In this document: positions 1 to 39,376 of the stretch, piece by piece
How the letters are laid out: every line of letters begins with the position of its first letter
Numbering within the stretch: the first letter of the stretch is position 1
Origin: Nitrospira sp. LK70
GTDB lineage: Bacteria; Nitrospirota; Nitrospiria; Nitrospirales; Nitrospiraceae
Direction of reading: 5' to 3'
Length of the DNA: 39,376 nt
Assembly: GCA_011090425.1 (NCBI GenBank)
Contig: PHGD01000029.1
Location: 1-39,376 of the forward strand
Translations under genes and position numbers: made by a program
Notes under the pieces: generated by a model
The model's database searches: none
The model's input: the letters and a program-made list of their open reading frames with translations, nothing else
Told to the model about the DNA's origin: nothing

Positions 1-1
1 G

Positions 2-346
2 CGACTGGGGCAGGCCTCCGCCCGAGCGGTCCCGGTGGACGAGGTCCTCCAGATGGTGACGCTGTATGAAACCCGCTACAGGGGGTGGACCGTGAAGCAT
101 TTCCATGAGCGTTGGCACCAGGAGCATGAGGGGACGCGCTCCTACACGTGGACCAAGAACAAACTGCAAGCGGCTGGTCACGTGACGCGCGCGCCACGGC
201 GCGGGGCGCATCGCAAGAAGCGGCCCCGCAAGCCCTTGCCCGGAATGATGCTCCACCAGGATGGCTCCCGACATGAGTGGGTGCCGGGCTGTCAGTGGGA
301 CCTCATTGCGCCCCTGGATGATGCGACCACCGAGCTCTACTCAGGA
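2..346 (+). pseudogene. ISNCY-family transposase, N-terminal fragment
   Basis: The reading frame is already open at the window edge and runs in frame through GTG 35. It matches the N-terminal and early catalytic part of ISNCY-type integrase-like transposases: a VDEVLQMVTLYETRY helical segment, then VKHFHE, a basic stretch rich in RR/KK, PGMMLHQDGSRHEW and WDLIAPLDDATTELYS. The DGS and DDA acidic residues fit the start of the DDE core. After about residue 115 the frame enters a 27-bp tandem repeat and stops at 427, so the rest of the catalytic domain is missing. The break coincides with the left end of the RAYT element. No continuation is visible to the right of that element, so this is a dead remnant and not a simple insertion with both halves kept. 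Confidence 0.75.
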
Positions 347-400
347 AAAATGATAGGGTCAGGTCTTACATTCAAAATGATAGAGTCAGGTCTTACATTC
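347..400 (+). repeat. 27-bp tandem repeat, two copies
   Basis: Positions 347-373 and 374-400 are the same 27-mer, differing only at GGGTC versus GAGTC. Each carries the core GTCAGGTCTTACATTC. The inverted core recurs at 1268-1283 on the other side of the Y1 transposase gene. Confidence 0.9.
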
Positions 401-1235
401 ACACCCTGCCACGTTCCGCCTGCTTGAGACGCCGACTCACCGTAACATAATGAACCCCCAGGTGCTCCGCAATCTCTCGCAGTCGATAGCCGTGCTCTCG
501 ATAGGCCACCGCGATCAGCTCGGCCTCTTTCCCTTGACGTCGAAACAGATGTGTCAGCGTGGGCCGTTGTGCCTGCGTCTGCCGTCGCGGAATTTCTCGC
601 AGCACTCGATCCGGCTGATGTTGCGCAATGAACGCCTCGGAGCCGAGATAGATCTGTCCACGCAGTTGCTCCCAGGGCCGTGGCCCTTCTCGTCCTTCTG
701 CCACAAACTGCCGATAGCGCAGGTGCGCCTCCCGCTGCCGCGTGCCAAATTGCCCAAGAATCCAGTTGGTCGACAGCCAGTTTGGCCCGGTGCGCTCCCC
801 TGCTGTCACCAGATAACTACTCCAGGTCCAGAGACGCGGATGGGCGACCATCTTGGCCCGAACCGGGTTCAGGACGACGTAGCGACACAGTTCGAGGAGA
901 TGCGCCTCCTTCTCCACCAAAATCGCAGTGAACCGTCCTTGGAACAGGTGCCCCACCCGGTGATGCCGACGGTTCATCGCCTGCGTGTATGTGCCATTCA
1001 GCTGCCGCATTCCTCGTGAAAGATTCGGCTGCGGGGTTTCGATCAGCAGATGATAATGGTTGTCCATCAGACAGTAGGCGTGACAGCGCCAGCCGAAGCG
1101 ATCGATGACGTGGCCCAGCCTGTCGAGGAAGAGCCTGCGGTCTCGATCATCGAGCACGATGTCCTGCCGGGCATTCCCACGACTCGTGACATGGTAGACG
1201 GCACCGGGATATTCAAGGCGGAGCGGTCGTGCCAT
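399..1235 (-). CDS. REP-associated tyrosine transposase (RAYT, Y1_Tnp)
   Basis: This is a Y1-type HUH transposase related to IS200/IS605 TnpA, a single-strand DNA nickase acting on REP-like hairpins. It opens with the typical ARPLRLEYPGAVYHVTSRGN. The HUH motif follows in MDNHYHLLIE (about residue 60 from the ATG). The catalytic tyrosine is in LCRYVVLNPVRA. VGHLFQGRF lies between them. The C-terminal third holds a helix-turn-helix (YRLREIAEHLGVHYVTVSRRL), as in RAYTs with an added DNA-binding tail. I chose the ATG at 1235, which starts the conserved block, over the in-frame TTG at 1244; neither has a strong ribosome site. The gene appears intact, so it may still act on its flanking repeats. 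Confidence 0.9.
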   Translation of the reverse strand: MARPLRLEYPGAVYHVTSRGNARQDIVLDDRDRRLFLDRLGHVIDRFGWRCHAYCLMDNHYHLLIETPQPNLSRGMRQLNGTYTQAMNRRHHRVGHLFQGRFTAILVEKEAHLLELCRYVVLNPVRAKMVAHPRLWTWSSYLVTAGERTGPNWLSTNWILGQFGTRQREAHLRYRQFVAEGREGPRPWEQLRGQIYLGSEAFIAQHQPDRVLREIPRRQTQAQRPTLTHLFRRQGKEAELIAVAYREHGYRLREIAEHLGVHYVTVSRRLKQAERGRV

Positions 1236-1267
1236 AGCCGGCAACCATACCAGAGTTCGTGTGAGAG

Positions 1268-1283
1268 TGTAAGACCTGACCCC
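1268..1283 (-). repeat. Inverted copy of the RAYT-element end repeat
   Basis: TGTAAGACCTGACCCC here is the reverse complement of the core in the tandem repeats at 347-400, so the transposase gene is flanked by inverted ends. Confidence 0.8.
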
Positions 1284-1323
1284 CTAACGCTTCCTAACGG
1301 GCTCAGTGCGAGGTTCTTGGACT

Positions 1324-1746
1324 TCATTGTGCGCTCGGCCACAACCACTTGGCGACCTTCTTCCAACCTGCCCGCAAATCGATCCCAAACCCAAAGAAAC
1401 TTGGCTTCAGAATAAAGATCGGGTTCTCGGTCGGTGGTGCTTGGTGCAGTTGCAATGGAGCTTGGGCTCCGCTAATCTCCTTAATAAACTCGTGAAGCCG
1501 ACGAGATCTGCCATCGATTGAATTCGACATCCTGGACCTCTCCGACCCATCGCCGTAGAACGTCATTCCGCTGAAGTCGCTCAAACGAACCAAGTATTCC
1601 TCTGCGTCTTGTTCTGCGAAATAGGCACTCATCCGATCGACCCACGCGTTGTGCTCGGCTATCGGCAAAGGCGTCTCTCCAACGCGTTTACGCAAGCCCT
1701 CAGCTTCGCGCAGAAACACGGCGAGCCGCTTTGGATCGATGGGCAT
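1324..1746 (-). CDS. Hypothetical protein, 140 aa
   Basis: I do not recognise the family. The product is soluble-looking, with a charged helical N-terminal half (residues 1-55, with LAVFLREAEGLRKRV and YFAEQDAEEYL), a middle FSGMTFYGDGSERSRM, and a hydrophobic and aromatic C-terminus ending KWLWPSAQ. There is no signal peptide or clear enzyme motif. The ATG at 1746 is preceded by a small inverted repeat (1754-1771) and only a weak ribosome site. The gene lies between the RAYT element and a gene-poor stretch, so it may be accessory. Composition and length suggest a real gene, but nothing in the context points to a function. Confidence 0.5.
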   Translation of the reverse strand: MPIDPKRLAVFLREAEGLRKRVGETPLPIAEHNAWVDRMSAYFAEQDAEEYLVRLSDFSGMTFYGDGSERSRMSNSIDGRSRRLHEFIKEISGAQAPLQLHQAPPTENPIFILKPSFFGFGIDLRAGWKKVAKWLWPSAQ

Positions 1747-1853
1747 TCGTGTCGCCTAACAATGTTTAGGCCGGTCCGCATAAGAGCCGCATTTGCCCAT
1801 TTCTGTCCGTAGAACACGCCACGACGGTTCGCGAACAATACGCCATAACCGTT

Positions 1854-1883
1854 GCTGTTTCAATGAATGCTGTTTCAATGAAT
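1854..1883 (+). repeat. 15-bp perfect tandem duplication
   Basis: GCTGTTTCAATGAAT occurs twice back to back (1854-1868 and 1869-1883), consistent with slippage in noncoding DNA. Confidence 0.9.
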
Positions 1884-2232
1884 TCCGACTACTGGCCCAT
1901 TTATCACGGGTGCTTATGCGGATCGGCATAACATCCGTTCCTCGCATCGGTTCACATCCCATCCAGCGGACTGCGGACACCGACCGGCCCACTATGAAAT
2001 ACATGGGTTTGGCAGCATCGATCCTACATCTCTGACGATGTCCAGGAGGAGCCGGAACCAGCGCGGCGTATTCTCGACCGATCTACGAACTCCGTCAAGC
2101 CTCGCTAACTCAGGCTGCAATCGGAAGTCGGCAAGCGCCTCCTTCTTTCTTCCGTGGCAAGATCCGCCCCTGTATGAGGGCGAAATGAATCCAATCTTCA
2201 GGCCATGACTCTAAACAGTGCACCACGCTGCC

Positions 2233-2261
2233 TTGACAAGCTGAGCATGCCTTTGCTAGCT
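2233..2261 (+). promoter_or_regulatory. Possible sigma-70 promoter of the sulfur cluster
   Basis: A perfect -35 box TTGACA (2233-2238) is followed after 17 bp by CTAGCT (2256-2261), a poor -10 box. It lies about 40 bp upstream of the first cluster gene and is the best candidate in the interval. Confidence 0.35.
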
Positions 2262-2300
2262 TTGAAATTCTTTAATCTCTAAGCCAACTTGGGAGAATCT

Positions 2301-2501
2301 GTGCAGGTCAAGATCAATGGAAAGCCTGAGGAGATCCAGAGCGGAACCGTCCTCGATTTGCTGAAGACAAAAGCCATCGAGCCGCAGATGGTCGCCGTCG
2401 AGGTCAACGACAAAGTGCTGGATCGTGACCATTTTGCCACGACCCACCTCAATGAAGGGGACCATGTGGAATTCCTCTTCTATATGGGAGGGGGGCGGTG
2501 A
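2301..2501 (+). CDS. thiS: ThiS-like sulfur carrier protein with C-terminal -GGGR
   Basis: A 66-aa beta-grasp sulfur carrier. It opens MQVKINGKPEE, like ThiS, and has the family's VLDLLK, MVAVEVND and LNEGDHVEF segments. The carrier works as a C-terminal thiocarboxylate made by an E1-like adenylating enzyme. GTG 2301 is chosen over upstream TTG 2289 because GGGAGA (2291-2296) is a good ribosome site for it and the product then has standard ThiS length. The C-terminus is odd: it reads YMGGGR, one residue past the glycines that must be terminal for activation. The stop overlaps the cysteine synthase start by 4 bp, and the glycine codons double as that gene's ribosome site. The location suggests cysteine rather than, or as well as, thiamine synthesis. 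Confidence 0.88.
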   Translation: MQVKINGKPEEIQSGTVLDLLKTKAIEPQMVAVEVNDKVLDRDHFATTHLNEGDHVEFLFYMGGGR

Positions 2502-3427
2502 GTACGGCGCTGCACAACGATATCACTGAGCTGATCGGCAAGACTCCGCTTGTTCGGTTGAACCGACTTTCAAAGCCCGGATCGGCAACCATTTACGGGA
2601 AGGTCGAGTTTTTCAACCCCGGCGGCAGCGTCAAGGATCGGATCTGCCTCAATATGATCAACGAGGCAGAACGTCAGGGGATGCTCAAGCCGGGCGGAAC
2701 CATCGTGGAGCCGACCAGCGGAAACACGGGAATCGGATTGGCCTTGGTGGCGGCAGTGCGTGGATACAAACTGATCCTTGTGATGCCGGAAAGCATGAGC
2801 ATGGAACGGGCCAGCTTGCTTTCGTCGTATGGCGCACAGCTCGTGTTGACACCGGCCTGGGAAGGCATGAAAGGGTCCATTAAGGAGGCGGAAAGTATCT
2901 TGGCCCAAAATCCCTCGTACTTTATGCCGGATCAATTCTCGAATGCTGCCAACCCCGCCATGCACCGGATGACGACGGGACCGGAGATTTGGGATGCCCT
3001 CGCAGGGAAAGTCGATGCCTTTGTGGCCGCCGTCGGAACCGGCGGAACCATCACAGGATGCGGGGAAGTCTTCAAGGAAAAGAACCCGCGGATCAAAGTG
3101 ATCGCCGTCGAACCGGCGACTTCACCGGTCTTGTCCGGCGGCGATCCAGGACCTCATAAGATTCAAGGGATCGGTGCGGGCTTTATTCCCAAGGTTCTCA
3201 ATCAAAAACTTCTCGACCGCGTGATCACTGTGACGGACGACGAGGCCTATCAGACCGCGAAACAGCTCTCGAAGAAGGAAGGCTTGCTGGTGGGGATCTC
3301 CGCCGGCGCCAATGTGTTCGCTGCCCAAAAGATCGCCGATGAACTAGGACCCGACAAGAACGTCGTCACGATCCTGTGCGACACGGGCGAGCGCTACATC
3401 AGCATTGAAAAGTATTTTAATATTTGA
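2498..3427 (+). CDS. cysK: PLP-dependent cysteine synthase (CysK/CysM family)
   Basis: A fold-type II PLP enzyme of 309 aa, the usual length. It forms cysteine from an activated serine (O-acetylserine, or O-phosphoserine in CysM-type enzymes) and a sulfur donor. The PLP lysine is in PGGSVKDR (K46), the substrate loop PTSGNTG is at 72-78, the phosphate-binding loop GTGGT at 180-184, and GISAGAN near 266-272. The start is a GTG overlapping the carrier gene by 4 bp, with GGGAGG 6 bp upstream, so the two are translationally coupled. Coupling to a sulfur carrier, with a CysO-like carrier and a JAMM protease nearby, resembles the CysO-CysM-Mec+ route, in which the carrier thiocarboxylate rather than free sulfide supplies sulfur. 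Which serine ester is used cannot be read from the sequence. Confidence 0.93.
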   Translation: MSTALHNDITELIGKTPLVRLNRLSKPGSATIYGKVEFFNPGGSVKDRICLNMINEAERQGMLKPGGTIVEPTSGNTGIGLALVAAVRGYKLILVMPESMSMERASLLSSYGAQLVLTPAWEGMKGSIKEAESILAQNPSYFMPDQFSNAANPAMHRMTTGPEIWDALAGKVDAFVAAVGTGGTITGCGEVFKEKNPRIKVIAVEPATSPVLSGGDPGPHKIQGIGAGFIPKVLNQKLLDRVITVTDDEAYQTAKQLSKKEGLLVGISAGANVFAAQKIADELGPDKNVVTILCDTGERYISIEKYFNI

Positions 3428-3432
3428 AAGGC

Positions 3433-3495
3433 CGTTAATCGTTAACCGTGAACCGTTAAAGTCAGGGACGATCGATTAACGAATAACGATTAACG
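3433..3495. repeat. AT-rich inverted repeat before the first E1 gene
   Basis: CGTTAATCGTTA (3433-3444) pairs perfectly with TAACGATTAACG (3484-3495). The 39-bp loop contains further GTTAA/TTAAC hexamers. A related element lies before the second E1 gene at about 6120-6183. It could be a hairpin or attenuator in the transcript, or a dispersed intergenic repeat. Confidence 0.75.
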
Positions 3496-3511
3496 TTTTA
3501 CGTCTCGATCC

Positions 3512-4330
3512 ATGGAATTCACTGAAGAACAAATCAACCGGTACAGCCGGCATATCTTGCTCCCTGAGGTGGGCGGCAAGGGGCAGAAGAAAATCGCTAA
3601 ATCCCGGATTCTTCTCGTCGGTGCCGGTGGTCTCGGCTCCCCTGCCGCTCTATATTTGTCTGCAGCAGGAGTCGGCACGATTGGTTTAATCGACAGTGAT
3701 GTGGTCGATCTGACTAACCTCCAACGTCAAATTCTTCACCATACTCCCGACGTGGGCCGCCCGAAGGTCCTCTCAGGCAAGGAAAAGATCCAGGCGTTGA
3801 ACCCCGACGTCTCCGTGTCGATGTACGAAGAACGGCTCACGGCCGGCAACGCCCTCAAGATCTTCGGTGACTATGATGTCATCATCGACGGAGTCGATAA
3901 TTTCACGGCGAAGTTTCTGATCAACGACGCCTGTTTCTTCGCGGGGAAACCGCTGGTCCATGGCGGCATTCTGCGATTCGATGGACGCGTGACAACGATC
4001 ATCCCCAAGAAGTCAGCCTGCTATCGGTGCGTATTCAAGGCCCCTCCGCCGCCTGGTTTCGTTGCTTCTTGCCAGGAGGCCGGAGTGATCGGGGTCCTGG
4101 CAGGCATTGTCGGAACGATTCAGGCGACAGAGGCGCTGAAACTTGTCTTGGGTATTGGACGGCCGCTGACGGACCGTCTGCTCGATTTCGATGCGCGCAA
4201 CACTCAATTCCGGGAAATCAAAATCCGCCGGAACCAGAATTGTGCGCTCTGCGGGGACCATCCGACGATTACCGAGCTGTTCGACGATGGGGACCCCTAT
4301 GCCGGATGCGCCATGCGTCCATCAGCATAG
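3512..4330 (+). CDS. moeB: MoeB/ThiF-family sulfur-carrier adenylyltransferase (first copy)
   Basis: An E1-like enzyme of 272 aa that adenylates the C-terminal glycine of a ubiquitin-like sulfur carrier. It has the N-terminal block RYSRHILLPEVGGKGQ, the nucleotide-binding loop GAGGLGSP (37-44), DxVDLTNLQRQ (about 64-73), and two CxxC pairs for structural zinc (C170/C173 and C244/C247). A conserved cysteine lies at C187 in ASCQEAG. There is no C-terminal rhodanese domain, so sulfur must come from another protein or from sulfide. It follows the cysteine synthase after an 84-bp gap holding an inverted repeat. A close paralog lies at 6187, with a carrier near each, so the two may be carrier-specific. 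The C-terminus (DDGDPYAGCAMRPSA) differs from the paralog. Confidence 0.93.
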   Translation: MEFTEEQINRYSRHILLPEVGGKGQKKIAKSRILLVGAGGLGSPAALYLSAAGVGTIGLIDSDVVDLTNLQRQILHHTPDVGRPKVLSGKEKIQALNPDVSVSMYEERLTAGNALKIFGDYDVIIDGVDNFTAKFLINDACFFAGKPLVHGGILRFDGRVTTIIPKKSACYRCVFKAPPPPGFVASCQEAGVIGVLAGIVGTIQATEALKLVLGIGRPLTDRLLDFDARNTQFREIKIRRNQNCALCGDHPTITELFDDGDPYAGCAMRPSA

Positions 4331-4352
4331 GGTTTGATAAGGTGGTGCGACG

Positions 4353-5603
4353 ATGAGCAAGATGAAAGCGCTGGTTTGCCGAGAGTGCGGCAAGGAATAC
4401 CCGACGAAGGCGATCCACGTCTGCGAAATGTGCTTCGGTCCCCTTGAGGTGAAGTACAACTACGACGAGATCAAGAAGACCATTTCGCGTAAGAAGATCG
4501 AGGATGGTCCGCCCAGCATGTGGCGCTACCTCGACCTGCTGCCGGTCGAAGGAACGAATTTCGTGGGACCGCATGCCGGATTCACCCCGCTCGTTCGGGC
4601 AAAGAACCTTGGCGATTATCTTGGGCTCGACGAGCTTTACATTAAGAACGACACGGTGAACCACCCAACTCTGTCGTTTAAGGACCGTGTCGTCGCCGTG
4701 GCCCTCACGCGCGCGCGTGAGCTCGGCTTCGAAACGGTGGCCTGCGCATCGACCGGCAACCTGGCCAACTCGGTCGCTGCCCATGCCGCATCCGCCAATC
4801 TGCACTGTTACGTCTTCATCCCCGGCGACCTTGAGGCCGCAAAGGTGCTCGGAAATTTGATTTATAAGCCGCACGTCGTCGAGATAGAAGGAAACTATGA
4901 CGATGTCAACCGGCTCTGCAGCGAGATCGCCGGTGAACATGGCTGGGCGTTCGTGAATATCAACATTCGTCCCTATTACGCAGAAGGCTCAAAGACGCTT
5001 GCCTTTGAGACGGTGGAACAACTGGGATGGAAAACACCGGATCAGGTCGTCATTCCAATGGCCTCCGGCTCACTCCTGACCAAGATCTGGAAAGGTCTGC
5101 ATGAGATGAAGGCCTTAGGCCTCATCGATAGCGTTCGCACAAAGATCAACGGCGCCCAAGCAGAAGGCTGCTCACCGATCTCTACAGCATTCAAGGCGGG
5201 CCGTGACTTCTTCAAGCCTGTGAAGCCACAGACAATCGCCAAATCCCTTGCCATCGGCAACCCAGCCGATGGCTACTATGCGCTCAAGGCCACCGCCGAG
5301 AGTCATGGGTCCATGGATATGGTGACGGATGAGGAAGTTGTGGAAGGCATTCAGCTTCTGGCTCAAACCGAAGGGATCTTCGCGGAAACAGCCGGAGGCG
5401 TTACGATCGGTGTGCTCAAGAAGCTCGTCAAGCAAGGTGTGATCAAAAAAGATGAGGTGACGGTGGCCTATGTCACCGGCAATGGATTGAAGACACAGGA
5501 AGCGGTGATCGATTCCGTCGGTCGCCCAGTACGCATTCAGCCCAGCCTGGTGGACTTCGAAAAGACATTTAAAATGGGAAAGAACGGTGGTGGTGGCGCA
5601 TGA
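4353..5603 (+). CDS. thrC: Threonine synthase (or threonine-synthase-like PLP enzyme)
   Basis: A fold-type II PLP enzyme of 416 aa. Residues 9-27 form a zinc-ribbon-like element (CxxC at 9/12 and 24/27). The PLP lysine is K110 in TLSFKDR, STGN is at 133-136, and a C-terminal glycine-rich domain follows. Threonine synthase converts O-phosphohomoserine to threonine. Its position between an E1 gene and a sulfur carrier (ATGA overlap with the carrier at 5600) raises an alternative: a homologous reaction of O-phosphohomoserine with carrier-bound sulfur to give homocysteine. That is inference only. AAGGTGG lies just upstream of ATG 4353. The protein ends in GGGGA; in the DNA this is followed at once by the next gene, so the tail may reflect that gene's ribosome site. 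Confidence 0.88.
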
Positions 5604-5872
5604 TTAAAGTTCGTATTCCGACTCCGCTTCGCCCCCTGACCAAGGGCCAGGGCGAGGTTGAAACCAACGCCGGCAGCGTGGTGGAAATGATCGAGGTGTT
5701 GAATAGCACCCACCCCGGCATCAAAGATCGCCTGTGCGATGAAACGGGAGAACTCCGTCGCTTCGTGAACATTTATGTCAACGAAGAAGACATTCGTTTT
5801 CTTAAAGGGAAAGACACTTCCCTCAAGGATGGCGATGAGGTTTCCATCGTCCCGGCGATCGCGGGAGGGTAA
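5600..5872 (+). CDS. CysO-like MoaD/ThiS-family sulfur carrier protein
   Basis: A 90-aa beta-grasp sulfur carrier with the MoaD/CysO layout: [14 protein letters not shown] at the N-terminus, [11 protein letters not shown] in the middle, [16 protein letters not shown], then [14 protein letters not shown]. The C-terminus is the bare GG required for adenylation and thiocarboxylation, so no trimming is needed. The [13 protein letters not shown] block is characteristic of the CysO group of cysteine-biosynthetic carriers in actinobacteria. The start overlaps thrC (ATGA) and the stop is 2 bp before the NIL gene, so it is tightly coupled on both sides. It probably donates sulfur to the cysteine synthase or threonine-synthase-like enzyme, with release by the JAMM protease at 6992. 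Confidence 0.92.
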
Positions 5873-5874
5873 CC

Positions 5875-6114
5875 ATGGCACATTTGCGCTTCCATATTCG
5901 TTTTCCTGAAGACAAGATCAGAGAGCCGATTATCTATCAGATCGGGCGCGAGTATAAGGTCGTGACCGATGTCCGGCGGGCCGATGTCCGGGACACCACA
6001 GGCTGGGCGGATGTGGAGCTTTCCGGTGACACCGTGGAAATTGAACGGGCCGTCGCTGGGCTGCGAGCCAAAGGCTGCGTCGTCGATCCGATTGAATTGA
6101 ACGTGGTGGAGTAA
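5875..6114 (+). CDS. NIL-domain protein
   Basis: A stand-alone 79-aa NIL domain, the small ACT-like fold also found at the end of MetN methionine-transporter ATPases and beside ferredoxins in some homocysteine-forming systems. The sequence runs LRFHIRFPEDKIREPIIYQIG, a central TGWADVELSG, and a C-terminal helix ending GCVVDPIELNVVE. It starts 2 bp after the CysO-like carrier, so the two are co-translated. In this context it probably binds a sulfur amino acid or acts with the carrier system in methionine or cysteine metabolism. The exact role of stand-alone NIL proteins is uncertain. Confidence 0.85.
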   Translation: MAHLRFHIRFPEDKIREPIIYQIGREYKVVTDVRRADVRDTTGWADVELSGDTVEIERAVAGLRAKGCVVDPIELNVVE

Positions 6115-6119
6115 GAGCG

Positions 6120-6183
6120 TTATTCGTTACACGTGAATCGTTAATCGAAGAGAAACAAACAGCGATTCACGAATAGCGGTTAA
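6120..6183. repeat. AT-rich inverted repeat before the second E1 gene
   Basis: CGTGAATCG (6132-6140) pairs with CGATTCACG (6163-6171). The flanks TTATTCG and CGAATAG extend the similarity. The element is of the same hexamer style as that at 3433-3495, and each lies immediately before a moeB-like gene. Confidence 0.7.
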
Positions 6184-6186
6184 GTC

Positions 6187-6990
6187 ATGGATCTGACTGA
6201 ACAACAAATCGAACGGTACAGCCGGCACATCATCCTTCAGGATGTCGGAGGAAAAGGCCAGCTGAAGTTGAACAAGGCCAAAATCCTATTGATCGGCGCG
6301 GGTGGACTAGGCTCTCCAGCAGGCCTGTACCTCGCTGCCGCCGGTATTGGGACAATCGGCTTAGTCGATGGAGATGTCGTTGACCTCTCAAATCTACAAA
6401 GACAGATCATGCATTCGACCGCGACGCTTGGCCAGCCGAAGGTCGAGTCAGGCCGGAAAACCTTGTCGGCCATTAACCCTGAAATTACGATTAAGACCTA
6501 TCATCAGCTGGTCGATGCGGAAAATATCCTCTCCCTCGTCTCGCAATATGACATCGTGCTGGACGGATCGGACAACTTCACGACAAGATTTCTGGTGAAC
6601 GACGCCTGTTTCTTTGCCAAGAAAACATTGATCTCAGCCAGCATGTTTCGGTTCGAGGGGCAACTGACGACGATCAAGCCCCATCAAGGCTATCCTTGCT
6701 ACCGCTGTCTTTATCCTGAGCCGCCGCCGGCCGGGTTAGTCCCAAATTGTCAAGAGGCCGGCGTGCTTGGCGTCCTAGCCGGCACGATGGGAATTCTCCA
6801 GGCATCGGAAGCGATCAAAGAAATCCTCGACATCGGAGAGACGATCGCCGATAAACTCTTGATCTACGATGCGCTCGAGATGAAGTTCCGAAAGGTGGGC
6901 CGGCCAAAAGATCCTGCCTGTCCTCTGTGCGGCCCCAATCCGAAGATCAAAGATCTCAGTCTAGACTATACCGTCACTTGCACGATTTAA
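6187..6990 (+). CDS. moeB: MoeB/ThiF-family sulfur-carrier adenylyltransferase (second copy)
   Basis: A paralog of the enzyme at 3512, 267 aa. It has RYSRHIILQDVGGKGQ, the ATP loop GAGGLGSP, DVVDLSNLQRQ, DGSDNFTTRF, and two zinc CxxC pairs (CYRC and CPLC). The NCQEAGVLGVLAG stretch matches the conserved cysteine region. There is no rhodanese domain. It adenylates a carrier C-terminus, forming the acyl-AMP that sulfide or a persulfide converts to thiocarboxylate. Having two E1 genes and two carriers (2301 and 5600) in one cluster suggests one enzyme per carrier, although either could serve molybdopterin or thiamine synthesis too. The stop is 1 bp before the JAMM protease start. Confidence 0.93.
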   Translation: MDLTEQQIERYSRHIILQDVGGKGQLKLNKAKILLIGAGGLGSPAGLYLAAAGIGTIGLVDGDVVDLSNLQRQIMHSTATLGQPKVESGRKTLSAINPEITIKTYHQLVDAENILSLVSQYDIVLDGSDNFTTRFLVNDACFFAKKTLISASMFRFEGQLTTIKPHQGYPCYRCLYPEPPPAGLVPNCQEAGVLGVLAGTMGILQASEAIKEILDIGETIADKLLIYDALEMKFRKVGRPKDPACPLCGPNPKIKDLSLDYTVTCTI

Positions 6991-6991
6991 C

Positions 6992-7501
6992 GTGGCCGAC
7001 CTCACCATCCCCCGCCAGATTCTCGATGACATCATCGCCCATGCCAAAGAACTCACTCCTTACGAATGTTGTGGGCTCCTGGCTGGAACCACTGGGGTAG
7101 TCAGCCGTCTCTATCGGATCAAGAATATCGTCGCGATGGAAGGCGCTCACAACTTATCGTCATTTGATTCGGCGAAAGCCGCACATCTTGAGCGGCTCTC
7201 GCCCGCTGAACGCGCAGAAATCGCCTTCGTGATGGACATGCAGGACTTCTCTTCCGCAAAGAAGGACATGCGCAATCAAGGACTCGATCTACAAGTCGTC
7301 TATCACTCGCATCCCCACGACCCGGCCCGTCCCTCGATCACCGACATAAAAATTGCCACAGACTACGAAGAGATTTGGCCCAAGATCAACTTGCCACTCC
7401 CCGCCTATCTTCTGGTCTCCCTCATGAATTCGGAACCGGACGTCAAGACCTATTGGATCAAGTCCGGTCGCGTCACTCCCGCCGACGTGCTCATCCGCTA
7501 G
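6992..7501 (+). CDS. JAMM/MPN metalloprotease (Mec+/QbsD type)
   Basis: A zinc isopeptidase-like protease of 169 aa with a complete JAMM motif: the glutamate E25 in YECCGLLAG, then HSHPHDPARPSITD (H105, H107, S115, D118). In known systems such enzymes either cleave the cysteine adduct from a CysO carrier (Mec+) or trim extra residues after the GG of a carrier (QbsD for QbsE, HcyD for HcyS). Both jobs are available here: a CysO-like carrier at 5600 and a carrier with -GGGR at 2301. The GTG start at 6992 lies 1 bp after the second moeB stop, so the protein is probably made with that E1. It is the last gene of the cluster. Confidence 0.9.
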   Translation: MADLTIPRQILDDIIAHAKELTPYECCGLLAGTTGVVSRLYRIKNIVAMEGAHNLSSFDSAKAAHLERLSPAERAEIAFVMDMQDFSSAKKDMRNQGLDLQVVYHSHPHDPARPSITDIKIATDYEEIWPKINLPLPAYLLVSLMNSEPDVKTYWIKSGRVTPADVLIR

Positions 7502-7575
7502 GCCAAATTTTACGGTTCACATCGTCGCCAGAATGTACTAATGTTCCATTGCGGCCTGAATGAGGAGCGTTGCGT

Positions 7576-7917
7576 ATGCCCGTTCGACGACGATTATTCC
7601 GCTCTGGATTTTTCCTCGCACTGTCCGTGGCCGCCTTGATGGTGACACCAGCCCTTGCCGAAGACCGCAGCTTTTACAGTCCGGTGATTTACATCGACAA
7701 GGAGCAGAATCAGATCTTGATCTCCACGAGCGGAAAAGTATTCTATATCGAGGTCCCGGAAGCCGCGAGACCCCATATGGAAAAGCTACCCCTTTCCGGT
7801 CTCGTGGATTTCGTCGTTGAGATGCGGGGTGAGGATCAACGTCCGCTGATCAAAACCTGGAAGGTCAAATCAGGCGAATCGGCCTGCATGTACTTCGATG
7901 GGAAGGAGTGCAAATAA
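7576..7917 (+). CDS. Hypothetical secreted protein, 113 aa
   Basis: The N-terminus is a clear signal peptide: basic PVRRRLFR, hydrophobic FFLALSVAALMV, and a likely cleavage after ALA (TPALA-ED). The mature part of about 85 residues is probably beta-rich, with IYIDKEQNQILIS, GLVDFVVEMRG and IKTWKVKSGESACMYFDG. Its two cysteines near the end could form a disulfide. No family is recognised. ATG 7576 is preferred over TTG 7570 because GAGGAG (7562-7567) is 8 bp from the ATG but only 2 bp from the TTG. It follows the sulfur cluster on the same strand after 74 bp, with no clear functional link. Confidence 0.7.
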   Translation: MPVRRRLFRSGFFLALSVAALMVTPALAEDRSFYSPVIYIDKEQNQILISTSGKVFYIEVPEAARPHMEKLPLSGLVDFVVEMRGEDQRPLIKTWKVKSGESACMYFDGKECK

Positions 7918-7956
7918 CGGTAGGGCGATGGTCGTTTCACGAACGCCCCTTCACCA

Positions 7957-8166
7957 TTACTCACCGCTGCCGGCCATGTCGTCGATGAGGGGGCGATTGA
8001 TGTCGGTGCAGCCGGGACAGATCCGATCCAACAGGGCTTCGAAGTCAGCCACGAAGTTCTTTCCGTCCGGAAGCTTTTCGTTGACGACTTGAGCATAACA
8101 GGTATCGCACAACATCATCAGGCCTCGCGAAACCCCTACCGTTTTTCTCCCCGCGCTCCTGGTCAT
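7957..8166 (-). CDS. Small cysteine-pair protein, 69 aa
   Basis: Not recognised. It has two cysteine pairs, LCDTC (about residues 19-23) and ICPGC (about 49-53), spaced as in a zinc-binding or zinc-ribbon-like fold. An acidic helix lies between them (KNFVADFEALLD), with a polar C-terminus. It starts 5 bp after the upstream small gene at 8172 and ends the long minus-strand gene run. The conserved pairs suggest a real gene, but the function is unknown. Confidence 0.55.
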   Translation of the reverse strand: MTRSAGRKTVGVSRGLMMLCDTCYAQVVNEKLPDGKNFVADFEALLDRICPGCTDINRPLIDDMAGSGE

Positions 8167-8171
8167 GGGTC

Positions 8172-8462
8172 TTATACCGCCCCTTTCTGAAGAGCCACAA
8201 AGAAATCTTCCGCTTCAAGATCAATCCCGCATTGTTGGCACTCATACGGCTGATCTGGTTCTGGAACATTCAAGGGAGTAAGATCGACTTGCCCTCGGCA
8301 GACGTGATAGAAGCGTCCTCGCGCATGTTCATCGTCCAGAGGATCACTCTCGTACACCAGCACCATTGACTCACCTTCTCCCATTGTCGTTTCAAAGAGT
8401 ATACCGAGCTCTTCTTCGGACCCGCAACTCCCCAAGTCAACAGGTGCTGAAGTTGCAATCAA
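8172..8462 (-). CDS. Small hypothetical protein with CxxC, up to 96 aa
   Basis: Not recognised. The C-terminal half carries FYHVCRGQVDL and YECQQCGIDLEAEDFF, giving three cysteines that could bind zinc. The start is uncertain. The longest form uses TTG 8462, 15 bp after the ABC exporter stop. An internal ATG at 8366 has a better ribosome site (AAGGTGAG) and would give 64 aa starting MVLVYESDPLDD. It lies between the ABC exporter and another small cysteine-pair gene and is probably co-transcribed with both. Confidence 0.55.
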   Translation of the reverse strand: MIATSAPVDLGSCGSEEELGILFETTMGEGESMVLVYESDPLDDEHARGRFYHVCRGQVDLTPLNVPEPDQPYECQQCGIDLEAEDFFVALQKGAV

Positions 8463-8477
8463 CGAACGGCTCTTCCC

Positions 8478-10202
8478 TTACACCTGGAACTGAGCTTCGT
8501 ACAGATTTGCGTAGACTCCTCCTCGGCTGAGCAATTCATCATGCCGGCCTTCCTCCACCAGACGACCTTTATCGAGCACCAAGATTCGGTCCACATCATG
8601 GAGCGTTGATAACCGATGGGCGATGATGAAGGTGGTTCTCCCCATTGTGAGTTCGGCCAATGCCTCGCGGATCTTCACCTCGGTCTCGGTGTCGATGTTG
8701 GACGTGGCTTCATCAAAAATGACGATAGACGGGTCCTTCAACAAGGTCCGTGCGATCGACACTCGCTGCTTTTGTCCGACCGACAGCTTGACACCCCGCT
8801 CACCGATCCATGTATCGTATCCCTCAGGAAGCGCCGTGATAAACTCATGGGCCCGGGCGGCCTGGGCCGCCGCTTCCACCCGATCTTGGTCCGCATTCAA
8901 ATCACCGTACAGCAGATTGTCCTTCACCGTTCCGTTGAACAAGAACGGCTCCTGTTGTACGAACCCGATTTGCTGCCGCAGGTATGCAATCGGCAGATCG
9001 CGGATATCTTTCCCATCGATGAAGATTGCTCCGTCGGTGACGTCGTAAAATCGCATCAACAGCTTCAGAAGTGTACTCTTCCCCGCCCCACTCATCCCGA
9101 CCAGTGCCACACGTTCTCCGGCCGGTACAGCCGCAGAGAATCCTTTCAGGACTGGAACATCGGCTCGATAATGGAACCGAACTTGGTCGAAACGAACTGC
9201 TCCATGGGCACGATGGGCGGGAGCGACGGCACGGGGACGATCGGCGACTTCCGGAACCGTATCCAGCACCTCAAAGACCCGTTCACTCGCCGCCAACGCA
9301 TGTTGCAACATATGATTGACCGAATGAATCTGATTAATAGGCACGTAGAACATCGCCAAGTAGGACAGAAACAACACCAACTCGCCGAGCGTGAGCCGGC
9401 CTTCCATGACCTCCCCTGCACCGTACCAGAGGATCAAGACGGTTCCAAAGGCGGCAACCAGAATCATTCCCGGCGAATACACCGACCACAACACCATCGC
9501 TTTTAGGTTCTTGCCGCTATAGGCCTGGCTCAGCCGGTCGAACCTGGCTTGTTCATGCCCCTGGCGGCCGAATCCCATCGTCTCCCTGATACCGGACAAG
9601 GCATCCTGTAAGTAGCCGTTCAACTCAGCGGCGCTCTGCCTGGTCTCTCGATAATATCCATGTACTTTTGACGTAAACCAACCGGCGGACAAGGCAAGCA
9701 ACGGAATCGGCAGAAGCGAGAGCGCAGCCAATTTCCAGTTGAGCATGAACAACAGCCCCGTGATCCCGATCAGCGTGAGCGACGCCGTCAACATGCCTTC
9801 TAATCCATCGATAAAGATCCGCTCGACATGCTCCGTGTCGTTGGTCACCCGAGACATGATCTCCCCCGTCGATCGATCCTCAAAATAGGTGATGGACAAT
9901 CGTTGGAGCGCGGAGAAGACATGCCGGCGGAGATCGTGGACCACCGTCTGCTCCAATTGATTATTCAAGCGGATTCTGAGCGAGGCAAACAGGTTTTTGA
10001 GCACATAGGCGCCCACCAGAAGACCGATCACCCACGGCAACAATGACGCCTGCTTCGCCTGAATCACATCGTCGATGATGATCTTGATGACCCAGGGAGG
10101 CACCAGCTCCATCGCCGTCGCACAAGCGGCGCAGACAAGTGTCGCAATCGCAAGGGCGCGATGAGGACGAAGGTATTGTAAGACGCGAAGCAGCGCTTTC
10201 AC
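8478..10202 (-). CDS. MsbA-like ABC exporter (fused membrane and ATPase domains)
   Basis: A half-size ABC exporter of 574 aa, acting as a homodimer in the inner membrane. Six hydrophobic segments occupy residues 1-300, with the coupling-region motif TGEIMSRVTNDT near 112-123. The ATPase domain has Walker A GMSGAGKST (369-377), the Q-loop VQQEPFLFNG, signature LSVGQKQR (473-480), Walker B IVIFDEATS (493-501) and the switch histidine in FIIAHRLST. The family includes lipid A flippases (MsbA) and multidrug exporters; the substrate cannot be told from sequence. The start is a GTG 22 bp after the deformylase stop, without a strong ribosome site. Lipid or lipopolysaccharide export would suit the outer-membrane genes nearby. 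Confidence 0.93.
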   Translation of the reverse strand: MKALLRVLQYLRPHRALAIATLVCAACATAMELVPPWVIKIIIDDVIQAKQASLLPWVIGLLVGAYVLKNLFASLRIRLNNQLEQTVVHDLRRHVFSALQRLSITYFEDRSTGEIMSRVTNDTEHVERIFIDGLEGMLTASLTLIGITGLLFMLNWKLAALSLLPIPLLALSAGWFTSKVHGYYRETRQSAAELNGYLQDALSGIRETMGFGRQGHEQARFDRLSQAYSGKNLKAMVLWSVYSPGMILVAAFGTVLILWYGAGEVMEGRLTLGELVLFLSYLAMFYVPINQIHSVNHMLQHALAASERVFEVLDTVPEVADRPRAVAPAHRAHGAVRFDQVRFHYRADVPVLKGFSAAVPAGERVALVGMSGAGKSTLLKLLMRFYDVTDGAIFIDGKDIRDLPIAYLRQQIGFVQQEPFLFNGTVKDNLLYGDLNADQDRVEAAAQAARAHEFITALPEGYDTWIGERGVKLSVGQKQRVSIARTLLKDPSIVIFDEATSNIDTETEVKIREALAELTMGRTTFIIAHRLSTLHDVDRILVLDKGRLVEEGRHDELLSRGGVYANLYEAQFQV

Positions 10203-10224
10203 GGTCGGCTTTGCTGGGCAGGTG

Positions 10225-10770
10225 TCAGATGACCTTCGTAGGTTCTTTTTTCCAATACTGCGAGAACTCGTGCAATTGAGTGAGGGTGGACAGATCGGTC
10301 ATGCGGTCAAGAAAGACCTTGCCGATCAAGTGGTCGAGTTCGTGCTGAATACAGACCGCGTACAATTCTGTCGCCTCGAAATCCAGGGGCTTGCCCTTTC
10401 GATCCAGACCTTTGACCCGCACCAGGGAAGGTCTCGTGACTTTCCCTCGCAAGCCGTCGACACTCAAACATCCTTCCCAAGTTTCCACCTGTTCAGGCCC
10501 GTAGTACACGATCGATGGATTGATGAGAACGGTCTCAGGGAATCCACTCTCGCCCGGGCACGCCATCACGACCAATTGAATCGAGCGCGACACCTGGGGC
10601 GCGGCCAATCCGATGCCCGGCTCATCGTACATCGTTTCAAACATGTCGTCGATCAACCGTTGCAGTTCGGAGGACTTGATCTCCCTCGAGTCGACCGGAG
10701 CGGCGATCTTGCGAAGGATAGGATTCCCTAGCTTGGCGATTTTCAGCATCGTTCCCGTCTTCATGCTCAT
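10225..10770 (-). CDS. def: Peptide deformylase
   Basis: Removes the formyl group from the N-terminal methionine of new proteins, using a bound metal (iron or another divalent ion). All three family motifs are present: GIGLAAPQV, EGCLSVDG (metal cysteine) and IQHELDHLIG (metal histidines). The catalytic part begins MLKIAKLGNPILRK. The start is ambiguous: ATGs at 10770, 10764 and 10749 are possible and none has a strong ribosome site. Starts further upstream would run into the preceding HEAT-repeat gene. The protein is about 180 aa, normal for the family. It is placed between the HEAT-repeat protein and an ABC exporter rather than with fmt, a common partner of def. Confidence 0.95.
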   Translation of the reverse strand: MSMKTGTMLKIAKLGNPILRKIAAPVDSREIKSSELQRLIDDMFETMYDEPGIGLAAPQVSRSIQLVVMACPGESGFPETVLINPSIVYYGPEQVETWEGCLSVDGLRGKVTRPSLVRVKGLDRKGKPLDFEATELYAVCIQHELDHLIGKVFLDRMTDLSTLTQLHEFSQYWKKEPTKVI

Positions 10771-10825
10771 CACGTGATATTCGTAACATAGGAGTCTTCC
10801 GACCCGCAACCTCCCCGGCTTGTCG

Positions 10826-11620
10826 CTACAAGCTCCGTTTCGGGCGTCGAGGCTCTGGGATCTCAAAAACGTCTTTGTTGGCGTCCCACCACTCAACCCA
10901 TTCGTTCGACCACAACGCCCGATCCTGCTTGGTCGAGGTATCCCAATCGTGGAATTCGGTCTCGTGGCGGGTCAGGATCCAGAGCGATTGCAGCGCCGAC
11001 AAAGCCACGAAGCGCTCATCGTCGCTCACCATCGGGATCAAGACTGGAATGATCACCTTGTGGCGCACATATCGAGCCTCGAAAGCCGCTGCCTTTCTGA
11101 CGGACGGATTTGGATCTTTTGCCATCACTTCGATCGCCTCAGGTGCCTTCGTCGGATCCAGACGAATGGCGACCCTCAAGGCGTGTTCTCGCACACGGGG
11201 AATTTCGCTCGGCTCCTTGGCTGTAGCGACGAGTGCGGGCACCCCGGCAACTCCCTTCATCATCAGTAAGGTTTCGATCGCATTGTACCGAATGCGTGGG
11301 CTCGGCATGGTCAACGCCTTCACGAGAACCGGAACAGACGGCTCTCCCAGATGCACGAACTCTCCCATCGCCCAGAATTCCTGCTTACCCTCAAGCAACG
11401 GCAGCAAGGCCTCGGCACGCTGCAGTTCTTCGGGACTCAGCGGATTTTTATTTGGAGGAATTGAAACATCAGGAATATCCTGATTCGTGGGGGGCACCTC
11501 ATACGGCAGTTGGACCGGCCATACCAGTGATAGAGCGGCCCACCCATCATGCGGTGCCGTCCCACCAGCCAGTGCGATCGCCAGGATAGCCCAGCTCCTG
11601 AGTGGAAAAGAATGGTTCAC
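10826..11620 (-). CDS. Secreted HEAT-repeat protein
   Basis: About 264 aa. A signal peptide (NHSFPLRSWAILAIALAGGTAP) is followed by a proline-rich linker (QLPYEVPPTNQDIPDVSIPP) and then paired helices typical of HEAT repeats, for example VPVLVKALTMPSPRIRYNAI, VPALVATAKEP and AIEVMAKDPNPSVRKAA. The C-terminus is tryptophan-rich (ALWSNEWVEWWDANKDVF). GTG 11620 is chosen because a perfect AAAGGAGGT (11630-11638) sits 9 bp before it; the upstream ATG 11641 would place that site inside the gene. Such proteins usually act as periplasmic protein-binding scaffolds. It lies 45 bp downstream of the RND pump gene and may belong to the same transcript. Confidence 0.8.
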   Translation of the reverse strand: MNHSFPLRSWAILAIALAGGTAPHDGWAALSLVWPVQLPYEVPPTNQDIPDVSIPPNKNPLSPEELQRAEALLPLLEGKQEFWAMGEFVHLGEPSVPVLVKALTMPSPRIRYNAIETLLMMKGVAGVPALVATAKEPSEIPRVREHALRVAIRLDPTKAPEAIEVMAKDPNPSVRKAAAFEARYVRHKVIIPVLIPMVSDDERFVALSALQSLWILTRHETEFHDWDTSTKQDRALWSNEWVEWWDANKDVFEIPEPRRPKRSL

Positions 11621-11665
11621 GATGTGCGGACCTCCTTTCATCCTGGTCGGAAGTTCTCGACGGCT

Positions 11666-14600
11666 CTATCCAATTTCTTCCCGCCCATCATGTTTGTGCA
11701 TGATCTCGTAGAGAACGGGTAACACCACGAGAATTAAGAACGCCGCTGTCAACATCCCCCCAACCACCACGCGGGCCAATGGCTTTTGCGCCTGAGCCCC
11801 GATACCGGTCGCGAGAGAGGCAGGCAGTAGTCCAAGAGCCGCGCCCAGGGTGGCCATCAGAATCGGGCGCATCTGCACATCGGTGCCGCGTACCACGGCC
11901 TGCCGCAAGTCGAGCCCGGCCCTTCTGAACTCTTCAATTCGCGAGATCAGCAACACACCGCCCAAGATCGCGACTCCCAACGTCGAAATCATCCCCACCG
12001 CGGCCGAAATACTGAAATGGGTATGAGTCATCACCAAGGATAGGACGCCACCCACCAACGCGAAGGGAACAGACGCCAGCACCAGCAACGCATTCTTCAG
12101 TGAGTCGAATGTCATATAGAGCAAGAACAGCATGATGACGAGGCTTACGGGAACGATCTTCATCAGTCGCTTCTGCTCATCCTTCAGTTGATCGTACTGT
12201 CCGGCCCATTCCATGTGATAGCCCTCGGACAGCGTGACTTGCTGCGCCAACTTCTCCTGAGCTTCTTCAACCGTACTCTGAAGATCGCGATCCCGCACAC
12301 TGAATTTGATCGGGATATACCGCTGGTTGTTTTCCCGGTAGATGATAAAGGCTCCGGTCTGCATTGTGATGGTCGCCACCTGTTTGAGCGGAATGCGTGC
12401 CCCATCCGGCGTGCTCACCAGAATATTGCCGATGGAATCGATATCCCGACGATATTCCGGAAGAAACCTGACGACCAGATCGAACAGCTTCTCTCCTTCA
12501 TACACCTGCGTCACCGCTTGACCACCGATAGCGGCCTGAACGACCGCATTCACATCGGAGACCCGCAACCCATAACGGGCGCTCGCTTCGCGATCGACTT
12601 GAATCAGTAAATTCGGTTGACCGATCAGCCGGAAGATGCCCAGGTCCTTCACGCCGAAAACCGTTTTCATCACCGACTCGATCTCGACCGCGCTCGCATC
12701 CATGATTTTGAGATCGGACCCGAATAATTTGATCGAGTTCTCACCCTTCACACCAGACATCGCCTCTTCCACGTTATCTTCGATGACTTGAGAAAAATTG
12801 AAAATAACACCGGGAATGGTTTTCAGCCGATGCTCGATTTCTTCGATGAGGTCATCTTTGCTCAATCCTCGACGCCATTCCGATTCGGGTTTGAGATTCG
12901 CCAAAAATTCCCCATTGAAAAAACTGGTAGGGTCCGTCCCATCATCCGGCCGTCCCAGCTGTGAAACGACCGTTTCCACCTCGGGCGAGTCCTTGAACAT
13001 GCGACGGATGTCATTCGTCAATCGATCGGCCTGATCGAAAGAAATATCCACCGGCATCGTGGCTCGAACCCACAGATTTCCCTCCTCCAGAGCCGGCATG
13101 AATTCACCACCCAACGATTGCAACGCAAGAAACGCGAGCATCACCAGGCCTGTCGCAAACCCAACCACCATGAGCCTATGCTCCAACGCCCATACGACAA
13201 TCCTGGTATTGGCCTTACGTAGGGCACCGACCACGACCGTATCGGTTTCTCTGATCGGCGACCGCAAGAGGAATGAACAAAGCACGGGCGCGAGCGTAAA
13301 CGCGATCAAGAGTGCGCCACACAGAGCAAACCCATACGTAATGGACATGGGCGCGAAGATCTTTCCAGGGACTCCGGTCATCGTAAAGAGCGGCACAAAA
13401 GCCACGACAATGATCGCGGTGGAAAAGACAATAGGCCTTCCGACCTGGCGAGCGGCCCGGATGATATGGTGGTGAATCGTGAGCCCCTGTGCCTCCCGAT
13501 GCGCCAACTGGAAGAAGATGCTTTCAACCATCACCAACGTTGCATCCACGATGATCCCGAAGTCGATCGCGCCCAATGATATCAAATTGGCTGACTGTCC
13601 GACGAACACCATCATCGTGAAGGTAAACAGCAGCGAGAGCGGGATGGTCAACGCGACGATAGACGCCGCACGGAGGTCGCCGAGAAATACGATCAAGAGT
13701 ATGAACACGAGCACCATACCGCTGATAAGAATGTCCGTAACCGTCTTCACGGTCGTGTTGATCAACGCCGTTCGATCGTAGAACGCCTTGATCTTGACCC
13801 CGGACGGGAGTTTCACCCCATTCAACTCCTCAACCTTGGCCCGTACGTTATCGAGGACCGGTAAGGCCTTATAGCCACGTTGCTGGAGCACGACGCCTTC
13901 CACCACGTCATCACGGTCGTCGATCCCGACTTTTCCGAGCCGCACGCGATGCCCGACCGTGACTTTCCCCAGCGTCTTGACGAAGATCGGCGTCCCTTCC
14001 TTTTCCGCCACCATCACGTTTTCAATGTCATCGAGATCATTGATGAGGCCCAGCCCTCTAATGTTGTAGCTCTGCGCACCGATCGTCAAATAGTTGCCCC
14101 CGACATTGGCGTTGCTGTTCGCCAAGGCGACCATGACCTGCGAAAGATTGACGCCGTAGCTGATCAATTTCCCCGGATCAATATCAACATGATATTCCTT
14201 CGTAGTGCCGCCGAACGTCGTCACATCGATGACACCCGGCACACGTTTGAACGCCCGCCGGACTTGCCAGTCCTGAATGGTCTTGAGATCGGTCAAACTC
14301 GTGTCATGACCGGTCAACTCATACCGATAGATCTCGGCGATGGCCCACCAAGGAGACAGCACGGGCTGCACTCCTTGAGGCAGTTGAACGGAGTTGAGCC
14401 GATTCAACACTTCCTGACGGTCCCGAAAGATATCGCTGTTGAAGTCGAAATACACCTTGACGTCGCTGAGACCGAAAATCGAGAGCGACCGAATATCGGT
14501 TAGTCCGGGGGTCCCATTCAAGGCGACTTCAATGGGAATGGTAATTTGCCGCTCGATTTCCTCCGCCGAATATCCGGGAAGTTGAGTGATCAACTCCACC

Positions 14601-14737
14601 ATCGGAGGGGAAGGATCAGGATAGGCCACGATGTCGAGGAGATGGAAGGCGTAGAGGCCGCCGAATAAAAGCAGAAACCCGAGCGCGCAGACCAAGAACC
14701 GCTGTACCAGTGAGATTTCAACGATTCTGTCGATCAT
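11666..14737 (-). CDS. czcA: Heavy-metal RND efflux pump, CzcA/CusA family
   Basis: Inner-membrane proton-driven pump of 1023 aa, typical for the heavy-metal RND group. It starts MIDRIVEISLVQRFLV with the first membrane helix, followed by a large periplasmic domain, a helix bundle, a second periplasmic domain and the last helices. The proton-relay motif of heavy-metal pumps is present as DFGIIVDATLVMVE, with D-x5-D-x6-E spacing equivalent to CzcA D402/D408/E415. The metal (Co/Zn/Cd, Ni, or Cu/Ag) cannot be set from this alone. ATG 14737 is chosen over an in-frame TTG at 14776; neither has a strong ribosome site. With the two upstream genes it forms a complete tripartite export complex. Confidence 0.95.
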   Translation of the reverse strand: MIDRIVEISLVQRFLVCALGFLLLFGGLYAFHLLDIVAYPDPSPPMVELITQLPGYSAEEIERQITIPIEVALNGTPGLTDIRSLSIFGLSDVKVYFDFNSDIFRDRQEVLNRLNSVQLPQGVQPVLSPWWAIAEIYRYELTGHDTSLTDLKTIQDWQVRRAFKRVPGVIDVTTFGGTTKEYHVDIDPGKLISYGVNLSQVMVALANSNANVGGNYLTIGAQSYNIRGLGLINDLDDIENVMVAEKEGTPIFVKTLGKVTVGHRVRLGKVGIDDRDDVVEGVVLQQRGYKALPVLDNVRAKVEELNGVKLPSGVKIKAFYDRTALINTTVKTVTDILISGMVLVFILLIVFLGDLRAASIVALTIPLSLLFTFTMMVFVGQSANLISLGAIDFGIIVDATLVMVESIFFQLAHREAQGLTIHHHIIRAARQVGRPIVFSTAIIVVAFVPLFTMTGVPGKIFAPMSITYGFALCGALLIAFTLAPVLCSFLLRSPIRETDTVVVGALRKANTRIVVWALEHRLMVVGFATGLVMLAFLALQSLGGEFMPALEEGNLWVRATMPVDISFDQADRLTNDIRRMFKDSPEVETVVSQLGRPDDGTDPTSFFNGEFLANLKPESEWRRGLSKDDLIEEIEHRLKTIPGVIFNFSQVIEDNVEEAMSGVKGENSIKLFGSDLKIMDASAVEIESVMKTVFGVKDLGIFRLIGQPNLLIQVDREASARYGLRVSDVNAVVQAAIGGQAVTQVYEGEKLFDLVVRFLPEYRRDIDSIGNILVSTPDGARIPLKQVATITMQTGAFIIYRENNQRYIPIKFSVRDRDLQSTVEEAQEKLAQQVTLSEGYHMEWAGQYDQLKDEQKRLMKIVPVSLVIMLFLLYMTFDSLKNALLVLASVPFALVGGVLSLVMTHTHFSISAAVGMISTLGVAILGGVLLISRIEEFRRAGLDLRQAVVRGTDVQMRPILMATLGAALGLLPASLATGIGAQAQKPLARVVVGGMLTAAFLILVVLPVLYEIMHKHDGREEIG

Positions 14738-14785
14738 GATTTCATTGTACTCGGCGGCGCTGCGGAGGCAGGACAAACTCGGCGA

Positions 14786-15973
14786 TTATGTGCCCTTGAC
14801 CAGTTCCCCTTTTATCAAGACGGCGCCCTTCGTCACGATCCGCTCTCCCTGTGTCAACCCTTCGAGGACGCGAGTCTGATCCGGCGAGACATTCGTGGTC
14901 CTCACTTCCCGCTTTACATACCGGTTTCCTTCTTCAACTACATAGACAAACTGCTTGCCGTCGAGTTCCAGGACCGCTTCACGCGGCACGATGAGGAATG
15001 GTCCGGCGCCGCTGACGTCGAGTTGCAGCCGAGCGAACATTTCCGGTTTGAGCTTGTGGGCCTCATTGTTGACCCGAGCCCGAACCTTGATCGTTCTTGT
15101 CGTAGGATCGACCACGTCTCCCACCGCTATGACTTCGGCCGGAAAATCAGCATCAGGGTACGCTTCAACCTTCACGACAGCCGACTGACCTTCCCGCACG
15201 AGCGCGAGGTCTCGCTCGTAGACATCGGCCACGACTTGCAGTACATCCAAGTCAGCGACCGTAAAGAGCACATTGACGGGATCTCCGGTCACCGACTGTC
15301 CAGGCGTGACGGTCCGTTCGACGACGACTCCGGTCAACGGACTCTTCATCTCGTATCGTGACGTGATCCGTTGCTTATCCAGCGGCTTGCTCAACTCTTC
15401 TGGCGCAATCCTGAGCGAAAGCAACCGTTCTTTCGCGCGTCGAAACTCCGCTCGGGCTTTGATCAATTCGTTTTCCGCTTGTTTCAAGTCCTTAAGAGCC
15501 AGTGCCTTGGTTTCATACAGATCACTGGCTAAGTCGTATGCCCGCGTCGCATACTGTAAATCAGAGTCCTCCTTGATATATTCTGAGTAAGCCTGCGCGA
15601 TATCCGAACTATCGACGACGAGTAAAATATCCCCGGCTTTTACCCTCCCCCCTAGACGGGCTCGCACTTCCACGACACGCCCCTGTAAGGGAGAGGAAAT
15701 CCGCGAGTACCGGTCCTCGCCGTAAGCGACCTTACCCGAGAGGGTTAAACCCTGCCGAGATGGACTGAACTCGACGATCATCGTCTCGACATGAGGTTCC
15801 GTCCCAACCTGAGGCAGCGTCCCATTCTTGACAGGCTGGTGTGTCGCCGCATCGAGTCTCGAAGGCTGGTCGCTTTGACCGCATGTGGAGAGCAGGAAGA
15901 GGATCAAGGTCAGGGTGAAGGCCAAGGAAAGATCGGGGAAACACTTGCAGGAATACCTCTGAAAGACGTTCAT
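14786..15973 (-). CDS. czcB: RND periplasmic adaptor (CzcB/CusB type), lipoprotein
   Basis: Membrane-fusion protein that bridges the inner-membrane pump and the outer-membrane channel. It begins with a hydrophobic signal (LAFTLTLILFLLSTCGQ) containing a lipobox-like LSTC, so it is probably lipid-anchored. The barrel/lipoyl part is seen in ISSPLQGRVVEVRARLGGRVKAGD and its mate TSRYEMKSPLTGVVVERTVTPGQ, with a long helical hairpin between them (about 90 residues). The beta-barrel and membrane-proximal domains follow (DVVDPTTRTIKVRARVNN, then REAVLELDGKQFVYVVEEG). ATG 15973 is preferred: it follows GAGGT at some distance and puts the signal at the N-terminus, while ATG 16042 would overlap the upstream channel gene by 29 bp. 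Confidence 0.92.
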   Translation of the reverse strand: MNVFQRYSCKCFPDLSLAFTLTLILFLLSTCGQSDQPSRLDAATHQPVKNGTLPQVGTEPHVETMIVEFSPSRQGLTLSGKVAYGEDRYSRISSPLQGRVVEVRARLGGRVKAGDILLVVDSSDIAQAYSEYIKEDSDLQYATRAYDLASDLYETKALALKDLKQAENELIKARAEFRRAKERLLSLRIAPEELSKPLDKQRITSRYEMKSPLTGVVVERTVTPGQSVTGDPVNVLFTVADLDVLQVVADVYERDLALVREGQSAVVKVEAYPDADFPAEVIAVGDVVDPTTRTIKVRARVNNEAHKLKPEMFARLQLDVSGAGPFLIVPREAVLELDGKQFVYVVEEGNRYVKREVRTTNVSPDQTRVLEGLTQGERIVTKGAVLIKGELVKGT

Positions 15974-16013
15974 CTGTGAATCTGAGACCTCAACCGGATT
16001 CTTCCGAGCTGCA

Positions 16014-17333
16014 TCATGATGCGATGTCTTGTCCGACGGCACTCTCCAGTTGAATCACATTCCGTTGGTAGTTGAACAAGGCTTCAATGTAGTTTTGCTG
16101 AATCGTCCTCGACGTCCTCGCCGCATCGAGCAAATCAAGCAGAGTGACTCCACCCCGTTCATAGGCCCGCTCCACGATCGCAATCGTCGACCGCGCATCG
16201 TCAAGCACCCCTTCCAGGAACGCTTCGACCAATCGACGACTTTCGATCAAGTTGCGATAGGCGACATCCACTTGATTCTCGACTTGATTCAGCGTCTTGT
16301 CGAGGTCCGCCCCCGCAACCTGCATCGCGGCTTCCGCCTGCATGATACCGCCTTGGTTGCGATTGAACAACGGCAGCGGCACACCCAGACTGAAGGCCAT
16401 CTGATTAGGGTTGTCGGGTCCATGCGGGCCTTGAGTGGCGTAGCCCGCGCCGACGGTGACATCGGGAACCCGGTACGCTTTGGCGAGCTTCAGTTCAGCC
16501 GCGCGCTGTGACAGCGTCATCCGCTTTGTACGAACATCAGGTCGTCTGTCGATGGCAACGGCACGGAGCTTGACGATGTCGGGATCCCACCGTTTGTAGT
16601 TCAGTTCGGTTGTGAGTTCCATCTCACTCGCCGGGGATACTCGTAACAATTGCCGAAGATCCGATCGGGCCGACTGAGCTTCTTGAATAGCCAGAATCAC
16701 TTGCGAGTGAAAGTCGATAAACTGCAACCGAATACGGATCAAGTCGACCTCGGCAATAAACCCCTTCTTGAATCGAATCGTATTGACTTCGAGAATCCGC
16801 GAGAAACGATCCCTATTTTCCTCCGCCAATGCCAGCCGTCTCCGCGCCAGTTGAACACGGTAGTAGGCATCCTTGACGGCGAAACTCAGTTGCCGAACCG
16901 CATCTTCAAAGGCGGCCTCCGCAGACTGCAGTCCATATTCCGCGCTCTCGATCCGATAACCTCGTTTACCCGCCAACTCAAACAACTGCTGGATCTGAGG
17001 GAAGACCTGTCCGCTGCTCTCCAGCGTGCGGCCCTGGCCCGGCGCGCTCACCAGTCCCATTGAGGCGACGGGATTCGGAAACAATCGGGCGGTAATCTGC
17101 TGTCCCTTGCTGAGATCAATCCCGTATTTCGCGATCAGCAGATCGAGGTTCTGACGTAAAAAGAGCCCGATCGCCTCTTCGAGGCTCAATCGTAGAGCCG
17201 GTGCCGGAGAGACTCGTGCAGCCGGATCTGGACCGCTACTCGTCGACTGCGCCGCTGATAGAGATTCAGCGGTACAGATACTGCTGCTCACCATCGCGAG
17301 GCAGAAACAAATACTACACAGTCGTCGCACCAT
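16014..17333 (-). CDS. czcC: TolC-like outer-membrane efflux protein (CzcC type)
   Basis: Outer-membrane channel of the efflux complex, 439 aa. A signal peptide (LCSICFCLAMVSSSICTAES) is followed by an alanine/proline linker. Two repeats of long helices then form the OEP fold, the first starting LSLEEAIGLFLRQNLDLLIAKY and the second after LTTELNYKRWDPDIVKLRAVA. FPNPVASMG and the ending LLDLLDAARTSRTIQQNYIEALFNYQRNVIQLESAVG are typical of CzcC/TolC channels. ATG 17333 has GGAAG upstream. It is the first gene of the tripartite efflux operon, with the adaptor and pump following on the same strand. Confidence 0.93.
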   Translation of the reverse strand: MVRRLCSICFCLAMVSSSICTAESLSAAQSTSSGPDPAARVSPAPALRLSLEEAIGLFLRQNLDLLIAKYGIDLSKGQQITARLFPNPVASMGLVSAPGQGRTLESSGQVFPQIQQLFELAGKRGYRIESAEYGLQSAEAAFEDAVRQLSFAVKDAYYRVQLARRRLALAEENRDRFSRILEVNTIRFKKGFIAEVDLIRIRLQFIDFHSQVILAIQEAQSARSDLRQLLRVSPASEMELTTELNYKRWDPDIVKLRAVAIDRRPDVRTKRMTLSQRAAELKLAKAYRVPDVTVGAGYATQGPHGPDNPNQMAFSLGVPLPLFNRNQGGIMQAEAAMQVAGADLDKTLNQVENQVDVAYRNLIESRRLVEAFLEGVLDDARSTIAIVERAYERGGVTLLDLLDAARTSRTIQQNYIEALFNYQRNVIQLESAVGQDIAS

Positions 17334-17415
17334 TCTTCTTCCAATCTTCTTCCAACACGCCGTATGCGGTGTATGGGCGAAGACGTACCTTCACCGCCCG
17401 TAAAAAGGGCAGCAA

Positions 17416-17421
17416 ATTATA
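17416..17421 (-). promoter_or_regulatory. Candidate -10 box for the efflux operon
   Basis: On the minus strand this reads TATAAT exactly, about 85 bp before the channel gene start. A plausible but poor -35 (TTGCCC) lies 19 bp upstream. No metal-responsive operator was recognised. Confidence 0.35.
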
Positions 17422-17529
17422 CTCGATGCGCTCGTGGATAGGGCAAGAAAAGAGGTTCTTAGAAATCCTGAGGTGCACGAGGCTGAGAATGTAGAGCAGC
17501 GGAGTAGCCGGCAGGGCGTAGCACTTCAA

Positions 17530-17829
17530 TCAAGGTTCTCTGGAAACGTCTGTCTCCCGTAAGTGTTTCCTCACCCGAACTTTCTCATGATGCTTCCGGA
17601 GCAACTGTCGACGGATCATGTCGCTGTTTTCTGCGACAATCCTGACCAGCCGATCCATATCTTCAGCATGATCCCGAACAAGTTCGGAGAGTTTTTGCAT
17701 CTGCCCTTCCAACCTCTCCAGACGCCCTCTCACGTCGTTCAAGGGACTGGTGGAGGGCTTCACCTGAAGCTTCGTCGCTCGTCTGTTGGTGCTTCGAAGT
17801 AGCCCCGTGACAACGACATCTCGCTTCAT
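17530..17829 (-). CDS. Small coiled-coil protein, 99 aa
   Basis: Not assigned to a family. A basic N-terminus (MKRDVVVTGLLRSTNRRATK) precedes a heptad-patterned helix from about residue 33 (RGRLERLEGQMQKLSELVRDHAEDMDRLVRIVAENSDMI), which should form a coiled coil. The tail is highly basic (LRKHHEKVRVRKHLRE). ATG 17829 is well supported: AAAGGAG lies 5 bp upstream and a good sigma-70-like promoter sits about 50 bp before it. It is divergent from glgC. The basic tail hints at binding DNA or RNA, but this is a guess. Confidence 0.7.
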   Translation of the reverse strand: MKRDVVVTGLLRSTNRRATKLQVKPSTSPLNDVRGRLERLEGQMQKLSELVRDHAEDMDRLVRIVAENSDMIRRQLLRKHHEKVRVRKHLRETDVSREP

Positions 17830-17888
17830 GCTGACTCCTTTACCTCAGAATCTTTTCAACCCGGTGCCCATGGCTAGATCGGGACCTA

Positions 17889-17916
17889 GTATTATCCGCA
17901 TGAAACGGGAAGTCAA
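17889..17916 (-). promoter_or_regulatory. Sigma-70-like promoter for the coiled-coil gene
   Basis: On the minus strand TTGACT (17911-17916) and TAATAC (17889-17894) are 16 bp apart. The predicted transcript starts near 17882, giving a leader of about 53 nt before ATG 17829. Confidence 0.55.
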
Positions 17917-17965
17917 CGATTCCGCGTCCTTTCTATTTCTTGGAGGTCCTGCTAGAATCCGGCCG

Positions 17966-19204
17966 ATGAAGAACATTTTCACCATGGTCTTGGCCGGCGG
18001 GAAGGGCGAGCGACTCTTTCCGCTGACGGACCAACGTGCGAAGCCGGCAGTTCCCTTTGGCGGGAAGTATCGTATCATCGACTTTACTCTAAGCAATTGT
18101 CTGAACTCAGGGCTTCGTAGGATCGTTGTCCTCATTCAATATAAGTCGCACTCCCTCGATCGTCACATCCGGAGCGGCTGGAATATTCTCAACGCTGAAC
18201 TCGGCGAATATATCGCCTCCGTCCCTCCTCAACAGCGCATCAACGAAGATTGGTATCGTGGCACCGCCGACGCCGTGTATCAGAACCTGTTCTTGATCGA
18301 CGACGAACAGTCGGAGTTCCTACTGATCCTCGCCGGCGATCACATTTACAAGATGAACTACGCGGAGATGTACCACTGGCTCATCGCCAAGAGCGCGGAT
18401 GCGGTCGTCGGCGCCATCGACATTCCTGTCCAGGAAGCCACTCGCTTCGGAGTCATTGCGGTGGACAAAGACTACCGGATTACTCGCTTCGATGAAAAAC
18501 CGGCTCATCCCATTCCACTGCCCAATGACCCCGCCCATGCCTTTGGGTCGATGGGTATCTACTTATTCCGTACCAAGGCGATCCGGGAACATCTGATCGC
18601 CGATGCACGGGAAGACAGTGCGCATGACTTCGGAAAAAACATCATCCCGCGGATGATCAAGCAAGGGCGCGTCTATGCGTTCAAATTTCAAGACGCGAAT
18701 AGAAAGGCGGTCCAGTATTGGCGCGACATCGGGACGCTCGATGCCTATTGGGAAGCGAATATGGACCTGGTGGCCGTTGAACCACAATTTAACTTGTACG
18801 ACTCCGACTGGCCGATTCGCACGTACCAAGGCCAGTTCCCCCCGGCTAAGTTCGTCTTCGCGCAGGACTATCAAGGAGGCCGGATGGGCGTCGCTCTCGA
18901 CTCGATCGTCTGCGGCGGATGCATCGTCTCGGGAGCGCGCGTACAGAACTCCGTGCTTTCCCCGAACGTGCGCGTCCAGGATCATGCCGACATCCGGGAA
19001 TCCATTCTCATGGAAAACGTGACGATCGGGGAGCACAGCCGCATCAGGCGCGCCATCATCGATAAGGATGTGACCATCCCTCCCCATACTGAAATCGGCT
19101 ACAACCCAGAGGCCGACGCTCAATGGTTCACGGTCACCGACTCGGGTCTCGTCGTGATCTCAAAGGGAATGAAACTGCATGCCGCCGTCGATCCATCCGG
19201 TTGA
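17966..19204 (+). CDS. glgC: Glucose-1-phosphate adenylyltransferase (ADP-glucose pyrophosphorylase)
   Basis: Makes ADP-glucose from glucose-1-phosphate and ATP, the committed step of glycogen synthesis. 412 aa. The N-terminal nucleotidyltransferase domain begins MVLAGGKGERLFPLTDQRAKPAVPFGGKYRIIDF; WYRGTADAVYQN, LAGDHIYKMNY and FDEKP follow. Substrate-site block YWRDIGTLDAYWEANMDL comes before the C-terminal left-handed beta-helix (SIVCGGCIVSGARVQNSVLSPNVRV). ATG 17966 is chosen because it starts the conserved domain; an upstream in-frame extension to 17786 overlaps the divergent gene. The only nearby GGAGGT is about 18 bp away, so initiation may be weak. The stop overlaps the next gene by 26 bp. 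No other glycogen gene is present. Confidence 0.95.
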   Translation: MKNIFTMVLAGGKGERLFPLTDQRAKPAVPFGGKYRIIDFTLSNCLNSGLRRIVVLIQYKSHSLDRHIRSGWNILNAELGEYIASVPPQQRINEDWYRGTADAVYQNLFLIDDEQSEFLLILAGDHIYKMNYAEMYHWLIAKSADAVVGAIDIPVQEATRFGVIAVDKDYRITRFDEKPAHPIPLPNDPAHAFGSMGIYLFRTKAIREHLIADAREDSAHDFGKNIIPRMIKQGRVYAFKFQDANRKAVQYWRDIGTLDAYWEANMDLVAVEPQFNLYDSDWPIRTYQGQFPPAKFVFAQDYQGGRMGVALDSIVCGGCIVSGARVQNSVLSPNVRVQDHADIRESILMENVTIGEHSRIRRAIIDKDVTIPPHTEIGYNPEADAQWFTVTDSGLVVISKGMKLHAAVDPSG

Positions 19205-21038
19205 TCTCATCACCGCTCTCCGCCAGAAGCACCTCACCCCAGCGATTGTGTTTCTCACGTCACGTCGAGCCTGCGACGAAGCCATGGAGACCTTCGACCA
19301 TGCCGATCTCGTACTCCCTCCGGCACGACAAGAAGCGATCGCCGTCGCTCTTGAACGGATCACGGTTCAACACCCCAGCATTGCCGAGCACCCGTTGATT
19401 CCTCTCGTGCGGCGGATCGGGATTGCCGCCCACCATGCCGGACATCTGCCTTCTTGGAAAATTGCGATCGAGGAGCTGATGCGACAAGGTCATCTCGATG
19501 CGGTATTTGCAACGACAACCCTAGCGGCTGGTGTGGATTTTCCAGCCCGTACGGTCGTGATTACCCAATCGAGCATCCGCAAGTCCCGTGACTTCACCGA
19601 CCTGACGATCGGCGAAGTCCAACAAATCGCCGGACGAGCCGGCCGTCGCGGAAAAGATCACGTGGGGTTTGCGATCGTGACCCCCTCTCCTTATATCGAT
19701 CTGGCGGTTCTGACCAAAGGGTTGACCGGTCAGCCGGAAGCCATCAACAGCCAGTTTACCATCAGTTACCCGATGGTCTTGAACCTCTTGAAGGCCCATC
19801 CCCATGAGCAGATTCAAGGAATCTTGGCCAAGAGTTTCGCTCAATTCCAACTGAATCAGCGCGCTGAACTCCTCGAGCAAAAACTGGACGCACTCCATGT
19901 GCAGATGGAACCGTTCGGTCCTCGAGTCTGTACGGACTGGATCACCCAATGGCACACCTTCGACCATGCGCGAAGGCACCGCCACATGCGACATCAGACG
20001 CACCGATCAGAATCGCCGGAGATTTCGGCCCGGTTGCCCTTCCTGACGCCGGGCCGCGTCGTAGGACTCGGCAGAGGCCGCGGGATCGTGCTCCGGCAAT
20101 ACCGGAGTAAGGGCCAAAAGAATTCCATGCTCACCGTCTTACGGCCGGACAGCGCCGTCACCGAATGCCCTGTCACCGGCGTGAAAGAAGTCTACGATCG
20201 CACGTACGACTGCGCGGAGACGCCGACCTATCCCTGGTGTTCTACTGACACGTTCGATCGACTCAGCCATCAATTAGAAGAGCTGCCGTCGCATGTGCCC
20301 GTGCTTCCCATACTCGTATCGCTCGGCATCGAACCTCTGCCAGACGCCATCGTCCAATCGTTAGGCGACTTCCCCTGCCCGACTTGTCCTTCGCGACCGG
20401 CCTGCCAGAAAGACTTTGCGACGGCATCGCGCCTTCGTCAGGAACAACAGCGCCATACGAAATCCATCCAAGCGCTGCGGACCAGTTTGTGGCACCGCTT
20501 TCAAGAGCGCGTAGAGGTGCTGCAGCAATTCGGGTACCTCACCCCGGCGACACAATTGACGATCGACGGAGAATGGGCCAGGCTGATCCGCATCGATCAT
20601 TCGCTGCTGATCACCGAACTGATCCGCGCCGAAGCCTTTACCGGAGCAGACCCGTCCCTCCTCGCCGGCGTCTTGGCCAGTTTGGCACACGATGATGATC
20701 GTCCCGGTGCATTTCCGCGCATCAGTCCTGGGCTGAGTTCCCTTCTCGGACAGGTTCGAAAATTGGCGGAGAGTTTATCTCCTTACGAAGATCCTCCTCT
20801 CCTACGCGCCGATGTGGCAGCCTTGGTTGAACGCTGGGTCGCCGACCCGACCCTCACATGGATTGGACTCTGTCGACTGACCACGATGGCAGAAGGCGAT
20901 ATCTACCGATTGTTGGCTAGGACCTTGGAGTTTCTGTCACAGGTGCAGACTTTAAAAGTTACCCATCCCGGCCTCGCCGAATCCGCTTCGCAGGCGATCA
21001 CGTTGATCCGACGTGGAGTGTTGGAGGAACTGCCGTGA
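19179..21038 (+). CDS. Ski2/HelY-like helicase, C-terminal half (RecA2 plus DSHCT)
   Basis: 619 aa corresponding to the second half of a Ski2-like superfamily 2 helicase. It begins at the start of RecA domain 2 (HPVDLITALRQKHLTPAIVFLTSRRACDEA). Motif V is TTTLAAGVDFPA (112-123) and motif VI QIAGRAGRRGKD (149-160). A cysteine cluster CPTCPSRPAC (400-409) may bind a metal. The C-terminus has the DSHCT-type helical domain (from about 470, VEVLQQFGYLTP, then IDHSLLITELIRAEAFTGADP). There is no Walker A or B, so it cannot hydrolyse ATP alone. The missing half is the next gene, placed downstream rather than upstream. ATG 19179 overlaps glgC by 26 bp with AAAGGGA upstream. Confidence 0.88.
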   Translation: MPPSIHPVDLITALRQKHLTPAIVFLTSRRACDEAMETFDHADLVLPPARQEAIAVALERITVQHPSIAEHPLIPLVRRIGIAAHHAGHLPSWKIAIEELMRQGHLDAVFATTTLAAGVDFPARTVVITQSSIRKSRDFTDLTIGEVQQIAGRAGRRGKDHVGFAIVTPSPYIDLAVLTKGLTGQPEAINSQFTISYPMVLNLLKAHPHEQIQGILAKSFAQFQLNQRAELLEQKLDALHVQMEPFGPRVCTDWITQWHTFDHARRHRHMRHQTHRSESPEISARLPFLTPGRVVGLGRGRGIVLRQYRSKGQKNSMLTVLRPDSAVTECPVTGVKEVYDRTYDCAETPTYPWCSTDTFDRLSHQLEELPSHVPVLPILVSLGIEPLPDAIVQSLGDFPCPTCPSRPACQKDFATASRLRQEQQRHTKSIQALRTSLWHRFQERVEVLQQFGYLTPATQLTIDGEWARLIRIDHSLLITELIRAEAFTGADPSLLAGVLASLAHDDDRPGAFPRISPGLSSLLGQVRKLAESLSPYEDPPLLRADVAALVERWVADPTLTWIGLCRLTTMAEGDIYRLLARTLEFLSQVQTLKVTHPGLAESASQAITLIRRGVLEELP

Positions 21039-21039
21039 A

Positions 21040-21126
21040 ATGGCGCGAGAATAGCGCGACAGGCGTGAAATGCGAGACACAGCCGTCTCGCGTTTCGCGC
21101 GAGTCCCGCCAGTCTCGCTCTTCGCT
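21040..21126. repeat. GCGAGA-rich palindromic spacer between helicase halves
   Basis: GCGAGAC (21072-21078) and GTCTCGC (21085-21091) form a perfect hairpin with a 6-bp loop. Further GCGCGAG/TCTCGC words and two GTGAAATG words fill the spacer. An in-frame ATG at 21070 lies inside this repeat-like sequence, which argues for the later start at 21127. Confidence 0.65.
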
Positions 21127-22182
21127 ATGACCACCGACGAGCTTGAAACACTGCTGGCTCAGCAACCGGTGGCCCTCTTGCATCGCCTTGCCCGGGGCCG
21201 TGTCCATCGGCACTTTCGTGCCGGCAAGAGGCGACTGATCGAGCTGCTTCTTCAGCATTCGAGCCAAAATCGTGCCGGCCTCGAATCTGATTTGCAGACC
21301 TTGATCGGTGAACGGCACTCTCAATCAGAATCCGGATCCTCAAGCGTCCATCATCTTCCAGCTATCACTCCCAAGAAAGCATCGCCACGTGGAACAGAGC
21401 CGGAATCCGCTGAAACCGCCATCTCTCTATCAGGCTGGCTGGAAGGCCTCGGCGTTCCTTCTCCGCAACCGTTCGTCCCTGACTCATGGCAGAACGAGGC
21501 CCTATCCGCTCTAAATGAGACCGACGTCGTCATCAGCGTCCCCACCGGCAGCGGAAAGACCTATGTGGCCGTTGAAGCAGCCCGCCGAGCCATGGAAGAC
21601 AATCGCACGGTGATTTACACGTCGCCGCTCAAAGCGTTGTCCAACACAAAGTATACGGAGTTTTCTCGGATCTTCGGTCCTGATACAGTCGGCATTCTTA
21701 CCGGAGATCGCCAGGAAAACGGGCAGGCGCCGTTACTCATCATGACGACGGAAATCCTGCGAAACCTGCTCTATGATGCCGCCAGCGGAGAAATCGATGT
21801 ACGGTTGGACACGCTGGGGCTTGTCATTTTGGATGAGTCCCAATATCTCGCAGACCCTGAACGAGGAGTCGTGTGGGAAGAAACCATTATCTTTTGTCCT
21901 TCACAGGCCAGGTTACTGTTGCTCTCCGCCTCGATCGGCAATCCTCAGGACATCGCCGATTGGCTGACCTCCATCCGATCCACTGTCTGCCGGCTCGTGC
22001 GTCACAGCAAACGCACCGTGCCCCTGCGAGCCGGTTATCTGCATCCGAACGGAAAATTGACGCCGCTCTTTAGGACATTGGGGATTCCCTACGGTCACCC
22101 CACCCACCTTCATCCAGAGACCAAGCGCCTTTTCCTTGAGTACGAAGAAGAAACCCTGCCGTCCGGGCGCCCGAGACGATAG
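21127..22182 (+). CDS. Ski2/HelY-like helicase, N-terminal half (RecA1)
   Basis: 352 aa corresponding to the first half of the same kind of helicase. An N-terminal helical region (ELETLLAQQPVALLHRLARG) is followed from about residue 120 by RecA domain 1: Q-like PDSWQNEALSAL, Walker A PTGSGKT (139-145), motif Ia TSPLKALSNTKY, motif Ib TTEILRN, motif II LDESQYLADPERG (DESQ at 236-239, where relatives have DEVH or DECH), and motif III LSASIGN. It stops just where RecA2 would begin, ending LEYEEETLPSGRPRR. The other half is the preceding gene. ATG 21127 is preferred; 21070 lies in repeat sequence. Neither has a clear ribosome site, so translation may depend on the upstream gene. Confidence 0.88.
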   Translation: MTTDELETLLAQQPVALLHRLARGRVHRHFRAGKRRLIELLLQHSSQNRAGLESDLQTLIGERHSQSESGSSSVHHLPAITPKKASPRGTEPESAETAISLSGWLEGLGVPSPQPFVPDSWQNEALSALNETDVVISVPTGSGKTYVAVEAARRAMEDNRTVIYTSPLKALSNTKYTEFSRIFGPDTVGILTGDRQENGQAPLLIMTTEILRNLLYDAASGEIDVRLDTLGLVILDESQYLADPERGVVWEETIIFCPSQARLLLLSASIGNPQDIADWLTSIRSTVCRLVRHSKRTVPLRAGYLHPNGKLTPLFRTLGIPYGHPTHLHPETKRLFLEYEEETLPSGRPRR

Positions 22183-22202
22183 GTTCCCACTTTTTCAAGG
22201 AC

Positions 22203-23183
22203 CTAAAAAGAGCCGGTCAACCCAACGATCACGCCGTGCCGGATGGTCTGTAACTCATTGAGAGGAACTGTCACTGGAGCGTTCCCGATGGGATGACCTT
22301 CCCATCTACCATAATAGGTCCTGTTCCACATGACGCGATATCCACCAGTGAGCGAAAGACGAGGGGTCAGCTTGATACCTATTGAGGGTTCTGCACTCGC
22401 ACCAAATCCGAGGCCCCACATGGAAAAACTCGGGTCCTGTTGCAAATCGCTCCGTTGATAATGGATATCCTCGTTGAAGACGACACTGACCGGCGAAAAT
22501 GTCCACCTTAAATTCGCGCTGACTCTCCGCATGACTCGATACTCGAGTTGCCCCCCAACATGGAGCGGCGTAATCCAATGGGTCGTATTCTTGATCGCAG
22601 GAAAGCTGGACGTAGGAGGATTGCAGCTGATGACAGAGGAATCGCACACGATCCGGTTGAACCCGGTTGCCTCGTACGTCGTTCCCCAATACTGTAGCCC
22701 TGCCAGGACATCGAAATGTCCGCGGCCGTCCGGAAATTCGACTGCGCGATACGCAGCATTCGCCTGGACATACCAGGTTCCCTTCCCGGTGATGTCGCTG
22801 CTTGTGCGTGAGAACAATCGTTGTCCTGCGAGATAATCATCATCGATCAATGAGCCTCGATCAAAGTCCACAGAAAAGGCGAACTCTCCCTGTAACGACC
22901 ATCGTCGATTCAGATGCACGTTCGCTCCAAACCCGACAAGCTGGGTATCGTTGTCCTTATACGTGAGTTCAGAGGTAGGATTGCCAAGTCGTGGGTCCAG
23001 CCCAGATGCATTCTGGCTCCACTGTAATTCGCCAGCCGTAAACAACCAGGACCTCATGGACAATTCCAGGCGCGGCCGTACCTGAGGATCGAGGTCTTGC
23101 CCCCAGCTCGGAACAGACGATGTAAGCGCCAACAGAAAAGCAATCGATGAACATACCGTAGCATGTACCTGCCGTGCTTCCAT
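22203..23183 (-). CDS. Outer-membrane beta-barrel protein
   Basis: About 326 aa. A signal peptide (ATVCSSIAFLLALTSSVPSWGQ) precedes a chain of amphipathic beta strands, for example LVGFGANVHLNRRWSLQGEFAFSV, HFDVLAGLQYWG, HVGGQLEYRVMRRVSANLRW and RLSLTGGYRVMW. It ends VIVGLTGSF, the C-terminal phenylalanine typical of barrels inserted by the BAM complex. Acidic loop DRGSLIDDDY and two nearby cysteines (CDSSVISC) are notable. It may belong to an omptin-like or porin-like group, but I could not confirm this. The AGGAG at about 23200 lies inside the longest frame (GTG 23204), so the start is probably ATG 23183 or TTG 23186. It converges with the helicase gene. Confidence 0.75.
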   Translation of the reverse strand: MEARQVHATVCSSIAFLLALTSSVPSWGQDLDPQVRPRLELSMRSWLFTAGELQWSQNASGLDPRLGNPTSELTYKDNDTQLVGFGANVHLNRRWSLQGEFAFSVDFDRGSLIDDDYLAGQRLFSRTSSDITGKGTWYVQANAAYRAVEFPDGRGHFDVLAGLQYWGTTYEATGFNRIVCDSSVISCNPPTSSFPAIKNTTHWITPLHVGGQLEYRVMRRVSANLRWTFSPVSVVFNEDIHYQRSDLQQDPSFSMWGLGFGASAEPSIGIKLTPRLSLTGGYRVMWNRTYYGRWEGHPIGNAPVTVPLNELQTIRHGVIVGLTGSF

Positions 23184-23204
23184 CAACGCAGTATCGCTCC
23201 TCAC

Positions 23205-24027
23205 TGGATGGCCACCCTATCGAAGTACCGGTCGGCACTCCCCGGCATGGTTCGTCGGGAAGCTGTTCGAATGCCTGCTTCTCGACAACTCCGTTGAGCA
23301 ACCGCAAGAACCGGGCCAGTCACGTGCCGATGATCCCAGGCAGCACTGCACCGACGGCAATAGATCTCCCGACTGTGCCTGGAGCGGTTAGTGTGCTCGT
23401 GACAACAACAGATGAGGCTTCCTCTTCCGTCAGTAGCTGAACAGTCGGCACTGGAGATAGCAGTGGCAATACGTATAAGTGAAACTTTTGCTGGACCGTC
23501 GAAATCATACCTGAGACCACGTTTGCTGAATAGATTTTTCTGCCCTCTCAACTGGGCAACGAGGGGAAAGTATATGAGAAGCGGCCGCCGATCTACCAAA
23601 TGTTCTTACACCATCAGATCGACCGTGCGTACGAAATGACTTGTTCCACGGGCACCGTTCAAAAAACATGAGACCATCCCGACCTGCATCAGGATGGCCT
23701 CATGAGTGTACGCTTCGCTGAAAAGTAGACGGATCAGTAGAAGGACGAGAAGAACCAGGAGGACCCATCGAGCATTTTCTTGTTCATTCTTGATCTTTTT
23801 GAAGGTTCAACCCTTCACACTCTGCACTTTCAATTCTCGACCAACCACTCAAAGCATCTAAAAATCAAACTCATCGACCATTTCATCCGGGCATCACTCT
23901 TGCTCCGTCGTCCATTTAATAGGAACACGAATAGTTTGGTTCTTTTCTCTGTCTTTCGGGGATCACTACCGGGTCCAAATTTAATACCACCATAGATCAA
24001 CGGCAATTCACCGAGGGGAGTGTCTCT
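23205..24027. other. Gene-poor interval between the outer-membrane gene and the FN3 genes
   Basis: No gene is convincing. A 66-codon minus-strand frame at 23320-23520 lacks a good ribosome site and a recognisable product. The right third (about 23780-24027) is similar to 25510-25769, the leader of the second FN3 gene pair (shared words such as AGCATCTAAAAATCAAACTC and GGCATCACTCTTGCT). It probably carries the promoter of the first pair. A strong hairpin lies at 23667-23704. Confidence 0.6.
23661..23704 (-). terminator. Hairpin followed by T-run on the minus strand
   Basis: CATGAGACCATCC (23667-23679) pairs with GGATGGCCTCATG (23692-23704), one wobble, 12-bp loop. Read on the minus strand it is followed by TTTTTT, the form of an intrinsic terminator. 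No minus-strand gene lies immediately upstream, so it may be an attenuator-like leader or a transcription barrier. Confidence 0.5.
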
Positions 24028-24588
24028 ATGTCGACGGTGAAGACTTTGGCCAGCGCTGTCATTCGGAAACCGAGGTTCTCGATGGGTGAGCTGATACTTG
24101 TCATTCCTCTACTTATGCCGCTGGCTGGTTGCACAAATGATGGAGCGGGAGGACCGATAATTTCGAGCCTTACTACGCCAACCGACGATGCAACAGGATT
24201 AGGCTCGGATCAAGCCACTACTCCCGAGGCAGCAGATTCTGATGGAGAAGAAGATCCCACGATTACGATGACTCCGACACCAACGGGCGTGACCGCGCAG
24301 TTGACTTGGGATCGTCCCTCTGACTTCAAAGCGACTGGTTACTCCATCCACTATGGGAAACGCTCATCCGAAGAACCAGGATCAGAAGAATCAGATTCAG
24401 AAGAATTAAGTTCAGAGGAGCCAAATTCATGCGCTCAAGGCGAAAGCCAAACCGTCGAGGCTCCACCCGTCACGATCACCGGGCTTGAACCCAACACAGC
24501 ATATTTTTTCGCGATCCGTGCGTTCAATGAGTCTGAGAGCATCTGCTCGAGCGAGATCACGGCGGTGACGCCTTCGGCTCAATCATAA
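24028..24588 (+). CDS. FN3-domain lipoprotein, copy 1
   Basis: 186 aa. A signal peptide ends in lipobox LAGC (PLLMPLAGCTNDG), so it should be lipid-anchored. A low-complexity Thr/Asp/Glu linker follows (about 45-80), then one fibronectin-III domain: VTAQLTWDRPSDFKATGYSIHYG at its start and ITGLEPNTAYFFAIRAFNES at its end. Between strands the domain carries an insertion of acidic SEE/SEEP repeats (about residues 112-132) not normal for FN3. ATG 24028 has GAGGGGAG upstream. It is followed by a BACON-FN3 gene and duplicated at 25770. Role is unknown; a surface adhesin or polymer-binding part is plausible next to an exopolysaccharide/exosortase locus. Confidence 0.82.
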   Translation: MSTVKTLASAVIRKPRFSMGELILVIPLLMPLAGCTNDGAGGPIISSLTTPTDDATGLGSDQATTPEAADSDGEEDPTITMTPTPTGVTAQLTWDRPSDFKATGYSIHYGKRSSEEPGSEESDSEELSSEEPNSCAQGESQTVEAPPVTITGLEPNTAYFFAIRAFNESESICSSEITAVTPSAQS

Positions 24589-24641
24589 GCGGAAGACTCC
24601 TTAGGTGCACCATCTCTCACCGAGGAAAGGCTAGGACACTG

Positions 24642-25334
24642 ATGAGGCACTTCTTTGTAGAACAGACCTACCACACGGCACGGCGGCTTCGCGGTAACGA
24701 AAACTCTTTGACCACAACTTGGTTCTGGCAGGTTGGGATTATGGCGTTCATCTGCCTGGGGCTCGCTTCCGAGTGCTTGGCGGCTTCCACTAGGCCGAAA
24801 GCTCTGACATTTTACGCTGTTCAAGGTCCGACAAACCCACCGAACCAGACATTAACCGTCTCCAGGACCAGTTCTAAGACGGCTACACTCACGGCCTCAG
24901 ACAATGCGACTTGGCTGACAGTCTCGCCGGCCACAACATCCATGACCACAAGTGCGACACTCACGGTCGCTGTCAACACCAGCGAACTTGCAGCAGGTAC
25001 GTACAACGGAACCATCACGGTCAAGATTGGAACCTGGTACACTAAGACAGTCTCCGTGACGTTGATTCTATCGCCCGCCACTCCGCCACCACCATCACCC
25101 ACGTCCTCGGCTACCCTCACGTGGGACGCGGTCACCGGCGCCCCCGTTAGCGGCTATACCGTCTACGTTGGAGAGGCGCCCCGCCTCTATACACGAACCA
25201 TTAACGTGGGCACCGTCACATCATCGACCGTGAACAGTTTGACCGTGGGCCGGACGTACTATTTCGCCGTCACAGCGTATAACAGTGCCGGCGAGAGCCC
25301 ACCCTCCAACGAGGTGAGTAAGAGCATCGACTGA
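24642..25334 (+). CDS. Secreted BACON-FN3 protein, copy 1
   Basis: 230 aa. A long N-region (about 28 residues) precedes a hydrophobic signal (FWQVGIMAFICLGLASECLAA). Residues 52-143 look like a BACON-type beta-sandwich: LTVSRTSSKTATLTASDNATWLTVSP and AAGTYNGTITVKIGTW. A proline-rich hinge (PATPPPPSPTSS) leads to an FN3 domain ending VGRTYYFAVTAYNSAGESPPSNEVSKS. BACON domains are often carbohydrate- or mucin-binding, so a role at the cell surface is likely but not shown. The start lies after GAGGAAAGG, rather distant. It follows the lipoprotein gene by 53 bp and has a duplicate at 26602. Confidence 0.8.
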   Translation: MRHFFVEQTYHTARRLRGNENSLTTTWFWQVGIMAFICLGLASECLAASTRPKALTFYAVQGPTNPPNQTLTVSRTSSKTATLTASDNATWLTVSPATTSMTTSATLTVAVNTSELAAGTYNGTITVKIGTWYTKTVSVTLILSPATPPPPSPTSSATLTWDAVTGAPVSGYTVYVGEAPRLYTRTINVGTVTSSTVNSLTVGRTYYFAVTAYNSAGESPPSNEVSKSID

Positions 25335-25769
25335 CCGCAAGGGTGATATTCTGAGAGCGCGTACACTTACTTCATGGACAGTCGCGGAAGGGTGAACGCC
25401 GATCTGTTGTTCCGATCTTGGAGGCCGATCCACTTCCCAAAGGCTCCTATCGATTTCCGCTCCTTCCATCCCCTTACCTCGGCGAATGGGCAGGAAGAAA
25501 TCCAGCGTGAGCATTTGAAATTTTCCTGTTCCATCTCGATCCTAGTGAAGGTTGTCCCCTTCACATTCTACAATCTCAATTCTCGACGACCCAATCAGAG
25601 CATCTAAAAATCAAACTCACCGACCACTTTCTCTTGGCATCACTCTTGCTGATCCTTCTTCTTAGGAAGACGAGAAGTGCGATGATGCTATCTGTATTAC
25701 ATGCTCATCACTAGGTATAAGCCTAATAGCATCATAGCTGCATGCCAATTCACTGATAGGAGTATCTCC
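25335..25769 (+). other. Spacer between the duplicated units, with leader of unit 2
   Basis: No gene is supported. From about 25510 it resembles the leader before 24028. ATGATGCTAT (25682-25691) pairs with ATAGCATCAT (25726-25735), a 10-bp inverted repeat about 35 bp before the next start. The ribosome site of the next gene, AGGAG, is at about 25759-25763. Confidence 0.6.
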
Positions 25770-26345
25770 ATGTTGACGCCTGAGACTTTGGTAGGTTTTG
25801 CCCCACGGAAATCCATCATTCTAATAGCCTATTCGGCACTTTTGATTCTGCCACTCATGTCAGCGGCTGGTTGTGCAGATGATGGCGGGGGAGGACCGAT
25901 GGTTTCCAGCCTTTCTACGCCAACGGACGCTACGGCAGAATCAGACTCGGATCAAGCTCATCATTCCGCGGTGGCAGATGCTGGTGGAGAAGAAGACCCA
26001 GTAATTACGATGACTCCGACAGCAGCGGGAGTGACCGCGCATGTAACTTGGGATCGTCCCTCCGACTTCAACGCGACCGGTTACTACATTTTCTATGGGA
26101 AACGCTCACCGGAAGAACTGCGCTCAGAAGAGCCACGTGGAGAAGAATCACTTTCAGAGGAGTCAAGCCCGGAAGAACCAACTTCATGTTCCCGTGGGGA
26201 AAGCCAAGCCGTCGAAGCTCCGCCCGCCACGATCGCTGGGCTCGAACCCAACACACCATATTTTTTCGCTATCCGCGCGGTCAACGACTCTGAGAGCATT
26301 TGCTCGAACGAGATCACGATGGTAACGCCCTCGGTTGAGTCTTAA
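25770..26345 (+). CDS. FN3-domain lipoprotein, copy 2
   Basis: Paralog of the protein at 24028, 191 aa. Signal peptide with a lipobox (LMSAAGCADDG), Thr/Asp linker, then an FN3 domain (VTAHVTWDRPSDFNATGYYIFYG; IAGLEPNTPYFFAIRAVNDS). The acidic insertion is again present but with a different repeat order (SPEELRSEEPRGEESLSEE), about five residues longer than in copy 1. ATG 25770 is chosen because AGGAG lies 7 bp upstream and it aligns with the copy 1 start; an in-frame ATG at 25701 would fall in the leader. Confidence 0.82.
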   Translation: MLTPETLVGFAPRKSIILIAYSALLILPLMSAAGCADDGGGGPMVSSLSTPTDATAESDSDQAHHSAVADAGGEEDPVITMTPTAAGVTAHVTWDRPSDFNATGYYIFYGKRSPEELRSEEPRGEESLSEESSPEEPTSCSRGESQAVEAPPATIAGLEPNTPYFFAIRAVNDSESICSNEITMVTPSVES

Positions 26346-26601
26346 GAGTACACCTCTCTTGCATGAAGGAGACTATGTAATCCAGGAGCCCTTCTCCATA
26401 GACAAGGGCTTTGAACCGTGCGAGGAACCGAACTTTTTCACACCACATCACATAGAGAATCCTGTGATGCCTCATTCCGCTGCAGGGGGTCGGTGGTCCA
26501 TCAAGCCATCTCAACTGAAGTGACCCGCGACTTGTACAGAGGCTGTTACAGACGAACATCCATAGCGAACCTTCCATCCTCGAAGAAAGGCCATGACACT
26601 G

Positions 26602-27303
26602 ATGCGACACTTCTTACTGACGCACATCACCCAAACGGCTCGGTCTCATCGTACGACTTCGTTCACACCCTGGTTCTGGCAGATACTTGGGATCACGGCA
26701 TTCCTCTGCCTTGGGCTTGTTTCTGACGGCTTGGCGGCTACGACTATCAGCCCAACATCGTTGACCTATTATGCTCAGCAGGGTGCGACCAACCCACCGA
26801 GCAAGACAATAACCGTTTCCAGAACCGGGTCCAGCCGGTCTACCCTCACAGCATCAGACAATGCGACCTGGCTTTCGGTGTCCCCGGCTAGCACCTCCAT
26901 GACCACAAGCGCAAAACTCGCAGTCGCGGTCAACACGAGCGGGCGAGGAGCAGGTACCTATAATGCGACTGTTACGATCAAAACGGGCACGTGGTATACG
27001 AAAACAGTCCCGGTGACGTTGATTGTCTCACCCACTACCTCGTCACCTCCTTCGTCACCTTCACCCGCGACGTCTACTGTCACTCTCACGTGGAACGCGG
27101 TCACCGGAACCACGATCAGCGGTTATAAAGTCTACGTTGGCGAGGCGCCCCGCCTCTACACACGAACCATTACGGTGGGTAACACCACATCATCGACCGT
27201 GAACAGTTTGACCCTAGGCAGGATGTACTATTTCGCCGTCACGGCATATAACAGCGCCGGCGAGAGTGCCCCTTCTAACGAGGCCAGCAAGACGATCCAA
27301 TAA
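26602..27303 (+). CDS. Secreted BACON-FN3 protein, copy 2
   Basis: Paralog of the protein at 24642, about 233 aa. Signal segment (FWQILGITAFLCLGLVSDGLAA), a BACON-type domain (ITVSRTGSSRSTLTASDNATWLSVSP; GAGTYNATVTIKTGTW), a Ser/Pro hinge (TTSSPPSSPSPATS), and FN3 ending MYYFAVTAYNSAGESAPSNEASKT. ATG 26602 aligns with the copy 1 start; ATG 26593 in the same frame is also possible and sits closer to AAAGG. The 256-bp gap before it is much longer than in unit 1 (53 bp), so the spacer was expanded or replaced. Ends just before a bidirectional terminator. Confidence 0.8.
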   Translation: MRHFLLTHITQTARSHRTTSFTPWFWQILGITAFLCLGLVSDGLAATTISPTSLTYYAQQGATNPPSKTITVSRTGSSRSTLTASDNATWLSVSPASTSMTTSAKLAVAVNTSGRGAGTYNATVTIKTGTWYTKTVPVTLIVSPTTSSPPSSPSPATSTVTLTWNAVTGTTISGYKVYVGEAPRLYTRTITVGNTTSSTVNSLTLGRMYYFAVTAYNSAGESAPSNEASKTIQ

Positions 27304-27343
27304 CTCATCAGCAGGTCGGCAAGTTCCATCAGCCCATAAGACA

Positions 27344-27374
27344 AAGGGCCAGTCCTCACAGAGGGCTGGCCCTT
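27344..27374. terminator. Bidirectional intrinsic terminator
   Basis: AAGGGCCAG (27344-27352) pairs with CTGGCCCTT (27366-27374), extended inward by TCCTC/GAGGG. It lies between converging genes (BACON-FN3 on plus, PEP-CTERM protein on minus), with short T-rich flanks in both directions. Confidence 0.75.
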
Positions 27375-27405
27375 CTACTGCGTTCTCTTTATGGAAAAAG
27401 TTTGG

Positions 27406-27657
27406 CTAGTCTTTCCGTGAAGCTCGCTTCCAAATTCCAAGTCCAGCTAAACCAGCACCCAACAAGATCAACGACGCTGGCTCAGGAACGGATACAGGCT
27501 TAGGCTTAGGCTTGCGTGCAAAACTATCAAGGCTAGTACTCTCAATAGTAAGAGTAGTAGTAGTCGTCTGAGCCATCACAAAATCCCCTGAGAAGCCGAC
27601 AATAACTACGGCGACTCCTATAAGGATGGTACAAGGAAAGCTACAGTTCTTCTTCAT
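27406..27657 (-). CDS. Small PEP-CTERM surface protein
   Basis: 83 aa. A signal peptide (CTILIGVAVVIVGFSGDFVMAQ) is followed by only about 35 mature residues: a threonine run (TTTTTLTIESTSLD), a basic KPKPKP spacer, and then the C-terminal sorting signal VPEPASLILLGAGLAGLGIWKRASRKD-like end, with the PEP motif, a transmembrane helix and a basic tail. Exosortases recognise and cleave such tails; one is encoded at 30544. ATG 27657 is chosen because AGAGGA lies 5 bp upstream; GTG 27672 would swallow that site. The threonine run could be glycosylated. Upstream lie a sigma-54-type promoter and PrsR-like palindromes, suggesting tight control. Confidence 0.88.
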   Translation of the reverse strand: MKKNCSFPCTILIGVAVVIVGFSGDFVMAQTTTTTLTIESTSLDSFARKPKPKPVSVPEPASLILLGAGLAGLGIWKRASRKD

Positions 27658-27713
27658 CTTTGTCCTCTTCACAGCTACTCCTAGTGATTACCCCAGATGT
27701 TGGTGATAGCTAC

Positions 27714-27729
27714 AGCATAATTTGTGCTA
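27714..27729 (-). promoter_or_regulatory. Candidate sigma-54 (-24/-12) promoter of the PEP-CTERM gene
   Basis: On the minus strand TAGCACAAATTATGCT fits the TGGCAC-N5-TTGCT form with correct spacing between the -24 and -12 dinucleotides (one G to A change at -24). Transcription would start near 27702, giving a leader of about 45 nt before ATG 27657. The adjacent sigma-54 activator gene (prsR) supports it. Confidence 0.6.
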
Positions 27730-27802
27730 GTTATACGTTGATCTATAAGTAACTGAAAATATTGCGGCTTTATGCAGGATTTTTCATTCATGAAATACAG
27801 AC

Positions 27803-27819
27803 TGTAAGAAAACATTACA
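27803..27819 (-). promoter_or_regulatory. Candidate PrsR upstream activator site, proximal
   Basis: TGTAAGAAAACATTACA is a palindrome of the form TGTAAG-N6-TTACA. It shares its arms and length with 27890-27906. It lies about 80 bp upstream of the sigma-54 box, a normal enhancer distance. Confidence 0.6.
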
Positions 27820-27889
27820 CTAACTCTCTCAAAGACATCGGAATGAGAACTTATTCCAATGTTTTCAATAGGTCATGAAACATACACAG

Positions 27890-27906
27890 TGTAAGATAAC
27901 TTTACA
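27890..27906 (-). promoter_or_regulatory. Candidate PrsR upstream activator site, distal
   Basis: TGTAAGATAACTTTACA is the second 17-bp palindrome, extended by GTG/CAC outside. A weaker related palindrome, GGAATGAGAACTTATTCC (about 27840-27857), lies between the two. Together they look like a multi-site enhancer. Confidence 0.6.
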
Positions 27907-27920
27907 CATGAGAGGCTCTC

Positions 27921-29315
27921 TTACGCTCTGCTCTCTTCTAGGTTATCGGGAAATTTTGATGCCCTTAACCCAAATCGAGAGACCAACTGATAGAGGGTGG
28001 GTCGACTAATCCCCAATTCAACAGCCGCTTTGGATAGATTGCCATCCGCTTTTTCCAGTACCAACCGCACCAGCTCCTTTTCGTGAAGATCACGTGCGCC
28101 TCGGAGTGTCGTGGAACCACTATCCACGGGGGAGGGATTTTTTAGTTCCAAGTTCGCAGGGCTGACGTATTTCCCTTCCGCCATCACAACTGCCCGCTTG
28201 ACCCTATTTTCCAATTCTCGCACATTTCCAGGCCAATCATGCGCCATCAACGCTTCGATCGCTTCGGGTGTAAACCCTTTCAGTACTCTTTTTTGTGTTT
28301 CAGCAAACTTCATTAAGAACGTTCTTGCAAGGAGCGTGATATCACAACCCCGCTCCTTCAACGTCGGGATGGGAATGGTTATCACACAAAGCCTGTAAAA
28401 CAAGTCTTCCCTGAATTGACCACTATTGATTGCCTCTTGTAGATCAACATTCGTCGCTGCAAGAAGCCTAACATCGACCGAAATTATGTTCTTTCCTCCC
28501 AACCGATGGACTTTGTGATCTTGTAAAAACCGCAATAACTTGACCTGCAGACTGAATGACATATCCCCGATTTCATCCAGAAAAAGTGTGCCTCCTTGGG
28601 CGGATTCAATCGTGCCTTTTCGTTGCTGGACAGCCCCGGTGAACGCTCCCTTTTCGTACCCAAACAGCTCGCTCTCCAGAAGCGTCTCAGGGATCGCGCC
28701 GCAGTTAATGGCGACAAAGGGCCCCTCTTTGCGCCCGCTCAGTCGGTGAATCGCGCGAGCCACGAGTTCCTTCCCTGTCCCACTCTCCCCAATGATGAGG
28801 GCCGGGACATCTGACGTCCCGACGCGGCGGATCATGTCAAACACGGCTTGCATAGGCCTGCTGCTTCCCACGAGACCGTCGAATTCACTGCCGTTGGTCT
28901 TATCCTGAATGGCGCGACTCTCCTGCTCCAAGTTAAAGAGGTACGTCGCCCGCTGCAACACCACCTTCAACACATCGAGCTGTACCGGCTTCTCCAAAAT
29001 GTCATACGCGCCGCTTTGAATAGCGGCGACAGCTTTCGCTCGATCGCCGCTATCCATAACAACGATCACTTTGATTAACGGATTCAGTTGAAGGGTCTCG
29101 CGCAGGATCGCCAACCCTTCAGGCACCCCATTCACATTGGCAGCTAATCCCAGATCCAACAATACCAGCGGGGGCATGGCCTGGTGAATTTGAGACAGGG
29201 CAGCCGTACGATCCGCAGCCTCCAGCAGATCGTAGTCCGAGATAAGATCGCATTTCATCTGATCTCGAACGGCAGCATCATCATCGACAAGGAGCAAAGC
29301 AGGGCGTGTGGTCAT
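27921..29315 (-). CDS. prsR: PEP-CTERM-box response regulator, sigma-54 activator
   Basis: An NtrC-type activator of 464 aa. The receiver domain (1-120) has the acidic pocket VDDDAA (10-15), phosphoacceptor D54 in LLDLGLA, and K109 in ILEKP. The AAA+ domain has Walker A GESGTGKE (176-183), the sigma-54 contact loop GAFTGA (223-228) and Walker B TLFLDEIG (243-250). The C-terminal Fis-type helix-turn-helix is [21 protein letters not shown]. The overall layout and the exosortase context match PrsR, which with kinase PrsK and RpoN controls PEP-CTERM genes. ATG 29315 has AGGAG upstream. No PrsK gene lies in the window, so the partner kinase must be elsewhere. It lies directly upstream of the PEP-CTERM gene. 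Confidence 0.92.
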
Positions 29316-29410
29316 GACAGAAATTCTCCTCTCTTATAGATCTGCAGAGGGCCTGCTCCTCTTACCCTTTGAAACATCACATCCTCACATTCCGTGCCGG
29401 ACCACATCGT

Positions 29411-30466
29411 TCAGCCGACATGCCGATACATATGCCGACCCACCGAAACCAGCATTTTGGCAGGAACGTAGGTACAGATGGTTTTCGCTAGACGCACCTT
29501 CAGACGTTCCAAGGGGGGAAACACCTCACCGACAGGACCGCGCCACAGGGTGAGTCGCATACTCTGTGCCCCCCAACGTTCCTTGAACCTGATCAATCCT
29601 CCATCCTCGGGCTCCGACCGACCCAAATCGAGCTCTTCCATCCCTGCCGCTTTCGCTGCTTGGATGGCCTGCCAGAAAAGCATCGGGGTCGCCCCGAGAT
29701 TGTTAAACCGGGCATCGGAGCCCCCGTACTTGTAATACATCTTCTTGCGATGATTCATAGTCAAGATTCCTGCGACGGGTTGGTCTCCCTTGAATGCAAT
29801 GCGAATACAGACATCTTTTCCCATACAGGCAACGAGATTCTGGAACCATTCGAACGGCTGAGGCGGAAGATGTTTGCGCAATCTCGTCTGCACGATAAGG
29901 GCATAAAATGACAGCACTAGAGATTCGCTCCGGCCCTCCTCATACCTCAATCCTTGGCGTTCCGCATGACGAATTCTCCGCCTAATGCAATCCTTATGGA
30001 ATCCCTTGTATAACGCATCGAGGCTGGGCCGAAGGTCGAGCCGATGCCATCGATAGACTTTACATTCCCTAAGCTCTTCCTCGACACCAACGGAAATGCC
30101 GCTGCATCGCATTTCAGCATATTTCCATCGCTGTGTGCTTCGGAGCGTTTCGAGATGAGCAGATAGTGATCGGAGCTGCTCTCTATTTTCAACCAGCGGT
30201 TCGCAGTGGTCCGTAAAGGGCAGCGAAACCAGTCGGCTGCCAGTCAGCCAACTTCGCACGACACAAAACAGGAGGGCGTTCGTCAGTTTTTCAAATGGGG
30301 CAGAGGTCGTGAGCACAACCGGTTCATACCCATAGGTGGTGCGCAAAGCCTGAAGCCAGCCGATCGTATGGAAGACGGAAGAGTTCGGATGTCTATCGAC
30401 AAACTTGGGCCACCGATCATCTAAGAGTGGATTTATCGTCCAGACGCCACCCTGTACCAAGTCCAT
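29411..30466 (-). CDS. FemAB/GNAT-like protein of the exosortase system
   Basis: About 351 aa. Contains a FemAB-like acyltransferase fold in two related halves. Recognisable parts are FHTIGWLQALRTTYGYEPVVL near the N-terminus and then RRRIRHAERQGLRYEEG, FYALIVQTRLRKHLPPQPFEWF, PVAGILTMNHRKKMYYKYGGSDARFNNLGATPMLFWQAI and LDLGRSEPEDGGLIRFKERWG. This is the family found beside PEP-CTERM/exosortase genes, thought to modify polysaccharide or peptide. ATG 30466 is preferred (GAGAGG 6 bp upstream). ATG 30547 in the same frame would overlap the exosortase gene by 4 bp and add 27 residues. It lies between the exosortase and prsR. Confidence 0.85.
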   Translation of the reverse strand: MDLVQGGVWTINPLLDDRWPKFVDRHPNSSVFHTIGWLQALRTTYGYEPVVLTTSAPFEKLTNALLFCVVRSWLTGSRLVSLPFTDHCEPLVENREQLRSLSAHLETLRSTQRWKYAEMRCSGISVGVEEELRECKVYRWHRLDLRPSLDALYKGFHKDCIRRRIRHAERQGLRYEEGRSESLVLSFYALIVQTRLRKHLPPQPFEWFQNLVACMGKDVCIRIAFKGDQPVAGILTMNHRKKMYYKYGGSDARFNNLGATPMLFWQAIQAAKAAGMEELDLGRSEPEDGGLIRFKERWGAQSMRLTLWRGPVGEVFPPLERLKVRLAKTICTYVPAKMLVSVGRHMYRHVG

Positions 30467-30543
30467 CGCGCCCTCTCGTGCAATCGGAGCTTGTCCACAG
30501 CATATGGCATCGGTATTGTGATCAGGCTTGAGCACAAGACCCA

Positions 30544-31470
30544 TCATGTGTCATACCCGAACCGCTGTTCTATCTTGCGCAGCAGCCAGACAACGGAAAA
30601 GAGCACCGCGAGCGAAAGGACAAAGAAGGGAATACCGCCGTTCCGGTGGAGAGCGTTGTCCGTAATGAAGCTAGGGTCGACATAGTTTGCAAGCAGAGCT
30701 AATCCGACGATCCGCACGGCATTCTTCACGATCGCCAGCGGGACAACGATGGACACAAGTCCCATTTTCCCCCAGGTCGATCGAAGCATCAGATGGCCCG
30801 CCGCGAGACTGGTAATGAATAACGCGAGAGCAGATCGGATGCCGCTGCATTCTTCCGCCACATAGATCGTGAAGTCCGACAGGCTGAACACAAACCCCTC
30901 GCGAAGGACCGGGATCCCGAGTATAGAGAACAGCAATTCCACTGCGTCAGCCGAACTGTGCTGTAGAAAACCGACGACGGCATCGAGGAAAAACGAAGGA
31001 AACGGTACCATGAAGGCCATAAAACCCAATCCGAAGGATGCCGCGCAAAAGGCTTGTCTCCCGTAGCAGAAAAGAAAGGCACCCCAGCACATCATCACAA
31101 AGGAAAGCATCGAGGGAGATAAACTGTCGAGCGTCTCACTTACAGGGTCTGTTGTACCCAACGCTACCGCAACCCCAACTAACATCATGATTGACCCGAA
31201 AAATGGACTCCATTCCACCGTGGCAAAGATCGACGCTCGCCGCAGATACAGCAGGTACAGGCAGAGAAGTGGGATCAAGACGATATGGGAATAATGCTGA
31301 GCATGCTCATCCTGGAGAGAGCTGGTGAAGACAAGAGCCAAGGGTTCCCAGAACCAAAGAATGTTTGCGACAACCAGGAGGAGGCAGCTGATATCCCTGA
31401 GCTCGAAACGCAGGAGCCCCTGCGAACCACCCCATGGACTCCAACATGCTCGTGGAAGCTTATCCAACAT
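30544..31470 (-). CDS. Exosortase (PEP-CTERM sorting enzyme)
   Basis: Integral-membrane cysteine protease/transpeptidase of 308 aa that processes PEP-CTERM tails. About eight hydrophobic segments are present. Catalytic residues are visible in the standard order: Cys208 in YVAEECSGIRSALALF, Arg253 in VKNAVRIVGLALLANYVDPSF, and His275 in ALHRNGGIPFF. HYSHIVLIPLLCLYLLY near residue 60 is also family-typical. There is no fused EpsI-like C-terminal domain, and no separate EpsI gene in the window. It lies upstream of the FemAB-like gene with near-overlap, so the two are coupled. The likely substrate is the small PEP-CTERM protein at 27406, along with others outside the window. Confidence 0.93.
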   Translation of the reverse strand: MLDKLPRACWSPWGGSQGLLRFELRDISCLLLVVANILWFWEPLALVFTSSLQDEHAQHYSHIVLIPLLCLYLLYLRRASIFATVEWSPFFGSIMMLVGVAVALGTTDPVSETLDSLSPSMLSFVMMCWGAFLFCYGRQAFCAASFGLGFMAFMVPFPSFFLDAVVGFLQHSSADAVELLFSILGIPVLREGFVFSLSDFTIYVAEECSGIRSALALFITSLAAGHLMLRSTWGKMGLVSIVVPLAIVKNAVRIVGLALLANYVDPSFITDNALHRNGGIPFFVLSLAVLFSVVWLLRKIEQRFGYDT

Positions 31471-31635
31471 TCCAGTTCGTAACGAGGGGAAGAAGGCGAG
31501 AAAACCTAGAGGCTATTCTTTAAAACAGAACATGTTAACGGTTGTTTGAGTCAAGAACGACGCAGGTGGTTTAGGACGTTTCCATGCAGCATGAAGATCA
31601 CCAGTGGACTGACTCATAAGCACCCATCGCTTACT

Positions 31636-33165
31636 CTATTGTCTTTCCAACAGCAAAACCCAGTCGGTAAAACCTGTGCCGTTGTTTCCGGGCGAAACAA
31701 AGGTTTGAGCGCCTGTATTCGCAAACGTACCAATCACTGTATATGCGGCCGTGGCTGGATTGAACCAGCGTGCTTTTGCCGGACCGCCCATCACCGTCAT
31801 ATCGATAGTAATCGCCCCTGAATGATCAGGCGGGACGTAGGCAACCAGCAACGTGCCATCTGGCGAAGCCGCTGCGGCCACGTAGTCTGGAAGTACCGGC
31901 TGCGAACCGCCGGCAGTCACAATCGTCTTCATCCCACCGAGACCAGAGGGGACCAAGTTGTACCAAGCAATCGACCGAACAAAGGAATTGAGCCGCGCCA
32001 TATCCAGCGCACCCTGTGTATTCAGATGCGCCTGCCAACCATCAGAACAGAAGGAAATCGACAAGAGCTTTGAAGGGTTAAACGGCCATATACATCCGTT
32101 GCCTGAGATATAGCCACCGATCGCAGATAACCATCCCCACCATTGGAAACGACGAACAGGCTGGATTGCGTTTGGATTGACCCTATTTCCATCCGGTCCT
32201 TCTTGGTCGTAGGGCTCTTCCAGCAAAAAGGTGGGCATCACGGGAAGATAGGAGTAACCATTCCGAGCATAGGTATTAACGTCACCCTCCCAACTGTAAG
32301 CCCCTTGCAATGTGCCGGCTGACCGTAGCGTCGGATCGGTTTGATCGGTATAGATAGATTCCGAAGTCCATTCAGCGGAGATGTTGCGGCTGGCCTGGCC
32401 GTTAACGGTCTGCATTCCAGCCAGCATTGCCCGTTCCGCAGCAAGTTGTGGTCCCGTGAAGGGATGTTCGCCGGTACTATAGTCTCCCCCTAACATCCAA
32501 ACGATATTCCCTCGAGTTTTATACCTGTTCGCAATAAAGCGACCATAAGCCTGCATCTTGGTTGAACCATTGGCAACCATTTCCACCATCCATCCCTGCT
32601 CCCCGCCTCGAGATCCAGTATAAGCAGGGAACATGAAACAGAGTACGCCTTTGGACTCAGCATAAGTCAGGAGTGCATCAACGTTTGCCCAGTAGGCCTC
32701 ATTCGGCTGTGAAAAGTCTGGCGCCTGGTCGTTATTGCTCCCGAGTGAACCGTCCCAGGTCGAACCATCGAGCTTCTTGCTGAATGGAAGCGTATTATTA
32801 AAGCCGAAGGGTGGGTGGTTCCCTCGCCCATCGTGGTTGATGACGTGAAACTCGATGGCATTAAATCCTTTGGCCACCGTGTCGTCGATAAATCGTTTGT
32901 AGTCTGTTTCAGAAAGCGATGTGATGAACCAGGCCGTTCGGCCTAGGATAGGAAAAGGCACGCCGTTCTGATCCTGCAAATATCGATGATTGGCTGAAGC
33001 GACGAGAGGAAAGGCAGGTAGCTGCGCCGCAACTGGAGGTGAACTAGCCGGTGGTGAGGAAGATGATGAGTCCCTGCTACATCCCTGAGGGCTGCAGATA
33101 GTCAGCCCTATGTAGATAATGCAGGCCGGAACCAGGTTGATCTTCAATACCAACTTCTTCAGCAA
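31636..33165 (-). CDS. DUF4038-type glycoside-hydrolase-like lipoprotein
   Basis: About 509 aa. An N-terminal signal with cysteines (YIGLTICSPQGCSRDSSSS) suggests a lipoprotein; a Ser/Pro linker follows. The main part is a TIM-barrel of the DUF4038 family: LVASANHRYLQDQNGVPFPILGRTAWF, DYKRFIDDTVAKGFNAIEFHVIN, NRYKTRGNIVWMLGGDY, and RFQWWGWLSAIGGYISGNGCIWPF. The small C-terminal beta domain (GAITIDMTVMGGPAKARWFNPATAAYTVIG) fits the collagen-binding-like domain that often follows. The family includes glycan-cleaving enzymes, so it may trim exopolysaccharide. The TTG start at 33165 is the best available. It lies 36 bp downstream of the sugar transferase. Confidence 0.82.
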   Translation of the reverse strand: MLKKLVLKINLVPACIIYIGLTICSPQGCSRDSSSSSPPASSPPVAAQLPAFPLVASANHRYLQDQNGVPFPILGRTAWFITSLSETDYKRFIDDTVAKGFNAIEFHVINHDGRGNHPPFGFNNTLPFSKKLDGSTWDGSLGSNNDQAPDFSQPNEAYWANVDALLTYAESKGVLCFMFPAYTGSRGGEQGWMVEMVANGSTKMQAYGRFIANRYKTRGNIVWMLGGDYSTGEHPFTGPQLAAERAMLAGMQTVNGQASRNISAEWTSESIYTDQTDPTLRSAGTLQGAYSWEGDVNTYARNGYSYLPVMPTFLLEEPYDQEGPDGNRVNPNAIQPVRRFQWWGWLSAIGGYISGNGCIWPFNPSKLLSISFCSDGWQAHLNTQGALDMARLNSFVRSIAWYNLVPSGLGGMKTIVTAGGSQPVLPDYVAAAASPDGTLLVAYVPPDHSGAITIDMTVMGGPAKARWFNPATAAYTVIGTFANTGAQTFVSPGNNGTGFTDWVLLLERQ

Positions 33166-33201
33166 AGCTACACCTAAGAAACCCTAAGGATACACATCTT
33201 A

Positions 33202-34320
33202 TCAACAGGCCCCCTTGCCGGTGATCATTGCGGCTGGCGTCGCCACCAGGATCTTGATGTCGGCCCACAGAGACATGGTCCTGGCATACCGTAAGTCAAG
33301 ACGCACCATCTCGTCGAAGGTGGTGCGGCTCCGGCCTACGACTTGCCAGAGGCCTGTCATGCCCGGCTTGGCCTCCAATACACGACCTCTATGCCAGGGC
33401 TTGTATTGTTGCAGTTCATAGGGGAGCGGCGGCCGAGGTCCTACCAGCGACATGTCGCTCATCAATACATTCCAGAGCTGTGGCAGCTCATCGAGACTCG
33501 TTCTCCGAAGAAATCGGCCAATGAGAGTGATCCTGGTATCGTTCGTAAGCTTGAAGACGGCTGGCTTTTGTTGCAGTTGTGCCTGGTCGCTGGCGGTGAT
33601 GAACCAGCTCACATAGTCGTGGTGGACCTGGTGATCAGCCGTGGCATACATCGTTCGAAACTTGTACATCATGAAGGGCTTCATCAGATGACCAACCCGC
33701 ATCTGTGTGAAAAAGACCGGCCCGGGCGACGACAGCTTGACAAGTACGGAGATGAGTGCGAACACCGGCAATAGTAGGATTAACAGCAGGGCACTGAATA
33801 CTACGTCCATGCCTCGCTTGAGGATATGAACATTCTGGATGGATGGCCGATTCGCCGAGAGTTCCGGATACAGCAGTGGATCCATGGGGGACATCTGCTT
33901 CTCATTTGATGTGGTCGGCTCCGGATACACCAGCAACCTGATTGAGAACTGCTGCGCGAGAGCTTCATCACCCTGGAGGGCGACCGCGCTTCGGACTGTG
34001 TTTTCGAGCCGATCGCAGGTGCCGGTCAGGTCGGCTGGGTCAATCTCGGACACGATCAGACCGATGACCCTTGACGGTTCACACCAGCCCAGAATGTCAA
34101 GATCCGATGTGACCGTCGACAAGGCATTCGCCACGAAAGTGCCGTCAGCCGCCCCCTGCTTGCCCGACCTCTGCGGAAGGCCGATTAACAACAGCACCAT
34201 CGCCATTCCGGAGCGCTCTGTCCGTTTGCGCTCCCTGGTGATCACCTGTTTAAAGAGCGTCTCGTCGAGGATGGTCGCGCGCGTAGCTGCTCGCTCTTCT
34301 GCTGTCTGTGTCACGATCAT
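33202..34320 (-). CDS. Undecaprenyl-phosphate sugar transferase with N-terminal GGDEF-like domain
   Basis: 372 aa in two parts. Residues 1-140 form a degenerate GGDEF-like domain (FKQVITRERKRTERSGMAMVLLL; LSTVTSDLDILGWCEPSRVIGLIVSEIDP) without a GGDEF signature. From about 168 comes a bacterial sugar transferase: one membrane helix (KRGMDVVFSALLLILLLPVFALI), then SPGPVFFTQMRVG, FMMYKFRTM, RRTSLDELPQLWNVLMSDMSLVGPRPP and KPGMTGLWQVVGRS. It starts an exopolysaccharide repeat by moving a sugar-phosphate to the lipid carrier. The N-terminal domain resembles the stand-alone protein at 35371. ATG 34320 has GGGGGAG upstream. It follows the oxidoreductase by 18 bp. Confidence 0.92.
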   Translation of the reverse strand: MIVTQTAEERAATRATILDETLFKQVITRERKRTERSGMAMVLLLIGLPQRSGKQGAADGTFVANALSTVTSDLDILGWCEPSRVIGLIVSEIDPADLTGTCDRLENTVRSAVALQGDEALAQQFSIRLLVYPEPTTSNEKQMSPMDPLLYPELSANRPSIQNVHILKRGMDVVFSALLLILLLPVFALISVLVKLSSPGPVFFTQMRVGHLMKPFMMYKFRTMYATADHQVHHDYVSWFITASDQAQLQQKPAVFKLTNDTRITLIGRFLRRTSLDELPQLWNVLMSDMSLVGPRPPLPYELQQYKPWHRGRVLEAKPGMTGLWQVVGRSRTTFDEMVRLDLRYARTMSLWADIKILVATPAAMITGKGAC

Positions 34321-34338
34321 GTCTCCCCCTTCGATCGA

Positions 34339-35340
34339 CTAGGCCAACACAATTTCCTTATGCTGATTAAGCGACTGTTCCGCCGCTTCGAGGATGTTCA
34401 CGACTCGCAGCCCAGCCAGCCCGTCGTTGATCGGTTTCGTCCCGTTCATGATACAGTCCAGGAAATAACGGGTTTCCACCTTCAGCGCCTCAGCCTCTTC
34501 AATTTTCGGCGCGTACATATCGCCGGTCCTGTAACTGACTAAAGCCGCATGCATGCCCGATTCATTCTTGACGTCGGCGCCCTTGTCATAGACGCGTAGC
34601 TTTTCCGCCAGATCGAGGTCATTCCAGACCAGCATTCGCTTTTGGCCGCCGACCAGTGTCGTGCGTATCTTCACTGGTGAGAGCCAATTGACGTTAATGT
34701 GCGCCAGGACATTGTCTGGGAAATACACGGTCAAGTAGGCGATGTTCTCAAAATTGTTCACGTGCGCTCCGCCGGTCGCCACGACCAACTCGGGCTCGGC
34801 CCCGAGCAGGTAATCCATGATCGACAGGTCATGCGGCGCGAGATCCCAGAGCACGTTCACGTCGTGCTGAAAGAGCCCCAGATTCACGCGGGTCGAATCA
34901 TAGTAATAGAGGCGGCCCAACGTGCCGTCATCGATGAGTTGCTTGATCTTGCGGACGGCTCCGGTAAAGAGAAAGGTATGGTCCACCATGATCTGAAGTC
35001 CGCGTCGCTCCGCGAGCTCGATCAGATCCTCGGCTTCAGCGGAGGTTGCGGTAAAGGGTTTCTCCACGAACACGTGCTTCCCATTCTCAAGCGCCTTTTT
35101 CGCTAATTCGTAGTGGTACGATACCGGCGTGATGATTGCCACCGCATCGATGTCCGTGGCCAAAAGCACGGCATCCGGGTCAGTCGTCACGCTGATGTCA
35201 GGGTGCGCCGCCATCACACGAGTCAATGCTGCGGAAGATTTGTCGCAGATCGTGACGACCTTGCAGTCGTGCTGTCCGATAAAATTCCGCACCACGTTCG
35301 GCCCCCAATACCCATACCCGATCACACCAAGTCGTAGCAT
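34339..35340 (-). CDS. Gfo/Idh/MocA-family sugar oxidoreductase
   Basis: 333 aa. The N-terminal Rossmann domain has GVIGYGYWGPNVVRNF (residues 5-20) and the family's catalytic EKP (93-95) in KHVFVEKPFTATSAEAE. HTFLFTGAVRKIKQLIDDGTLG and DLAPHDLSIMDYLLG lie in the substrate domain. Such enzymes oxidise or reduce nucleotide-linked sugars, often at C3 of UDP-N-acetylglucosamine-type sugars in surface-polysaccharide clusters. ATG 35340 has AAGGAG 7 bp upstream. It lies 30 bp after the GGDEF-like gene and 18 bp before the sugar transferase, so it probably makes an unusual sugar for the same polymer. Confidence 0.92.
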   Translation of the reverse strand: MLRLGVIGYGYWGPNVVRNFIGQHDCKVVTICDKSSAALTRVMAAHPDISVTTDPDAVLLATDIDAVAIITPVSYHYELAKKALENGKHVFVEKPFTATSAEAEDLIELAERRGLQIMVDHTFLFTGAVRKIKQLIDDGTLGRLYYYDSTRVNLGLFQHDVNVLWDLAPHDLSIMDYLLGAEPELVVATGGAHVNNFENIAYLTVYFPDNVLAHINVNWLSPVKIRTTLVGGQKRMLVWNDLDLAEKLRVYDKGADVKNESGMHAALVSYRTGDMYAPKIEEAEALKVETRYFLDCIMNGTKPINDGLAGLRVVNILEAAEQSLNQHKEIVLA

Positions 35341-35370
35341 AAGTGCGCTCCTTGAAAGAGGTTATTGGAT

Positions 35371-35880
35371 TTAGTCTGTGGAACCAAGCGACGAAGCAGG
35401 ATGGTCTGCTGCATCCAATGCACTGAGCTCATCCTGCTCGATCACGCGTACCTGAAGAGAGTGGTCACCCGTGAAAGTCCGGGCGCCACGGAGACGATCC
35501 GTCAAACGGGCCTTGAGATTGTTGTACCCATCGACAACTGAAGCAGGCTGAAGCGCCGTCAAGAGGGATCCCAAGATGTATTCTTTGCGATACCACCCGA
35601 TGTAGTCAGTGGCGCGAAGACTCGTGGACAAGAGTGCGATCGCCTTCGTCGCATGTTCTTGTTTCATCGGCACGATGCCCCCCTGTGCATCGGTGCGATA
35701 AACGAGGAGAATCCGGCAAAGTTGACCAGAGCGCTTCGAACGTGTGGATTCATCGTGCACATAACTGCGAAAGACCTCTTCCGAGTAAACTTCCCCAGAA
35801 ATGGAAGACTTGTCGCGCTTGGCCAGGCCAAGCAAGGAAAAGAATCTATCTCGCCATAGATTTACTGGGTTCATAAGCAC
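35371..35880 (-). CDS. Stand-alone degenerate GGDEF-like protein
   Basis: 169 aa. The body (FRSYVHDESTRSKRSGQLCRILLVYR; LLSTSLRATDYIGWYRKEYILGSLLTAL) aligns by eye with the N-terminal domain of the sugar transferase at 33202 (KRTERSG...LLLIG; LSTVTSDLDILGW). It lacks the GG(D/E)EF residues needed to make cyclic di-GMP, so a regulatory or binding role is more likely. There is no signal peptide or membrane helix. The first codon of the frame is GTG 35880; ATG 35874, two codons later, is equally possible. No strong ribosome site is visible for either. It is the first gene of the oxidoreductase/sugar transferase run. Confidence 0.65.
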   Translation of the reverse strand: MLMNPVNLWRDRFFSLLGLAKRDKSSISGEVYSEEVFRSYVHDESTRSKRSGQLCRILLVYRTDAQGGIVPMKQEHATKAIALLSTSLRATDYIGWYRKEYILGSLLTALQPASVVDGYNNLKARLTDRLRGARTFTGDHSLQVRVIEQDELSALDAADHPASSLGSTD

Positions 35881-36108
35881 ATATTGAAAGTAGAGGAATG
35901 ATTCTGCCCTACGGCAGGGCGATCTGAGATGACTGACTTCTAAACGAACTCAATGCGGCGCGAGAGCCTGCTTACCTATCTTTTGGATGCAGGGAGTCTC
36001 GGCCCATCGGCTGCGTGGGTGACAATAGTTTGCGTGGGAAACTCTGTGGCCAGCCTATGTCCGTCTCCCGCTACCGTCCGGGTGATCGGAATGGCTGGTA
36101 ACCTGAAC
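35881..36108 (-). other. Long leader upstream of the exopolysaccharide gene run
   Basis: About 230 bp without a gene. On the minus strand CCCACGCA occurs twice, 19 bp apart (about 36014-36040), followed by a GC-rich region and by the perfect hairpin GCCCT/AGGGC (35906-35920). It could hold promoter elements or a structured RNA leader. I compared it with the cyclic di-GMP-I (GEMM) riboswitch pattern and it does not fit. Confidence 0.35.
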
Positions 36109-36349
36109 TAGCAGGCTGGTCAAAAGGCCGTCGTTCTCACCCGCCCACCCCTGCGCGCCAAGACGCGCATGTCACCGAACAAGGCAGCAACGAGCGAAGA
36201 GGCGAGCAGGTACATCCCTAGCTTCGCTTGAGCCGCTCGCTTCGATCACATGCGAGCGGATAGGTTTTTTGCCTCCAGTAACTCCCCTATACGATGAGCC
36301 TCTGAGCGATGCGAGAACACCGCGGGCGGTCTTTTTCCACCTCCTGCTA
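36109..36349. mobile_element. MITE-like element with TAGCAGG ends
   Basis: 241 bp starting TAGCAGG and ending CCTGCTA, with imperfect inverted similarity continuing inward (AAAAGGCC left; GGTCTTTTT right). The bounding TA on both sides fits a TA target duplication as made by IS630/mariner-type transposases. It contains no gene, only GC-rich inverted words (GCGCGCCAAGACGCGC, AGCGAAG/CTTCGCT). Elements with this kind of end are, from memory, common in Nitrospira. Its right end overlaps the stop codon of the toxin gene. Confidence 0.65.
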
Positions 36350-36703
36350 ACGACCACGCCCACCAATTCGAACTCGACCGGGAGTCAGCACAATGAAACT
36401 GCGGCTCAAGTCAGCCGCAAGCCGCGATACGAGAGTCACCACGGCTTCCGCGAGTGTCTTGCGAGCACTCGAGGGGTAGCGGATAAGAATCACACCGTTG
36501 GATTGTTGCGAATACGCGTAGACCAGCTGACCAAAATCTTTATCCTCTGTCAGGAGAATCCGATGCTCGCGGAAGGCCACATCCATGACGACCGCATCGT
36601 CAGAACCGGACAAGATTTCCGTGACTGCGAGCACATCATGCTCTGCAGCACGGAGCGCTCGAACGACTGAGAAGTCGCAACTTTCGTCGGCCAGAAACCG
36701 CAC
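36347..36703 (-). CDS. DUF5615 PIN-like toxin
   Basis: 118 aa. Starts FLADESCDFSVVRALRAAEHDVLAV with the D-E pair of the PIN-like DUF5615 fold; acidic LLTEDKDFGQLVY gives the second acidic site and GVILIRYP the last strand. Such proteins are likely RNases, paired with a DUF433 antitoxin, here the gene just upstream (3 bp gap). The start is GTG 36703. The stop codon TAG is formed from the terminal TA of the adjacent MITE-like element, so the natural C-terminus may have been altered by the insertion. The key acidic residues remain, so the toxin may still be active. Confidence 0.85.
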   Translation of the reverse strand: MRFLADESCDFSVVRALRAAEHDVLAVTEILSGSDDAVVMDVAFREHRILLTEDKDFGQLVYAYSQQSNGVILIRYPSSARKTLAEAVVTLVSRLAADLSRSFIVLTPGRVRIGGRGR

Positions 36704-36706
36704 AGG

Positions 36707-36958
36707 TTAGCGCTTGGCTCGCTTGCGGAAAGGGACACCAACCAACACCGTCTCTTCGTGGGCCACGGTGTCGGCCGCATAGCCGATGGCGGCTTGGATA
36801 TCGGCCTTGGTGAGACGGGGATAGGCGTCCAGCAAATGCGCTTCGCTGGCCCCCTCGCCGAGTTTTCGGAGAATCAACTCAACAGGGATGCGCGTGCCGC
36901 GAATGACGGGCTTGCCCATCATCACGTTGGGATTCATCTCAATTCGACTGGTCGTCAT
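36707..36958 (-). CDS. DUF433 antitoxin
   Basis: 83 aa. RIEMNPNVMMGKPVIRGTRIPVELILRKLGEGAS is the hallmark of DUF433, a helix-turn-helix antitoxin that represses its own operon and neutralises a DUF5615 partner. The rest (HLLDAYPRLTKADIQAAIGYAADTV) completes the domain, with a basic tail (PFRKRAKR). ATG 36958 is chosen because GGAGGGGAG lies just upstream; the longer frame to 37081 begins in spacer DNA and has no homologous part. It is placed first in the operon, as usual. Confidence 0.88.
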   Translation of the reverse strand: MTTSRIEMNPNVMMGKPVIRGTRIPVELILRKLGEGASEAHLLDAYPRLTKADIQAAIGYAADTVAHEETVLVGVPFRKRAKR

Positions 36959-37094
36959 TCTAGACTCCCCTCCAATATCTGGCGTTGAGTATAGCAAACC
37001 GCCCTGGAGAAACCCAACAAGGAGTGACGGAAGCGCGCGTGCCGACCCCCCTCCCGCCGGGCGAGGAACCTCGCCATCCATGCCAGAGAACCAT

Positions 37095-37126
37095 CAACGG
37101 CACCAACGTCCAACGGCACCAACGTC
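37095..37126 (+). repeat. 16-bp perfect tandem duplication
   Basis: CAACGGCACCAACGTC occurs twice in a row (37095-37110, 37111-37126), just beyond the end of the deacetylase gene. Confidence 0.9.
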
Positions 37127-37130
37127 CAGG

Positions 37131-38093
37131 CTATGTGGGGCACTCGTTGTCGGATTGGCCATCGGAAGCGTCCGTATCGTGAACTAGTCGAGGTTTAGTC
37201 TCGGCAACAAAGGCCGCCACTTCGCGCGGAAGGGCATACCAACAGGCATCCCCATAACGGGTGATAACGTACTTAAGAAGACGTTCATACAGATCGGCCT
37301 GATATTCCGAGGAGCTCGGTTTTCCATCAAAAGAAATGTAGTCCGGATGGACGACCACCAAAACCATCCCACCATGCGAAGCCACCCAATCAAGCTTCTT
37401 CGTCCACAGGTCGATAGTCGTTTCCTTCAAGAGCACGAACAACGTGGAGTCTTGTGGGAGCGTATAGGGAAGTTCCACGTAGCCCTTCGAGCCGTTGCGC
37501 TGAACCCAGAACGGGAAAATCGTCCCGACTCCATCCGGTTGCGGCTCGAATGGATCGGTATCAAATGTCGAGGTATCGTAGAGCAGATCGAGCGCGTGAA
37601 GCCAATCGAGGTTATGGAACATGTAGCCAGACCGGAAACCCGATGCTCCCCACTCTTTAAGATAGTGATTGATTCTCTGAGCTTGCTTTTGAAAGTGCTG
37701 CGACGAGCGATACAGTGACCCATCGTGCGACAGATCATGGACACCGACTTCAAAACCCTCCTGTTCAAGGTCCACTCGAAGCGAGTCCGGCACGAGGTAC
37801 TCACCCTCTGGAACGAAATTAAAAGACGCGCGGACGCCCAAGGCCTGGTCGAGCTCTGCCAGCTTCCGGCACCGTGCTAACCCGCGCTCACCTTCGACAT
37901 CATGCGTGACCACAAATGCAAACTTCTTCCCGTTCGGCCAGCCGGGCCAGCCCTCCGGTGGTCGAGCTGCAGGCGGCAAAATAGGCCAGGAACCACTGAT
38001 CTGTTTCCGTAAACGATTTGAAATCAGACGCCTTATTCGTACTCTGACAGCCCAAGGAATAACCGGCTTTAGAAAATAGTAGAGCTTTGTCAT
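37131..38093 (-). CDS. Polysaccharide deacetylase-family protein
   Basis: About 320 aa from ATG 38093 (the frame extends to 38207). A basic, partly hydrophobic N-terminus (KLYYFLKPVIPWAVRVRIRRLI) precedes a NodB-like barrel. Motif 1 is seen in FAFVVTHDVEGERG, where the usual acidic pair is changed to HD. Motif 2, the metal-binding H-x3-H, is in VGVHDLSHDGSLY. RASFNFVPEGEYLVPDSLRVDL and GFRSGYMFHNLDWLHALDLLYDTSTF follow. The family removes acetyl groups from N-acetylated polysaccharides, which suits the exopolysaccharide genes nearby. There is no clear signal peptide, so it may be cytosolic or membrane-associated. The start is uncertain, as no ribosome site is strong. Confidence 0.8.
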   Translation of the reverse strand: MTKLYYFLKPVIPWAVRVRIRRLISNRLRKQISGSWPILPPAARPPEGWPGWPNGKKFAFVVTHDVEGERGLARCRKLAELDQALGVRASFNFVPEGEYLVPDSLRVDLEQEGFEVGVHDLSHDGSLYRSSQHFQKQAQRINHYLKEWGASGFRSGYMFHNLDWLHALDLLYDTSTFDTDPFEPQPDGVGTIFPFWVQRNGSKGYVELPYTLPQDSTLFVLLKETTIDLWTKKLDWVASHGGMVLVVVHPDYISFDGKPSSSEYQADLYERLLKYVITRYGDACWYALPREVAAFVAETKPRLVHDTDASDGQSDNECPT

Positions 38094-38207
38094 GCGTAGT
38101 GTGGTCTTACTACCTACTTCACCCCACATATCCACAGTCGTCGCGGGCCGCATGCCTCCTAGCCCTGTACTCCTCTGAAATGTCGAGCCCATGTCATCCC
38201 AATACAC

Positions 38208-38440
38208 ATGCTTCTTAATCAGCCTACACCGTCGGATAAGCCAACGTCATACGCTGTTTTGGACAAGAGTGAAAGAGGCTAGCAATTCATGGGTTTGTCA
38301 TACACCGACATGAGCTGTTCCCTAATTTATGCTGTGAGAGGGTGAAGACGAGAACCTGAACCGCCCGCTAGAATAATGCCTTTCCTCATGCTTTTCCTCA
38401 TCTACAATTTCGGCAAGAAGGAGGTAGCTCCGCTTGTTTG
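38208..38440. other. Intergenic interval before the IS3 remnant
   Basis: I see no gene. Features are a partial tandem repeat TTTCCTCATGC/TTTTCCTCAT (about 38381-38401) and the likely edge of the IS3 element near 38437-38450 (TTGGACAGGTTCTG). Confidence 0.5.
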
Positions 38441-38483
38441 GACAGGTTCTGTCTGTTGATCAGTGGTGTCTGGCGGTATGCGC

Positions 38484-39222
38484 CTACACAGCGGGGAACC
38501 GCGCAGGCAAGCTCTCCCAGTACACGCAATCGGGCGTGCGTCCGTCAAGCGCGCGATGCGGCCTGATCTGGTTGTAGAAGGTCATGTAGCGCGCCACCCC
38601 CTGCGGGGCGTCAGCGACGGTCTCATAGGCATGGAGATAGACCTCCTCATATTTGAGACTCCGCCACAGCCACTCGACGAAGACATTGTTCCGCCACCGC
38701 CCCGTCCCATCCATACTGATCTGAATTCCGTGGTCGTTCAGGAGTCCGGTGAATTCCTGGCTCGTGAACTGGCAGCCTTGATCGGTGTTGAAGATCTCTG
38801 GTGTACCATAGCGGGTGATGGTCTCCTGCACGGCGTCCACGCAGAAGTCCGTGGTCAAGGTATTGGAGAGCCGCCACGCCAGGACCCGGCGACTCGCCCA
38901 GTCGAGGATCACCCACAGGTACACGAAGCCCCGGCGCATGGGAATGTACGTAATATCAGATACCCAGACGTGATTCGGCCGGGTGATCGTCAGCTGGCGC
39001 AGCAGAGAGGGATACATCCGATGGGCGGGATGGCGTTGTCTCGTACGCGGCATGCAATAGACTGCGGTGATCCCCATGCGCCTCATCAGGTTGGCCATAT
39101 GACGCCGTCCCACTTCATACCCTTCGCGCCGGAGCACATCACGCAGCATGCGGGCTCCCGCAAACGGAAACTGCAGATGCAGCTCGTCGATCCGGCGCAT
39201 GAGCGCCAGTGTGGTGTCTGAC
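38484..39222 (-). pseudogene. IS3-family transposase OrfB, 5'-truncated
   Basis: The frame reads LMRRIDELHLQFPFAGARMLRDVL, the HTH_21-like part, then the integrase core: HVWVSDITYIPM (first D), EIFNTDQGCQFTS (second D), and the glutamate in NNVFVEWLWRSLKYEEVYL, ending FYNQIRPHRALDGRTPDCVYW. All three catalytic residues are present. The typical N-terminal part of OrfB and the whole of OrfA are missing: homology stops around 39222, and unrelated sequence (an IS4-type fragment) follows. The 10-bp word GTGGTGTCTG occurs both just downstream of the gene (38463-38472) and at the truncation (39211-39220). It belongs to the IS3 subgroup and should be inactive. Confidence 0.85.
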
Positions 39223-39237
39223 CCTCATGGCACTACC

Positions 39238-39376
39238 TTAAGCATATTGTGCTCGCGCCCGGATGATGGCGGCACGTGCAACATGCCGAGGGACCGTCAG
39301 AAGCGCATGGTTTTTGGGTCTTCGTTTGATCGCGTGCGGCTCGATGCGTCCGGGGCGAATCGGCACACGCAGGGCG
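39238..39376 (-). pseudogene. IS4-family transposase, C-terminal end (runs off the window)
   Basis: In frame from the window edge to a TAA at 39238-39240, the minus strand encodes 45 residues including PIRPGRIEPHAIKRRPKNHA and LLTVPRHVARAAI. The PxRxEPRAxKRRPK pattern is typical of the C-terminus of IS4-type transposases. The fragment is open at the window edge, so the gene may be complete outside. It directly adjoins the truncated IS3 gene. Confidence 0.65.

Follow-up and report, generated by a model that had tools for sequence, protein, structure and literature searches.

Sigma-54-like leaders with a putative enhancer palindrome precede a tandemly duplicated FN3 lipoprotein/BACON-FN3 gene pair in Nitrospira sp. 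LK70

What switches on two secreted proteins whose genes occur twice, in the same order and behind similar leaders, next to an exosortase locus of Nitrospira sp. LK70, and do the two proteins belong together as partners? In soils, waters and treatment plants, Nitrospira are major nitrite oxidisers and comammox bacteria, living there in flocs and biofilms. The window analysed was the whole stretch of 39,376 nucleotides of contig PHGD01000029.1 (assembly GCA_011090425.1, positions 1-39,376, forward strand), and it contains two tandem units, in each of which a gene for an FN3 lipoprotein (LIPO) precedes one for a secreted BACON-FN3 protein. LIPO-1 (24028-24588, plus strand) encodes a protein with the lipobox LAGC, one FN3 domain (PF00041, 34.3 bits against a cut-off of 25) and an acidic SEE(P/S) loop, and BACON-FN3-1 (24642-25334, plus) encodes a protein with a signal sequence and matches to PF19190 (27 bits) and PF00041 (41.5 bits; both cut-offs 25). 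The second lipoprotein copy, LIPO-2 (25770-26345, plus; lipobox AAGC; PF00041, 26.4 bits), is given here from the start homologous to that of unit 1, which has a GGAG ribosome-binding-like stretch, the listed reading frame starting at 25701. It is followed by BACON-FN3-2 (26593-27303, plus; homologous Met at 26602), which matches PF19190 at 32 bits and PF00041 at 37.7 bits. Directly downstream lies the exosortase run (27406-31470, minus strand), so that the units stand beside but outside it, as the preliminary description had placed them. The run comprises a small PEP-CTERM protein (27406-27672, minus) convergent with the units, the sigma-54-interacting response regulator PrsR (27921-29315, minus; TIGR02915, 572.9 bits against a cut-off of 502.6), a FemAB-like gene and an exosortase recognised by profile matches (30544-31470, minus). 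An inverted repeat at 27344-27374 (14-nt arms, 93% complementary) separates the units from the convergent PEP-CTERM gene, and this hairpin is a probable transcription boundary.

Pfam profiles placed FN3 above its cut-off in all four unit proteins and BACON_2 above its cut-off in both products of the second genes, while none of the four matched any NCBIfam family or the PEP-CTERM tail profiles PF07589 and TIGR02595 at an E-value of 0.1. Both LIPO proteins carry a lipobox ending in Cys, a residue invariant in 15/15 aligned proteins. The predicted structures displayed FN3-like folds, and a fold search returned FN3 matches for LIPO and otherwise generic FN3/Ig-like matches only; superpositions of the two-domain BACON-FN3 proteins had an rmsd near 20 and were uninformative on domain arrangement. 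By profile and predicted fold the unit proteins are thus alike to the FN3 (PF00041) and BACON_2 (PF19190) families, with the difference that the FN3 domain of LIPO holds the acidic SEE(P/S) insert, which varies in length. FN3 and BACON domains are by themselves no proof of adhesion or glycan binding.

The tandem duplication claimed in the preliminary description was confirmed, with DNA repeats spanning both genes of the units (73-80%) and their leaders. The leaders, said there to be similar, proved homologous on alignment, with 82% identity over 131 nt (23774-23904 against 25520-25650) and a further match at 70% (23963-24049 against 25705-25791). At the protein level, the units are 64% identical in LIPO and 70.5% identical in BACON-FN3. 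Synonymous and non-synonymous change, which the same description had proposed comparing, gave NG86-type dN/dS values of 0.44 for LIPO and 0.22 for BACON-FN3 at dS of 0.52 and 0.82, and both genes are under purifying selection. Since dS lies at 0.5-0.8 and the duplication is common to four species, it is not recent.

It had also been suggested that the two products are surface partners kept as a pair. In its strongest form, LIPO and BACON-FN3 would be obligate partners in one surface complex, with the duplicates kept to diversify it, and we regard this as unlikely. The purifying selection on both genes favours such a reading, as does the gene order, which is constant: at this type of locus, 25/25 LIPO genes from 21 genomes have a same-strand BACON-FN3 gene downstream. 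LIPO, however, stands alone at many loci, a BACON-FN3 neighbour being found at none of 20 selected loci with further LIPO genes in the genus, at none of 18 LIPO loci of other genera, and not beside the solo third LIPO of the LK70 genome, a distant copy with 54% protein identity. Phylogenetic trees recovered the unit-1 BACON-FN3 genes as orthologous across four genomes (support 99/99), and the G106 and G108 copies of LIPO as clustering with each other (98/98), so that the two gene trees, as reconstructed, conflict in these two relatives. Because of this disagreement and the unequal dS of the two genes, they appear not always to have been inherited as a unit. Thus while the shared gene order stood, a fixed binding pair was not established, because other LIPO genes are solo and the trees conflict.

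Each leader looks like a sigma-54 promoter preceded by a putative enhancer palindrome, TGAAGG-N6-CCTTCA. In unit 1, an exact enhancer-like palindrome, TGAAGG-TTCAAC-CCTTCA (23800-23817, plus), is followed by the -24/-12 box GGGCATCACTCTTGCT (23889-23904, plus), with 72 bp from the palindrome end to the GG; in unit 2, the equally exact TGAAGG-TTGTCC-CCTTCA (25546-25563, plus) is followed at 72 bp by TGGCATCACTCTTGCT (25635-25650, plus). The boxes have the features expected of a sigma-54 promoter, namely a -24 GG, a -12 GC ten bases away and TTGC at the -12 element, and that of unit 2 is the top sigma-54 match of the whole window, that of unit 1 tying for third. Scans of the region for sigma-70 promoters and terminators gave fewer sites than in shuffles, and the terminator scan found no terminator-like site between LIPO and BACON-FN3. 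The strict palindrome combined with GG-N10-GC occurs at four places in the 4.7 Mb genome, against none for a reversed control pattern; three lie before LIPO genes and the fourth is the same palindrome read in reverse. Exactly three LIPO genes of LK70 thus have palindrome and box, namely both tandem copies and the solo third. A relaxed palindrome gave 11 rows against three for its control, and those other than LIPO leaders look like chance. This nature of the leader had been missed in the preliminary description.

The same arrangement was found among relatives. Across 175 genomes of the family, 84 pattern places were counted among those listed, 65 of them inside the genus; at least 47 of the latter lie just upstream of a same-strand LIPO match, in at least 37 genomes, as against 0/19 places outside the genus (among the matches listed). 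This count omits duplicate rows of G100, G101 and G174 (one each, with the same palindrome and another sigma-54 spacing) and LIPO rows that are second pieces of one gene. At the genus loci, in a test covering palindrome-box spacings of 50-95, the palindrome (at most one mismatch) with its box preceded 42/53 LIPO genes and 0/34 BACON-FN3 genes. Among the 11 LIPO genes that failed, three retain the box with a two-mismatch palindrome, one has palindrome and box both split by an insertion, and the remaining seven are further LIPO-like copies, of which six lie close to exosortase genes and one is in G054 (box 9/10). In other genera, a 10-of-10 sigma-54 box preceded 15/15 LIPO relatives and was present in 18/18 larger loci, with two further such boxes in about 232 kb, and the palindrome occurred only as a variant (at most 2/12 mismatches), in 9/15 and 10/18 respectively. 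For the best 30 profile matches (G152, whose frame was hidden by a contig end, being excluded), a box of at least 9/10 was found in 28/29 readable leaders against 0.024 expected per 700 bp, though leader counts are not independent, because the leaders share ancestry.

These results also bear on the spacers between the two genes. Their reported lengths of 53 and 256 bp agree with ours (53 bp in unit 1; 247 bp in unit 2, or 256 bp from Met 26602), but the proposal that expression of the second gene may therefore have diverged was not supported, as spacers at this locus type measure anywhere from about 55 bp to about 395 bp among relatives, none of the 34 BACON-FN3 genes has a sigma-54/enhancer leader of its own, and a terminator-like site is missing from the scanned region between the genes. 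The longer unit-2 spacer is unremarkable.

An activator of sigma-54 must touch the sigma-54 polymerase through a DNA loop. Distances from palindrome to promoter in 60 palindrome-bearing leaders (42 of the genus, 13 from the best profile matches and five from larger loci of other genera) were 53, 62-65, 70-75 and 82-85 bp, with none at 54-61 or 76-81. As read from these leaders, the distances form classes near 53, 63, 73 and 83 bp that are one helical turn apart, and a four-class helical test, with the classes picked post hoc, gave p of about 0.017 at a period of 10.5 and 2e-5 at a period of 10.0. Palindrome and spacing classes together represent, in the sequence, a putative upstream activator site at a helically phased distance.

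PrsR, whose gene adjoins the units and scores above its cut-off, was one candidate for this activator, in which case the palindrome would be a PEP-CTERM box in a locally altered form and the exosortase regulon would include the FN3 pair. The architecture is like that described in PMC1569441, with a 17-18 nt palindrome, a spacer (near 63 nt on average in that paper) and a sigma-54 box, and the LIPO palindrome has one or two mismatches at four loci without an adjacent PrsR (G062, G128, G057, G083). Three of these four genomes, however, carry PrsR elsewhere. With scoring confined, for most genomes, to the 18 best first-look candidates each, PrsR was above cut-off in 21/79 genus genomes and was not found in 23/37 genomes with palindrome-bearing LIPO genes, including the single-contig G053, G091 and G115. 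Palindromes of the PrsR type lie outside the LIPO leaders: two 17-nt TGTAA-N7-TTACA palindromes of PEP-CTERM-box type (27803-27906, at 27803 and 27890, minus) are situated between PrsR and the PEP-CTERM gene here, as in those relatives whose locus includes PrsR. Their sequence is not that of the LIPO palindrome and, at up to one mismatch, they are absent from the unit leaders. With no PrsR detected in 23/37 motif genomes and its type of site located outside the LIPO leaders, PrsR probably does not activate these leaders; it was rejected as the main reading, and we consider membership of the FN3 pair in its regulon very unlikely.

A search for another activator covered enhancer-binding protein (EBP) genes. 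None lay near the other LIPO loci covered, 20 in the genus and 18 in other genera, and the palindrome (at most one mismatch) was not found near 30 EBP loci of the LK70 genome. EBP domain matches numbered 34 in LK70, 4 in G081, 12 in G096, 16 in G101, 22 in G151 and 34 in G037. Comparison of 32 LK70 EBP proteins left a short list of eight with reciprocal best hits in G096 as well as G101 but not in G081. This list was dropped because all eight are present in G151 and G037 too, and because G081, taken as a LIPO-free genome, holds a LIPO-like piece.

The palindrome might instead be the site of a repressor or other regulator unrelated to sigma-54, with the boxes incidental. Palindromes are common to many regulators; nevertheless the box frequency of 28/29 far exceeds expectation and the palindrome-box spacing is phased, as for a looping activator, so we hold this to be highly improbable. 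That the leader similarity is a functionless remnant of recent duplication, as the resemblance of the leaders along their length might suggest, can practically be dismissed, since the duplication is old, the palindrome and box are the best conserved leader parts and also precede the distant third copy, and the box is kept in other genera, a conservation reaching beyond the duplication.

The evidence is most consistent with a sigma-54-switched LIPO/BACON-FN3 operon under a palindrome-binding EBP, with secreted products, and we think this is probably how the units work. Each unit would be read through from LIPO into BACON-FN3 from a single sigma-54 promoter. An NtrC-type AAA+ EBP would bind TGAAGG-N6-CCTTCA about 5 to 8 helical turns upstream, on the same DNA face as the promoter, and turn the operon on upon a signal. 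LIPO would be exported as an FN3 protein anchored by lipid and bearing a disordered acidic loop, and BACON-FN3 as a secreted two-domain protein, their role probably being in adhesion or the extracellular matrix. As the sigma-54-like leader with its palindrome recurs before the LIPO family in many related genomes, the surface proteins are probably made on a specific signal only, and LIPO and BACON-FN3 are likely to be signal-induced surface or matrix proteins. The ancestral state was probably a solo LIPO behind a sigma-54 promoter, as found in each of the three genera whose leaders were analysed; its BACON-FN3 partner would have been added at a single locus within part of the genus Nitrospira, and duplication of the pair preceded the split of four of the sampled species. 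The FN3 pair would thus adjoin exosortase/PEP-CTERM matrix genes yet sit in a separate sigma-54 circuit. More tentatively, and at somewhat under even chances, Nitrospiraceae may possess a second, PrsR-independent sigma-54 surface circuit, in which TGAAGG-N6-CCTTCA is a dedicated activator site for essentially a single target family, the FN3 lipoproteins, and has stayed on one DNA face through evolution as its distance changed by whole turns, and the LIPO-BACON operons are an amplified output beside the exosortase locus. A conserved, signal-gated LIPO with a defined promoter would offer a handle on the timing of surface production in Nitrospira, its leader a DNA bait for the activator and hence the signal, and the whole-turn spacing classes a test, provided by nature, of the rule that sigma-54 enhancers are helically phased.

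No description of a TGAAGG-N6-CCTTCA site or regulon was found in the accessible portion of the open-licence PMC literature. The survey of Francke et al. (2011, PMC3162934), in the parts available, presents sigma-54 as controller of the bacterial exterior (EPS, lipoproteins, envelope); it shares this general theme, and mentions Nitrospira there in phylum placing only, with no such regulon. A close parallel is the PEP-CTERM box and PrsK-PrsR sigma-54 regulon of exosortase systems (Haft et al. 2006, PMC1569441), which in the portions available likewise combines an activator site, a spacer of about 60-90 nt, a sigma-54 box and a secreted surface protein beside exosortase and EPS-type genes, its motifs being found in Proteobacteria only. 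The sites differ, the 18-nt LIPO palindrome contrasting with a 17-nt motif ending in TTTACA, and LIPO and BACON-FN3 lack the PEP-CTERM tail, Motif 1 and the co-occurrence with PrsR that mark members of that regulon, the palindrome also being present where PrsR was not found. In an Aquincola floc former, pepA is RpoN-dependent with a mapped sigma-54 promoter, TGGCAC / CTGCTT (PMC9850573, in part). Although pepA encodes a PEP-CTERM protein of a proteobacterium and no FN3 lipoprotein, it resembles the LIPO units in joining a secreted protein to a sigma-54 promoter and an upstream enhancer-like sequence, and it is tied to floc formation.

Two units lie in tandem at 24028-27303, each consisting of a lipoprotein gene with one FN3 domain (LIPO, 24028-24588 and 25770-26345) followed by a secreted BACON-FN3 gene (24642-25334 and 26593-27303). 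The copies share 64% (LIPO) and 70.5% (BACON-FN3) protein identity, and simple Nei-Gojobori counts on the aligned DNA gave dN/dS values of 0.44 at dS 0.52 and 0.22 at dS 0.82, respectively; the duplication is therefore old, and the copies have been under purifying selection. The preliminary description of one gene pair present twice, in the same order and with similar leaders, was confirmed, DNA repeat comparison finding the leaders homologous (131 nt at 82%). The duplication is real and ordinary.

Within reach of the contigs, and with local losses, 21 genomes share a layout of GlgC, helicase genes and an outer-membrane protein, then the LIPO-BACON unit(s), then a PEP-CTERM protein, PrsR, a FemAB-like protein and the exosortase. 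A Ski2-like helicase, its domains named by eye, is seemingly split over two genes with the halves swapped (window 19179-22182; C-terminal half 19179-21038, then ATP-binding-motif half 21070-22182), an order conserved in relatives. Tandem units occur in four genomes (G000, G106, G107 and G108), across which the unit-1 BACON-FN3 genes are orthologous (99/99 in the tree), so that the duplication predates their split. In G106 and G108, however, the LIPO genes of both units cluster together (98/98), a pattern such as gene conversion or separate duplication would leave, and the BACON-FN3 ortholog is found in the opposite unit; with the two trees in disagreement, the partners have not had one common history throughout. 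The suggestion that the genes were kept as partners is supported by their order, BACON-FN3 lying 3' of LIPO in 25/25 genes of this locus type, but not by their descent. Likewise, the spacers are indeed unequal (53 and 247 bp), but divergent expression of the second gene does not follow, since both lengths fall within the range of relatives (about 55 to 395 bp). In several relatives (loci L082, L084, L089, L091, L094, L095 and L080) an additional BACON-FN3 gene precedes the LIPO unit, and these copies form a separate clade (100/100).

In AlphaFold models, LIPO has a confident FN3 domain (about residues 74-185) and BACON-FN3 two confident beta domains; a fold search returned only generic FN3/Ig-like relatives. 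Two cysteines, invariant in the LIPO FN3 domains of 16 aligned sequences from three genera, probably form a disulfide. The domain of window-type LIPO carries an acidic SEE(P/S) repeat (24361-24430 in LIPO-1, 26107-26190 in LIPO-2) of species-specific length, longest at locus L146 in the family alignment, which was modelled at low confidence (about residues 116-131) and is probably disordered. Solo LIPO types lack the repeat and have long acidic linkers or none instead. A cell-surface function is predicted for both proteins.

Each leader contains a palindrome, TGAAGG-N6-CCTTCA, whose end lies exactly 72 bp upstream of the GG of a sigma-54 -24/-12 promoter match, or box (unit 1, 23889, GGGCATCACTCTTGCT, tied third-best match in the window; unit 2, 25635, TGGCATCACTCTTGCT, top match). 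The arms are identical between the leaders; the centre is not. A scan of the whole 4.7 Mb genome for the strict pattern of palindrome plus GG-N10-GC gave four places. Three lie upstream of LIPO-1, of LIPO-2 and of a third LIPO gene on another contig (C144; 54% protein identity, no adjoining BACON-FN3 gene), and the fourth is the unit-2 palindrome read in reverse; a reversed control pattern gave no match. Directly upstream of the palindromes at 23800 and 25546 is a T-rich stretch (TTCTTGTTC-TTCTTGATCTTT type), alike in several relatives, which could be a second site.

LIPO was matched at 1e-8 in 94/175 family genomes, over which the pattern survey listed 84 places, 65 in the genus and 19 outside. 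Among the matches listed, 47 of the 65 lie at most 700 bp upstream of a same-strand LIPO match (37 genomes), as do 0/19 outside the genus. In loci fetched from the genus, palindrome (at most one mismatch) and box precede 42/53 LIPO genes vs 0/34 BACON-FN3 genes. Three of the 11 LIPO genes without this combination have a perfect box and a two-mismatch palindrome (G062, G084 and the second unit of G106), and seven are other LIPO-like copies, six close to exosortase genes plus one in G054. In the first unit of G106 an insertion with inverted ends parts a perfect palindrome from a perfect box (L078, about 5350-5660, 5' of the first LIPO; AGGCTGCGGAAAAA ... TTTTTCCGCAGCCT), and on its sequence is a natural displacement of the putative enhancer from its promoter. 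Six relatives have a further LIPO-like FN3 gene close to the exosortase/PrsR genes, with neither palindrome nor sigma-54 leader (L089 1652; L087 1918; L080 5478; L095 1536; L079 4477; L078 9692).

The distance from palindrome end to GG in 60 leaders was 53 (one), 62-65 (seven), 70-75 (39) or 82-85 bp (13). The intervals 54-61 and 76-81 are empty, giving classes one helical turn apart, such as an activator fixed on one face of the DNA would leave. A helical test on the four class centres gave p of about 0.017 at a period of 10.5 and 2e-5 at 10.0; as the leaders share ancestry, the classes were noticed before testing and more than one period fits, we take the phasing as supporting evidence, not proof. 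Comparable clustering was absent from the 37 unmatched pattern places (R 0.26 vs 0.78).

All 15 LIPO relatives taken from two other genera are preceded by a 10-of-10 box, and nine have a palindrome variant (at most two mismatches) at the corresponding place. A set of 18 larger loci from the same genera (3.6 to 15 kb each), its genomes mostly common to the first, had the box before LIPO in 18/18 and the variant in 10/18; other 10-of-10 boxes numbered only two in these about 232 kb. A profile search placed the LIPO family in 99/235 genomes of the order (71/79 in the genus; 5/37 genera), and among its best 30 matches, of which 29 had readable leaders, the box scores 9 of 10 or better in 28 and 8 of 10 in the remaining one (expected 0.024 per 700 bp). 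The LIPO leader is, on these comparisons, a conserved candidate sigma-54 promoter with an enhancer site, of which no description was found in the open-licence PMC papers searched; we predict that the units depend on sigma-54 and that LIPO and BACON-FN3 form one operon.

The obvious guess for the activator was PrsR (27921-29315), a sigma-54-interacting response regulator beside the exosortase run. In a search that scored the best 18 first-look candidates in most genomes, it exceeded the cut-off in only 21/79 genus genomes and was missing from 23 of the 37 palindrome-LIPO genomes. Two PEP-CTERM-box-type palindromes, TGTAA-N7-TTACA (TGTAAGAAAACATTACA and TGTAAGATAACTTTACA, at 27803 and 27890), occupy the interval that separates PrsR from the small PEP-CTERM gene (window 27690-27921); they recur at the matching place in relatives with PrsR at the locus, and were not found in LIPO leaders. 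PrsR is thus probably not the LIPO activator, and two sigma-54 circuits appear to adjoin at this locus. The reader of the LIPO palindrome was not singled out among 34 matches to enhancer-binding-protein domains in the source genome. From the PEP-CTERM-box-type palindromes toward the PEP-CTERM gene, the first box (27729, minus strand, TAGCACAAATTATGCT) carries AG in place of the expected GG. The known PrsR-type site is a 17-nt motif ending in TTTACA, which the 2006 paper describes as confined to Proteobacteria (PMC1569441); the two palindromes of this window lie outside that group.
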